A DNA stretch of 51,821 nt from Verrucomicrobiota bacterium (GTDB lineage Bacteria; Verrucomicrobiota; Verrucomicrobiia; Limisphaerales; JADLHS01), in NCBI GenBank assembly GCA_025350905.1, contig JANXWY010000311.1, positions 1 to 51,821 of the forward strand. Reading direction: 5' to 3'. The notes beneath the pieces were generated by a model that did not search any database, was not told the origin of the DNA, and saw nothing but the letters and a program-made list of their open reading frames with translations. Both the position numbers and the translations under genes were made by a program. Below, piece after piece: positions 1 to 51,821 of the stretch (its first letter is position 1; each line of letters starts with the position of its first letter).

Positions 1-68
1 TTCTCGCGGCGTGTGGTCTTCTTTTTGGCGGCAAACTCGGCGTGCGTGAAACTGGTCTGGTGGGTCAT
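1..68 (-). mobile_element. IS5-family transposase, N-terminal fragment (runs off window)
   Basis: Reading leftward from an ATG at 66-68, the first 22 codons begin [20 protein letters not shown] and continue R-E into the window edge. A short polar start followed by K-x-T-R-R-E is typical of the N-terminus of IS5-type DDE transposases (family knowledge). Only the start is visible, so it cannot be said whether the element is intact. It starts 56 bp downstream of a broken IS481-type ORF on the same strand, so it may have inserted into that element. Confidence 0.55.
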
Positions 69-124
69 GCAACACAGACGAGAAAATCAGCCTCCTCGTT
101 CAAAAGAAATCCATGCGGATTAAA

Positions 125-301
125 TCAGCGTTTCCCTAATCCCTTCAAACCCTCCGCGGCATAGCGCTCCAAATGTTTAGAGCCAGTCTTGCGGCTGATG
201 CCGAACTGCTCGCACCGTTCGCTCACCGTAAATCGCGCACTCTGCGCCAACCTCACAAATCGAATGATCTCGTCCATCGGGTTCACATTTTTCCAAGCCA
301 T
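125..301 (-). pseudogene. IS481-family transposase N-terminal remnant
   Basis: The minus strand encodes 58 aa starting MAWKNVNPMDEIIRFVRLAQ, with a helix-turn-helix around residues 28-52 that contains E-Q-F-G-I-S-R-K-T-G and ends L-K-G-L-G-K-R before TGA at 125-127. This matches the first HTH of IS481/IS3-type integrases (M-D-E...F...EFGISRKTGYK). A full IS481 transposase is over 300 aa with a DDE core; here the frame stops just after the HTH and what follows does not resemble the rest of the protein, so I read it as a truncated relic. Confidence 0.7.
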
Positions 302-313
302 ATTGCTCGGCCC

Positions 314-356
314 TGTAACCTATCACCCCGGTCTGTTTGTTACCTATCACTCCGGT
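314..356 (+). repeat. 19-bp direct repeat upstream of the IS481 remnant
   Basis: tgtaacctatcaccccggt (314-332) and tgttacctatcactccggt (338-356) are tandem near-copies (17/19 identical) with a 24-bp period. They lie just upstream of the IS481-type start codon at 301, where the terminal sequences and transposase-binding repeats of such elements are expected. Assignment to the element end is an inference. Confidence 0.6.
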
Positions 357-359
357 TCG

Positions 360-424
360 AACATCTGAAGGAATGCAATTAACCCTCCGCTTCGCTCCGG
401 GTTAACTGCATTCCTTCAGATGTT
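360..424. repeat. 26-bp inverted repeat with 13-nt loop
   Basis: The left arm (360-385) and right arm (399-424) are reverse complements at 25 of 26 positions, separated by tccgcttcgctcc. The arms contain the core atctgaaggaatgca. There is no T-run after either arm, so it is not a simple terminator. It sits between the IS481 remnant with its direct repeats and the gap promoter region. It may be a small non-autonomous element or an IS end. Confidence 0.75.
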
Positions 425-569
425 ATGCATGACCTGCCGGCGCAGGGAATGCCCTCGAAGTCCAGCGCCCATGCTCCATTACGCCAATCGCCCCCAGTAA
501 TCCGTCCTGCTGCGAAGGCCCCGGAATATTCTTGTTTTCAAAACTAGGCGATTACCCTTCGTTTCCGCG

Positions 570-597
570 TTGACCCACGACCTTTGCCAGCTACCAT
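570..597 (+). promoter_or_regulatory. candidate sigma70-like promoter of gap
   Basis: TTGACC at 570-575 (5/6 to TTGACA) is followed after 16 nt by taccat at 592-597 (4/6 to TATAAT), about 55 nt ahead of the gap start codon. The rest of 425-652 shows no gene. There is no clear Shine-Dalgarno in front of the ATG at 653. The call rests on consensus match only. Confidence 0.35.
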
Positions 598-619
598 GCA
601 CTGTAGTTTTTTAACCTAA

Positions 620-1702
<1,083 letters not shown>

Positions 1703-1723
1703 GCCACACCACCGAAATTCGCG

Positions 1724-1755
1724 AACGGCGATCCGGCAACGGATCGCCGTTTTTT
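1724..1755 (+). terminator. rho-independent terminator of gap
   Basis: A perfect 12-bp stem (aacggcgatccg / cggatcgccgtt) with a gcaa tetraloop runs straight into T residues up to 1755. It lies 21 nt after the gap stop codon and is the clearest terminator in the window. Confidence 0.92.
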
Positions 1756-2162
1756 GTGGAACGAATGGAAGCCAGTGGAGGGCGGCGACAATTGACGATT
1801 CACAATCCGGGATCCGAAACCGGTAAAGTATCTTGCCTTGCTCGCCCTCATTTTGTCTTTCTCCGCCGAGGACAAGGAACGGCCGCGGTTCATCTTGGTT
1901 TTCGCCTGTGACCGTCCGGCAAATCCAGTGGCGCATAGTTGAGCGAGCAGAGAACCATGCTCCTCCTTCTCCTTGGGGAGAAGGCCGGGATGAAGGAGGT
2001 TGTTGAACTGCCTTCTCCAGGTCGTGTTTCGGACTGGCAAAGCGACCCGGCTCTGCCTTCATTCATTTGTCGGCGTTTGGGGGTTGTATGTCCGGGGCGG
2101 GTTCTTTAGCCTGCCGCTGGCGGCTGAATCGGCTTCCGCCAACAATCTTTGCGTCGACCCAA
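1756..2162. other. 407-bp intergenic region, gap to livJ
   Basis: No credible ORF was found here; the ORFs crossing it are antisense or have no family resemblance. It contains the hairpin repeat at 1962-1999. The region presumably holds the promoter of the liv operon, but no convincing -35/-10 pair stands out. Confidence 0.5.
1962..1999. repeat. dispersed hairpin repeat (copy 1)
   Basis: An inner stem ccttctcc (1965-1972)/ggagaagg (1977-1984) with a ttgg loop is extended by outer arms cctcctt (1962-1968)/aaggagg (1993-1999). On the minus strand it reads ccttcatcccggccttctcc, which resembles the core of the repeat at 24703-24847 (ctcaccccggccctctcccc). The two look like members of one dispersed family. 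Confidence 0.55.
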
Positions 2163-3332
2163 ATGATGACACGACCAAACTTCTTCCTCACGGCCTTGCT
2201 GGCCATTGGCTGCGCCGGGATGAGCGGCGGCTGCAAGCCCTCCGCCGTCGAATCGAAGGGCGAAGCCGCCGGCGAGCCAATCAAAATCGGCCAGTTCGCA
2301 TCGCTCACCGGCAAAGAAGCCACGTTCGGCATTTCGTCCGATGAAGGCACCACGCTGGCCGTTGAGGAAATCAACGCGGCGGGAGGCGTGTTGGGTCGGA
2401 AACTAAAACTGCTTACGGAAGACACGCAATCGAAGCCGGGCGAGCCCGCCACGGTCGTCAACAAGCTCATCGCCCGCGACGGCGTGGTGGCCATCCTCGG
2501 GGAGGTCGCCTCCAGCCGCTCGCTGGAAGCCGCGCCGATCTGCCAGCAGAGCCAGATTCCCATGATTTCGCCCTCGTCCACCAATCCCAAGGTCACCGAG
2601 GTGGGCGATTACATATTCCGCGTCTGTTTTATTGATCCGTTCCAAGGCACGGTGATGGCCAATTTCGCGCGGAAGACGCTCCAGGCGAAAACGGTCGCGG
2701 TGTTCACCGACGCGAAGAGTGATTACAGCAAGGGGCTGGCGAAATTTTTCAAAGAGAAATTCGTCGCCAACGGCGGCACGATTGCCGTTGAACTGGACTA
2801 CAATGGCGGGGATAAGGATTTCAAGGCGCAACTCACGGCCATCAAGGCGGCCAACCCCGACGCGGTCTTCGTGCCCGGCTATTACACCGACGCCGCTTTG
2901 ATTTGCGTGCAAGCCAAACAGCTTGGCCTGAATGTCCCCTTCATGGGCGGCGACGGGTGGGAATCGGAAAAGCTGGTCGAGATTGGGCGGGAGGCCGTCG
3001 AGGGCCAGTATTTCTCAACGCATTACCACCCTGACGTGGGTAGCGAACAGAGTAAACAATTTCTGCAACACTATCGCGCCCGATGGCAGGGCAAGACCCC
3101 GGATGCGCTGGCGGCCTGTGCTTATGATTCCGTAATCGTGCTGGCGGACGCGTTCAAACGAGCGGGCAGCACCGAGGGCCCCAAGGTCCGCGATGCCCTG
3201 GCCGCCACCAAAGACTTCGCCGCCGTGACCGGCAACATCTCCATTGATACCCACCGCGACGCTTCCAAAGCGGCCGTCATCCTGCAAGTTAAGGACGGGA
3301 AATATAAATATCTCGAGACCGTCGCGCCGTAA
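2163..3332 (+). CDS. livJ: branched-chain amino-acid/amide ABC transporter substrate-binding protein
   Basis: This is the periplasmic-side receptor of the importer encoded downstream (Peripla_BP_6/Leu-Ile-Val-binding family). The 389-aa product starts at MMTRPNFFLTALLAIGC. The first 24 residues look like a lipoprotein signal, with Cys17 or Cys24 (SGGC) as possible lipidation site. The mature part begins EPIKIGQFASLTGKEATFG, followed by EEINAAGGVLGRKL, both hallmarks of the family. An in-frame ATG at 2067 would add 32 residues that do not look like a signal peptide, so 2163 is preferred. No Shine-Dalgarno is evident. The true ligand (Leu/Ile/Val, urea, short amides) cannot be read from sequence. 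Confidence 0.9.
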   Translation: MMTRPNFFLTALLAIGCAGMSGGCKPSAVESKGEAAGEPIKIGQFASLTGKEATFGISSDEGTTLAVEEINAAGGVLGRKLKLLTEDTQSKPGEPATVVNKLIARDGVVAILGEVASSRSLEAAPICQQSQIPMISPSSTNPKVTEVGDYIFRVCFIDPFQGTVMANFARKTLQAKTVAVFTDAKSDYSKGLAKFFKEKFVANGGTIAVELDYNGGDKDFKAQLTAIKAANPDAVFVPGYYTDAALICVQAKQLGLNVPFMGGDGWESEKLVEIGREAVEGQYFSTHYHPDVGSEQSKQFLQHYRARWQGKTPDALAACAYDSVIVLADAFKRAGSTEGPKVRDALAATKDFAAVTGNISIDTHRDASKAAVILQVKDGKYKYLETVAP

Positions 3333-3360
3333 GCCGTGCCCGCCCAATTACCGCCCGGGG

Positions 3361-3488
3361 GCCGGTTTGGAAACTCGCACTTCTGTCGTAGCAGCCGACG
3401 TCAGGAGGCTCAAACCTCTTGGTAGTTGTGGACCGCTATTACCAGCAGTCAGAGCCTTCTTACGTCGGCTGCTACTCTGCAAACCGGC
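3361..3488. repeat. 128-bp hairpin element between livJ and livH
   Basis: Nested inverted repeats: outer gccggtttg (3361-3369)/caaaccggc (3480-3488) and a 24-nt pair at 3388-3411 and 3452-3475 matching at 22/24 (gtagcagccgacgt core). The unit starts about 30 nt after the livJ stop and ends about 30 nt before the livH start. It looks like a non-autonomous palindromic element (MITE/REP-like). It could also damp transcription between receptor and permease genes. Confidence 0.75.
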
Positions 3489-3518
3489 TCTTAGCCAATT
3501 GATTTCGGCCCCGCGCCG

Positions 3519-4448
3519 TTGCAGACTGGCACGATAGTGACGGAAGTTTTCCAGCAACTCATCAACGGGCTCGCCCTCGGCGCGATCTACGGCCTCATCG
3601 CGCTGGGTTATACCATGGTCTATGGCGTTCTGCGGTTCATCAATTTCGCGCACGGGGATGTCTTCATGCTCGGCGCGTTCGCCGGTTACTTTTTTGCCCC
3701 CGCCGTCAATCGCTTCCTGCCGGCGCAATCGTATCTCGGCGGTGCGCTCGTATTGATTGCGTCCATGGCCGTGTGCGCGCTGATCGGGATGGTGATCGAA
3801 TTCCTGGCCTACCGTCCGTTGCGCAACCGGCCCAAACTTACCGTCCTGATCACGGCCATCGGCGTATCCTTGCTCATTGAATACACCTGCCAGCACGCGG
3901 CCGTGTTTGGCGCGGCCCCGCGAAAATTTCCCGACCTGATTCCCGCGACCACCTGGCATGTCGGCGGCCTCGTCATCGCCTCCACCCAGGTGATCGTCCT
4001 GGTGACCACGTTGAGCCTGTTAATTGCGTTGCGGTTCATCGTACAAAAAACGAAGGTGGGCACGGCCATGCGCGCCGTGTCGTTTAACGAACAGGCCGCG
4101 GTGCTCATGGGCGTGAACCTCAATCGCATCATCTCCTTCACGTTCGGCCTCGGCTCGGCGCTGGCGGCGGCGGGCGGCATTCTGTACGCGATGAATTACT
4201 CCAGCATCGAGCCGCTCATGGGCGTGCAAACCGGTCTGAAGGCATTCGTCGCGGCGGTGGTGGGCGGCATCGGCAATCTGCCGGGCGCGGCCCTGGGCGG
4301 TTTGATCCTGGGTATCGTCGAAACCTTCGCCGGCGGCATCCCCGGCCTGTCGAATTATCGCGACGGCATCGCGTTCGCGATCTTGATTCTAATCCTGCTG
4401 TTCCGACCCAGCGGGCTGCTGGGCAAACCGCAAATCGAGAAAGTGTGA
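3519..4448 (+). CDS. livH: branched-chain amino-acid ABC transporter permease LivH
   Basis: This is one of the two inner-membrane permeases of the importer. The 309-aa hydrophobic protein has the LivH signatures QLINGLALGAIYGLIALGYT near the N-terminus, RFINFAHGD after the first segments, and near the C-terminus KAFVAAVVGGIGNLPGAALG and LLFRPSGLLG; about eight membrane segments are expected for the family. The start is non-ATG: TTG at 3519, or GTG at 3537 (six codons later), which gives VTEVFQQLINGL and fits the family N-terminus well. It is co-directional with livJ and livM. Confidence 0.93.
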   Translation: MQTGTIVTEVFQQLINGLALGAIYGLIALGYTMVYGVLRFINFAHGDVFMLGAFAGYFFAPAVNRFLPAQSYLGGALVLIASMAVCALIGMVIEFLAYRPLRNRPKLTVLITAIGVSLLIEYTCQHAAVFGAAPRKFPDLIPATTWHVGGLVIASTQVIVLVTTLSLLIALRFIVQKTKVGTAMRAVSFNEQAAVLMGVNLNRIISFTFGLGSALAAAGGILYAMNYSSIEPLMGVQTGLKAFVAAVVGGIGNLPGAALGGLILGIVETFAGGIPGLSNYRDGIAFAILILILLFRPSGLLGKPQIEKV

Positions 4449-4587
4449 AAAGCGCCAACCTCCAACCTCCATCATTCACAGCACCTGCCAACTCCATTCT
4501 TCAAGTGGGCTTGCGCGCCCGGTTGGAGCTTGATGGTTGGAATTTCTCTGGAGTTTGGAGTTTGGTATTTGGTGTTTATTTCAATCA
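4449..4587. repeat. low-complexity spacer between livH and livM
   Basis: The 139 bp between the livH stop and the livM start are strongly skewed: the left part is pyrimidine-rich (caacctccaacctcca), the right part its purine-rich counterpart (ggagtttggagtttgg). Short inverted matches such as ctccaacc/ggttggag occur. No ORF of its own. An in-frame ATG at 4537 would extend LivM by 17 residues encoded by this repeat-like sequence and is rejected as start. Confidence 0.45.
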
Positions 4588-5508
4588 ATGAATTCCGGCG
4601 CGAAACGGTGGTTGCTGGTCGCCGTGGCAGCGGCGATGGCGGTGTCCTATTTCTCCGCCCAGTTCAACCGCTACTATCTCGGCATCGTCATCGACATCGG
4701 CATCAACATCATTCTGGCGGTCAGCCTCAATCTCATCAACGGCCACACCGGCCAGTTCAGCCTCGGCCATGCGGGGTTCATGGCGGTGGGCGGCTACACG
4801 GCCGCGAAGATTACGCTGACGATGCAAACAATCTTACCGCCGTGGGCGCACCCGTTGTTGTTCCTTGTCGCGCTGCTGCTCGGCGGCGGGCTGGCGGCGT
4901 TGGCCGGCCTGGCTGTGGGCGTGCCGACGTTGCGGCTTCGGGGTGATTATCTCGCCATCGTGACCCTGGGCTTCGGCGAAATCATCCGCGTCTTTTTCCA
5001 AACGACCGAGGCCTTCGGTGCGGCCACCGGTTTAACCGGCATCCCGCACTGGACCACGTTTGCCTGGGCCTGGAGCTTAGCCGCCCTGACCGTATTCGTC
5101 GTCGGCTGCTTGGTGAGTTCCACCTATGGCCGCGGTTTCCTCGCCGTCCATGACGATGAAGTGGCGGCCGGTGCGATGGGCATCAATCCGGTGCGCTACA
5201 AGGTCACCGCGTTTGTCATCGGTGCCTTCTTCGCGGGCATCGCGGGTGGACTCTATGCGCATCACAAACAGTTCCTGTCACCCGGCGGCTTCGATTTCAT
5301 GAAGAGCATCGACATCGTGGTGATGGTGATCCTCGGCGGCATGGGCCGCACCGCCGGCGTGATCGTCGCCGCCGTGCTGTTGACGCTGTTGCCCGAAGTC
5401 CTGCGCGGTTTCGCCGACTACCGCATGATTATTTACTCGCTGCTCATCATTGTCCTGATGATCGCTCGGCCCCAGGGACTTTTTGCCTTCCGAAGGCAAA
5501 GGAATTAA
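4588..5508 (+). CDS. livM: branched-chain amino-acid ABC transporter permease LivM
   Basis: This is the second membrane subunit of the importer. The 306-aa protein has LivM hallmarks: NIILAVSLNLINGHTGQFSL, GHAGFMAVGGYTAAK, VPTLRLRGDYLAIVTLGFGE and GGMGRTAGV near the C-terminus, ending LLIIVLMIARPQGLFAFRRQ. The ATG at 4588 gives a positively charged start (MNSGAKRW) before the first membrane segment. The stop codon TAA (5506-5508) lies inside the left terminus of the following four-helix-bundle cassette, so the cassette supplies the end of this gene. Confidence 0.93.
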   Translation: MNSGAKRWLLVAVAAAMAVSYFSAQFNRYYLGIVIDIGINIILAVSLNLINGHTGQFSLGHAGFMAVGGYTAAKITLTMQTILPPWAHPLLFLVALLLGGGLAALAGLAVGVPTLRLRGDYLAIVTLGFGEIIRVFFQTTEAFGAATGLTGIPHWTTFAWAWSLAALTVFVVGCLVSSTYGRGFLAVHDDEVAAGAMGINPVRYKVTAFVIGAFFAGIAGGLYAHHKQFLSPGGFDFMKSIDIVVMVILGGMGRTAGVIVAAVLLTLLPEVLRGFADYRMIIYSLLIIVLMIARPQGLFAFRRQRN

Positions 5509-5954
5509 AAATTAGAAATGAAAAATGCCGACTCCAATTCGGGAGGTCGCGGAAAAATACCGCCGAAGGATATTGTTGTTCGCACTTTTGATTTCGCTGT
5601 CCTCATCATTCAACTCTGTGTGAAGCTGGATGAACGTGCAGGCGTTGGGCGGGTGTTGATGAGCCAGATTCTACGCGCCGGGACCAGTGTTCCAGCCAAT
5701 GTCGAGGAAGCGCAGGCCGCTCAAAGCAAGGCCGATTTTATCGGTAAGATGAGGATTGCGCTGAAAGAAGCGCGAGAGACGCACCTGCGATTGCGCCTGC
5801 TTGCGCCAGCAAAAGTAGTTTCGGCAACTGAATTACAACCGTTGATTCAAGAAGCCGACGAGATCAAACGTGTAATTGGCGCGATTATCCTCTCCACCAA
5901 ACGCGGCGAGGGTGTCTGACCGCTTTTTAACTTTGCATTTTTAATTTTTAATTC
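5502..5954. mobile_element. four-helix-bundle cassette 1 with inverted termini
   Basis: Left end gaattaaaaattagaaatg (5502-5520) and right end gcatttttaatttttaattc (5935-5954) are reverse complements at 18 of 19 positions. Between them lies a single ORF (5518-5919). The left end overlaps the livM stop codon and the right end stops one base before the livG ATG. The right 31 bp (5924-5954) match the right end of cassette 2 at 30/31. No target-site duplication is obvious. Mobility is inferred; the inverted termini and two copies are seen directly. Confidence 0.7.
5518..5919 (+). CDS. four-helix-bundle protein (S23/IVP family), copy 1
   Basis: This 133-aa protein belongs to the four-helix-bundle family first seen in 23S rRNA intervening sequences and structurally related to Avd of diversity-generating retroelements (family knowledge; molecular role unknown). 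It carries the family core QILRAGTSVPANVEEAQAAQ, then SKADFIGKMRIALKEARET and LRLRLL, in helical periodicity with no signal peptide. It starts 9 nt after the livM stop and ends 35 nt before livG. It has no role in amino-acid transport that I know of. Its paralogue at 6737 shares most residues, and many nucleotide differences are at third codon positions, which implies selection on the protein. Confidence 0.88.
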   Translation: MKNADSNSGGRGKIPPKDIVVRTFDFAVLIIQLCVKLDERAGVGRVLMSQILRAGTSVPANVEEAQAAQSKADFIGKMRIALKEARETHLRLRLLAPAKVVSATELQPLIQEADEIKRVIGAIILSTKRGEGV

Positions 5955-6740
5955 ATGCCTCCGCTGCTCGAACTCGACAAAGTGACCATCCGCTTCGGTG
6001 GCCTCACGGCGGTGTCGGAACTGGACTTGCATATCGGGGCGCATGAGCTGGTTGGCCTCATCGGTCCGAATGGCGCGGGCAAAACCACCGCGTTCAATCT
6101 CGTCACCGGCGTTTACCAACCCACTGGTGGAGGCATTTCCTTCCAAGGTCAGTCGACCGCCAATTTGAAGCCGCACCAACTCACCCGGCGCGGCATCGCG
6201 CGCACCTTCCAGAACATCCGGCTGTTCGCTTCGATGAGCGTGTTCGACAACGTGCGCGCCGCCGTACAGCTGCATCGGCCGCACGGCATTCGCGATGCCC
6301 TCTGGCGCGGCCGGAGTTTTCGCGACGGCGAAAAGGCGGTCGAAACGCAGGTCATGGAGCTGTTGGAGATTTTCAAGCTGGGCCGCTTCCGCGAAGCCAA
6401 TGCCCGGAGTTTGCCGTACGGGGAACAGCGGCGGCTCGAGATCGTCCGCGCGCTCGCCACGCAGCCGAAACTTCTGCTCCTGGACGAGCCCGCCGCGGGC
6501 ATGAACCCGACGGAGAAGGTGGAGTTGACGCGCCTCATCCGCTTCATCAAGGACAAGTTTCAAATCGCGGTCTTGTTGGTGGAACACGACATGCAAGTCG
6601 TCATGAGCATCTGCGAGCGCGTGGCCGTGCTCGATTATGGGGTAAAGATCGCGGAAGGCACGCCGGCCGAAGTGCGGGCGAACCCGAAAGTGATTGAGGC
6701 GTATCTTGGTGGGGAATTACAAATTCAAAATTCAAAATGA
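5955..6740 (+). CDS. livG: branched-chain amino-acid ABC transporter ATP-binding protein LivG
   Basis: This is one of the paired cytoplasmic ATPases that power the importer. The 261-aa protein has Walker A GPNGAGKTT (near residue 40), the LivG-specific GIARTFQNIRLF, a signature region LPYGEQRRLEIVRALA, Walker B LLLLDEPAAGMNP and the H-loop LLVEHDMQVV. The normal family end (VIEAYLG) is followed by GELQIQNSK, which is encoded by the left terminus of the next cassette. Its stop TGA overlaps the ATG of the second four-helix-bundle gene (ATGA), which would allow translational coupling. Confidence 0.96.
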   Translation: MPPLLELDKVTIRFGGLTAVSELDLHIGAHELVGLIGPNGAGKTTAFNLVTGVYQPTGGGISFQGQSTANLKPHQLTRRGIARTFQNIRLFASMSVFDNVRAAVQLHRPHGIRDALWRGRSFRDGEKAVETQVMELLEIFKLGRFREANARSLPYGEQRRLEIVRALATQPKLLLLDEPAAGMNPTEKVELTRLIRFIKDKFQIAVLLVEHDMQVVMSICERVAVLDYGVKIAEGTPAEVRANPKVIEAYLGGELQIQNSK

Positions 6741-7172
6741 AAAACGCCGACACCAGTTCGCACGACCCTAGGGCAAAGCTGCCAAAGGATGTTGTCGTGG
6801 GCGCTTTTGATTTTGCGGTCTCTGTGATGCAACTTTGCGTGAAGTTGGACGAGCGCCCCGGGGTGGGAAGGGTTTTGATGAGCCAGATTCTTCGGGCCGG
6901 GACCAGTGTGGCAGCGAATGGGGAGGAGGCTCAGGCAGCGCAGAGCAAAGCTGATTTTGTCAGCAAGATGAGCCTCGCGCTCAAGGAACCCCGCGAAACT
7001 CATCTTCGACTGCGGTTGCTCGTTCCGGCCAAAGTAATTCCGCCGAATGATCTGAAGCCGCTCCTTCAGGAAGCCGACGAAATCAAGCGCGGCATCGGAG
7101 CCATCATTGTTTCCACCAAGCGTGGCGGGGCCGATTATAGGTTTTTAATTTTGCATTTTTAATTTTTAATTC
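6714..7172. mobile_element. four-helix-bundle cassette 2 with inverted termini
   Basis: The left end begins gaattacaaattcaaaatt (6714-6732) and the right end is gcatttttaatttttaattc (7153-7172), identical in all 20 bases to the right end of cassette 1. Left and right ends match as inverted repeats at 16 of 19 positions. The unit carries one ORF (6737-7162) and sits between livG and livF. The left end supplies the last codons of livG; the right end stops 5 nt before the livF ATG. Confidence 0.7.
6737..7162 (+). CDS. four-helix-bundle protein (S23/IVP family), copy 2
   Basis: This 141-aa paralogue of the 5518 gene carries the same family core (QILRAGTSVAANGEEAQAAQ, SKADFVSKMSLALKEPRET, LRLRLLVPAKV). 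Over a 123-nt stretch aligned by hand (6839-6961 against 5620-5742) I count 26 differences, about 79% identity. A run of residues after STKRGGADY is read from the right-terminal sequence of the cassette, so the C-terminus (RFLILHF) is probably not functional sequence. One helix position differs from the usual pattern (KEPRET in place of KEARET), which puts a proline in a helix. It overlaps livG by 4 nt. Confidence 0.86.
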   Translation: MKNADTSSHDPRAKLPKDVVVGAFDFAVSVMQLCVKLDERPGVGRVLMSQILRAGTSVAANGEEAQAAQSKADFVSKMSLALKEPRETHLRLRLLVPAKVIPPNDLKPLLQEADEIKRGIGAIIVSTKRGGADYRFLILHF

Positions 7173-7177
7173 CGGCG

Positions 7178-7888
7178 ATGTTAGAAATCAAAAATCTGGC
7201 CGTGAGCTACGGCGCGATTGCCGCGCTGCACGAGATTTCGTTTTCGGTCAAGGCCGGCAGCATCGTCACCCTCATCGGCAGCAACGGCGCCGGCAAAAGC
7301 ACGACGCTGCGGGCGATTTCCGGTTTGGTGAAACCCCAGGCCGGGGAGATTCTTTACGCCGGCCAGAACATCGCCGGCCTGCCGGCGCATCAAATCGTGC
7401 GGCTCGGTCTGTCCCAGGTGCCCGAAGGCCGTATGATTTTTGCCAATCTCACCGTCCACGAAAACCTGATGATGGGTGCGTACCTCCAGCACGACAAGGC
7501 GGTCGTCCGGCGCGAGCTAGAACTGGTCTTCCACACGTTTCCGCGCCTGCAGGAACGCGAGCAGCAAGTCGCCGGCACCCTTTCCGGCGGCGAACAACAG
7601 ATGCTCGCCATTGGCCGTGCGCTCATGAGCAAACCGAAATTCCTGATGCTGGACGAACCATCCCTCGGCATCGCTCCGTTGCTGGTGAAAACCATCTTTG
7701 AAAAGATCGTCGAGATCAACCGCACGCACGGCATCACGATTCTGCTGGTTGAACAAAACGCGAACCTGGCGCTGGAAATTTCCCAATTCGGCTACGTGCT
7801 CGAAACCGGGAAAATAATTCTATACGACAACTCGGCCGCCCTGCGCCAGAACCCGCAGGTCAGGAGCGCTTATTTGGGTGGGTGTTGA
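7178..7888 (+). CDS. livF: branched-chain amino-acid ABC transporter ATP-binding protein LivF
   Basis: This is the second ATPase of the importer and closes the operon. The 236-aa protein has Walker A GSNGAGKST, the LivF-typical LGLSQVPEGRMIFANLTVHE, signature LSGGEQQMLAIGRALM, Walker B FLMLDEPSLGIAP and LLVEQNANLALEIS. The C-terminus (VRSAYLGG) is canonical. It ends 9 nt from the convergent stop of the Uma2-type gene; no terminator with a T-run is visible in that gap. Confidence 0.96.
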   Translation: MLEIKNLAVSYGAIAALHEISFSVKAGSIVTLIGSNGAGKSTTLRAISGLVKPQAGEILYAGQNIAGLPAHQIVRLGLSQVPEGRMIFANLTVHENLMMGAYLQHDKAVVRRELELVFHTFPRLQEREQQVAGTLSGGEQQMLAIGRALMSKPKFLMLDEPSLGIAPLLVKTIFEKIVEINRTHGITILLVEQNANLALEISQFGYVLETGKIILYDNSAALRQNPQVRSAYLGGC

Positions 7889-7897
7889 AGCATGGCG

Positions 7898-8470
7898 TTA
7901 CTTCGCGAAGAGCGTTGGCAAATCCACCGCGAATGACGGTATGACGCTGCTGGCCAGCTTTCCGCCCGGTCCCTGCACGGTGTGTTCAGTGAATTGCCCA
8001 TCCGCTGGCTGGCGATAAATTTCAATTTGCCTTTCCGGTCCGAGCACCAGCCAGCATTCCTTTACCCCGGCGCTGGCGTAGGCGGGAATTTTTGAGCGAT
8101 CGTATTCGTGGCTGGTGATGCAAACTTCGATCACCAATTCCGCCGAGTGCGGATGGTCTTGGCGGAAGTCCTCATTTCGACCCTTCACCACCGCAAGATC
8201 AGGTTCCGGCTCAGAGTCGCCGCAAGTGACCGGTTGTTCGGTGCGGACCACCAATCCCGGGGTGACTGCGCGCAGCAGAATATCGTGCAGGAATTGGACG
8301 AGAAAGCTGTGGAAGGGGGATTTTGACATTTTCTTGTACGCAAACCCGTAGAGCAGTTCGGTGTTCTCGGGGATCAGACCCGCTTCGCCCAATGCGCGGT
8401 AAGCCGCGACAGAGAGCGGCCAAAGGGGCGCGCTTTTCAACGGCGTCGGGTAAGTCTCAGCAGCCTTCAT
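7898..8470 (-). CDS. Uma2-family restriction-endonuclease-fold protein
   Basis: The 190-aa product matches the Uma2 (DUF820) family, a PD-(D/E)XK nuclease fold often seen in multicopy in cyanobacteria and Planctomycetes/Verrucomicrobia; the cellular role is not established. Visible core: YRALGEAGLIPENTELLYG, a HSFLVQFLHDILL helix, EPDLAVVKG with the catalytic Asp, ELVIEVCITS with the Glu, and YDRSKIPAYASAGVKECWLV with the Lys. All expected active-site residues are present. It stands alone and convergent to livF, with no partner gene of a defence system next to it. Confidence 0.85.
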   Translation of the reverse strand: MKAAETYPTPLKSAPLWPLSVAAYRALGEAGLIPENTELLYGFAYKKMSKSPFHSFLVQFLHDILLRAVTPGLVVRTEQPVTCGDSEPEPDLAVVKGRNEDFRQDHPHSAELVIEVCITSHEYDRSKIPAYASAGVKECWLVLGPERQIEIYRQPADGQFTEHTVQGPGGKLASSVIPSFAVDLPTLFAK

Positions 8471-8545
8471 CCTGACCTATTTTAGCGCCGCACGTTGCAT
8501 CCGCAAGCGTGAACAACTGGGCATTCGCCCCGAGGTAAGCGTTAC

Positions 8546-9282
8546 TCAAGACTTTTCTCCCGGCGACGATGCCTTCGGCAGCAGCCGGGGAAAAAATGAC
8601 CAGCAGCACCACGACCACCAGCGCGAGGATTCCCCAAAACACCACGCCGCCTTTGCTGGGGGGGTACGGCCCTCGGCCCACAACGACTTCTTCCGTGTCT
8701 CCCCGGCCGCCAGTGACGCAGGCGTTTTGTCCGCCGCCAGTAACTGACCGGCGACCGGACTGAGATCGTAGCGTGGCGACGATACCCGCTGATTGCCGTA
8801 GTACAGGAAAAGCTCATTCGCCGGTTCCGCTTTGAACAAGACGCGGGTGGCAGTTTAAAAGACTTGGAACTTATCCAATTCGATCGATGGGTTGTCGCCG
8901 TTGTGCGTTTCCAAAATTAGCGTGTCGGTTTGCAGCGGACTGCCAATGGTCATGACGAATTCCTTGGCCGGGCGATCGGGCGTTTGCACCCACGTCGCCG
9001 AGCCGAGGTGGCGCCGGTATTTTCCACCGCGGTCATCGGCGACTTCCTCATAAAGTGCCACGGCGCGCTCGAACAGGGCGGTCCGCCGGGCGCAACTCAG
9101 GCGCGTGAGCGGCAGGTTGGCTTGCGGCAGTTTGAGGATCCAGCGGCTAAGTTTTGGTTCTTTGGCGTCGTTGGTCGCGGTAACGGCGGGCGTCAGCGCC
9201 CGACTGATGGAGGTGCATTCGAAGAGGTACGGCAACTGATTGCCGTCGCGCAGCAGGCGCAGGTTGGGCTACCCCACGCACT
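8546..9282 (-). pseudogene. decayed DUF3999-like membrane protein gene, C-terminal part
   Basis: Reading leftward from about 9280, one frame gives PNLRLLRDGNQLPYLFE...RWILKLPQANLPLTRLSC...FVMTIGSPLQTDTLILETHN, then an in-frame TAA (8855-8857), then continues in the same frame with LFKAEPANELFLYYGNQRVS and RYDLSPVAGQLLAADK. A shift near the G7 run at 8658-8664 moves the C-terminal membrane segment GGVVFWGILALVVVVLLVI into another frame; a second shift near 8590 returns to FPRLLPK. Family resemblance to DUF3999 is from memory. The N-terminal half is missing: the esterase stop lies immediately upstream. One nonsense and two frameshifts make a working product unlikely. Confidence 0.55.
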
Positions 9283-9287
9283 TGGCT

Positions 9288-10316
9288 CTAAGGATGATTT
9301 TCGACGGGCACAAAGAGTTTGCGGTTGCCCTCGTCCTGCGGGTCGTCGGGGCGGGGATAATCCCGCCAGAGCCAGCGGAGCATTTCGGGCAGCATCGCGC
9401 CCCCTTGTTTGTTCGAGTGCGTGCCGATGCCCCAACAGTAATTCACGTCGTAACCTTTCTCGGTCAGCGCAGCGGCCATGAGCCGGTTCTGCGCATGCCA
9501 GTCCCATTTCGGATCGTAGGCGTTCGTGCCGCGCCGCCGCCCGCGATTGTCATTCAGGCCGTCCTGCAGAAAGATGCGGAGCGGTTTGGGCGCACTTTGC
9601 CGGATGAGCTCGGGATAAGCGTGCCCGCCGCGAATATTGGTGAAACTCCCGATGGTGCTGAGGACTTTGCGGAATTGGTCGGGCCGCTGCCACGCGACGG
9701 TGAACGCGCAGATTGCCCCGGAACTCGCGCCGGCCATGGCACGGTCAGCAGGGTCCTTGGAAAGATTGTAATCCTTATCCAGCACCGGCAGGAGTTCGTC
9801 GATGATCAGGCGGGCGTAGCGGTCGTTCAATTCATTGTATTCGGTCGCGCGGCCATTGATGCCATCACCCCAGTTGGTGGAGGTCGATTCGGGCTGCTCC
9901 GGCGTGTGGCCGGGATTAATGAAGACGCCGATGGTCACGGGCATTTCGCGGCGGTAGATCAGATTATCGAAGACGAAGGGAACGCGGTAATCCTTGTCCG
10001 GCGCCACAAAGAAATGGCCATCCTGAAAAATCATGAGGCAGGCCGGCTTGGCGCGGTCGTATTGGGCCGGGACATAAATCCAATAGTTGCGGGTGGTGTT
10101 GGTAAAGACTTCGCTCGCCAACGTGAGCGGGCCGATGACTTTGCCTTGGGGCACGCCGGCGTGCGGCGCGGAATCCGGCCCGAGCAGGTACACATCGTCG
10201 GTGGGGGCAGCCCAAACGGTGCGGGGCAGGCAATGCCCGGCCAGCAGACTGACGGCGACGATGACAATAAAGCGTCGGTGAATAGGCTGCGAGCAAGGTT
10301 GAAAACACTTTTTCAT
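9288..10316 (-). CDS. secreted esterase, enterochelin-esterase/feruloyl-esterase type
   Basis: The 342-aa alpha/beta hydrolase starts [20 protein letters not shown], a signal peptide ending near AVWAAP-type sequence ([10 protein letters not shown]), so it is exported. The body shows [19 protein letters not shown], the nucleophile elbow [13 protein letters not shown], an acidic-residue region [12 protein letters not shown] and a late His in [11 protein letters not shown], in the order Ser-Asp-His. An upstream ATG at 10835 would add 173 residues antisense to the GNAT gene and is rejected. The natural ester substrate (polysaccharide side chains, siderophores) cannot be told. Confidence 0.85.
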
Positions 10317-10481
10317 AAGCTTCGTGGTGGTTACGGCGCAGAAAGCAAACAGGTTGTTGCCGGTCGAAGCAAGCGCATTACCTTGCCCGATTTCCGCGCA
10401 GGGAAGGCTTTCTTCTTGAGAACGATTTGGCAGAATCAGGGCGCGGTCTTGAGGCCGGAGCGCGAGGGTTGCCGGGAGTGA

Positions 10482-11018
10482 ATGCATTTTGCAATGAAGC
10501 GCGAAGCGACAAACGGAGTTCAGATTTTGCCGGCCTCGGAGGAACATTTGCCCGAGCTGGCTGAACTCGCCGGCGTCATCTGGCGGCAACATTATCCCGG
10601 CATCATCTCGTCCGCGCAGATTGAATACATGCTGGCGAAGATGTATTCGCTTGCCACGCTGCGGGAAGAAATCCGATCGCAAGGCATTGGGTTCCTTCGC
10701 TTGCTGGCGGAGGATCGATTCGTCGGCTTTGCCGCCTACGGTCCGGCGACCGAGCCCGGCGTGATGAAGCTGCACAAATGTTACCTGCTGCCGGAAATGC
10801 ATGGGCGCGGTTTCGGCAGTCGGCTCCTCCAGCATTGCGAGCGGGCCGTCCGCCAGCGCGGGGCCCGCCGGTTAATCCTGGCCGTCAACAAGCGCAACGC
10901 CAAGGCCATCACGGCGTATCAGCGCAACGGTTTCATCATCGCGGAATCGATCATCACCGAATTCGGTTGCGGCTTCGTGATGGACGACTTCATCATGTCG
11001 AAAGATTTGACCCCTTGA
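10482..11018 (+). CDS. GNAT-family N-acetyltransferase
   Basis: The 178-aa cytoplasmic acetyltransferase has the GNAT core: [20 protein letters not shown] early, [18 protein letters not shown] as beta-strand pair, [20 protein letters not shown] as motif A with the acetyl-CoA pyrophosphate loop (H-G-R-G-F-G), and [19 protein letters not shown] as motif B. This arrangement is typical of the RimI/PhnO-like superfamily; the acceptor is unknown. It starts at 10482 or at an ATG four codons later (10494). It ends 2 nt before the acyltransferase-3 gene, so the two are probably co-transcribed. Confidence 0.88.
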
Positions 11019-11020
11019 CC

Positions 11021-12181
11021 ATGTCCCTCGCGCCTGCAACTTCTCGGCTCGCGTGGATCGATAATCTACGCACGCTTATGATCGTGCTGGTGGTGAACAT
11101 GCACGCGTGTGTCACCTACAGCCATGTCGGCAGTTGGTATCGGATGGAAGTTCCCGAACCCGCAATGCCCGCCAAGATCGCGTTCGTGTTCTGGCAGGGT
11201 CACCTGCAGGCGTTCTTCATGGGTCTGTTGTTTTTCCTGGCCGGCGCTTTTGCCCATCGCTCGTTGGCCCGGCGCGGGCCCGCGGCCTTCCTGCGCGAGC
11301 GCGCCACGCGGCTCGGGCTCCCGGCGCTGCTGTTCATGTTGCTGATCCAACCGTTCATGGTTTACGTGTTGCTCGGGCATCCCCACGTTCCAAATCGGCC
11401 ATCCCTCGGCGTGCTTTACGGGCGTTACCTCACCTCCGGAAAGTGGCTCAGCGGCAGCGGGCCGATGTGGTTTGCGTTGGCGCTGCTGTTCTTCTCTGCG
11501 TTGCTGGCCGGCGTTCGCATTGGGAAGCCAGCCAAGTTGGTCGCCACCGATCCACCAAAGAACGCGCCAGGAATTGTGGATTTGATAGGGTTTGGCGCGC
11601 TCTTGGTTCTGAGCACTTTTCTCGTGCGGTTGGTGCAGCCAATCGGTACGAATGTTTTGAACTTCCAGTTTTGCTTTTTTCCGCAATACATCGCGGCCTT
11701 CTTCGGCGGCGTCGCGGCCGGCCGGCACGGTTGGTTGGACGCGTTGGCGTCGTCGCGCCGGGCCCGCGTCGCGGGTTGGCTGGGTTGCCTGGGGGGGCCG
11801 CTGCTACTGGCGGTCGTTGCGGTCACGGGCGGCCCGCCGCCCGAACATAGCCCCGACCCGTACGCCGGTGGTTGGAATGTGCGAGCCTTCGCCGCCGCCG
11901 CATGGGAACAGTTTGCCGGACTCGGCATCGCGCTGGGATTGCTGGCCTGGTTTCACAAACGGGGCAATTCTACCAGCCGCGTGGCGACGTGGCTTTCCAA
12001 TCGCGCGTTTGCCGTTTATCTGCTGCATGCGCCGATACTCGTGGCGTTGACGCCCTGGCTGCGTCCAGCCGTTGGCAACCCTTTTGTCGGCACCGGGCTG
12101 CTCACGGTGACCGGCCTGCTCGCCAGCTTCGCGGTCGCGGACCTTGCGCGGCGGTTGCCCGGGCTGCGCAAGATTCTTTAG
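11021..12181 (+). CDS. acyltransferase-3 family integral membrane protein
   Basis: The 386-aa polytopic protein begins with the family hallmark RLAWIDNLRTLMIVLVVNMH (residues about 8-27), where the His is the conserved catalytic/essential residue. It then has many hydrophobic segments, FFMGLLFFLAGAFAHRSL and GPMWFALALLFFSALL, and near the C-terminus NRAFAVYLLHAPILVAL. Members O-acylate (acetyl, succinyl) surface glycans or lipids using an intracellular acyl donor. ATG at 11021 lies 2 nt after the GNAT stop; a longer frame from 10778 overlaps the GNAT gene and is rejected. Substrate unknown; the surrounding envelope genes make a surface glycan plausible. Confidence 0.88.
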   Translation: MSLAPATSRLAWIDNLRTLMIVLVVNMHACVTYSHVGSWYRMEVPEPAMPAKIAFVFWQGHLQAFFMGLLFFLAGAFAHRSLARRGPAAFLRERATRLGLPALLFMLLIQPFMVYVLLGHPHVPNRPSLGVLYGRYLTSGKWLSGSGPMWFALALLFFSALLAGVRIGKPAKLVATDPPKNAPGIVDLIGFGALLVLSTFLVRLVQPIGTNVLNFQFCFFPQYIAAFFGGVAAGRHGWLDALASSRRARVAGWLGCLGGPLLLAVVAVTGGPPPEHSPDPYAGGWNVRAFAAAAWEQFAGLGIALGLLAWFHKRGNSTSRVATWLSNRAFAVYLLHAPILVALTPWLRPAVGNPFVGTGLLTVTGLLASFAVADLARRLPGLRKIL

Positions 12182-12589
12182 CCCATCGGCGACCGGCAAG
12201 CACCCGGACGACAGGCAGCCTTACCGTTTGAAGCGTCGAGCATTGTCTGTTGCCCGGGCCGGATTGGAAACCCGAGTTGAGCGATGCTCGGCGCTCCGAT
12301 TTTTTGGCAAATGGGGGCACCATCGGTTACCGAGTTCCGAACCCGGGCTGCCCACTTTGGCGGGTTGAAATTTCTCAACAAATGTGTTGCCCCCGCCGCC
12401 GCGCGGGCGTAAAACAATTTTCGTCGGTTAGCGGATTTAGTTTGGTTGATAAATTACGTCGGTTGGCACAACGCAAATCTCGGTTCCTCACCAATTAGTT
12501 GTGCGGTCGGCGGGCCGTGCCCCAGTATCTTGTGGTTTTTCGCTTTACAGGGCCCGGCTGGTTTGGTTTGATCTCAATCCACAAAAGTC
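12182..12589. other. 408-bp intergenic region upstream of smc
   Basis: No ORF with family resemblance was seen on either strand. A small inverted repeat gcacaac (12466-12472)/gttgtgc (12498-12504) lies about 90 bp ahead of smc, and an AT-richer patch occurs around 12440-12460. The smc promoter is expected here, but I could not assign a well-spaced -35/-10 pair. Confidence 0.4.
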
Positions 12590-15500
12590 ATGTATCTCAA
12601 GAACTTAACAGTATTGGGTTTTAAGTCCTTTGCGGACAAAACCTCGTTGAATTTTCAGCCGGGTGTCACTGCCATTGTCGGGCCGAATGGCTGTGGCAAG
12701 TCGAACGTGTCGGACGCGATCCGTTGGGTGCTCGGCGAACAATCCGCCAAAGCCCTGCGTGGCGGCGAAATGGCCGATGTAATCTTCAACGGCACGGATG
12801 GCCGCAAGCCGCTCGGCATGGCGGAAGTCTCGATCACCCTCGGCGGGGTGGACGCGGAGCATCTCAGCGCGGCGGGGGTTGCCGTGGCTTACAACGAAGT
12901 CACCGTCACGCGGCGGGTGTTTCGCGACGGCGGGAGCGAGTATTTCATCAACCGGACGCCGTGTCGCCTCAAGGACATCCAGCAATTTTTCATGGGCACG
13001 GGCATCGGGCGCACGAGTTACAGCATCATGGCGCAGGGCAACATCACGCAGATTCTTTCCAGCAAACCGGAAGATCGCCGCATGGTGTTCGAGGAAGCCG
13101 CCGGCATCACCAAATTCAAGAGCCAGAAAAAGGAATCGCTCCGTAAACTGGAATACACCGAGCAGAATCTTTTGCGCGTCGCCGATCTCATCCGCGAAGT
13201 GAAACGGCAGATCGGCTCGCTCCAGCGACAGGCGGGCAAGGCGCGACGGTTCAAACAAATCCAGCTCGAGCTGCAGCACCTCGATACGCAACTCGCCCGG
13301 CATCAACTCGACGTGTTGCTCGGCGAAGTGCGCGACCGGCAAACCGCCGCCGACCAGCTCCGCAATGAAATTGAATCCGAATCCGCCGCGGTGCTGCGCG
13401 CCGAGGACGAACTCACGCAACTGCGCGAGCGCCTCTCGGAACTGGAACATGAGGTGGCCGCAACCCACTCGCGCGGACTGGAGTTGAAGAGCGAAATGGA
13501 TCGCCATGCGAGCCGGATCCAGTTCAACGAAGAGCGCCTGCGCGAATTCGCCGCGCAAACCACCAAGGCGACCGCCGACATCACCGAAGCCGAGGAACGC
13601 AACCGCTTCGCGTCGGATGAGCTCGCGGCTGTCCGGGCGCGCCGGGCGGCGTCCGAGGCCGCGTTGACCCAACACCAGCAGACGTTGCAAGCCCGCCAGG
13701 CGGCGCTGCAGCAGATTGAGCATTCCCTGCGCGGGGGCCAGGAAGCCTTGCGTGCCGCGCAATCCGAGGCGTTCGCCGCGGCGCAGGACCTGACCCGGGT
13801 CCGCAATGAGATCACCGCGCTCGATTTGCAGAAATCGGGGAACGTCGTTCGCCTGGAAAAACTTTCCGCCGAGAAGATTCAACTGGAAGCCGAACGCAGC
13901 GGACTGGAAGGGCGGCTGAACGCCTTCGCGACGAACGTGGAATCGGACAAACTGAGCGTGGCCACGAAGCGCGGGTCGGTGGAGCAACGGCAGGCGCGCT
14001 TGAAGGAATTGCAGTCCGAGTTGCAGCACTCCTCCACCGAGCAGGACCAGCTGTTGCAGCAGCAGGCGGAAAAACGTTCACGCTTGAGCGTGCTCGAACA
14101 GCTCGAAGGAGCGCACGAAGGTTTCAGCGCGGGGGCGGTCGCGGTGCTGCGTCAATCGCGTTCGGTGATCGGCTCCCTGGCCGATCGGATTCGCGTGCCG
14201 GACAATTACGTGGTCGCCATCGAGAACGCGCTGGGCCATCACCTGCAACTCGTGCTCACGGAACAGCCGGAGTCGGCCCAGCAAATCCTCGCCGAACTCA
14301 GCACGAGCAAAGCGGGCCGGGCGAGTGTCGCCGCGCTCGCGCTGGAGCACCGGGACGACAAGCAGCTTGCCTTTGCCGGCGAATTGGCGCCGGGGGCAAC
14401 CGGCTCGGAAGCCAAACCCTTGGTGGCCGGCGAAGTGGTTCATGCGTTGAGCGTGGTGCAGGGGGATCCGTCGGTGACCAAACTTTTGCAGTCCTTGCTC
14501 GGCCGGACGTTCATCGCCGCCGACCTCGGCACGGCGACCGCGCAAATCCGGAACGGCCACGCGGGTTGCGACTTCGTTACGTTAAGCGGCGATTTATTGA
14601 GCCGGCACGGCATTTACACGGGTGGTTATTTGAACGGGCACGGCAACAGCAAGGCGCCGTCGTCCATACTGGGTCGCAAAAACCAGATCACCGAACTGCA
14701 GGCCCACGTGGCGGAAATTCTGGAACGCGTGGCCGAAGCCAGCCGCAAACGGGGCGCGCTGTTGAGCGAGCAGACCGAGTTGCAGGCTAGTTTGCAGGAG
14801 GCACAAAACGAATTGCGCCATCAGGAGGTCGCCATTGCCACGCGCGCCGGCGAGTTCAATGCGTTGGAGAATTCGCGGCGGCTGCTGCACCAGAAAATTG
14901 ACACCGTGGTGTACGAGGTGCAGAGCCTCGCCGCGCAGGAGCAGGAAGGCAACGACAAGCGCGGGGCGCTGGTCGGGCGGGCGACCGCGTTGGAGACGCG
15001 GGAATCCGCCGGGCAGCAAAGAGTTTCCGCCCTGACCGGCGAGCTGGAAAATCTCCGGCAGCAACGGGACGCCGCCACGACCACCTTGACGGAAAGCAAG
15101 GTCGCGCTCGCTACGGAGGAACAAATGTCCGCCTCCTTCCGCCAGCAGTTGCAGTCGCTGGAGCAGCGCGTGCGCGAACTGGCCCAGATCATGGAGCAAC
15201 GCCGTGCGGAGATTGCTTCGTTTATCAGCCGCCAGGCCCAGGCGGAATCGGAGATTGCCGAATCGCAAAGCCAGCAGGCCCGGCTCGCTCATGAGCGGGA
15301 GCAGGTCAACGTGCAGGCGGCCGAGATTCTGGCGCGCAAACAGACGCAGGAAGGGGAGGTGACCACCCGCGACGAAGGCTTGCGGGAACAGCGCCGGCAT
15401 TTGACCCAGTTGCAGGAATCGCGCAGCACCATTGACGTGGAGCTGGCGCAGAAAAACATGGCGACGCAAAACCTGCGGGAGCGCATCCAGCAGAAATATC

Positions 15501-16393
15501 ACCTGAACCTGGACGACGTCCGCAGCGAGTGCATCACCATCACCTATGCCGAAGAAGGCCCCGCGAAGGTCGAGACGATGACGCCGGAAGAAATGGCCGC
15601 GAGCGGCGTCGGCACGGATTGGAACGCCGTAGCGCAACAGGTTGAGACGCTGCAAAAACGGCTCGACGAACTGGGCCCGGTGAATCTGGTGGCGATCGAA
15701 GAATACGAGGAGACCGAGCAACGCCATCAATTCCTGACCACGCAGTACGACGACCTGGTTGCGGCCAAGGCGCAGTTGCTCGAGGTCATCAACCGCATCA
15801 ACGCCCAAACCCAGGAAATGTTCACGAGCACGTTCAACCAGATTCGGGACAATTTCCGCGTCATGTTCACCGAGGTCTTTGGCGGCGGCAAAGCGGACTT
15901 GATCCTCACCGATGCCAACGACGTGCTGGAGTCCGGCATTGAAATCGTCGCGCGCCCGCCGGGCAAGCAATTGCAGACCATTTCCCTGCTCTCCGGCGGG
16001 GAACAAACGATGACCGCGGTGGCCTTGTTGTTCTCGATTTACCAGGTCAAGCCCAGCCCGTTTTGTGTGCTAGACGAGTTGGACGCGCCGCTGGACGAAT
16101 CGAACATCAATCGTTTCATCCGCGTCTTGCAGCGGTTCATAGATAACTCGCAGTTCATCGTGATCACCCATAACAAGCGCACCATCGGGATGGCGGATGT
16201 GCTCTACGGCGTGACGATGGAAGAACACGGCGTCAGCAAGATCGTCAGCGTGAAGTTTCACAAAGCCACCGAGCCGCTGACCGAAACCGGCACGACGCCG
16301 CTGGAAACGCCCATGGCTTCGCCGGTGGATGCCGAGGAGGACGCGCCGCACCAACGGAGCGAGACGCTGGAGATTGCCGGGGTGGGGGAGTAG
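12590..16393 (+). CDS. smc: chromosome segregation protein SMC
   Basis: This is the ATPase core of the bacterial SMC condensin that compacts and separates chromosomes, acting with ScpA/ScpB (not in this window). The 1267-aa protein has Walker A GPNGCGKSN (31-39), IRWVLGEQSAKALRGG, a long Q/E/R-rich coiled coil on each side of a hinge (around residues 510-660, with SLADRIRVPDNYVVAIENAL), and the C-terminal head with signature LSGGEQ (1134-1139) and Walker B D1162-E1163 in FCVLDELDAPLDESN. It is longer than typical SMC (about 1190 aa), partly because of a roughly 40-residue acidic tail after VSVKFHK. A diverged copy of this tail occurs at 17021. Confidence 0.97.
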   Translation: MYLKNLTVLGFKSFADKTSLNFQPGVTAIVGPNGCGKSNVSDAIRWVLGEQSAKALRGGEMADVIFNGTDGRKPLGMAEVSITLGGVDAEHLSAAGVAVAYNEVTVTRRVFRDGGSEYFINRTPCRLKDIQQFFMGTGIGRTSYSIMAQGNITQILSSKPEDRRMVFEEAAGITKFKSQKKESLRKLEYTEQNLLRVADLIREVKRQIGSLQRQAGKARRFKQIQLELQHLDTQLARHQLDVLLGEVRDRQTAADQLRNEIESESAAVLRAEDELTQLRERLSELEHEVAATHSRGLELKSEMDRHASRIQFNEERLREFAAQTTKATADITEAEERNRFASDELAAVRARRAASEAALTQHQQTLQARQAALQQIEHSLRGGQEALRAAQSEAFAAAQDLTRVRNEITALDLQKSGNVVRLEKLSAEKIQLEAERSGLEGRLNAFATNVESDKLSVATKRGSVEQRQARLKELQSELQHSSTEQDQLLQQQAEKRSRLSVLEQLEGAHEGFSAGAVAVLRQSRSVIGSLADRIRVPDNYVVAIENALGHHLQLVLTEQPESAQQILAELSTSKAGRASVAALALEHRDDKQLAFAGELAPGATGSEAKPLVAGEVVHALSVVQGDPSVTKLLQSLLGRTFIAADLGTATAQIRNGHAGCDFVTLSGDLLSRHGIYTGGYLNGHGNSKAPSSILGRKNQITELQAHVAEILERVAEASRKRGALLSEQTELQASLQEAQNELRHQEVAIATRAGEFNALENSRRLLHQKIDTVVYEVQSLAAQEQEGNDKRGALVGRATALETRESAGQQRVSALTGELENLRQQRDAATTTLTESKVALATEEQMSASFRQQLQSLEQRVRELAQIMEQRRAEIASFISRQAQAESEIAESQSQQARLAHEREQVNVQAAEILARKQTQEGEVTTRDEGLREQRRHLTQLQESRSTIDVELAQKNMATQNLRERIQQKYHLNLDDVRSECITITYAEEGPAKVETMTPEEMAASGVGTDWNAVAQQVETLQKRLDELGPVNLVAIEEYEETEQRHQFLTTQYDDLVAAKAQLLEVINRINAQTQEMFTSTFNQIRDNFRVMFTEVFGGGKADLILTDANDVLESGIEIVARPPGKQLQTISLLSGGEQTMTAVALLFSIYQVKPSPFCVLDELDAPLDESNINRFIRVLQRFIDNSQFIVITHNKRTIGMADVLYGVTMEEHGVSKIVSVKFHKATEPLTETGTTPLETPMASPVDAEEDAPHQRSETLEIAGVGE

Positions 16394-16439
16394 GTTCGGA
16401 GTTCGCGGCCTGCGGCAACGGTCTCGAGGGTGGAACAGA

Positions 16440-16697
16440 ATGAAAAATCGGTTCAACACCATGACAACAGTGACCGTCAACCAAATCGAAAGCCAGTTCG
16501 TACACTTGTCGGTGGCCGAGCAATCGGCCCTGCTCGAACGGCTCGTTCAACAATCCCGCGTCGCCGGTGCGGATCAGCCCGGCCTTTTGGAAGCTCCGCT
16601 GGCGCCGGCGATTATTATTTCGGACGTGCAACACGAGTCGGAACGGACGGAGGAATTCCGGGCCGCCGAGGCCGACCTGTTGAGCGAAGTCGGGTGA
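16440..16697 (+). CDS. small hypothetical protein, antitoxin-like
   Basis: The 85-aa ORF begins MKNRFNTMTTVTVNQIESQF; an internal ATG at residue 8 is an alternative start. The segment LSVAEQSALLERLVQQSRVA resembles the N-terminal helices of small antitoxin-like proteins that read roughly LSPEEQLALIERL, but no domain can be assigned with confidence. The C-terminal half is acidic. It lies 46 nt after smc on the same strand. No toxin-like ORF (PIN, RelE) follows; the next 900 bp appear degraded. Confidence 0.45.
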   Translation: MKNRFNTMTTVTVNQIESQFVHLSVAEQSALLERLVQQSRVAGADQPGLLEAPLAPAIIISDVQHESERTEEFRAAEADLLSEVG

Positions 16698-17020
16698 ACG
16701 GCTGGAAGTTCAAACTTGCAGCCCGCGGCGGCTCATTTTTCGGACTTTGCAATGCGATTTCCCAACATCGCCGCGTCCGACAAAGATTTTTCAGGAGCGC
16801 AGGCGGTCCCCGCCCGCCGCGGATACGATTGGAAAGTGAGCTCCGGGTTGTCCGCCGCGCTTTCTACGGTTCACCCGCTGCGACTGGGGACCGGTCGCGC
16901 TCCGACTACGTTGCGGCCTCGGTCGCGCGTTGCGTCTGCGGGGCTTGGCACCCGGCCGCATGCGTACAGTGTAATTCACTTCGTATGCGCGGGTTGATCG
17001 AAGAAACCGCGTTCCTGATC

Positions 17021-17124
17021 GAAACCGGCACGCCGCCGTTGGAGACGCCCATGGTTTCACCCTTGGACGTCGAGGAATACGCGCCGCACCGACGGAATGA
17101 AACGATGGAGATTGCAGTGGTGGC
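17021..17124 (+). pseudogene. diverged second copy of the smc 3' tail
   Basis: Over 34 codons the sequence matches smc 16283-16386 at 86 of 104 nucleotides, in the same reading frame, 738 bp downstream. Translation gives ETGTPPLETPMVSPLDVEEY against ETGTTPLETPMASPVDAEED in SMC; 25 of 34 residues are identical, and 8 of the 17 differing codons are synonymous. The similarity fades just upstream (about 17007) and ends soon after. It lies in an open frame (16430-17173) that has no other SMC sequence. Confidence 0.75.
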
Positions 17125-17443
17125 GAACGCGGCGGCTAGTTCGTTAAGGACGCGCCCGACTGCGTCGGTGTGATCGATTGGTGGTGAAGGCGGGCCGCAG
17201 TCACGAGTCGTCGAAAATCACCGTCACCTTGCGGGCCCCCCTCGAAACTCAAACAAGTTGCCCCTTGATAAAAACCTATGTTCGGAGACGTGTTCTCACG
17301 GCACAGGCCATTTTGCTTTGGCGCAGAAATCTCCCGACGTAAGAACGCTCGGTTGGGCGTCTTCGTCTTCGTCTTCGTGCCATACAACTATTCCCGCAAC
17401 GACGTGCTCACGGAAGTTGCTCCCTTCAATCAAAAACATGTGC

Positions 17444-17635
17444 CTACGATGCGGTGCCAAAGTCCCAAGCTGCTGAACCAAGTCTTGGGTTGCCAGCCTG
17501 ACCGGCAATGATCGTCAGCAGCGCGTGCCAATGATCCGGACGGGACATGACGTTGTCGGGGCAGATGAACTTGCCGAGTCGTTTAGCTGCTGATAGCACA
17601 ACAAACTTAAGCTTTTTGAAGGCGACTACTGCCAC
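17444..17635 (-). pseudogene. HWH-motif relic, possibly IS200-like/REP-associated transposase
   Basis: The 63-codon frame contains KRLGKFICPDNVMSRPDHWH followed by ALLTI. In Y1/REP-associated transposases the HUH motif is commonly preceded by V-M-P-D, so this reads as a broken fragment of such a gene. A competing explanation is a partial copy of the neighbouring oxidoreductase, whose gene encodes ATPDHWHALPMVMACQAG and shares nucleotide matches such as tgccaatgatccgg (17527-17540 and 18601-18614). No intact transposase or terminal hairpins are present. Confidence 0.35.
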
Positions 17636-17638
17636 CGC

Positions 17639-18997
17639 TCATGCTCGCTCCGCGTCGGGCAGCTTCCAGGGTTTGCGATATTTTACTTCGACCAGTTTGT
17701 TTGCTTCCGGGTGGTTCGTGATTTTTTCCGTGATCGGATCCCAAGTCAATTTTTGGCCCGTGCGATAAGCCAGATTGCCCAGGTGCGCCACGCTCGAAAC
17801 GTGGTGACCGATCTCGACGTCGAGCACCGGCTTGTGTCGGGATTTCACACAATCGAGGAAATTGCGAACATGCTGCGGGTGGGGCGCCCCGCTGGGTTTG
17901 ACTTTTCGCGGCTCAAGGTTTGCCTGCCGTTTCTCGCTCACCACTTCGTAGCCGTTGTCGTTGAGGAGGATCGTGCCCTCGGTGCCGGACCAGGAGACGC
18001 CCCAGGAGCGGCCATTAAGCCCCACGCCCATGCCGCTCTTGTGTTCCCACACGAGCAGGTAACTGGGAAATTCGTAAACCGCGAGCTGCGAATCGGGGGT
18101 CTCGCGCATGTCGTCCTGCAAATAGATGCCGCCGCTGGAGCAAACGTTCTTGGGCGCTTCCGGGCCCATCCCCATCAGGGCCATGTTGAGCAAGTGAACG
18201 CCCCAATCGGTCATCAAACCGCCGGCGTAATCCCAAAACCAGCGGAAGTTGTAGTGGCAGCGGTTCAAGTTGTAGGGGCGCGCGGGAGCGGGGCCGAGCC
18301 AGAGGTCGTAATCCAGACCGGCCGGTGGGGTGGTATCGGCGGGTCGGCCCATCGTCGGTTGCCAATCCAGCCACGCCCAAGCCCGCACCATGCTGATCTT
18401 GCCCAACTTGCCGGATTTTACCAATTCCGCTGCCTCGACAATGTGATTGCAACTGCGCCACTGCGAACCCATTTGCACGATGCGATTGTGGCGGCGGGCG
18501 GCGGTGACCATGGCGCGGCCTTCGGCAATGGTTTTGGCCAGCGGTTTTTCCACATACACGTCCTTGCCCGCCTGACAGGCCATTACCATTGGCAATGCAT
18601 GCCAATGATCCGGCGTGGCTACGATGACGACATCAACGTCCTTGCGTTCCAACACCCGACGGAAATCCTGCGCGGTTGCTGGCTGCGGTCGCCCCTTGCC
18701 GGTGCAAACCTTCACACCATCTGCAAGGTGACTGTCGTCCACATCGCAGACCACGGGGCAATCCACTTCCGGATTATCGAGGAAGAAGCCGAGATCGCGC
18801 GAGCCCTGGCCGCCGCAACCGATCAGGGCGACGCGGATTTTTTCGTTCGGTCCGGGTTCGCCGGCACGCGTGGAGCGAATGAACGGTCCGGCCAGCGCCA
18901 CGGCGCCGGAGAGGAGTGCGGCTTTGCGTATAAACTCACGCCGGTTAACTGGGTTCACTGCCGAATGTTTGATGGGCGGTTCGGGTTGGTTTTTCAT
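17639..18997 (-). CDS. Tat-exported Gfo/Idh/MocA-family oxidoreductase
   Basis: The 452-aa protein starts MKNQPEPPIKHSAVNPVNRR; the twin-arginine motif NRREFIRKA followed by a hydrophobic stretch and RSTRAGEP marks Tat export of a folded, cofactor-loaded enzyme. The Rossmann region is KIRVALIGCGGQGSRDLGFF, followed by VVIVATPDHWHALPMVMACQ and VYVEKPLAKTIAEGRAMV (the EKP catalytic Lys). Families of this kind are expanded in Planctomycetes/Verrucomicrobia and act on sugars or inositols. Start choice: ATG at 18997 (a second at 19003) gives a normal Tat peptide; the frame opens at 19075 with 26 extra non-signal residues. Confidence 0.92.
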   Translation of the reverse strand: MKNQPEPPIKHSAVNPVNRREFIRKAALLSGAVALAGPFIRSTRAGEPGPNEKIRVALIGCGGQGSRDLGFFLDNPEVDCPVVCDVDDSHLADGVKVCTGKGRPQPATAQDFRRVLERKDVDVVIVATPDHWHALPMVMACQAGKDVYVEKPLAKTIAEGRAMVTAARRHNRIVQMGSQWRSCNHIVEAAELVKSGKLGKISMVRAWAWLDWQPTMGRPADTTPPAGLDYDLWLGPAPARPYNLNRCHYNFRWFWDYAGGLMTDWGVHLLNMALMGMGPEAPKNVCSSGGIYLQDDMRETPDSQLAVYEFPSYLLVWEHKSGMGVGLNGRSWGVSWSGTEGTILLNDNGYEVVSEKRQANLEPRKVKPSGAPHPQHVRNFLDCVKSRHKPVLDVEIGHHVSSVAHLGNLAYRTGQKLTWDPITEKITNHPEANKLVEVKYRKPWKLPDAERA

Positions 18998-19150
18998 AAT
19001 CATACGAGTTGCTGGCAACCTTGGGAGCCGCCGTCGTGAGGCGGCGGACGCCTGCGATCTCTGCTTGATCCACACGTCGGTGGCAACTTCCGTTTCAGTC
19101 GCCGGAATGTCATGATTCTGATCCTGGCTTGCGGCGGCAACTTCTTTTCG

Positions 19151-19954
19151 TCACCCACTCGGATTCGCGGCAAGTATGGGACCTTGACCCCGCGGCGCAT
19201 TCGGTCGCAAGCCGACCAGACACCGCCCGCCGAACACGCGCGGCCAACGAGACAGTTGCCGGTCCAGCTGGCTTAACACCGGGAGCCATCCCGCCGGATA
19301 CCAGGCCGGTTTGCTGTACCCGCCCGACAACAAATAATGAAAACAACTGAACGCCTCGGCGTGGAAAATTTGCCACGCCGGCGCTTCCGGGCTGGCGGCC
19401 ATTTCATTGCGGAAAAACAGCCGCGTGGCGTTGCCTTGGGCGGCGTAGTACGAATGTGGTCGGGGAAAATTATGCGTCGGGTTGATGGCTTGGCCCAGCG
19501 CCACCGGCTCGTGATGGAGCAGTCCGTAAATGGGAAAGCTGCTCAAGCTGATGAACGGTTCGAACAAAATCAACCGCCCGCCGGGGGCCAGCACCCGGCG
19601 CGCTTCCTTCAAAAAAGCATTGGGCGCCTCCAGGTGGTGAAACACGTCGAACAGCACCAAATGCGAAACGCTCCCGGCGGCGAACGGCATTTCATACGCA
19701 TCGCAAACCAGGTCAATCCACGGGTTGGGGAACAAGTCCGTGGTCAGGGCGCTCGGCAGGCGCGCCTTGAGATTGCCGATGCCCGAGCCGAGTTCAACAA
19801 TGCGGCCGGGCGCGCCCTCGTCCACAAGCGCCACGATGCGCTCGTAGAAACCGGCGTAGATTTTTTGCAACAGCGGCTTGCCTTCCCAGCGGCGGAGGTT
19901 TTGCTGGATCTCGGCCTGGTGTTGCTCCAAGGGCGGTTTCATCACGTCAGCCAT
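19151..19954 (-). CDS. class I SAM-dependent methyltransferase
   Basis: The 267-aa protein has a methyltransferase-11/25-type core: RIVELGSGIGNLKARLPSAL (motif I), DLVCDAYEMPFAAGSVSHLV, LFDVFHHLEAPNAFLKEARR and RVLAPGGRLILFEPFIS. The C-terminal third (RPHSYYAAQGNATRLFFRNE and onwards) is family-specific and may hold the substrate site. It lies 64 bp downstream of the methyltransferase-glycosyltransferase fusion on the same strand, suggesting joint action on a lipid- or glycan-linked acceptor. Substrate unknown. Confidence 0.85.
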   Translation of the reverse strand: MADVMKPPLEQHQAEIQQNLRRWEGKPLLQKIYAGFYERIVALVDEGAPGRIVELGSGIGNLKARLPSALTTDLFPNPWIDLVCDAYEMPFAAGSVSHLVLFDVFHHLEAPNAFLKEARRVLAPGGRLILFEPFISLSSFPIYGLLHHEPVALGQAINPTHNFPRPHSYYAAQGNATRLFFRNEMAASPEAPAWQIFHAEAFSCFHYLLSGGYSKPAWYPAGWLPVLSQLDRQLSRWPRVFGGRCLVGLRPNAPRGQGPILAANPSG

Positions 19955-20018
19955 GCCCGCACCTGAAGGTCACTCCGTCCCGGAATGTTGGTCGCGTGTG
20001 AATTCGGATTCATTCGGA

Positions 20019-21410
20019 TCAGAGGAATTTCAATCGGCGCGCCGCAAAGAGCACCATGCGCAGCAACAGCCAGCCATGCGCCCAGCGGTGAATGTTCGTT
20101 TCGCCGTAGGTCCGGGCGCGATAACGGATGGGCAGATCAATCAGCCGGAGGTTCAATTTGGCCGCCCCAAACAGCAGATCGAAATCGCCGAAGGGATCGA
20201 AATCGCCAAAGTAAGCCCGGTTGGCCGCGATGCGTTCATAATCGGCCCGGAACAAAACCTTGGTGCCGCAGAGCGTGTCCTTGAGTTGCTGGCCGAGCAG
20301 CCAGGAAAACATCAGGCCGAATGCCTTGTTCGCGATCATGTTCAAGAACTGCATCGCCTCCTTCTCCATCGGATAGACCAGTCGCACGCCGTTGACGAAT
20401 TCCGCCGTGCCGCGGCGGGCGATTTCGTAAAATTTCGGGAGTTCCTCCGGCGGCATCGTCAGATCTGCGTCGAGGATGAACAAAAGGTCGCCGGTGGCGA
20501 CCGCGAACGCCTCGCGCACGGCGCCGCCCTTGCCTTTCGTTTGTTGGCGGAGCGTTTTGATGTTCCGGTGGGGATAGGCTTGAGCGACGCGCTGAATTTC
20601 GTCCCAGGTGTTGTCCTGGGAATGGCCCTCAATAAAAATAATTTCCGTGCCCAGCCCCATCTCGGAGGTGCGTTGCACGGCGGCTTCGATGTTGCCGGCT
20701 TCATTGCGCGCTGGTATCACCACGGAGCACTTGTAGTGTGGCGGCGCGGCGGGTTGCGGCCGGGGGCGCGCGACGAGGAACACGGTCAGGCAAAAGTGCG
20801 GCAGCAGCGGGGCGAGCCAGCGATTGAGGACCGGTTCCAGCAGGGGCGTCGGCAGGGGCCAGAGAATGCGCGGGTCTTGCTTCACCACTTCCCAGCCGGC
20901 GAGGTGCAGGAGGTTTTGGACGTCGGACGCCGAAAGCCAGTTGGGCAGGGGCGTCGGGGCTTTCAATCCGAGCTTTTCGCCCAACCGAAGCCACGGCCGC
21001 CAAAGATTGTTGAAAAAATTCAGGATGAGGCGGGTGCGCGGTTGCGCGGCGGCGCGCAGTTTTTCCAAGACCGCCTGCACGTCCGCCAAATCGTTGACCA
21101 GGTCCGAAAGCAGGATGTAGTCAAATGAATCCGCCGTGGAAAACTCCGCCACGTCCACCACCTGAAACTCGTGCTCCGGAAACCGTTCCCGCGAAAGGGC
21201 GATCATCTTCGGGCTGAAATCCAGGCCCACCCCGCGCGCGGGTCGGACGGCGTGGAGCAAATCGCCCGTGGCGCAACCGGCTTCCAGGACGCTTTGGCCG
21301 GGCGGGACGAGGAAGGCGTAATGCCGGCGGAGCAGCCGCTGGTAACAGCGGTTGGTTTCGCGCGGGCGCGCGGCGGCCCGTTGATCGTAAAATGCGCGGC
21401 GGTCAATCAT
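20019..21410 (-). CDS. bifunctional SAM methyltransferase / GT2 glycosyltransferase fusion
   Basis: The 463-aa protein joins two enzymes. Residues about 1-220 form a methyltransferase (SVLEAGCATGDLLHAVRP, GLDFSPKMIALSRERF, DYILLSDLVNDLADVQ). Residues about 230-463 form a dolichyl-phosphate-mannose-synthase-like GT2 (CSVVIPARNEAGNIEAAVQR, the DxD site in LLFILDADLTMPPEELPKFY, then DTLCGTKVLFRADY). No membrane anchor is evident. Fusions of this type exist in databases (from memory), so it is probably a real gene and not an assembly error. A role in modifying a polyprenyl-linked sugar is inferred. The adjacent YfhO-like gene is divergent. Confidence 0.88.
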   Translation of the reverse strand: MIDRRAFYDQRAAARPRETNRCYQRLLRRHYAFLVPPGQSVLEAGCATGDLLHAVRPARGVGLDFSPKMIALSRERFPEHEFQVVDVAEFSTADSFDYILLSDLVNDLADVQAVLEKLRAAAQPRTRLILNFFNNLWRPWLRLGEKLGLKAPTPLPNWLSASDVQNLLHLAGWEVVKQDPRILWPLPTPLLEPVLNRWLAPLLPHFCLTVFLVARPRPQPAAPPHYKCSVVIPARNEAGNIEAAVQRTSEMGLGTEIIFIEGHSQDNTWDEIQRVAQAYPHRNIKTLRQQTKGKGGAVREAFAVATGDLLFILDADLTMPPEELPKFYEIARRGTAEFVNGVRLVYPMEKEAMQFLNMIANKAFGLMFSWLLGQQLKDTLCGTKVLFRADYERIAANRAYFGDFDPFGDFDLLFGAAKLNLRLIDLPIRYRARTYGETNIHRWAHGWLLLRMVLFAARRLKFL

Positions 21411-21514
21411 CGCAGTGGGTCGTAAAACAAAACCGCGCGCGTGGCGAGCGCCAAATCGTCGTCCGGGAATTTTTTTCCTTCGACGGCTCCGGTCGTTCTG
21501 CCACAGTGCCGGGG

Positions 21515-23797
21515 ATGATCGCCGATGCCGCCGCGGCCCAACCGCGCCCCGACCTGGATGAATGGTTCACCCCCAAACGCTTTGCGTTGCTACTGGGCCT
21601 GCTGATCGGCGCGACGTATCCCGAGGTGATCACCGGCAGCGGGACTTTTTTTCATCGCGACTTCGCCCTGTTCGGCTATCCGCTGGCGGCGTACCACCGT
21701 GAGTGTTTCTGGCGCGGCGAGTTGCCGTTGTGGTCGCCGTTGAGTTCCTGTGGGATGCCGTTTCTCGCCCAATGGAACACGCTGACGCTCTACCCGCTCT
21801 CGTTGTTCTACCTGCTGCTGCCGCTGTCCTGGTCGCTGGGCATGTTCTGCCTCGGCCATCTTTTTCTTGGGGGACTGGGGATGTACTTCCTGGCGCAGCG
21901 GTGGACGCAAAACCGCCTGGCGGCGACCGTGGCCGGGCTCGCGTTTGCCTTTAATGCTGTCCTGCTCCACTCCTTGATGTGGCCGAACAACATGGCGGGC
22001 TTTGGTTGGATGCCATGGGTCGTGCTCGCGGTCGAACGCGCATGGCGGGAAGGCGGACGCCGGATCCTCCTGGCCGCCGTCGCAGGCACGATGCAAATGC
22101 TTTCCGGCGCGCCCGAAGTGATCCTGCTCACCTGGCTTTTTCTCGGCGGGCTGCTGCTGACCGAAATGGGGTCGGAGGGTGCGGCGCGGGCGCGCAAATT
22201 GTTGCGCGTCGCAGGCGTGGTCGCGCTCATCACCGGCTTGGCCGCGGCCCAAATGCTCCCCTTCCTCGAACTGCTCCGCGCTTCCCAACGCCACACCGGC
22301 TTCAGCGATGCGACCTGGGCGATGCCGGCTTGGGGCTGGGCCAACTTCCTGGTGCCATTGTTCCGCATGCGGGCCACGGCGCTCGGCATCTACGTGCAAC
22401 CGGACCAATTCTGGATTCAATCCTATTATCTCGGCATCGGGGTGGTTTGGCTGGCGGGGCTTGCCGTGTGGTGCGTGCGCTCGCCCCGCGTCTGGTGGCT
22501 CGCGCTCGCAACCCTGGCCTGCCTCGTGGTCGCCCTGGGCGAACAGGGACTGGTCTACACCGGCGTGCGCCGCCTGTTGCCCTGGCTGGGCTTCATGCGT
22601 TTCCCGATCAAGTTCATCATCCTACCGACGCTGCTGGTGCCGTTGCTGGCCGCGTATTTCATCGCCTATTGCCGGAGTCTAAGCTCGGAAAATTGGCGGC
22701 GCACGCGACGAATAATGATTCGGGCCGCCGCCGCCTGCCTCCTGGCCGTTGGGTTGATTGGGGTCGCCGCGTTCCGATTCCCGTTCAAGGGTGTGGTCGC
22801 GGAAGTCGGCCTGCGCAGCGCCATGACCAGTGCGTTGGTGTTGGTCGGTTTCGTAGTGGCGTTGCTGGCGTTACGGCGCGGGGCCCAAGCCCGGTACGCG
22901 CTGGTGCCAGGCCTGGCGCTGGTTGGGTTGGTTTGGATGGATGCCATGGCCAGCGGACCCAGGCCGAATCCCACCGTGCCGCGCTGGGTGTATGAGCCGG
23001 GATTGGCGGCGCGGGAATCCGGGATGAAACCCCTGCCGCGCGTTGGTGACGGGCGACCGATGCTTAGTGCGGAGGCGCAGGGCAACGTCAGCGTCGTCCA
23101 GTTCTCCAACGCGACCGACACGGTGGTTTACAGCCGCCTGGCCATGTTTGACAACCTGAACCTGCTCGAGGATGTGCCGAATGTGATCGGTTCCTTTTCG
23201 CTTTTTTTCCGCGAAGCGAGCGATGTGTTTGCCGTGCTCTATGCGCCGCCCGAGCCCCCGCCCGGGCTGCTGGATTTTTTCTCGATTTCCCAAGTCAACG
23301 CGCCGGGTAAAATCACCCAATGGATTTTCCGGCCCACCCATCAACCATGGGTAACCGGTGGGCAAAAGCCGGTGTTCGCGGATGCGGCGACCACGCTCCG
23401 CGCCCTCGGTGGCCGCGATTTCGAGCCGCGGCGGGAGGTATACCTGCAGCCGGAATCGAGCAGCTTGGTGACGGTGAGGCAAGCGTCGTCGCCGACGATT
23501 ACGACGCGAGAATTTTCCGCGAAGCGGGCGCGCCTCGAAATAGCAGCTGCGGAACCCGCACTGATCGTCGTGGCGCAGTCGTTCTATCACAACTGGCGGG
23601 CTTATGTGGATGGCCGGCCCGCGCCGCTGCTGCGCGCCAACCACGCCTTCCAGGCGCTCGAAGTTCCCGCGGGCCAGCACGAGATATTACTCCAATACGA
23701 AGACCCGATCTTCCGGTTGGGCGTCGTGATTTCCGGGCTGGCGGCGGCGGTGTGGTCCGGGCTTTGGTGGCGCTGGCAACGCCGGCCCAAAATGTGA
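21515..23797 (+). CDS. YfhO-like polytopic membrane protein
   Basis: The 760-aa protein resembles the YfhO/GT-C-like family, implicated in Gram-positives in lipoteichoic-acid glycosylation. An early periplasmic loop has GTFFHRDFALFGYPLAAYHR and WRGELPLWSPLSSCGMPFLA, then about ten hydrophobic segments, and a C-terminal soluble region with VVAQSFYHNWRAYVDGRPAP before a last membrane segment (GVVISGLAAAVWSGLWWRW). ATG at 21515 fits; the frame opens upstream at 21392, overlapping the divergent fusion gene. It probably transfers a sugar or exposes one on the outer face of the inner membrane; donor unknown. Confidence 0.82.
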   Translation: MIADAAAAQPRPDLDEWFTPKRFALLLGLLIGATYPEVITGSGTFFHRDFALFGYPLAAYHRECFWRGELPLWSPLSSCGMPFLAQWNTLTLYPLSLFYLLLPLSWSLGMFCLGHLFLGGLGMYFLAQRWTQNRLAATVAGLAFAFNAVLLHSLMWPNNMAGFGWMPWVVLAVERAWREGGRRILLAAVAGTMQMLSGAPEVILLTWLFLGGLLLTEMGSEGAARARKLLRVAGVVALITGLAAAQMLPFLELLRASQRHTGFSDATWAMPAWGWANFLVPLFRMRATALGIYVQPDQFWIQSYYLGIGVVWLAGLAVWCVRSPRVWWLALATLACLVVALGEQGLVYTGVRRLLPWLGFMRFPIKFIILPTLLVPLLAAYFIAYCRSLSSENWRRTRRIMIRAAAACLLAVGLIGVAAFRFPFKGVVAEVGLRSAMTSALVLVGFVVALLALRRGAQARYALVPGLALVGLVWMDAMASGPRPNPTVPRWVYEPGLAARESGMKPLPRVGDGRPMLSAEAQGNVSVVQFSNATDTVVYSRLAMFDNLNLLEDVPNVIGSFSLFFREASDVFAVLYAPPEPPPGLLDFFSISQVNAPGKITQWIFRPTHQPWVTGGQKPVFADAATTLRALGGRDFEPRREVYLQPESSSLVTVRQASSPTITTREFSAKRARLEIAAAEPALIVVAQSFYHNWRAYVDGRPAPLLRANHAFQALEVPAGQHEILLQYEDPIFRLGVVISGLAAAVWSGLWWRWQRRPKM

Positions 23798-23915
23798 GCG
23801 CCCCGGGATGGTGCCACAGGGAGGGGGCCGGTTCCCGCGGCGCGTTTTACGATTTCCTGGCCGGCGATTAAGGTTTGCGACCAGCAACCGAATTCAGATC
23901 TCAACCCGAACACGC

Positions 23916-24680
23916 ATGATTCAAGTCGAAGCGCTCACGAAACTTTACGGCGAGTTTGTGGCGGTCAACGCCCTGTCGTTTTCCATTCAGGCCGGCGAAG
24001 TGCTGGGCCTCGTCGGCCCCAACGGCGCGGGCAAGACCACCACGTTGCGTTGTCTCGCCGGCATCATTCCGCCCACCCGCGGCCGGATTCACGTCGTTGG
24101 CCACGACCTCGCGCTGAGTCCGATTGCCGCCAAACAACAACTGGCGTTCTTCCCCGACGAGCCGCGCTTGTTCGATTACCTCACCGTCTGGCAGCACTTG
24201 AATTTCGTCGCGCGGATTTATCAGGTCGCGAACTGGGAGCACCTAGCCACGCCGCTTCTGGAGGAACTCGAAATCGCCGACAAACGTGACCAACTGCCCG
24301 GTGAACTTTCGCGCGGCATGAAGCAGAAACTCGCCATCGCCTGCGGTCTGCTCCATTCACCCCGGGTGATTTACTTCGACGAACCGCTCACCGGTCTCGA
24401 CCCGCTCGGCATCCGGCGCATGAAGGATTCAATTCTCAAGCGGGCGCGCGCCGGGGCCGCCATCATCATCAGTTCGCATTTGCTCCACTTGCTGGAAGAA
24501 GTCTGCTCCCATTTTTTGATTTTGAAGGGCGGGCAGAAAGTCATTCATGGCACGCTCGGCGAAATTCGGCTGCAGTTTTCCGAGCAATCCGGCGCGGCGA
24601 ACCTGGAGGAGGTTTTTTTCCGTGCCACCATTGAACCACCCATTCCGCCACCGATTGTTTCTGAAACCCCGCACACTTGA
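23916..24680 (+). CDS. ABC transporter ATP-binding protein (exporter type)
   Basis: The 254-aa ATPase has Walker A GPNGAGKTT (near residue 40), Q-loop AFFPDEPRLFDYLTVWQHLN, a signature written LSRGMKQKLAIACGLL (the usual LSGG is LSRG, as in many ABC-2 exporters), Walker B VIYFDEPLTGLDPLG and an H-loop ISSHLLHLLEEV. It pairs with the membrane protein encoded 210 bp downstream; the gap is occupied by a palindromic repeat. Start at 23916 (MIQVEALTKLYGEFVAV) is preferred to the upstream ATG at 23808, whose extra 36 residues are unlike the family. Confidence 0.92.
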   Translation: MIQVEALTKLYGEFVAVNALSFSIQAGEVLGLVGPNGAGKTTTLRCLAGIIPPTRGRIHVVGHDLALSPIAAKQQLAFFPDEPRLFDYLTVWQHLNFVARIYQVANWEHLATPLLEELEIADKRDQLPGELSRGMKQKLAIACGLLHSPRVIYFDEPLTGLDPLGIRRMKDSILKRARAGAAIIISSHLLHLLEEVCSHFLILKGGQKVIHGTLGEIRLQFSEQSGAANLEEVFFRATIEPPIPPPIVSETPHT

Positions 24681-24702
24681 AATCATGGGCGTCTCGAATT
24701 TC

Positions 24703-24847
24703 CCCTCACCCCGGCCCTCTCCCCTTCAGCAGGGGAGAGGGAGAGTCGGCGCCACCCTGTCGACGGATCGGGCGGGATTGAATTTTTTGAGTGGCACACC
24801 CTGCGGTTCCCCCTCCCGCACCGAGGGGGAGTGGGTCAGGGTGAGGG
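24703..24847. repeat. palindromic intergenic repeat (copy 2)
   Basis: Inner stem ccctctcccct (24715-24725)/aggggagaggg (24731-24741), outer arms from ccctcaccccggccc (24703-24717) pairing with gggtcagggtgaggg (24833-24847) at 13/15, and a further ccccctc/gaggggg hairpin at the right. The unit fills most of the 210 bp between the ABC ATPase and its permease. Its core resembles the element at 1962-1999. Confidence 0.7.
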
Positions 24848-24890
24848 TGTACGTCGCGCTATTTCACGTTCAATTTTTTACGACCTTGGA

Positions 24891-26654
24891 ATGATTTCCG
24901 CGCTCTGCTATCTGCAATATCACTCAGTGCGCAACCGCCTCCTCGCGCGCTTTCGGCGGTTGAAGCAACCGAAATACCTGGCCGGCGCCGTGGTCGGCGG
25001 GGTGTATTTCTATTTTTATTTCTTCCGCTGGATGTTCGCCGGGCGCGGGCGCCACAGTCTGGCGGCCGGGGCGGCGACCCCGCTGGATCCGCAGCTGTAC
25101 GAACTGCTTGGGGCGTTCCTCCTGTTTGTGGTCGTGCTGCTGGCGTGGGTCCTCCCGCACCAACGGGCGGCGCTGGCGTTCACCGAGGCGGAAGTGGCCT
25201 TTCTATTTCCCGCACCCATCACCCGTCGCGGGCTGATTCAATTCAAACTGCTGCGCTCGCAGGCGGGCATTTTCCTGACGACGGTCTTGCTCGCGTTCCT
25301 TACCAATCGCTTCGGTATCGGTGGCAAGATGGTAATTCATCTTGCCGGCTGGTGGCTGATGCTTTCCTTGCTGAACCTGCATTTTCTCGGTTCATCATTT
25401 GCGCTCACGGCCCTGATGGACCGCGGCCTGGCCCATTGGAAACGACGGCTCGGCGTCCTCGCCGTGGTGCTGGCCGGGGTTGGCGTCGTCGTTGCCTGGG
25501 CTGTCCGCGCGCTGCCGCCGCTCACCGCGGACCGGCTTGTCGATCTGGACGCGATCCTGGATTATGCGCGCCAAGTGCTGGTGTCTGGGCCGCTGCCGTA
25601 CTTGCTCTACCCATTTCGGTTGGTCGTCCGACCCTACCTGGCGGCCAATCCGCTGGACTTCCTAGTCGCCTTGGGGCCGGTGCTGCTGCTGTTGGTGGCG
25701 CACTATTGGTGGGTAATGCGCGCGGATGTGGCCTTTGAGGAGGGCTCCGTCGAGGCAGCCCGGAAGCTGGCGGAGAAAGTCGCCGCCCTGCGGTCTGGCA
25801 AGTGGTCGGGCGGGGGGAGGAAAATAAAAAGCAAACGCGCGCCGTTTGCTTTGGCGTCCATCGGCCCACGGCCGGTGGCATTGCTCTGGAAAAATTTGCT
25901 GGGCGCGGGCCAGGCATTCACGCTGCGCCTTTGGATCACGCTGGCCGCGATTGGCGTTGGCGTTTCCTTCGGCCTGCACGGCGCCAGCGCGGAATCCAGC
26001 TGGCGACTCGTGGCGGGGTCGATCGCGGGCATGATGGGTATCATGTTGTTAATGATGGGGCCGCAAATTATCCGGCAGGATTTCCGTCAGGACTTGCCGC
26101 AGTCGGACCTGCTGAAAGTTTATCCCCTGCGCGGCTGGCAGGTGGCGCTGGGGGAAATTCTGGCGCCCGCCGTAATCCTCACCGGTGTTCAATGGCTGCT
26201 CCTGCTGGTGGCGGCGGGTGGTTTCTGGCGGGCCGGCATCGATCTTTCCAGCGCGCTGCTGCTGGCGATGACCGTCGGCGCGGCGATCCTCCTGCCGATG
26301 TTCAATGTCATCTCCCTCTTGATTCCCAACGCGGCGGTGCTGTTGTTCCCGGGCTGGTTTCAGACGGGGAAGGATGCCCCGCAAGGCATTGAAGCCACCG
26401 GTCAAAGGCTGATCTTCGCGCTGGGGCAGTTGCTCGCGCTCGTCGTCGCGCTGGTGCCCGCGGGCGGAGTGTTCGTCGGGATCTTGTTGCTCTTTAAATT
26501 CTGGTTCGCCAACTACGCGGGGAGCTTGGTCCTGGCGGTACCGATCGCGGCCGCGGCGGCGACGGTGGTGCTCACGGCCGAAGCGGGGCTGGGCATAATG
26601 CTCTTAGGCTGGCTGTTCGAGCGGTTGGATATTTCGGCGGAGCCGGCGGCGTAG
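24891..26654 (+). CDS. ABC exporter permease
   Basis: The 587-aa membrane protein starts MISALCYLQYHSVRNRLLAR and has about a dozen hydrophobic segments in two blocks separated by a soluble stretch (LAEKVAALRSGKWSGGGRKI, near residues 285-305). RAALAFTEAEVAFLFPAPIT and RQDFRQDLPQSDLLKVYPLR resemble conserved parts of large ABC-2-type 'putative ABC exporter' permeases. It follows an ABC ATPase on the same strand, with no binding protein, so export is the likely direction. The cargo is unknown. The frame opens at 24831 inside the repeat; ATG at 24891 is the sensible start. Confidence 0.8.
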   Translation: MISALCYLQYHSVRNRLLARFRRLKQPKYLAGAVVGGVYFYFYFFRWMFAGRGRHSLAAGAATPLDPQLYELLGAFLLFVVVLLAWVLPHQRAALAFTEAEVAFLFPAPITRRGLIQFKLLRSQAGIFLTTVLLAFLTNRFGIGGKMVIHLAGWWLMLSLLNLHFLGSSFALTALMDRGLAHWKRRLGVLAVVLAGVGVVVAWAVRALPPLTADRLVDLDAILDYARQVLVSGPLPYLLYPFRLVVRPYLAANPLDFLVALGPVLLLLVAHYWWVMRADVAFEEGSVEAARKLAEKVAALRSGKWSGGGRKIKSKRAPFALASIGPRPVALLWKNLLGAGQAFTLRLWITLAAIGVGVSFGLHGASAESSWRLVAGSIAGMMGIMLLMMGPQIIRQDFRQDLPQSDLLKVYPLRGWQVALGEILAPAVILTGVQWLLLLVAAGGFWRAGIDLSSALLLAMTVGAAILLPMFNVISLLIPNAAVLLFPGWFQTGKDAPQGIEATGQRLIFALGQLLALVVALVPAGGVFVGILLLFKFWFANYAGSLVLAVPIAAAAATVVLTAEAGLGIMLLGWLFERLDISAEPAA

Positions 26655-26711
26655 TGCGTCCGCCCGTTCCCAGTTGAAGTCGGACGGGGCGTCCGCTAGC
26701 CTCTCCGCGCT

Positions 26712-28085
26712 ATGACGTTGACTGAAAAAATTCTCGCGCGCGCGGCGGGCAAAGCTTCGGTGCAGGCCGGCGACAATGTTTGGGTCCAGGCGGATGTGCT
26801 CATGACCCACGACGTTTGCGGCCCCGGGACGATTGGCGTTTTCAAACGCGAGTTCGGCCCGACCGCCAAGGTCTGGGACCAACAACGGGTGGTTATCATT
26901 CCCGACCACTACATTTTCACCGCCGACTCGAAGTCGAACCGCAACGTGGACATCCTCCGCGAGTTCGTGAAGGAGCAGGGCATCCCCTATTTCTACGACG
27001 TCATTGACGACCCGGACGGCACGTGGCACTTCGATTCGAGCCGGGGCATCTTGAAGAAACAATACGGCTCCCAATACGCGGGCGTTTGTCACACGGCACT
27101 TCCGGCGAAAGGTCACACGCGCCCCGGCGAAATTCTTTTCGGGACCGACTCGCACACCTGCATGGCCGGAGCCTTCAATGAATTCGCCACCGGCATCGGC
27201 AACACTGACGCGGGGTTTGTCCTGGGCACGGGCAAGTTACTGATCAAAGTTCCCGAGACGATGCATTTCCGCCTCGAAGGCAAATTGTCCCCCGGCGTGA
27301 TGGCGAAGGACCTCATCCTGCACTGCATCGGCGAGATTGGCTTCGACGGCGCAACGTATCGCGCGTTGCAGTTCGACGGCCCGGGCGCGTCGAATCTCTC
27401 GATGGACGACCGCATGACCATCGCCAACATGGCGATCGAAGCGGGCGGCAAGAACGCCATTTTTGAATTCGACGCCCGCACGGCCGAATACGTGGATGCG
27501 CGTACGCGCCTGAACGGCACGAAGACACAATACGAACCGGTCACCTTGGATCAGGACCAGAAGTTTGTTTACGAACACACGGTGGATTTATCGAAGCTCG
27601 AACCGACCGTTGCCTGTCATCCGGATCCCGGCCAACGCAAGAAGGCGAAAGATATGGGTGACGTGAAGCTGGATCGTGCCTACGTCGGCTCCTGCACTGG
27701 CGGCAAAACGAGTGATTTCGTGGAGTTCGCCCGCGTGTTACGCGGCAAGAAAGTGACGATTGATACCTTCGGCGTGCCTGCGACTCCGGACATCGTCCAT
27801 GATTTGCAAAGCACCCGCTGGGGTGGCGAAACCATCTGGAACATCCTCGTGACGGCCGGCGTGCAGATGACGGAGAATGCTGGTTGTGCGGCCTGCCTCG
27901 GTGGTCCCGTGGACACGTTCGGACGCATCAACAAGTCTGGTATCAAGTGCATCAGTGCCACAAACCGTAATTTTCCCGGCCGCATGGGTGACAAGGAATC
28001 GCAAGTGTTTCTGGCGTCGCCCGCCACGGTCGCGGCCAGTGCAATCACGGGGTGGGTCACGGACCCGCGCGAGTATCTCAGCTGA
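26712..28085 (+). CDS. 3-isopropylmalate dehydratase-like (aconitase family) large subunit
   Basis: The 457-aa protein is an Fe-S isomerase of the LeuC/HacA type, expected to interconvert 2- and 3-isopropylmalate or a related hydroxy acid. It starts MTLTEKILARAAGKASVQAG and carries GTDSHTCMAGAFNEFATGIG and the three cluster cysteines Cys328 (VGSCTGGK), Cys392 and Cys395 (GCAACLGG), with ATNRNFPGRMG near the end. The usual SCTN motif reads SCTG here, and the active-site context differs from standard LeuC, so the substrate may not be isopropylmalate. No small subunit (LeuD) is next to it. Confidence 0.88.
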   Translation: MTLTEKILARAAGKASVQAGDNVWVQADVLMTHDVCGPGTIGVFKREFGPTAKVWDQQRVVIIPDHYIFTADSKSNRNVDILREFVKEQGIPYFYDVIDDPDGTWHFDSSRGILKKQYGSQYAGVCHTALPAKGHTRPGEILFGTDSHTCMAGAFNEFATGIGNTDAGFVLGTGKLLIKVPETMHFRLEGKLSPGVMAKDLILHCIGEIGFDGATYRALQFDGPGASNLSMDDRMTIANMAIEAGGKNAIFEFDARTAEYVDARTRLNGTKTQYEPVTLDQDQKFVYEHTVDLSKLEPTVACHPDPGQRKKAKDMGDVKLDRAYVGSCTGGKTSDFVEFARVLRGKKVTIDTFGVPATPDIVHDLQSTRWGGETIWNILVTAGVQMTENAGCAACLGGPVDTFGRINKSGIKCISATNRNFPGRMGDKESQVFLASPATVAASAITGWVTDPREYLS

Positions 28086-28325
28086 AGCTGGCCGCGCACC
28101 ACGACGGCGCGGAGGCGTGCGCTCTCGAGCGGAGGCGCACTGGGCTACCGCCTCCCCGGACGTGGCGGTTCGATTCTGGTGGCGGTGGCGGTTCGCTTTG
28201 CTTCAGCCGAAGGCCAATTCCTAACTTCGCTCTTCTTACCGCCTTCCTGGTGGGAGTCCCGGCGGGTGCGAGATCCCGACCTCGTTCCCGCTTTGCTTCG
28301 TCCGGTAACGAAGTAAACTCGCGTT

Positions 28326-28904
28326 ATGAAAATGTTCCGGGTAATTCTCCCGCTGGGCTTGCTGGTAATCCTGTTTGGGCTCGGTTTGTGGCTCGGCTTT
28401 GGCGCGCGACGCTGGGCGGGGGGCGGGGGGCCTGCGGCTTACAACACGGCCACGGTGCTGCGCCAGGTGCAGACTTTGTCGCAACTTGTCACGGTGAAAT
28501 ACGTGATGGAAAAAGTGGTGGTGATGGAGGACGTGAAGTGGTTCGGCGAAAGCCGGGTCCTGTTGGTCGCAAACGGCGTGGTTAAGGCGGGTGTGGATTT
28601 CAGTCGGTTGAAACCCGATGACGTGCGGGTAACTGAGAAAAAAGTGGCGCTCCGCCTGCCGGCGGCCCAGGTCACGGATGCCTATTTGGATGATCGGCAG
28701 ACACGCGTGGTCGAACGGACGACAGGCTTGCTGCGCACGTTCGACAAGGACCTGGAACAAACTGCGCGCCAGCTCGCGGTGGACGACATCCGCCGCGGGG
28801 CTCGCACTGCGGGGATTTTGAAGGACGCGGACGAACGGGCGCGGGCCCAAGTCCAAAACTTATTTGAGCAAATGGGGCTGACGGTGGAATTTGTAGGTAA
28901 GTGA
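28326..28904 (+). CDS. DUF4230 domain-containing membrane-anchored protein
   Basis: The 192-aa protein has one N-terminal membrane anchor (VILPLGLLVILFGLGLWLGF, residues about 6-25) and then a soluble domain matching DUF4230: TVLRQVQTLSQLVTVKYVME, a middle GVVKAGVDFSRLKPDDV and LRLPAAQVTDAYLDDRQTRV, and a charged helix ending EQMGLTVEFVGK. Function unknown in the family. It is flanked by 240 bp (upstream) and 740 bp (downstream) of mostly non-coding sequence; co-transcription with its neighbours is not evident. Confidence 0.85.
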   Translation: MKMFRVILPLGLLVILFGLGLWLGFGARRWAGGGGPAAYNTATVLRQVQTLSQLVTVKYVMEKVVVMEDVKWFGESRVLLVANGVVKAGVDFSRLKPDDVRVTEKKVALRLPAAQVTDAYLDDRQTRVVERTTGLLRTFDKDLEQTARQLAVDDIRRGARTAGILKDADERARAQVQNLFEQMGLTVEFVGK

Positions 28905-29184
28905 GAAACCGAGTGTGACTGCAGGTGGCGGGACGGTTTTAGGGTCGTCGCTGGTTCGCAAACGCGAGCGTAATCGGACGAAGCAAATCGCTGCGTCGAG
29001 AATTGCCAGGGGAATCAGAAAAGAACGGAAGCTTAGGATTTAGATCGAAACCATCCGGCCCGCCATTTTGGTTGCCTCCGCAAACTCGACGGGTAGAACA
29101 GGACACTGCCTTGAATTAAGCCAGTGAAAGTCACCTTGCGTCGCCGCGGGTGAGCCGGGAGCAAATCCAACGGTCGCGGGCCGA
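28905..29184. other. 280-bp gap, nothing recognised
   Basis: No ORF, strong hairpin or repeat was identified between the DUF4230 gene and the small minus-strand gene. Base composition is somewhat lower in GC around 29010-29060. Confidence 0.4.
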
Positions 29185-29439
29185 TCAAAAAATCAGCACG
29201 GGCTCTCCGGATGTATCCGTTTTGATATGATTGATCTTGATGGGCAATGGGCCATTGGCAAACGCCCGTGCGTCTGTCTCAATCGTGAGCCGGTGTCGGG
29301 GGAGATCGGGCGGCGCGGGATGGGCACGCAACTGCATCAGGTAAAGCAATGGCAGGCGTGGGGTTGGCCGGCGGTTGGTGATTTGGGCGTAGCCTCTAAC
29401 CTCCTGAAGCATTTTGAGAACTTTAATCTTGGTAGCCAT
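29185..29439 (-). CDS. small conserved-looking hypothetical protein, 84 aa
   Basis: The ORF reads MATKIKVLKMLQEVRGYAQI, then TNRRPTPRLPLLYLMQLRAH and a C-terminal INHIKTDTSGEPVLIF. A Shine-Dalgarno AAGGAAG (29445-29451 on the minus strand) precedes the ATG by 5 nt, one of the best ribosome-binding sites in the window. I have a weak memory of similar short proteins with this N-terminus in Verrucomicrobiota, but no function or named domain. It is basic, without signal or membrane segments. Confidence 0.55.
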   Translation of the reverse strand: MATKIKVLKMLQEVRGYAQITNRRPTPRLPLLYLMQLRAHPAPPDLPRHRLTIETDARAFANGPLPIKINHIKTDTSGEPVLIF

Positions 29440-29644
29440 GTTGTCTTCCTTGACGGGTAATGTTGCAGTTCATGTGCCAGCCCGTCACCGGTAAAAGTGG
29501 TCGCTCGGTTTTTCCTTGTCAGTGCGCCGGCAGTTGGGGATCGCGAGTGAAGGGTAGGGGCGGAGAAACCCGCCGCTCAAACCGGGGGCCGCGGCAAATC
29601 CCGCTTGGCAGTGGAATTTTGTTCTGGTTAGCTGGCGGAGCCGA

Positions 29645-31903
29645 ATGAATAAACTCCTCGCCGCCCTGCTCGCTCTCGCGGCCATTGCCTTGGCTGGCCC
29701 GGCTTCCGCCCAGGTGAAAGAGGAACCATCGCTGGAGATTCGAGCGCTCTCCACATCTGGCACCGGTCAAATCGTCTATCAACAAGGCGAAGCCGTGATC
29801 ACCAACGGCGTCGAGATCATTTACGGGGACGCCGTGCTCACGGCCGATGCGGCGCGGGTGAACGCGACCACGGGCGACGTCCTCGCCGCGGGGCATGTGC
29901 GTATCCAACGGGACAACCTGGTGTGGGCCGGGGACAGCATCATCTACAATTTTAGGACCAAGTTGATGCAGGCCGAAAAATATCGCGCTGGCTATCCACC
30001 CGCGTCCGTATTCACCGCCGGCGAAAACTTGGGGGCCGAGAATCTGGCACGCGATCCGACTAACCGTGCGTCTACGGCGCGGACCGCCTTGACCAATGGG
30101 ATCTACACCGCCCAGAACGCCTTTATTACGACCGACGACATCGCCAACCCGGCGGAAAGGATTCGGGCGAGCTCCATCAAAATCACCCCCGGCAAATCGA
30201 TTGAGGCGCGGAATGCCGTATTGTATCTCGGCAATGTGCCGGTGTTCTACTTTCCGTTTTACCAGCAGCCACTGGATAGGGACGCGAATCATTTTAATTT
30301 TACGCCCGGCTACCGAACCAGTTACGGGGAGTTTCTCCTGAGCCGGTATACCTGGCACTTGAACGACACGGTGGACGGTGTGTTCCGGGCGGACTACCGG
30401 TCCTTACGGGGCGCGGCGGGTGGGGTCGATCTAAATCTCCACCTCGGCCAATGGGGCAAAGCGGCCATGAAGTATTACTACCTGCACGACGAGGATCCCG
30501 AATACGGCAATCCCGCTGAGGTCCCGTCGGCCGATCGTCAGCGCTTCGCCTTTAGCTACGACGCGACCCCTTACACCAACCTAAATTTCAAGGCCCAGGT
30601 GAATTACCTCAGCGACTCGCTGATCCTGCATGACTTTTTCCCGGGCGATTACAGCCAGAATCCGCAGCCGAGCACCTTTGTTGAAATCAACCAACTCTTT
30701 AGCAACTTCAGCCTCGATGTCCTCTCGGTGGTGCGGATCAATGACTTTTTTCAAACCGTCGAGCGGCTCCCCGACATCCAACTCACCGGCTTCCGGCAAC
30801 AGGTGTTTCACACGCCGCTGTATTATGAGAGCAAGAGCTCCATTGGCTATTACAACCAGGAGTTTGCCATTACCAACGGAGTGCCGATGGGCCGCGACTA
30901 CGCCGCGGCGCGCGTGGACACTTATCACCAAATTACGCTGCCGGAGACTTTTTTTGGCTGGCTCAATGTCATTCCCCGGGTCGGCGGACGGTGGTCCTAT
31001 TACGGGGTGGAGAGCGGCCCCGGCGGCACCAACGAAGCCACTCCGCGCACGATCTTCAATACCGGCGCGGAAGCCACGTTCAAAGTGTCGCGCCTCTGGG
31101 CGAGCGCGACGAACGGCTGGCTCGCGCTGGATGGCTTGCGGCACATCGTCGAACCGTCGTTGAATTATGTTTATGTGCCCGCGCCAAGTGTCGGGCCGCC
31201 GGCCCTGCCGCAATTCGATTACGTCCAACCCAGCTTGCGGCCCTTGCCCATCGAATTTCCGGACTACAACTCCATTGACTCCATCACCAGCCAGAATGTC
31301 ATCCGCATGGGACTTCGCAATCGCCTCCAAACCAAGCGCGCTGGTCAGCTTGAGAGTTTGGTATATTGGGATTTATACACCGACTGGCGGCTCACGCCGG
31401 AGGCCGATCAATCCACTTTTGCCGATGCGTATTCCGACTTGGTATTCCGTCCTCGTTCCTGGCTCACCTTCGAATCCGAGCTCCGCTACGATGTCAGCCT
31501 CGGTCTGGTCGCCTCGGCGCAACACACTTTGACCCTCCGGCCCAACGAAATCTGGAGCTGGAGTCTCAGTCACTGGTATTTGAACAATGAGGTGAGCGCC
31601 ATCCTGAATCCGGGGCAGACCGGGAACAATTTGTTGATCAGTACGCTTTACTACAAGCTGAACGAGAACTGGGGATTGCGGGCCACCCAGCAATACGAAC
31701 TCCGCGAAGGCGTGATGCAGCAACAGAGCTACGCGATCTACCGCGACCTGCGCAGTTGGACTGCCGCGCTGGCGTTTCGTGTACAAAACAATCAAGGCAG
31801 CCCCACCGATTTCACCGTGGCTTTTACCTTCTCGCTCAAAGCCGCACCGAAAATGGATGTGGGGGGCGACACCGTACATGCGGGAGGATTGCTGGGTTAC
31901 TGA
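29645..31903 (+). CDS. lptD: LPS-assembly protein LptD (OstA)
   Basis: This is the outer-membrane beta-barrel that inserts LPS into the outer leaflet, working with LptE and the Lpt bridge. The 752-aa protein has a signal peptide (MNKLLAALLALAAIALAGPA, cleavage after ASA), an OstA/LptA-like N-domain (GQIVYQQGEAVITNGVEIIY, ADAARVNATTGDVLAAGHVR), then a long barrel domain rich in alternating Tyr/Trp strands (AAMKYYYLHDEDPEYGNPAE; LPETFFGWLNVIPRVGGRWS) and a C-terminal strand region with YRDLRSWTAALAFRVQNNQ. It implies a true outer membrane. Upstream is about 205 bp without a gene. Confidence 0.9.
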   Translation: MNKLLAALLALAAIALAGPASAQVKEEPSLEIRALSTSGTGQIVYQQGEAVITNGVEIIYGDAVLTADAARVNATTGDVLAAGHVRIQRDNLVWAGDSIIYNFRTKLMQAEKYRAGYPPASVFTAGENLGAENLARDPTNRASTARTALTNGIYTAQNAFITTDDIANPAERIRASSIKITPGKSIEARNAVLYLGNVPVFYFPFYQQPLDRDANHFNFTPGYRTSYGEFLLSRYTWHLNDTVDGVFRADYRSLRGAAGGVDLNLHLGQWGKAAMKYYYLHDEDPEYGNPAEVPSADRQRFAFSYDATPYTNLNFKAQVNYLSDSLILHDFFPGDYSQNPQPSTFVEINQLFSNFSLDVLSVVRINDFFQTVERLPDIQLTGFRQQVFHTPLYYESKSSIGYYNQEFAITNGVPMGRDYAAARVDTYHQITLPETFFGWLNVIPRVGGRWSYYGVESGPGGTNEATPRTIFNTGAEATFKVSRLWASATNGWLALDGLRHIVEPSLNYVYVPAPSVGPPALPQFDYVQPSLRPLPIEFPDYNSIDSITSQNVIRMGLRNRLQTKRAGQLESLVYWDLYTDWRLTPEADQSTFADAYSDLVFRPRSWLTFESELRYDVSLGLVASAQHTLTLRPNEIWSWSLSHWYLNNEVSAILNPGQTGNNLLISTLYYKLNENWGLRATQQYELREGVMQQQSYAIYRDLRSWTAALAFRVQNNQGSPTDFTVAFTFSLKAAPKMDVGGDTVHAGGLLGY

Positions 31904-32110
31904 GGGGCGGAATCGTCCGGGCAGGGTGAGTTTGGAAGTGAGCTTTGGCCCTTGCGTGCTCTCGCAGGGAAATTGCGTCGGGTGAATGCCGTTGGTGAGC
32001 CAGTGAGCGCGAAGAAGCCGGTGAACGGGGACGCGCGCGTCATCGTCATCGTCGTCGTCACACCCGCTACCATTGGGAACCAAGCCGGCCGCGCTCGGAG
32101 TTTTTCGGCC

Positions 32111-33286
32111 CTAGGTCCCGGCCGCTTGCTCCACCGCCGCCCGGACCAGTTGCTTAAACTCTTCGATCCCCTGATCGAATCCGGCGGCGATGGGGAGGAC
32201 GGGGATTTTCTTAAACTTGCGCTTGAACTGCTTCAAGTTCGCTTCGGCTACGGCTTCATCCATTTTATTCGCGACGACGTAGCGCGGCTTTTTCAGCAGC
32301 GCCGGGTCGTAGAGTTCCAGTTCTTTGAGCAACTGTTGGTAATCGTCCCCCGGCGCGCGGTTATCCGTGCCGGCCATGTCGAGGAGCAGCACGAGGATGG
32401 TGCAGCGTCGGATGTGGCGCAGGAATTTGTGGCCGAGGCCGACGTTTTGATGCGCGCCTTCAATCAGCCCGGGCACGTCGCAGACCGTGAGCCGTTTCCA
32501 GTCGGCATACTCGAGGATGCCAATCTGCGGGTGCAGCGTGGTGAAGGGGTACGGTGCGACTTTGGGGCGTGCACGGGAAATCGCCGTGAGCAAGGTGGAC
32601 TTGCCGGCATTCGGATAACCAACGAGGCCCACTTCGGCCACAATCCGCAACTCCAGCAGAAATTCGCCTTCGTCGCCCGGTTCGCCGGGTTGGGCGAAGC
32701 GCGGCGTCTGGTGGCGCGCGGTCGCGAAGTTGCGATTCCCCAAGCCGCCGCGGCCGCCTTTGCACAAAAGAAACTGCTGCCCGTGCTGGGTCAGATCGGC
32801 GACCAGTTCGCCCTTGGTTGAGTCCCGGGCCGCCGCTTCGTCTACGTCCTCCTTGCTTAAGTCAATTTCCTGCGCCATCTCCCCTCCGGCGTGGCGGATC
32901 AAAGGCCGTCGTCCACCGCTGGTTTTTAGGACCGGCAGGTCCTCATCGGCTGCTGCAGGGGATTCCGCTTCGGCGGGTTTGGGCACGGACGGCAATCGCC
33001 AGACGAGGGTGCCGCAGGGGACTTTGATTACCAGATCCTTGCCCGCGTGACCGTCCATGCCTTTGCCCATGCCGGATTCGCCGAATTGAGCAATGAGGCG
33101 CGGCACGTAGTACTGCGCGATGAGGTTGTTCAGGTCGTGGTCCGCCTGCAAAATCACGCTGCCTCCCCGCCCGCCGTTGCCGCCGCTCGGGCCGCCTTTG
33201 GGGATGTAGGCTTCGCGGTGGAATGCGATCGCGCCTTTCCCGCCGTGGCCTGCCCGGGCGTAAATTTTAATTTCGTCGATGAACAT
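32111..33286 (-). CDS. obgE: GTPase ObgE/CgtA
   Basis: This is the ribosome-associated GTPase for 50S maturation. The 391-aa protein has the Gly-rich Obg fold (MFIDEIKIYARAGHGGKGAI, GGPSGGNGGRGGSVILQADH), then LCKGGRGGLGNRNFATARHQ, and the G domain with VGYPNAGKST, DVPGLIEGAH (G3) and NKMD (G4). It is longer than usual (about 340-350 aa) because of an insertion around residues 99-157, between GTLVWRLP and GELVADLTQHGQ, inside the Obg domain. It lies downstream of rplU-rpmA as in many bacteria, but is separated from them by a terminator, so it needs its own promoter or readthrough. Confidence 0.96.
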   Translation of the reverse strand: MFIDEIKIYARAGHGGKGAIAFHREAYIPKGGPSGGNGGRGGSVILQADHDLNNLIAQYYVPRLIAQFGESGMGKGMDGHAGKDLVIKVPCGTLVWRLPSVPKPAEAESPAAADEDLPVLKTSGGRRPLIRHAGGEMAQEIDLSKEDVDEAAARDSTKGELVADLTQHGQQFLLCKGGRGGLGNRNFATARHQTPRFAQPGEPGDEGEFLLELRIVAEVGLVGYPNAGKSTLLTAISRARPKVAPYPFTTLHPQIGILEYADWKRLTVCDVPGLIEGAHQNVGLGHKFLRHIRRCTILVLLLDMAGTDNRAPGDDYQQLLKELELYDPALLKKPRYVVANKMDEAVAEANLKQFKRKFKKIPVLPIAAGFDQGIEEFKQLVRAAVEQAAGT

Positions 33287-33368
33287 TAATGCCTTTCAGA
33301 ATCGTAAGCTAACCGGCCAGTCGGGCGTGAACGCTGAATTGTGAGCTCACGAAAAAGCCTTGGGAAAT

Positions 33369-33395
33369 AAAAAAGGCGAGGCGCGTGGCCTCGCC
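33369..33395 (-). terminator. rho-independent terminator of rplU-rpmA
   Basis: On the minus strand an 8-bp stem GGCGAGGC/GCCTCGCC with a cacgc loop is followed by six T residues. It lies 20 nt after the rpmA stop codon, ahead of obgE. Confidence 0.88.
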
Positions 33396-33415
33396 CTGAA
33401 ATGGTCCTTGAACGC

Positions 33416-33679
33416 CTAGTTTTTCGCGGAGGCCGGCTCGGCCACGATGTTCACGCGGCGGCCGTTCTTGTCGAACTTCACGCGCCCATCGGTCAACGCA
33501 AACAGCGTCCAGTCGCGCCCGGTGCCGACATTGTCGCCGGCCACGAATTTGGCGCCCCGCTGCCGGATGATAATGCTGCCGGCGGTGATCAGCTCGCCGC
33601 CATATTCCTTCACGCCGAGCCGCTTGCTGATGCTGTCGCGCCCGTTCCGAACGCTGCCTTGACCTTTTTTATGTGCCAT
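33416..33679 (-). CDS. rpmA: 50S ribosomal protein L27
   Basis: This is a component of the large ribosomal subunit near the peptidyl-transferase centre. The 87-aa sequence is canonical: [40 protein letters not shown] and [20 protein letters not shown]. The N-terminus begins directly with A-H-K-K, without the cleavable extension found in Firmicutes. It lies 9 nt after rplU and is followed by a terminator. Confidence 0.98.
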
Positions 33680-33688
33680 AAATTCTCC

Positions 33689-34000
33689 TCAGGCGATGAT
33701 TTCCTTAACTTTCACCACGGTCAGCTCCTGCCGGTGACCGATGGTTTTGTGATAACCCTTGCGCCGTTTCATTTTGAAGGTGACGACTTTGTCGCCACGA
33801 ATGTGCTCCACCACATCCGCTTCCACGGTGGCCCCGGCGACGGTGGGCGAACCCACGGTGATCTTGCCTTCGGCGTTGACCAGCAAGACGCGGTCGAACG
33901 TGACTGGCTTGCCCGCCTCGATCGGCAGGCGTTCAATTTTCAAGGTGTCGCCCGCGCTGACGCGATATTGTTTGCTGCCGGTTTCTAGAACTGCGTACAT
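33689..34000 (-). CDS. rplU: 50S ribosomal protein L21
   Basis: The 103-aa large-subunit protein matches L21: MYAVLETGSKQYRVSAGDTL, KIERLPIEAGKPVTFDRVLL, then a KRRKGYHKTIGHRQELTVVK C-terminus that is typical of the family. It is the first gene of the rplU-rpmA unit, with a well-formed promoter 25-53 nt upstream of its ATG. Confidence 0.98.
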   Translation of the reverse strand: MYAVLETGSKQYRVSAGDTLKIERLPIEAGKPVTFDRVLLVNAEGKITVGSPTVAGATVEADVVEHIRGDKVVTFKMKRRKGYHKTIGHRQELTVVKVKEIIA

Positions 34001-34024
34001 AAATTTTGCCCCAAAGGGTTGCAG

Positions 34025-34053
34025 ATAAGACCAAAAACCTGGCCGGGTGTCAA
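34025..34053 (-). promoter_or_regulatory. sigma70-type promoter of rplU-rpmA
   Basis: On the minus strand a perfect TTGACA (34053-34048) is followed after 17 nt by TCTTAT (34030-34025), 4/6 to TATAAT. This would start transcription near 34018 and leave a leader of about 18 nt before the rplU ATG at 34000. The position and spacing are what a ribosomal-protein promoter should have. Confidence 0.72.
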
Positions 34054-34122
34054 CGCCTCATTTTGCTTTTTGCGTCCGATTCGCAACTCGACTCGCGGGC
34101 GGCACTTTTTTACCCTTCGGCC

Positions 34123-35193
34123 ATGCGCGAATCATCCCTGAATTTTCTCCGTCGGCTCGTCAATACCCCCAGTCCGGTCGGGCACGAAACCCGGGGGCAA
34201 CGCGTCTGGCTCGATTACGCCAAACAGTTTGCGGACGAAACTTTCTCCGACACCTACGGCAATTGCGTGGCGGTGCGGAACAAGGGCGGTTCGCCGCGCA
34301 TCATGCTCGCCGCCCATGCGGACGAAATCGCCATGGCGGTGAACTACATCGACGACCAGGGCTACCTCTACGTCCGGCGACTGGGCGGCGTGGACGCCGC
34401 CATCACCAAGGCCCAACGGGTCGTCATTCATACACGCCAAGGGCCGGTCAAAGGGGTCGTGGGCAATGTCGCGCCTCATCTCATGAAACTGGAGGGCGAT
34501 CCCAAGCCCCCGAAAATCCACGACCTTTTCATCGACATTGGGGTCGCGAAACGCAGTGAGGCCGAGCAGCTGGTGCGCGTGGGCGACCCGATCACGCTGG
34601 TGGATGAGTTCGATCTGCTACGCGGCGATTTGGCGGTGGCCCGCGCCTTTGATAATCGTATCGGCACCTTCGCCGTGGCGGAAGCGCTGCGGTTGTTGTC
34701 CGAATCGAAGCTCAAGTTTTCCGCGGAAGTTTGCGCGGTCTCCAATGTCCAGGAGGAGGTGGGCCTGCTGGGCGCGCGGCAGATCGCGTATTCGCTCCAA
34801 CCAGACATTGCGCTCGTGGTGGACGTGACCCATGCGACGGATTATCCCACGGTGAGTAAGCTGCAGCATGGCGATATCAAGATCGGCCGCGGTCCGGCAC
34901 TTACGCACGGTGGTTGCAATCACCCCGAGGTGGTCGCGCGTTTGGAAGCGGTGGCCCGGACGAAGAAAATTTCGCTGCAACACGAGGCCATGTCGGCCAG
35001 CAGCGGCACGGACACCGACGTGATTTTCTGGACGCGCGGCGGCATTGCCAGCGCGCTGATCAGTCTGCCGAATCGCTACATGCACTCGCCGGTGGAAGTC
35101 GTGAGCCTGAAGGACTTGGAACAAATCCCGCAACTCCTCGCCGCCTTTGTGCACTCGGTGAAGAAGGGCGAGGAGTTCAAGGTGAAAATATAA
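34123..35193 (+). CDS. M42-family metallopeptidase (glutamyl aminopeptidase/endoglucanase-like)
   Basis: The 356-aa cytosolic co-catalytic metallopeptidase removes N-terminal residues from peptides; family members form tetrahedral dodecamers. Ligand regions visible in order: AAHADEIAMAVNYI (His, Asp), ARAFDNRIGTF (bridging Asp), VSNVQEEVGLLGARQIA (Glu-Glu), VVDVTHATDYPT (Asp) and NRYMHSPVEVVSL (His). All metal ligands are in place. ATG at 34123 starts MRESSLNFLRRLVNTPSPVG; the frame opens further upstream but overlaps the rplU promoter. Confidence 0.93.
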   Translation: MRESSLNFLRRLVNTPSPVGHETRGQRVWLDYAKQFADETFSDTYGNCVAVRNKGGSPRIMLAAHADEIAMAVNYIDDQGYLYVRRLGGVDAAITKAQRVVIHTRQGPVKGVVGNVAPHLMKLEGDPKPPKIHDLFIDIGVAKRSEAEQLVRVGDPITLVDEFDLLRGDLAVARAFDNRIGTFAVAEALRLLSESKLKFSAEVCAVSNVQEEVGLLGARQIAYSLQPDIALVVDVTHATDYPTVSKLQHGDIKIGRGPALTHGGCNHPEVVARLEAVARTKKISLQHEAMSASSGTDTDVIFWTRGGIASALISLPNRYMHSPVEVVSLKDLEQIPQLLAAFVHSVKKGEEFKVKI

Positions 35194-35376
35194 AGGGCAG
35201 TTGCGATCCAGGTCCGCTCGTCGCGCGGAATTAATCCGGCCGGCACGAGGCTGCCGTGCCAGACGGAGGGTACAGGGTAATTTTACCCCTCCGGGCGACT
35301 TGATGCGCAGCAAAACCAATTCGTATGAACAGGTTTTTTTGAGATTGCCTACTGGGTAGGAGCCCGCGGCTTTTCG

Positions 35377-35673
35377 TTGATCGTACTGATCATGCTGCTG
35401 CTGGGGGGACTGGAGCAAATACGCGGCCCGAAACATTCGGAACCATTTCTGATTGTATTTCAAGTTGGTGGAGTTCTCGGCGCACTTGCTTGGCTTATCG
35501 GCACCATTTTTTTGTGGTTCGAGGGTTGGATTTTTATCTTGGAAGGGTGGCGGACCCGATCTTGGTTTTTGAGCCTTATGCTCGCCATGGTTTTGCTTTT
35601 TTTCAGTGTGTTTGCCGCCTATGGTTTTCATTTTCTCCGGCAGCGATTGAAACGCCCGGCCCCGGCGGGGTAA
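35377..35673 (+). CDS. small hydrophobic membrane protein, unknown
   Basis: The 98-aa ORF begins with TTG (35377) or ATG five codons later (35392). Three hydrophobic segments are visible: IVLIMLLLGG, LGALAWLIGTIFLWFEGWIF and WFLSLMLAMVLLFFSVFAAY, followed by a basic tail (RQRLKRPAPAG). No family was recognised. It lies 56 bp before the GT2 gene on the same strand. It could be a genuine small membrane protein; 35194-35376 shows two short hairpins and no gene. Confidence 0.45.
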   Translation: MIVLIMLLLGGLEQIRGPKHSEPFLIVFQVGGVLGALAWLIGTIFLWFEGWIFILEGWRTRSWFLSLMLAMVLLFFSVFAAYGFHFLRQRLKRPAPAG

Positions 35674-35728
35674 ATCTCAACTTGTTTTGGCCCCGGTCGT
35701 CCCGTATCTAGTGCTCGCCGAACGCAGC

Positions 35729-36487
35729 ATGCATCCAACGCTCATCGTCATGCCGACGTATAATGAACGGGAAAATCTCCCGCGCATGGCGCAGCAACTT
35801 CTGCAGCTTCCGGTCAAAGTGGAACTGCTCATCGTAGACGACAATTCCCCCGACGGCACCGGCCAGCTCGCTGATGACTTGGCTGCGAAACATCCGGAAA
35901 TTCACGTCCTGCACCGGGCGGAGAAAAATGGCTTGGGCCGGGCCTACCTCGCCGGGTTCAAGTGGGCGCTCGACCGCAACTACGAGTTTGTCTTCGAGAT
36001 GGATGGCGATTTCTCGCACAACCCGAACGACATCCCCGTCCTCCTGGCGGCGGCGCAGGACGCCGATCTGGTGCTCGGCTCGCGCTACATCAACGGCATT
36101 CGGATCATCAACTGGCCCTTGAGTCGGCTGATGTTGAGCAAAGGCGCAGCGGCGTATGTGAAAATCATCACCGGCCTGCCGATGACGGATCCGACGGGTG
36201 GCTACAAATGTTTCCGCCGCCGCGCCCTCGCGGCTTTGAATCTCGGGGCGGTGCAATCGAATGGTTACAGTTTCCAGATCGAGCTCACCCACCAGCTGTG
36301 GCGGCAGGGCTATCGCATCGCCGAAGTGCCGATCATCTTTACCGAGCGCGTCCAAGGGCATTCGAAAATGTCGGGGCACATTGTGCGCGAAGCCTTGTGG
36401 ATGGTGTGGCGGCTGTGGTTCCAGAATGGTTGCCGCCGCCAGCCCCGCCAGTCCCGCCGCGCGTCCGTGCCGACGGCGCCGCCGTGA
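35729..36487 (+). CDS. polyprenol-phosphate sugar synthase (DPM1-like GT2)
   Basis: The 252-aa GT2 enzyme transfers a sugar from a nucleotide donor to polyprenyl phosphate at the cytoplasmic face. Motifs: TLIVMPTYNERENLPRMAQQ, LLIVDDNSPDGTGQLADDLA, EMDGDFSHNPNDIPVLL (the metal-binding acidic triplet), GSRYINGIRIINWPLSRLM, DPTGGYKCFRR and the late VQGHSKMSGHIVREAL. It has no C-terminal membrane domain, so it is the soluble DPM1 type. It may supply lipid-linked sugar for the GT39-like and YfhO-like proteins in the window (inference). ATG at 35729 is preferred to TTG at 35687. Confidence 0.92.
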   Translation: MHPTLIVMPTYNERENLPRMAQQLLQLPVKVELLIVDDNSPDGTGQLADDLAAKHPEIHVLHRAEKNGLGRAYLAGFKWALDRNYEFVFEMDGDFSHNPNDIPVLLAAAQDADLVLGSRYINGIRIINWPLSRLMLSKGAAAYVKIITGLPMTDPTGGYKCFRRRALAALNLGAVQSNGYSFQIELTHQLWRQGYRIAEVPIIFTERVQGHSKMSGHIVREALWMVWRLWFQNGCRRQPRQSRRASVPTAPP

Positions 36488-36511
36488 GTCCGGATGCGGC
36501 CGCGGTTTGGC

Positions 36512-38407
36512 TCAGCGGGCCCGGTCAAGCAGGACGCGGACGGAAGGGTTGGTGGCGGATTCCAACAACCGCTCGTTGGTGAGTTTGAGCAGCGTGGCTG
36601 CCATCGTATTGGTTTGGGCGAGCCGCAACGAACGTTCCAGCCAGGGCCGGGCGGCGGCATATTCACCGGTCTCCACATAATGTCGTCCGACGTGAGCCGC
36701 CACGAAATAGCCGTTGGGGTCGAGCGCGTCCGCTTTCAGGAAAATGGTTTCGGCTTCAGCGTGGCGGCCCATAAAATCCAGACACATTCCCCAGCCCAAG
36801 TAAAAATCGCCGTCGAAGGGCTGGTTCTCGATCCCACGCTGATACGCCGCGATGGCCCGCTCGGCGAAGCCTTCATAATCGCCCGTGCCCAGGAAAGCTT
36901 CCACCCGGTAGATTTCCGCCAGCTGATAGTCGGTGGTGAAATTTTTCGGTTCGACCACCCGGGCTTGTTCCAGCAAGGCGGCGCGGGCGAGCGATTGCTT
37001 TGGCGCGCGGCCGGCCCGTTCGCGCCAGACCCATTCCTGCCCGAGGCGGAACTCCTGTTGCCCGAGGTAAATTGCGGTGGCGATCAGCGCGCCACTGGTG
37101 ACGAGCCGGCCCGGCAGGCGCGCGGAAAACCAATATCGCTCGGTGGCAAACCGCCAGTGGCTGCTCAACAAGGCCACCAGACTGACGGCGAGAATGGCGT
37201 TGGCCGGGATCTGCAGGTTGAAATCCACCAGGGCGTGGATGAATAACGCGAGCAACCCGGTGGTCGCGCCGAGGACAAAGGCGAACTTGTTGCTCAGGCT
37301 TAAGCCGAACTCGTTCTCGCTCCGTCGCACATGCTTCCAGATCTTTACGATGCCCACGCCCAACGCGACCAACCCGAGCCCGACAATCGCCGTCCCGACC
37401 AGGCCCCAATCCGCCAGCAGGTTCAGGTAATCGTTGTGGGCATAATCCGGCTGCAATTGCACAGCGGACGGACGGTAAGTGCGGTAACGATGATCATAAT
37501 GGCCCGGCCCCACGCCGAGCCAGGGATGGTCGCGCCACATGTGCCATGCCGTTTCCCACAACACCAACCGCACGTCCAGGTCCACCCGCCCCCCCACGAT
37601 GGTCTGGTTGTCGCGCGAGTGGAACAGGCGGGTTTGTGAGACCGCCCACGCGCCAGCGCCGAGCAGCCCCAGCAGCAACAAAGCGGCCGGCAGCCGATAA
37701 GCGCGCTGAAATAGCAGTACGGCGAACAAGGCCAGCAGCGCCAGGGCGCAGGCCACCCAACTGCCGCGCGAACCCGTGACCGCAATGCCTCCGATCATCA
37801 CGAGGGCCGCATAACCGAGGAAGATCTTCGTCATCGCCCGGCCGCGGCCCACCAGCGTGTACGTCAGTGCCAAGGGGAGCAACATTTCCAGCCAGCCCGC
37901 CAAATGGTTCGGGCTGATGTAGGTCCCGCTCGCGCGGCCGGCCAAATTGATCGGAAAATGCCAGACCCGATTCGAATGGGTCAGGAATTGGTAAAGCGCA
38001 TAGAGGGAAATGCCCATCGCCAGAAAGATCAAAGTGAAGCTGAGGATTTGCGTGGCTTCCTGCCGATGCAAATTGTTGAGCGTCGCGAAAAACAGCGCGG
38101 CATAGACCAGGATGCGCAGCAGCTCCTTCCGGCCCACGTATTCGATGTCGCACATCAGGTACCGCACCACCGCGCAAGCGACGAAGGCCAGCACGGCCCA
38201 ACTGATGGGCGGCCACAAGAATTTTGGGCGCGGATTCAACCACACGCGCGCCAGCCAAAGCAACAAGACGCCCACCGTCAGCATCTGGACCACCAGGAAT
38301 TCCTGGAGGCGCACCGCGCCGAGCGCCAGCGGGCCATAGACGAGGATGGCCAGCACCAAGCCCAGGATGCCGCGTTCACACCAGCGGTCCAGCACGTCGC
38401 GGTTCAT
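36512..38407 (-). CDS. O-antigen ligase/polymerase-like membrane protein with TPR tail
   Basis: The 631-aa inner-membrane protein resembles the Wzy/WaaL superfamily. About ten hydrophobic segments lead to GSRGSWVACALALLALFAVL and the large periplasmic loop HPWLGVGPGHYDHRYRTY with Arg/His residues typical of Wzy_C. After the last segments comes a soluble C-terminus of tetratricopeptide-like repeats (AIAAYQRGIENQPFDGDFYL, GRHAEAETIFLKADALDPNG, TGEYAAARPWLERSLRLAQT). It likely polymerises or ligates a polyprenyl-linked surface glycan. ATG at 38407; upstream 38408-38455 is excluded. It lies 75 bp downstream of pyrF. Confidence 0.88.
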   Translation of the reverse strand: MNRDVLDRWCERGILGLVLAILVYGPLALGAVRLQEFLVVQMLTVGVLLLWLARVWLNPRPKFLWPPISWAVLAFVACAVVRYLMCDIEYVGRKELLRILVYAALFFATLNNLHRQEATQILSFTLIFLAMGISLYALYQFLTHSNRVWHFPINLAGRASGTYISPNHLAGWLEMLLPLALTYTLVGRGRAMTKIFLGYAALVMIGGIAVTGSRGSWVACALALLALFAVLLFQRAYRLPAALLLLGLLGAGAWAVSQTRLFHSRDNQTIVGGRVDLDVRLVLWETAWHMWRDHPWLGVGPGHYDHRYRTYRPSAVQLQPDYAHNDYLNLLADWGLVGTAIVGLGLVALGVGIVKIWKHVRRSENEFGLSLSNKFAFVLGATTGLLALFIHALVDFNLQIPANAILAVSLVALLSSHWRFATERYWFSARLPGRLVTSGALIATAIYLGQQEFRLGQEWVWRERAGRAPKQSLARAALLEQARVVEPKNFTTDYQLAEIYRVEAFLGTGDYEGFAERAIAAYQRGIENQPFDGDFYLGWGMCLDFMGRHAEAETIFLKADALDPNGYFVAAHVGRHYVETGEYAAARPWLERSLRLAQTNTMAATLLKLTNERLLESATNPSVRVLLDRAR

Positions 38408-38481
38408 GACGGATAAATCCTTTCGCTGCGCTGGCGTACGGTTCGCATTGATCAAGGTGGCGGCGCTCGGGGGCTAAACGA

Positions 38482-39186
38482 TTAGGCGAGCGAAGCCAGA
38501 ATGGCGTCGGCGGCCAACCGCGGATTGGTCGCCGCGTAAATCGGCCGGCCAATGACCAGCCAGCTGGCGCCCGCTGCCATGGCCGCCCGGGGCGTGAGCG
38601 TGCGTTTCTGGTCGTCGGCCTTTTCCGTGCCGGTGCGGATTCCCGGCGTCACCAGTTGCACGGCCGCCGGCAGCATGCGCCGCAAGGCGGCCAGCTCCAG
38701 CGGCGAGCATACCAATCCGCGCAGCCCCGACTGCACGGCCAAGCGGGCCAGGCGTTCGACCTGCTGGCCGACATTGGGTTCGCAGCCGATCTCCGCCAGG
38801 GAGCCGGCATCGTGACTCGTCAGCACGGTGACGCCCAACACGAGCGGCGCCGCGCGACCGGACGCTTGCACTGTCGCTTGCGCGGCCTGCTCGGCGGCCT
38901 GCATCATCGCGCGGCCACCGCTGGTATGAACGGTCAGCATCTGGACGTCGAGCCGGACGGCGGCCGCCACCGCGTGGGCGACCGTGTTGGGGATGTCGTG
39001 AAATTTCAGGTCGAGAAACACCGCCGCCCCGGTGTCGCGCACGCGGCGGACAATGTCGGGTCCGGCGCTGGTAAACAGTTCCTTGCCGATTTTGAAGGCG
39101 CCCACCACCGGCGCAATTTCGTGCGCCAGTTTCAACGCTTGTTCGGCCGTCGGCACATCGAGGGCCGCAATGATGGGGTTCTGCAT
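38482..39186 (-). CDS. pyrF: orotidine 5'-phosphate decarboxylase
   Basis: This enzyme makes UMP from orotidine 5'-phosphate, the last step of pyrimidine synthesis. The 234-aa TIM barrel starts MQNPIIAALDVPTAEQALKL and has FKIGKELFTSAGPDIVRRV and the catalytic LDLKFHDIPNTVAHAV (Asp-Lys-x-x-Asp), with a C-terminal VTPGIRTGTEKADDQKR phosphate-binding loop and VIGRPIYAATNPRLAA. ATG at 39186; the longer frame from 39228 adds 14 atypical residues. The preceding enzyme of the pathway, pyrE, lies about 2.6 kb away on the opposite strand. Confidence 0.96.
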   Translation of the reverse strand: MQNPIIAALDVPTAEQALKLAHEIAPVVGAFKIGKELFTSAGPDIVRRVRDTGAAVFLDLKFHDIPNTVAHAVAAAVRLDVQMLTVHTSGGRAMMQAAEQAAQATVQASGRAAPLVLGVTVLTSHDAGSLAEIGCEPNVGQQVERLARLAVQSGLRGLVCSPLELAALRRMLPAAVQLVTPGIRTGTEKADDQKRTLTPRAAMAAGASWLVIGRPIYAATNPRLAADAILASLA

Positions 39187-39243
39187 CGCCGCGCATAATC
39201 CAAGTCCGCGCCGGTGAATAAAAGCCAAAAAAAGCCCGGCTGG

Positions 39244-40761
39244 TCACGGCGTCGCGGTGGCGCGATAAAAACGGCGGGGTGAATTCGTGCCCACGAGGTC
39301 GGTAAAATCGAAGGTTCCGTTGGCCGAGGTGGTGTTGGTAAAAACCGGCACCCAGCTGGTGAGATTTGTCGAGATTTCCACCACGCCGACGCGGTTGGGT
39401 CCGGCGTTCAGCTGCAGCTCCATCGGCAACTGGCCGCCGGTGGAGCGTAAGGTGAGTTGGAGCGGTGGGCTGAGCGCCTGGCGCAGATTCAACCGCCCGC
39501 CCGTGCGACATTTGCCGGCTAAAGCGGGCAGGGGATCGGTGCCGTTGAGCACCCGCGCGATGAGCTGGTGGTGGGTTTCGGCCGGAAATCGTTCCTTCAA
39601 CAACGCCAACGCCCCGGCCACCGCAGGTGCCGCCAGGGAAGTTCCGGAGTAAATCCCGGTATAAAAATTGTCGCTGGGACTCCAGGTGGTATAAATCTGC
39701 TCCCCGGGCGCCGCGAGGGCTACATTCGTGGCGCCGTAATTGGAAAGCACCCCCAGACCGTCGCGCCGATCCGTATAGGCCACGGAAACAATGTTATCAA
39801 TGGCATAGCAGGCTGGATAACGGGGATTCGCATCCACATTCAAGGGCACATTGCTGGGCGCCTCCCCGTTGCCGCACGACGCGACAAAAATAATTCCGTC
39901 GTTGCGCAGCGCATAAATTGCGTTGCTCAGGGATTGGGAATATCCCGGACCGTCGAAGGCGGCCACGATGACCTCCGCGCCGTGGGTGCGGGCGTATTCC
40001 ATGCAGGCGATGATGAGGGAATCGCTGGAGCTGCTGTTGGTGAAGCATTTCCCGGCCATGATCTGCACCGCCCAGGCCACGCCGACCACGCCCTTGCCAT
40101 TATTTCCCACCGCGCCCAGCACGCCCGATACCAGCGTGCCGTGGCCTTGGACGTCCATGACGTCATTGGTGCCGGTGGTGGCATTAAACCCGTGCCCGCC
40201 ATCGACGGGATTGACCCACATGTTGGCGGCCAGATCCTCGTGCGTGTAGCGAACCCCGGTATCCAACACGGCGACCACGACATTGCTGGCGAAGGGCAAT
40301 ACATCCCAAGCTTCCGGGGCATCGATGTCGGCGTCCGCGGTGCCCCCGTTTTGACCGTAGTTGTTTAAGCCCCACAACGTGCCGTCCGTGTATTTGGGGT
40401 CATTCGGTACGGCGTTCAAGAAACGCAGGAAATCCGGCTCGGCGTAAGCAACCAGACCGCTTTGCTGAAATTTTGTGATCAAGCCCGGGGCCGTCTCGTC
40501 TCCCGGCACGCGCAGAATCTGGAGTCCGCCCAGGCCGGGAAATCCCGCTAGCCGCTCGACGTGGGCTTGGGCACAAAAACGTTCCAGGGCGGAAGTCTGG
40601 CCAGTTTTGGGCAGGACGAGAATTTGATCCTCGCGGTACGGTGCCGGGCGCGCAACCGGACTGGTGATCACCAGCTGCGCTCCCAGGCTGGCGTGGAGGC
40701 AGACGATCGCGGCGATGGCGACGGCGAGAATCCGGGCGACGTTGGTGCCATGTTTGGACAA
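39244..40761 (-). CDS. secreted S8 subtilisin-like serine protease
   Basis: The 505-aa protein has a signal peptide (MSKHGTNVARILAVAIAAIV, cleavage near SLGAQ), a propeptide region (DQILVLPKTGQTSALERFCA) and a subtilase domain with the catalytic triad Asp167 (VLDTGV), His207 (GHGT) and Ser375 (GTSLAAP). A C-terminal extension of about 80 residues with VVEISTNLTSWVPVFTNTTS and FYRATATP resembles the short repeat-like tails common in Verrucomicrobia proteins. It ends without a PEP-CTERM-type tripartite tail. It probably acts extracellularly on proteins. Confidence 0.94.
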   Translation of the reverse strand: MSKHGTNVARILAVAIAAIVCLHASLGAQLVITSPVARPAPYREDQILVLPKTGQTSALERFCAQAHVERLAGFPGLGGLQILRVPGDETAPGLITKFQQSGLVAYAEPDFLRFLNAVPNDPKYTDGTLWGLNNYGQNGGTADADIDAPEAWDVLPFASNVVVAVLDTGVRYTHEDLAANMWVNPVDGGHGFNATTGTNDVMDVQGHGTLVSGVLGAVGNNGKGVVGVAWAVQIMAGKCFTNSSSSDSLIIACMEYARTHGAEVIVAAFDGPGYSQSLSNAIYALRNDGIIFVASCGNGEAPSNVPLNVDANPRYPACYAIDNIVSVAYTDRRDGLGVLSNYGATNVALAAPGEQIYTTWSPSDNFYTGIYSGTSLAAPAVAGALALLKERFPAETHHQLIARVLNGTDPLPALAGKCRTGGRLNLRQALSPPLQLTLRSTGGQLPMELQLNAGPNRVGVVEISTNLTSWVPVFTNTTSANGTFDFTDLVGTNSPRRFYRATATP

Positions 40762-40836
40762 AAAGAGTGTTATGGTTTGGGAATGAATTCGGCCGCTACT
40801 ATTTCACAGGCGGCGGCGGAATCAAACTGCGTTCTT

Positions 40837-41472
40837 TTACCAGGCGCTTCCCAGGCGATGCATCAGCTGGCTGGTATTTGCCAACCACCAGCCGAACATC
40901 TGCCCCAGGCCCACCTTGGCGGTGAGCAACGGCAGGCCGAGCAGCAACCCAAAGGTGTTGCCGAGAAAGATCACCACGGCGGAAAACAGGTAGCCCTGGC
41001 TGGTGATGTCCGATTGCCGGGTCTGGAGTACGTGCGCCGTGAGCGTGACGTGAAAGGCGTAGGCTGCCCCCACGAGCAGATGAAACCAGACGAGGTAGCG
41101 CTGCCAGTTCCAGAGCAGGTCGCCGACGGCGAACCCCGCCACGATCAGGCTGGCGTAGAAGGGGAAAAAGTACGGTGCCAGCGCGATGAGAAAATTGGTC
41201 TTGTCCACGATCACATGGCCCCCTTCGGAAGAGGCCTTGAATTTCTTCACCCGCCCGCCAAAGAGCCAGACCCAGACCACATGCGTGAGTTCATGGCCGA
41301 CGACGTAAACCCACATCGGCTTCGGGAGCAGCAGATAGATCGCGAACCAACAAGCGGCCCCGGCGAGCAGCGGAACGAGCGTCGAATCCGCACCGCCGCA
41401 AGCGCGCAGTACTTGACCGAGCGTCAGGGCCGCGCCGGCGCACACCGGCAACAGCAGCATCGCGACGATCAT
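40837..41472 (-). CDS. membrane protein with HELTH metalloprotease-like motif
   Basis: The 211-aa polytopic protein starts at ATG 41472 (MIVAMLLLPVCAGAALTLGQ), or at GTG 41490, giving VPKWIKMIVAM. It has about five hydrophobic segments and, between the second and third, VYVVGHELTHVVWVWLFGGR: an HExxH motif within a membrane segment, as in M50/site-2-type proteases. A second ligand motif (NxxPxxxLDG) was not found, so activity is uncertain. The frame extends upstream to 42483 but runs antisense to pyrE; that part is excluded. It is followed by the subtilase gene on the same strand. Confidence 0.7.
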   Translation of the reverse strand: MIVAMLLLPVCAGAALTLGQVLRACGGADSTLVPLLAGAACWFAIYLLLPKPMWVYVVGHELTHVVWVWLFGGRVKKFKASSEGGHVIVDKTNFLIALAPYFFPFYASLIVAGFAVGDLLWNWQRYLVWFHLLVGAAYAFHVTLTAHVLQTRQSDITSQGYLFSAVVIFLGNTFGLLLGLPLLTAKVGLGQMFGWWLANTSQLMHRLGSAW

Positions 41473-41757
41473 TTTTATCCACTTCGGCACCGGCGGATTG
41501 TTTTGGAAAAGGGCCCGAGCGGCGAGCGAAATTGGCGCGCCGAAGGCCGCCGCGAGTCCAGGTGGATCCGTTGGCTTCGCAATCGTCTCGGTCAGGAGGC
41601 TTTTAACCGGGGCTCCGACGTGGCCGCCAACAAAATCGTGCCAGTGGTGAGGAATGCCCCCTCTCGGACGGTCTTCGGTTCTATTCGGCTGACTCTTCTG
41701 GAGGACAGCGTCAACTTGCAACTTGGCACGTCCCGGCGGTTGCCTAAACTCTTCCGC

Positions 41758-42324
41758 ATGACACAAGATCAAGTGCTGCAAGTTTTCCGCGATACCGGCG
41801 CGCTGCTCGAGGGGCATTTCGTGCTCCGGAGCGGGTTGCATAGCCGCCAGTTTTTTCAATGCGCCCTCGCCCTCCAACAAATGCCCATCGTCGAGCAACT
41901 CGGCGGCGCGCTGGCTGCCCAGGTCAAAGCTCTCGGCGTGACCACGGTCATCGCCCCGGCGATGGGGGGACTGGTGATCGGGCAGGAAGTGGCGCGCCAA
42001 TTGGGCGTCCGCTTCATCTTTGCCGAAAAGGAGGAAGGCAAGCTGGTGTTGCGGCGCGGATTCAAAATCGTCGCCGGTGAAAAAATTCTCGTGGTCGAAG
42101 ATGTCGTGACGCAGGGCGGTCGGGCGAAGGAAACGATTGAAATCGTCCGGGCACACGGCGGCGTGGTGTCGGGACTGGCCATGGTGGTGGATCGTTCCAA
42201 TGCCATGGTGGCGCTGGAAGTTCCGACCTTCAGCCTGCTGCGCCTGAAAGTGGAAACCTTCGCGCCGGACAAATTGCCGCCCGACCTCGCCGCGAGTCCA
42301 GCCGTCAAGCCGGGCAGCAAGTAA
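41758..42324 (+). CDS. pyrE: orotate phosphoribosyltransferase
   Basis: The enzyme converts orotate and PRPP to orotidine 5'-phosphate, the substrate of PyrF. The 188-aa protein begins MTQDQVLQVFRDTGALLEGH and has FVLRSGLHSRQFFQCAL, the core VIAPAMGGLVIGQEVARQLG, FAEKEEGKLVLRRGF and the PRPP loop EKILVVEDVVTQGGRAKETI. ATG at 41758 is preferred; the frame is open far upstream (from 40561) but that part is antisense to the membrane metalloprotease-like gene. A TAAACT lies 9 nt before the ATG, so the transcript may have a very short leader. Confidence 0.95.
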   Translation: MTQDQVLQVFRDTGALLEGHFVLRSGLHSRQFFQCALALQQMPIVEQLGGALAAQVKALGVTTVIAPAMGGLVIGQEVARQLGVRFIFAEKEEGKLVLRRGFKIVAGEKILVVEDVVTQGGRAKETIEIVRAHGGVVSGLAMVVDRSNAMVALEVPTFSLLRLKVETFAPDKLPPDLAASPAVKPGSK

Positions 42325-42344
42325 TCCTAGAAAAAGCAGTTGAA

Positions 42345-42480
42345 ACCGCGAAACACACGAAACACACGAAAAGACAAGGCCTTGCGAAAAACCATGGCGC
42401 CACTCAAATGCGGAAGCTTCCCAGTGCGAGAAATGAGTCGTTCCAGCTTTGGTTTTCGCGTGGTTCGCGTGATTTGCGGT
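42345..42480. repeat. inverted-repeat element between pyrE and UXS gene
   Basis: The left arm (42345-42372) and the right arm (42453-42480) are 28-nt imperfect inverted repeats (5 mismatches); the arms are built of short aaacacacg/cgcgtggttcg motifs. The unit lies between two convergent genes and fills half of the 264-bp gap. It looks like a member of a dispersed family; no T-run, so not a plain terminator. Confidence 0.65.
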
Positions 42481-42588
42481 CAATCCGAACTGCCGTTTTA
42501 AGGGTAATCCGCGAAACGGAACGGACGCGTAGATTGTGAGCAGGCGTCGTTCGTATGGTGTCGGGTCGGACAGCCAGGCCGCGGTCCC

Positions 42589-43554
42589 TCACACTTTGGT
42601 GCGGAAGTAAGCGATGGCTTTGACCAGGCCTTTGGTGAGCGGGACTTTCGGTTCCCAATTCAGGAGTTTGCGCGCGAGGTCGATGTTGGGGCGGCGCTGT
42701 TGGGGATCATCCTGCGGCAGGGGTTTGAAAACAATTTTACTGTGCGATCCGGTGGCTTGAATGATCGCTTCGGCAAATTGCAGCATCGTCATTTCGTTGG
42801 GGTTGCCGATGTTCACCGGCAAGGAATAATCACTCAGCATCAGCCGGTAAATCCCCTCAATCAGATCGGACACGTAGCAAAAGCTCCGCGTTTGCGTCCC
42901 TTTGCCAAAAACGGTGAGGGGCTGGTGGGTCAAGGCCTGGCTGACGAAGGCGGGCACGACGCGACCATCGTTGAGGCGCATGCGCGGACCGTAGGTATTG
43001 AAGATGCGCACGATGCGGGTGGCGACCTGATGCTCGCGGTGATAGGCCATCGTCAGCGCCTCGGCGAAACGCTTGGCTTCGTCGTAGCAACCGCGCGGAC
43101 CAATGGTGTTGACGTTGCCCCAGTAGTCCTCGGACTGCGGATGCACGAGCGGATCGCCGTAAATCTCCGAGGTGGACGCAATGAGGAAGCGGGCGTTTTT
43201 TATCTTCGCGAGCCCCAGGGCCTTGTGGGTGCCGAGCGAGCCAACCTTGAGGGTTTGGATCGGCACGTTCAAATAGTCAATCGGGCTGGCGGGGGAGGCG
43301 AAATGCCAGACGTAGTGGACCGGGCAATCCAGGAAGATGAATTCGGTCACATCCTGTTCGATGAACTTGAAATTTCGATGGCTGCCGAGGTGGGCGATGT
43401 TGTCCACGCTGCCGGTGATGAAATTGTCGAGGCCGATAACTTTGTGCCCGCGCGCGAGCAGGAGGTCGGTGAGATGTGAACCGAGAAAGCCCGCGGCCCC
43501 GGTAACAACTGAAGTAGGTGGTGAGCGACGGGTGGATTTTATTTTTGCAGGCAT
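42589..43554 (-). CDS. UDP-glucuronate decarboxylase (UDP-xylose synthase)
   Basis: The 321-aa extended SDR protein belongs to the UXS/GalE-like epimerase family: [76 protein letters not shown], the catalytic [19 protein letters not shown] (Y-x-x-x-K as YDEAK) and [19 protein letters not shown]. This set of motifs is diagnostic for UDP-glucuronate decarboxylases, which make UDP-xylose, a donor for exopolysaccharide. It is the last gene of the minus-strand cluster and starts 25 nt after the sugar-transferase stop. Confidence 0.9.
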
Positions 43555-43579
43555 GAGTAATCCGTGGTCAACGGGCGGG

Positions 43580-44983
43580 CTACTTGGCGCCGGAGCCGCT
43601 GAAGACGGCGGGGATGGTGCGCAGCAGAATCTTGAAGTCCAGCCACAGCGACCAGTTATCGATGTATTCCAAATCGAGGCGCACCCAGTCCTTGAAGTCG
43701 AGGATCTGATTGCGGCCGCTCACCTGCCAGAGACAGGTGAGGCCGGGCTTGACGCTGAGCCGGCGGCGGTGCGCCAGATCGCTGATGCGGCGGATCTCAT
43801 CCACCGGCAGCGGGCGCGGGCCGACCAGGCTCATCTCGCCGCAGAGGACGTTGAAGAGCTGCGGTAGTTCATCCACGCTAAATTTGCGCAGCCAGCGGCC
43901 GATGGGGGTGATGCGCGGGTCTTTGGTGATCTTGAAAACCGGTCCGCGCATTTCGTTCATGGCTTCCAGTTCGTGTTTGATCTGTTCCGCGTTGGTGACC
44001 ATGGTGCGGAATTTGTAAATGGTGAAGGGGGAACCGTTGAGGCCGGAGCGGGCTTGGCGGAAGAAGACGGGGCCGGGGGAGGTAAACTTGATGATGAGCG
44101 CCAGGATGGCCATGGGGATCGCGGCCACGAGCATCATTACCAAGGCGCCCGTGAAATCAAACACCTGTTTGCTCATGCCTTGCCAGGAACTTTCCGGCGC
44201 GGAACGAAACACGAGCACCGGGTGGCCATAGAAGTCATCCAGGCTGGTGCGTGAAATCTGGGTGCGGAAAAAGTCGGCGACGAGCCAGACCTCCACGCCT
44301 TCGAGTTCGCAGGCGTTCACCACCGCCTCGGCGCGGTCGAAGAGCGTGTGCCGGGAGCTGAGAATCACCCCGTTGACCGCCTGATCGTGCAGCAACTGGA
44401 CGAACTGATCCACGGGGGTCGCGTTCAAGTCGAGTTCGCTCAGAATTTCCAGTCCGGTATCGGAGCGGGCGCGAAGCTCGGCGCGCAGCCGGGCGGTTTC
44501 CTGACTGGTGCCGACGAGAACGAACCGGCGGCGATACTGCGATTGGCCCACTTTGCTCATGATGACGAACCGCAGGATTTCCTCCTTCAAATAGACCAAG
44601 GCAAAACTGATGAGGCCGAACCAAATGGGCACCGAGCGGGCGATAATGAGTTTGGCAAAGAACAGGGCGAGCGTCAGACCGAGCGAAATGAAAAAGCATC
44701 CTTTCAACAAAGCCCACAAGGTGTGCCGGCGGGGCGCGATAAGCGGCCGGTCGTAAAAGCCCTGCGCTTCGAGGATGAGCGGCGAAATGGGGATCAGCAC
44801 CACCCAATACCAGAGCAGGGTGTCGAACGTTTTTTCGAACGGGTCAATGATGGGCCGGTGGAAAACCTCGGTGAACCAGGGCGAAGCGCGCAATTCGTAG
44901 GCGAGCCAGAAGCTGACGGCAAAGAGGCACGCATCCATCAGTTGATGGAGTTGCATCCGCATTAGGCGATCGCGTCGCAGCAT
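43580..44983 (-). CDS. undecaprenyl-phosphate sugar phosphotransferase (initiating transferase)
   Basis: The 467-aa protein resembles WbaP/WcaJ/EpsE-type exopolysaccharide polyprenyl glycosylphosphotransferases. N-terminal part has four to five membrane segments and a flavin-like CoA-binding region ([20 protein letters not shown]); residues about 265-467 form the Bac_transf catalytic domain: [57 protein letters not shown] and [20 protein letters not shown]. It puts the first sugar phosphate on undecaprenyl phosphate. It sits between epsI and the UDP-xylose synthase gene. Confidence 0.94.
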
Positions 44984-45007
44984 GGAAAAATTACAACGAG
45001 GGTTGGC

Positions 45008-45754
45008 TCAGGGTTGCGTGGCAGCCAGCTGGGTCTTCGTGTGGAGTGGTAATTGAAATTCCGGCGCGGAAGCCGCAATCAGCTTTTTCATACGCTCATA
45101 TGTCGCCGCCTCCTGGCCCGGAGGGCAGGTGGCGAAATAGCTGACGTACGCCCACCGTTGCAACACGCCGGTCGTCACCAAGTGGGACGCCATCGACCAC
45201 ATGCGCTCCAATCCGCTTTCACTCGCGCTGACCGCATCCTCCGCCACGAACCAGTACACGTAAATCCCGCGCCAGTCGATAGTTTGGCCCTCCTGTTGGA
45301 ACTGACGCGCCGCGACGTACTTTACCACCGGCAGATCGTACGCCTGGGGCTGTTCCAGCCGGATGGTTTCTTCGCGCGTGGCACTCTGGTCGATCGTCCA
45401 GCCCTCGCCGCTCAGACAATACTGCGGCTTGTGGTGGCTGGTGCGGTCGCTGCCCATCAACACTACCGTCACTTGTACGGAAAATTTATCCGGCGCGGTG
45501 TAGCGGCGCGATCCGAAGCTGGTATCGCGTGGCAACGTATTGGTGACGATCGCCGCTTGGGGGAGCCATTCGGAGGTATAGTCCAGTACGGTTTCGGGCA
45601 GGACGACTTCGAGATTCCGGCTGTTGGCCAGGGGCCGGGTTTTTACGCCCGGCGCCCCGAGCTTCTGGTGAGTTTTGAAGGCGAGCAGCACCCCGGCGCC
45701 GCTGCCAATCAGCAGCAGTGCGACGGTCGCAAAGATCAGTTTAGTTCGGTTCAT
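45008..45754 (-). CDS. epsI: EpsI/exosortase-associated protein (DUF3485)
   Basis: The 248-aa protein starts MNRTKLIFATVALLLIGSGA (signal anchor) and has a periplasmic domain typical of EpsI family partners of exosortases: TSFGSRRYTAPDKFSVQVTV, LMGSDRTSHHKPQYCLSGEG with the conserved H-x-P-x-x-C-L, and the late WRGIYVYWFVAEDAVSASES. It overlaps the exosortase gene by 4 nt (stop and start share ATGA), showing translational coupling. Its role in sorting or in the polymer export of this cluster is not proven. Confidence 0.9.
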   Translation of the reverse strand: MNRTKLIFATVALLLIGSGAGVLLAFKTHQKLGAPGVKTRPLANSRNLEVVLPETVLDYTSEWLPQAAIVTNTLPRDTSFGSRRYTAPDKFSVQVTVVLMGSDRTSHHKPQYCLSGEGWTIDQSATREETIRLEQPQAYDLPVVKYVAARQFQQEGQTIDWRGIYVYWFVAEDAVSASESGLERMWSMASHLVTTGVLQRWAYVSYFATCPPGQEAATYERMKKLIAASAPEFQLPLHTKTQLAATQP

Positions 45755-46758
45755 GGATGAACGGGCCGCGGCGACAACGATGGCGACTTTTCCGGCCGCC
45801 GTTCCAGCCAATCATTGACAAATAAAATGCCGGCAATGGCCACCGCATATGGCACGACACTCCAAAAACCGCTTTCGTGGACATAGTCGCCCGTCGCCTG
45901 CCCGAAAAATTCCCCCGTACCGATAATCAAGGATAAGCGAATCAAGTTTGCGATGATGGCCAACGGGATGGTGCTGCCGATCAGCAGCGCCCGTTGCCAC
46001 GTTGAAGTGACGCGGGAGAAATAATACGTAAAGAAAATTCCGATGAGCAGGATTGTCGTCAGGCTGCGCATGCCGCTACAGGCCGCTGCCACCTCGAATT
46101 TGTAGGTCCCCAGACTATTGAACAGCTGGGTGCCCACGCGCAGCACGCCGATGCCCAAGATATCGTTGAAACAATGCTCGACGGTCCAGGAGACAAAAAC
46201 CTGCAGCGGAAAAGTCACCCGCTCCGTGAGCGAGCCGAGCGGCATCATCATTGCCGTCAAGCAATAGGGGAAAAAGATGGCGCGTAACCACTGCGTCCCC
46301 CACACCAGCCCCATGAGTCCGTAAATTCCGCCAAACAAGCCGACAATGGATAGGCGCGGTTGTTGAACTACGTAGCCGAGGAGGTGCAGCCCCAGTCCGG
46401 CGGCCAGGAGTAAGCCGCCCGGCCACCAAAAGCCAAACGAAACCGCTAGCAATTCCTGCCGCTTTTGCCAGACGATCAAAAAAATCAAAGGCAAAACCAA
46501 CATCCCGGCGCCATCTACCCCATCGAGCCCCGCCTTGCTATAGGCATCGAACATCCACCCGAACAACGACGGCGTGTCCACGTAACCGAACGTGGAGTTG
46601 CCCAGAAAATGAAATAGTCCCAGCCAGGCGGCCAGCAGAACAAAGAAAAAGCCCTTGTCGGGTAATCGTCGCCACGCCACGCGAATCTCTTCGGATAAAC
46701 CTTCCGCCGGGATCATTGCCGCCATCTGATTCCCTGTGTTCATTTGTAGGTGGGCCAC
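45751..46758 (-). CDS. xrt: exosortase/archaeosortase-family protein
   Basis: The 335-aa polytopic transpeptidase-like protein sorts PEP-CTERM proteins to the outer surface. It has about eight hydrophobic segments and the catalytic trio Cys227 (FEVAAACSGMRS), Arg274 (IIANLIRLSL) and His294 (DYVHESGFW). The start at 46758 could equally be one of three nearby ATGs. It lies within a polysaccharide cluster, as is usual for exosortases. No protein with a PEP-CTERM tail was seen in this window, so substrates are elsewhere. Confidence 0.94.
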   Translation of the reverse strand: MAHLQMNTGNQMAAMIPAEGLSEEIRVAWRRLPDKGFFFVLLAAWLGLFHFLGNSTFGYVDTPSLFGWMFDAYSKAGLDGVDGAGMLVLPLIFLIVWQKRQELLAVSFGFWWPGGLLLAAGLGLHLLGYVVQQPRLSIVGLFGGIYGLMGLVWGTQWLRAIFFPYCLTAMMMPLGSLTERVTFPLQVFVSWTVEHCFNDILGIGVLRVGTQLFNSLGTYKFEVAAACSGMRSLTTILLIGIFFTYYFSRVTSTWQRALLIGSTIPLAIIANLIRLSLIIGTGEFFGQATGDYVHESGFWSVVPYAVAIAGILFVNDWLERRPEKSPSLSPRPVHP

Positions 46759-46793
46759 CAGTAATGGATGCCAAAAACTCTCCTTTTACTCAA

Positions 46794-48299
46794 TCATAAT
46801 CTCGGCAAGTCCCGTCCGGATGGCCGCCCCGCCGGCAACCAAATCGTGAATCCGGCCAATGTTTCTGCCGGCCGATACCCGTTCACGGACAGATACGCGG
46901 CCAGCGCTCCGCCGGCATCATGTAGGTCCGGCTTGGAGGCCACCACCAGATCCGGTCGCGGCAAATGGGCCAGCGCCGCCGGGGCCACGTTGATCAATTC
47001 CACCGCCGCGCCGTTGCTTCCCGGCGGCAAATCCGTTGGCAGCCGGTAGTACTCGGCCCCGGCTCGGGCGGCGCTCCACCAGACGACCTGTCCACGCTCC
47101 AAAGCCACCTGCGCCCGCGTCGCGGCGTTCCGGTAATCATCGCGGGCATGGCGCGGCGCAAACCGAAGCGATAAGCACGAGATCAGACTGAGCGAAACCC
47201 AAAACCCGACCACCCCTCGCTTCCACCACGCCCGCTCCCTCACCAGCACTGCGCAACCAAGCGTCAATAACCAGAACCCCACCGCCGCCAGCGGCGTCAC
47301 GTGACGCCCGAGCAAGCGGAAGTGGGCCACGATGCCGACTGCGACCAGCACCAGCACCGGGCCGGCCGCACAGGCCACGCCCCCCAACCACCGCCGCCAG
47401 TTCGCGCCTGGGTTCAACGAAGCACAGCCTCGAAACAGGATGAAACTCCAGAGCACTGCATACACCCCGAGCCAACCCAGATAAGGGCGCAGCGCCGCCG
47501 CGCCGAACTCGCGCAGTTGCAGCCGGCTTGGGCCCAAGCCTGTGAAGCCCGCCAGTTCGTAGCCGGCGAAAACCACATTGGCCCAACCCGTGCCGGCGAC
47601 GGCCGAGGCCCGGGCCCCGACGCTCGAGGTCCAAAAATAGTAAGCCGTCAGCAACGTCAACCCGCCACCGGTCGCAAGCGTCAGCGCGTAGTTTCGCTGG
47701 AGCAATTGCTTCGTGTCCGGAAAAATCAGCGCCAAAACCAGCGCGCCTGCCACCCAGATCATCCCGAGCATATTACACCCGCCCAGCACCAACAATCCCG
47801 CACAGAATATCCCGAACCAGCCGCGCTCCGTCCTCCGCGGCGCCGCCGGCTGGCTCAACGCCTGTAGGGCGGCGACCACCAGCAACGCGCCGCCCAATTG
47901 CATGGCGTACGGCCGGGCTTCGTTCAGATAATACCAGGCAAACGGGGCCGTCAGCAGCACCAGCCCGGCGGCGAAGCGCTGGCTTTTTTGCGGAAACGAT
48001 TGGAGAAAGGCCACGCCCCCGGCGATCATCCATGGCAGATTGAGCGCGCGCAACGCCCATTCCCCCGTCCCAAAAATTTTCGCCAGCGCCCACACGAGAA
48101 ACATGTAGAGCGGCATTTGGAGGTCGGACATTTTTTCGTCCGCCATTCTTCGCCACCAGTCACCGAGCGTCGCGGTGCGGGCCTTGGTCGCGGTGAGCGC
48201 TTCGTCGATCCACAGACTTTCGCCGCTGATCGCCACGGCAAACACCACCAGCAGCAACAGCGCCCACCCCCATGCCCATCTGCGTGATTCAGTCGGCAT
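46794..48299 (-). CDS. GT39-like (GT-C) membrane glycosyltransferase
   Basis: The 501-aa inner-membrane protein has about a dozen hydrophobic segments. The first periplasmic loop contains the GT-C signature ESLWIDEALTATKARTATLG with the catalytic Asp-Glu, followed by NEARPYAMQLGGALLVVAAL, the late FRLLGRHVTPLAAVGFWLLT, and a short soluble C-terminus after the last segment. It should use a polyprenyl-phosphate sugar as donor; the DPM1-like gene at 35729 is a candidate supplier (inference). It starts 3 nt after the GT26 stop and ends 36 nt before the exosortase gene. Confidence 0.85.
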   Translation of the reverse strand: MPTESRRWAWGWALLLLVVFAVAISGESLWIDEALTATKARTATLGDWWRRMADEKMSDLQMPLYMFLVWALAKIFGTGEWALRALNLPWMIAGGVAFLQSFPQKSQRFAAGLVLLTAPFAWYYLNEARPYAMQLGGALLVVAALQALSQPAAPRRTERGWFGIFCAGLLVLGGCNMLGMIWVAGALVLALIFPDTKQLLQRNYALTLATGGGLTLLTAYYFWTSSVGARASAVAGTGWANVVFAGYELAGFTGLGPSRLQLREFGAAALRPYLGWLGVYAVLWSFILFRGCASLNPGANWRRWLGGVACAAGPVLVLVAVGIVAHFRLLGRHVTPLAAVGFWLLTLGCAVLVRERAWWKRGVVGFWVSLSLISCLSLRFAPRHARDDYRNAATRAQVALERGQVVWWSAARAGAEYYRLPTDLPPGSNGAAVELINVAPAALAHLPRPDLVVASKPDLHDAGGALAAYLSVNGYRPAETLAGFTIWLPAGRPSGRDLPRL

Positions 48300-48302
48300 C
48301 GG

Positions 48303-49091
48303 TCAATCGAGGTTGGCGTTCCCGTCGCCTTCGCCCCACGCCCGCCCGCGCGCGCCGTCGCGCAGGAGATAATATAGGAAGAGGGAATTCCACTTCAGGT
48401 AACGCGGCCCGAGCCGGCGCGGTTCGGAAGCCAGGCGATGGAGCCAGGTCAGTCCGGCTCGCTGCATCCACGTCGGCGCGTCGGGCTTCAGGCCGGCGTT
48501 CGCATCAAACGCAAACCCCACCGTCAACACCACGCCGCGCTGCAATTGGGGCTTATGCCGCCGGGCCCAAGCCTGCTGCTTGGGCGTGCCGAACCCCACC
48601 CAGATGAAGTCCGGCGCGAGCCGGTTTAGTTCAGCCATGACCTCGGGTTCCGCGGCGCCTTCAAGGAAACCATCCGGGCGGCAACGGCCATGAAAAGCCC
48701 CGACGATGCGCAGGTCGGGGTTCCGTTTCGTGAAAATTGCCTTCAGTCGCGCGCCACACTCCGCCGAGCCCCCGAGCAGATAATGGGTGGTTTCGGCCGG
48801 TGCCGTGCCTAAAAACCGGCGCATGAATTCCGGGCCATACACGCGATCGCGCAAGCCCGCCCCGGCGCGATTCAAGCACCACACCAGCGGCATCCCGTCC
48901 GGCAGCAAATCATCGTAGGCGCTCATCAGGTCGCGAAACTTCCCGTCGTGCCGCTGCATGCTGACGATTTGCGTGTTCACGAATTCAAGTAGGTGGCAAC
49001 GGGGGGCGCGCGCCCAGGCCAGACACCGCGAAGACAGTTCTTCGTAGCCGGTTACCAGCAAGGGCGCACCCAACACGTGCATTCGTTTCAT
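48303..49091 (-). CDS. WecG/TagA/CpsF-family glycosyltransferase (GT26)
   Basis: The 262-aa enzyme adds the second sugar to a polyprenyl-diphosphate-linked primer. It has the GT26 motifs: FVNTQIVSMQRHDGKFRDLM, YDDLLPDGMPLVWCLNRAG (LLPDG), YLLGGSAECGARLKAIF, NRLAPDFIWVGFGTPKQQAW and VVLTVGFAFDANAG. ATG at 49091 (MKRMHVLGAPLL) or three codons later at 49082. It is the first gene of the minus-strand cluster; the 222 bp to the divergent GT4 gene should hold promoters for both. Confidence 0.92.
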   Translation of the reverse strand: MKRMHVLGAPLLVTGYEELSSRCLAWARAPRCHLLEFVNTQIVSMQRHDGKFRDLMSAYDDLLPDGMPLVWCLNRAGAGLRDRVYGPEFMRRFLGTAPAETTHYLLGGSAECGARLKAIFTKRNPDLRIVGAFHGRCRPDGFLEGAAEPEVMAELNRLAPDFIWVGFGTPKQQAWARRHKPQLQRGVVLTVGFAFDANAGLKPDAPTWMQRAGLTWLHRLASEPRRLGPRYLKWNSLFLYYLLRDGARGRAWGEGDGNANLD

Positions 49092-49312
49092 CAGCAAAAA
49101 TCGCTTACTCCCGGGCAGGCGCCGCGGTGCCACCAGCGATTACCCAAACCGGGTCCGTCGTTCCGTACGAGGTGGCAGCCGTCCGGGGAGTGTCGCAACG
49201 GGCGGCGTCGGTTCAAGAAAAGACTTCTCCCGCGGACATTTTTGAGCGAGCCTGCCGGCGCCGGAGGGTACCCGGGACCGCTGCCAGCATTGACCATGAT
49301 TATCCGCGCCGT

Positions 49313-50596
49313 ATGAAGTTGCTCATCTTCGCTCACACGCCGCCGCCGCACCATGGCCAGAGTTATATGGTCCAGCTCATGTTGGATGGGCTGGGCGGCG
49401 ACCGTCGTCGCCGCGCGCCCAAGTCCCCGCCTCACGCCGGCGACGTCCACGGCATCGAGTGTTACCACGTCAACACCCGGCTGTCCAAACGCCTCGAGGA
49501 CATTGGCGAATTTCACGGGGCGAAACTGTTTCGCCTATTGATTTATTGCGGCGAGGCGATCTGGTATCGTTTTCGGTACGGCGTCACCAATTTTTATTTC
49601 ATTCCCGCCCCCGGTAAGACGTCCGCGCTGTATCGTGACTGGATGGTTTTGCTGATCTGCCGTCCGTTCTTTCGCCGCATCATCCTGCACTGGCATGCCG
49701 CCGGCCTGGCCAAATGGCTCGAGACCTCCGTGCAAATCCGGGCCCGCGCCGTGACCTACCATTGTGCGCGCCAGGCCGATCTCAGCATTGTCCTTTCGCG
49801 TTACAACATGGCGGATGCAGAAAAACTTTTGCCCCAGCGCATTCGCGTCGTCAGTAATGGCATCCCGGATCCCTGCCCCGAATTTCGGCAGACCATCCTC
49901 CCGCGCCGGCGCGCGCGGTTTGCCGCCCGGGAATTGTTGTTTGCCGGCCAATCGCTCAGCGCCAAGGATTATCACGCGACGGGAGGCGATCCGCACATCG
50001 TCAAGGTTTTGTTCCTCGCCCATTGCATGGAGGAGAAGGGGTTGTTCGACACCGTGCAAGCCGTGGTGTTCGCCAATCGGACGCTCGCCGAACAAAAGTC
50101 GCCGGTGCGCATGAAGCTGCTCGCCGCCGGGACGTTTGTCACGGCGGGGGAGCGGGCCAAGTTCGGCCAGTTGACGGCCGATCCGGAGTTTGACCGGGCG
50201 GTGGACTATCTCGGGTTCGTTTCGGGCGAAGGCAAACAGCGGGCCCTGGAGGAATGCGACCTGTTTTGCTTCCCCACCTATTATCTCGGGGAGAATCAGC
50301 CGGTGAACCTCATTGAGGCGATGGCGTTCGGATTGCCCGTGGTGACAACCCGCTGGCGGTCGCTCTCCGAAATGTTACCCGCCAATTACCCCGGCCTCGT
50401 CCCGATCCGCGCGCCGGAAAAGCTCGCCGCCGCCATGATCAATTTGATGACCCAGGAAACCGGGGAGGGGCTGCGGCAGATGTTTCTTGCCCGCTTTACG
50501 CTCGAAGCGCACTTGACCAAGCTCGCCGAGGCCCTGAGTGCCATCGAACAACCCGACGTCGGCCGGGCGGTCGGCCCCGCGCCAGCCGTACGCTGA
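49313..50596 (+). CDS. GT4-family glycosyltransferase
   Basis: The 427-aa retaining glycosyltransferase has the GT-B fold: MKLLIFAHTPPPHHGQSYMV at the acceptor side, then SIVLSRYNMADAEKLLPQR, a nucleotide-sugar domain with KVLFLAHCMEEKGLFDTVQA and the EX7E site FCFPTYYLGENQPVNLIEAM, AFGLPVVTTRW. ATG at 49313 starts at the family's normal first strand; the frame is open from 49127 over the divergent promoter region. It diverges from the exopolysaccharide cluster and most likely belongs to it functionally. Confidence 0.9.
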   Translation: MKLLIFAHTPPPHHGQSYMVQLMLDGLGGDRRRRAPKSPPHAGDVHGIECYHVNTRLSKRLEDIGEFHGAKLFRLLIYCGEAIWYRFRYGVTNFYFIPAPGKTSALYRDWMVLLICRPFFRRIILHWHAAGLAKWLETSVQIRARAVTYHCARQADLSIVLSRYNMADAEKLLPQRIRVVSNGIPDPCPEFRQTILPRRRARFAARELLFAGQSLSAKDYHATGGDPHIVKVLFLAHCMEEKGLFDTVQAVVFANRTLAEQKSPVRMKLLAAGTFVTAGERAKFGQLTADPEFDRAVDYLGFVSGEGKQRALEECDLFCFPTYYLGENQPVNLIEAMAFGLPVVTTRWRSLSEMLPANYPGLVPIRAPEKLAAAMINLMTQETGEGLRQMFLARFTLEAHLTKLAEALSAIEQPDVGRAVGPAPAVR

Positions 50597-50655
50597 ACTC
50601 GCGCGCTCACCGCAAATTCATTGTGCAATGACGATCGAGCGTTACTTTTGAGTCC

Positions 50656-51821
50656 GTGAGAATCGGAATCCTGCAACTCAACTCGACGATCGGCGACTTC
50701 GAGGGCAACCGGCAGAAGCTCGTCGCCGCTTATGAACGAGCCGTGATTCAGGGCGCGGAATTTGTCCTCACCCCGGAACTCTTTCTGTGCGGCTACCCGC
50801 CGCGCGACCTGCTGCTGCGGCCGGATTTCATCGCTGCCAATCTCGCGACGTTGGCTCGCACCGCCGCGGCGGTGGGAGTGGTGCCGCTCTGTGTCGGCTT
50901 CGTGGACCAAAACCCGGATCGGCCGGGGCGACCGCTCTACAACTCCGCCGCGGTCTTGCAAGCCGGCAAAATTGTCTGGCGGCAAAACAAATCCTTGCTG
51001 CCGACGTACGATGTGTTTGACGAGGACCGCTATTTCGAGCCGGCAAAAAGTACTGCGCCCTTCGCCTTCAAAGGGCGACAACTCGGGATCACGATTTGCG
51101 AGGACATCTGGAATGATGAGGATTTCTGGGCCGACCGGCGCTATCGCCGCGATCCGGTGAAGGAACTCGTCACCCAGGGGGCCGACCTCATCCTCAACCT
51201 GTCCGCCTCGCCGTGGCACGCCGGCAAAGAGCAGACGCGGCTCGCGATGCTTCAGCGTGTGGCCCGCGACGAAAACGTGCCGCTCGTGGAAGTCAACGCC
51301 GTCGGGGCGAATGATGAATTGATTTTCGACGGGCATAGTGTTGCCCTTGACCGGCAGGGGGGAATCCTCGCGCTGGGCAAAGGTTTCGCCGAGGACGTGC
51401 TCGTCGTGGAGGTAGACGATCTGGCTCCCAGCGTGAAGTTGAACTGGCCGGCGAAGGAGGAACTGCTTTTCCGCGCGCTCTCGCTGGGCGTCCATGACTA
51501 CGTCCACAAGTGTGGGTTCAAGTCGGTGGTGCTGGGTTTGTCCGGTGGCATTGACTCCGCCCTCACGGCGGTGCTGGCCGTGGACGCGCTCGGCGCGGAC
51601 AAAGTCATGGGCGTGTCCTTGCCGGCGCGTTATTCGAGCCGCGGCAGCCTCACCGACGCCGAAGTCCTGGCCAGGAATCTCGGCATCCGGTATGAGATCA
51701 TCCCAATCGAGCCGGCCTTCAAAGCGGTCGAGGGGCAGTTGACTTCGGTCTTTGCGGGGACCCAGCCCAACGAGGCCGAGGAAAATATTCAGTCCCGTTT
51801 GCGCGGCGTGACGCTCATGGC
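50656..51821 (+). CDS. nadE: NAD+ synthase, glutamine-hydrolysing (partial, 3' end off window)
   Basis: The enzyme amidates nicotinic-acid adenine dinucleotide to NAD+ with ammonia from glutamine. The start is GTG at 50656 (VRIGILQLNSTIGDFEGNRQ); 388 codons are visible. The N-terminal nitrilase-like glutaminase has the Glu41-Lys112-Cys148 triad (TPELFLCGYPPRD, RQNKSLLPTYDVFDE, TICEDIWND), and the C-terminal synthetase shows the P-loop LGLSGGIDSALTA (296-301 SGGIDS) and VMGVSLPARYSSRGSLTD. It runs off at EENIQSRLRGVTLM, within the synthetase domain. Confidence 0.96.
   Translation, partial: MRIGILQLNSTIGDFEGNRQKLVAAYERAVIQGAEFVLTPELFLCGYPPRDLLLRPDFIAANLATLARTAAAVGVVPLCVGFVDQNPDRPGRPLYNSAAVLQAGKIVWRQNKSLLPTYDVFDEDRYFEPAKSTAPFAFKGRQLGITICEDIWNDEDFWADRRYRRDPVKELVTQGADLILNLSASPWHAGKEQTRLAMLQRVARDENVPLVEVNAVGANDELIFDGHSVALDRQGGILALGKGFAEDVLVVEVDDLAPSVKLNWPAKEELLFRALSLGVHDYVHKCGFKSVVLGLSGGIDSALTAVLAVDALGADKVMGVSLPARYSSRGSLTDAEVLARNLGIRYEIIPIEPAFKAVEGQLTSVFAGTQPNEAEENIQSRLRGVTLM

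Follow-up and report, generated by a model that had tools for sequence, protein, structure and literature searches.

Protein-linked, lineage-specific 7-bp arrays form the termini of a widespread class of bacterial gene cassettes

Introduction

MITEs and REP/RAYT-type elements are short and mirror-image, and exist in gene-bearing and gene-less forms with common ends. The protein family PF05635 (23S_rRNA_IVP), which is widespread and for which we found no known function, takes its name from insertions in rRNA genes. These 23S rRNA intervening sequences (IVS), present for example in Coxiella and Leptospira, have long been suspected of being mobile (PMC4990558), and 23S_rRNA_IVP genes have also been reported inside cas operons, for instance between cmr3 and cmr2 (PMC3936711). 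Repeats of seven nucleotides have been described in two further settings: element P6b of the Nostoc trnL intron is a stem of complementary 7-nt repeats, with the classes TDNGATT and NNTGAGT and shifts between classes (PMC4476775), and marine Beggiatoaceae carry TAACTGA direct repeats, abundant intergenic 7-mers near gene boundaries (PMC4679880). What is said here and below about these four reports follows excerpts of each. Within the open-access PMC literature, a scope that leaves aside most subscription journals and bioRxiv preprints, we recognised no description of 7-bp arrays around PF05635 genes.

Here we analyse such arrays at two cassettes (cassette 1 and cassette 2) in a 51,821-nucleotide stretch of Verrucomicrobiota DNA, referred to as the window, and compare them with related loci in other genomes. 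The window genome is designated G000, and G001 is a genome of the same genus (LivM 95% identical); G and L numbers denote the genomes and loci compared.

Results

The two cassettes, both on the plus strand, lie at gene junctions of an operon for a branched-chain amino acid (liv-type) transporter. Its two BPD_transp_2 permeases and two ABC ATPases score above the Pfam cut-offs, and the best NCBIfam matches of the genes are LivH, LivM, LivG and LivF, all four below the NCBIfam cut-offs. Each cassette consists of two mirror-image arms of near-tandem 7-bp units, here with the unit AATTAAA, around one gene. Cassette 1 (5502..5954, 453 bp) has mirror-image ends and occupies the livM-livG junction. 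Its left arm (5502..5529), made of AATTAAA-type units, contains the TAA at which the livM-like gene stops (5506-5508) as well as the cassette gene's ATG (5518); this gene (5518..5919) encodes a four-helix-bundle protein of 133 amino acids, and the right arm (5924..5954), a mirror image of the left, stops directly before the livG-like ATG (5955). Cassette 2 (6714..7172, 459 bp) occupies the livG-livF junction. The livG-like frame enters its left arm (6714..6748) and terminates at a TGA overlapping the ATG of the cassette gene (6737..7162), which encodes a four-helix-bundle protein of 141 amino acids and has its stop codon inside the right arm (7142..7172). Between the livH- and livM-like genes lies a gene-less element (4450..4580, ends approximate, no strand assigned) with the unit CCAACCT or CCAAACT; both of its ends are 7-bp periodic, their mirror relation being judged by eye, and together with the two cassettes it puts inserts at all three livH-M-G-F junctions. 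No rRNA match from Rfam was found within window positions 3300-7300, where the sole match to a known RNA family was sub-threshold and outside the cassettes. A promoter and terminator scan gave two promoter-like matches, on the minus strand, and terminators at no more than chance. Elsewhere in the window, positions 360-424 form an inverted repeat of 26 bp around a 13-bp loop, with a single mismatch.

A sequence-only reading of the window had drawn attention to the right termini of the cassettes as better conserved than the coding sequence, whose changes it placed mostly at third codon positions. Both observations hold: 30 of the 31 ungapped positions are identical between 5924-5954 and 7142-7172, and the changes in the coding sequence fall mainly at third positions, as identity between the two genes is 79%, 95% and 43% at codon positions 1, 2 and 3 (codon columns, without the N- and C-terminal columns). 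These codon-position identities make it evident that the cassette protein is under purifying selection. The mirror-image left end, the 7-bp unit arrays at both ends and the cassette start codon within the left arm had been overlooked. Chance or local conversion, which that reading allowed for as the cause of the two-copy pattern, does not account for a right arm that matches at 26-30 of 31 positions among seven copies in host families f1, f26 and f43. In an eighth copy of the cassette 1 lineage, from G254, the right arm matches at 20-23 of 31 positions and has one 7-bp unit fewer. Over all eight copies (three host families, 28 pairs), right arms average 87% identity vs 50% at third positions.

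The proteins of both cassettes belong to PF05635 and to TIGR02436 (four helix bundle protein). Scores are above the cut-offs in every case, at E=5.8e-19 (68.7 bits vs a cut-off of 33.8) and E=4.4e-24 (84.8 bits vs 24), respectively, for cassette 1 and E=2.1e-15 (57.3 bits) and E=9.3e-21 (74.1 bits) for cassette 2. PF05635 was the only Pfam match and NCBIfam returned, besides TIGR02436, two sub-cut-off relatives of it, so that neither database indicated a transposase or other known catalytic domain in the two proteins. The AlphaFold2 model of the cassette 1 protein (pLDDT 90.3) is a four-helix bundle whose best PDB matches are the S23-family structures 2rld (E 2.3e-06) and 2gsc (E 2.4e-04). Much weaker matches (E about 0.1, TM-score about 0.66) are to Avd proteins of diversity-generating retroelements (DGR), including one in a reverse-transcriptase ribonucleoprotein; Avd is an oligomeric nucleic-acid binder.

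Mirror-image arms accompany PF05635 genes well beyond the window. The family is present in 31 of 38 genomes searched. The window genome holds 12 matches, and all 10 that exceed the cut-off have mirror arms, whose other units include GTTGAAA, AGTCTGA, GGTCGAG, AGTGTTC, GTGGAGT, GATTGCC, CAAACAC and GTGACAG; at the score used, arms are lacking in L016 and L017, the two matches below the cut-off. To these 12 we added 29 returned loci and 60 picked among the matches listed, roughly by score and with some skipped, giving an order set of 101 loci from 30 relatives' genomes, of which 97 remained after four with short flanks were dropped. A mirror-arm score of at least 24 was reached by 87 of the 97 loci, compared with 49 of 1000 mispaired flanks and 6 of 151 other ORFs from the same genome; at a score of at least 35 the counts were 58 of 97, 2 of 1000 and 1 of 151. 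In arms of loci scoring at least 28, identity was 0.653 at a lag of 7 and 0.625 at a lag of 14, with 0.24-0.38 at the remaining lags from 2 to 15. A broad set comprised the best 80 of 584 relatives in a scan of named genomes, 76 of them with enough flank; because the search started from 7 aligned loci of this order, the set is biased toward relatives of those loci. Its record titles name Verrucomicrobia, Planctomycetes, Bacteroidetes, Proteobacteria, Nitrospirae, Acidobacteria, Omnitrophota and others. Here 69 of 76 loci scored at least 24 (mispaired, 48 of 600) and 44 of 76 at least 35 (mispaired, 5 of 600), and identity within arms was 0.65 at a lag of 7 and 0.24-0.38 at other lags, 14 aside. 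Arms below the cut-off were seen in 10 of the 97 order-set loci and 7 of the 76 broad-set loci. Two PF05635-like genes with similar surroundings in one genus (L148 in G273, L149 in G259) have no heptamer arms at the score used.

Within the arms, a mirrored order of unit variants receives only modest support, as it beats shuffles in a minority of loci (23 of 104 below 5%; 31 of 104 at 50% or above). The left arm is purine-rich (mean 0.67; above one half in 81 of 96 loci, below in 13), which is true of either strand because the arms mirror each other. At the livG-livF junction of G073, both arms mix AATTAAA with AAGGCAAA-like units, an apparent transitional form. We also considered whether the window genome abounds in gene-less heptamer elements, and rejected this: in a 252-kb sample (the window and 20 contig stretches), 7-bp periodicity was no commoner than 6-bp periodicity (14 regions, including one run of N and four from the two cassettes, vs 17; shuffle, 1). 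A strict inverted-repeat scan yielded 17 repeats, and cassette 1 was the sole heptamer-armed element among the 9 listed.

Arms are retained better than third codon positions between close relatives. We compared loci with arms of at least 28, taking as close those pairs with at least 70% protein identity; the 71 such pairs, formed from 61 loci, are not independent. In the 19 pairs with at least 80% protein identity, identity was 0.77 in left and 0.80 in right arms vs 0.56 at third positions, and at 70-80% (52 pairs) it was 0.69 in both arms vs 0.43. Unrelated pairs set the floor at 0.416 for arms and 0.283 for third positions. Since the arm measure has the higher floor, raw counts are biased, and we discarded the uncorrected figure of 69 of 71 pairs with arms above third positions, a test that 1253 of 1500 unrelated pairs pass too. 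After floor correction, arms retain 0.64 of the possible range vs 0.39 for third positions in the closer group and 0.46 vs 0.20 in the other, and they are ahead of third positions in 67 of 71 pairs (17 of 19 and 50 of 52), compared with 824 of 1500 unrelated pairs. The four close pairs in which arms are not better kept are L223/L261, L088/L090, L028/L054 and L006/L021. Below 50% protein identity, arms lie near the floor (0.45-0.47 vs 0.42). The suggestion of selection on the terminus is thus supported at short range, where arms outlast third positions, but not among very diverged proteins, whose termini are unconserved: terminal conservation holds between near relatives, and at long range the unit gets replaced.

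What replaces the unit goes along with the protein. Among all pairs, units match at 5.77 of 7 positions above 60% protein identity and at 3.4-3.7 below 40%, and label permutation equalled the observed unit-protein correlation in 0 of 300 trials (all pairs, same-site pairs included). Pairs without homologous flanking genes (tblastn 1e-6, up to 900 bp on each side) represent different insertion sites. In the 24 of these with at least 70% protein identity the mean unit match is 5.75 of 7, and in the 81 at 60-70% it is 4.8, falling to 3.48 at 20-30% and 3.37 below 20%. Because the coupling persists in pairs that lack homologous flanks, the unit goes with the protein and not with the place; arms and protein co-diverge. 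There are 118 distinct units among 158 loci. Gene-bearing cassettes show no visible multiplication within a genome, where 6 of 141 pairs (4.3%) share a unit (at least 6 of 7 positions) vs 2.9% of 2862 pairs between genomes.

The insertion context was examined in 141 loci with arms of at least 30, the ORFs being picked mechanically, so that the counts contain some error. The upstream gene runs in the same direction as the cassette gene in 122 loci and in the opposite direction in 17, and no upstream gene was found for 2; among ordinary genes of the sample, at a stricter ORF length, 67 of 111 are co-directional. Among the 122 co-directional loci, 76 have the upstream stop codon no more than 10 bp from the left arm. 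Measured to the outer end of the arm, a stop this close occurs in 59 of 85 tandem contexts and in 14 of 30 convergent ones.

Orthologous junctions are occupied in some genomes and empty in others. Of 30 livM-livG junctions, that of the window genome included, 24 are short and 2 (G000 and G036) hold a PF05635 cassette; a longer spacer is present in two others (G003, G011). The junction in G001 is empty, and comparison with it reveals no visible target-site duplication at livM-livG, the junction itself being only partly alike there. Two genomes carry gene-less hairpins at livM-livG, the site of cassette 1 in the window genome: L163 and L181 (in G034 and G044), both ACCACAGATGGACACAGAT hairpins of the ACCACAGATG type. 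The cassette at L015 of the window genome is absent from the same junction in G001, G002, G004 and G007, and in G003 this site has some 100 bp of other sequence. In G005 (L319) the L015 junction is short, and a GTCACC-like residue separating stop from start is possibly what remains of a lost GTGACAG-type cassette. The L007 cassette is common to G000 and G001.

Arms of the AATTAAA type also occur around no gene. A 25-base pattern allowing up to 2 mismatches detected such arms in 32 of 293 genomes of the order, with up to 16 per genome (reversed control pattern, 0-2 per genome). Among 30 example loci, 2 are gene-bearing cassettes of 453 bp, 13 are gene-less copies of 77-92 bp with paired arms, 1 measures 132 bp and the remaining 14 show no clear partner arm. 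Copies that have these arms and no gene are found in the window genome and in others, among them G254 and G276 at livG-livF; these two retain the gene in their livM-livG cassette. That gene-less copies strictly require a PF05635 gene in their own genome is contradicted by G033, which has 8 AATTAAA-type arms and no PF05635 match, so a gene in the same genome is unnecessary for their persistence. From the empty sites together with the gene-less copies we infer that the cassettes are mobile. Carriage by a phage, virus or plasmid was considered and rejected: the search gave two weak phage records, no relative of cassette 1 in viral_contigs and no plasmid DNA match to it.

A second protein family is bounded in a similar manner. 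In loci of PF13366 (GxxExxY / PDDEXK_3) from relatives (L285-L314), the gene lies between mirror-image repeat arrays. With L293 and L297 left out for want of flank, 28 of the 30 returned loci were scored; their arms reached at least 24 in 26 and at least 35 in 22 of them, compared with 69 and 18 of 600 mispaired flanks. The arm period is near 9 bp in 13 of 25 loci and 8, 10, 11 or 12 bp in the others, and is less regular than the 7-bp one (lag-9 identity 0.42). The anatomy is therefore not tied to one protein family, and the mirror-arm design, given a period near 9 bp in PF13366 loci, may have arisen more than once. This comparison had been prompted by the ACCACAGATG hairpins, which are reminiscent of GxxExxY genes. 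Other hairpins were seen in passing. A short element, GTAGCAGCCGACGTCAGGAGGCTC, has several copies and variants in the window genome (window 3388-3475; L107 3085-3163; L113 7533-7621), and a hairpin similar to it occupies the livG-livF junction of G001 (L158), the site of cassette 2 in the window genome. At L107 1201-1305, a hairpin with a 49-bp middle has 6-bp units (ATCTTA) in both arms.

Discussion

The termini first noticed in the window belong to a widespread cassette class and consist of 7-bp arrays that are specific to the lineage and linked to the protein. The simplest reason for arms that outlive third positions and yet turn over with the protein is a predicted recognition of the arm by the protein, although joint inheritance can also produce co-divergence. 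Among the options raised by the sequence-only reading, which included a binding or cleavage site and RNA structure, a putative binding site fits the terminus best. The reading that we consider probable, judging from comparative sequence data, is that these are widespread, mobile, hairpin-armed cassettes whose protein probably reads its own arms. By position, cassettes favour the stop codon of a co-directional host gene. In both arms the cassette protein would recognise its own 7-bp unit, in the form of DNA or single-stranded DNA, and it would help an enzyme from the host or from another element to move the cassette. Protein and unit would then co-diverge, leaving the arm conserved among near relatives and unrecognisable among distant ones. 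A bolder form of this proposal, on which we would not quite bet, is that the cassettes constitute a new kind of mobile element across bacteria: one without a recognised transposase, with a small four-helix-bundle protein that reads its own mirrored 7-bp word, in which word and protein may have diversified together, yielding a very large number of orthogonal pairs, and insertion targets host stop codons.

The strongest competitor, which we nevertheless regard as unlikely, places the function of the arms in RNA, as a long hairpin in the polycistronic transcript that is excised or neutralised by RNase III in the manner of 23S rRNA intervening sequences. The Coxiella IVS has a 28-bp terminal stem and is cleaved by RNase III in vitro (PMC4990558), and most of our cassettes are co-directional with the upstream gene. 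RNA fold prediction, a check that the sequence-only reading had proposed, pairs both ends in both cassettes; the excess stability is modest for cassette 1 (energy z -2.23) and near none for cassette 2 (z -0.67). Selection on an RNA stem should make G.U mismatches outnumber A.C ones, and both locus sets have a weak opposite trend. Order-set arms contain 77 G.T/T.G vs 107 A.C/C.A mismatches; at a stricter cut the G.U-type and A.C-type counts are 66 vs 97 in the order set (p=0.019) and 53 vs 76 in the broad set (p=0.052), and by locus, with both sets together, 35 are biased to G.U-type and 56 to A.C-type with 50 ties (p=0.035). These counts overlap, the only independent tests being order vs broad, and the bias may have another cause, namely a preference for A-rich sequence near the left-arm start codon. 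The mismatch types thus give no support to the terminus as a structure of the sense transcript, and selection on RNA-level stems was set aside.

Two further explanations appear to us slightly less likely still, and about equally so. In one, the arms are operators, bound through their 7-bp units by a protein that is an autoregulator or half of a selfish maintenance pair, and mobility is incidental. Protein-unit coupling agrees with this, as do the start codons of both window genes inside the left arm, but it leaves unexplained why mirror arms stand at both ends, why there are empty sites, and why copies of one size class lack the gene (the 77-92 bp copies with paired arms, 13 of 30 loci). The other is passive: low-complexity repeats would be kept alike by slippage and by template switching at quasi-palindromes, with the match to the protein reflecting shared descent only. 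Unit gain or loss does exist, the G254 copy having one unit fewer, and the minority of loci with mirrored unit order points the same way; passive decay, however, would not yield arms slower than third positions in nearly all close pairs, and the arms are maintained at both gene ends across phyla. Local gene conversion homogenising the ends of the two window cassettes, which lie 1.2 kb apart and share 30 of 31 positions, we consider highly improbable. The right arm of cassette 2 is matched equally well (30/31) to G036 and to G276, in other host families, so that conversion is not needed, the trend is general over the 71 pairs, and there is little within-genome excess of common units.

If the arms are binding sites of the cassette protein, every genomic copy displays the sequence that its protein reads, which would open hundreds of protein-site pairs to testing at once. 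The cassettes could also account, as a conjecture, for the IVP genes in cas operons (PMC3936711), the Nostoc 7-mer stems (PMC4476775) and intergenic heptamers (PMC4679880).

Among described systems, the IVS of 23S rRNA is alike in protein family and in having complementary ends around one ORF. Unlike it, the window cassettes sit between protein genes for a transporter and not in an rRNA gene; of 20 low-arm-score loci scanned whole, none had an rRNA match at the gathering threshold. The arms of window type are 7-bp arrays of lineage-specific sequence, whereas the excerpted IVS account (PMC4990558) describes no such arrays. The 23S_rRNA_IVP genes of cas operons, going by the excerpts of PMC3936711, may be cassettes at operon junctions rather than CRISPR components. 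The Nostoc P6b stem shares complementary 7-nt repeats with the cassettes, but stands at one fixed group I intron site, with an inner gene unmentioned in the excerpts of PMC4476775, and its relation to them is conjecture. The Beggiatoaceae TAACTGA repeats are direct, with one inverted case in the excerpts, and the terms S23 and helix bundle are absent from the text of PMC4679880. Avd of diversity-generating retroelements resembles the cassette 1 model in fold, with chains of 4dwl and the 8ub7 series among its neighbours, although the match is weak (E about 0.1, identity about 12-17%). Compared with transposons, insertion sequences and REP/RAYT elements, the two window cassettes have no transposase or RAYT (Y1) domain, PF05635 being the only Pfam family match of their proteins; like transposons, insertion sequences and MITEs, the cassettes have terminal inverted repeats common to gene-bearing and gene-less copies, and orthologous sites that are occupied in some genomes and empty in others.
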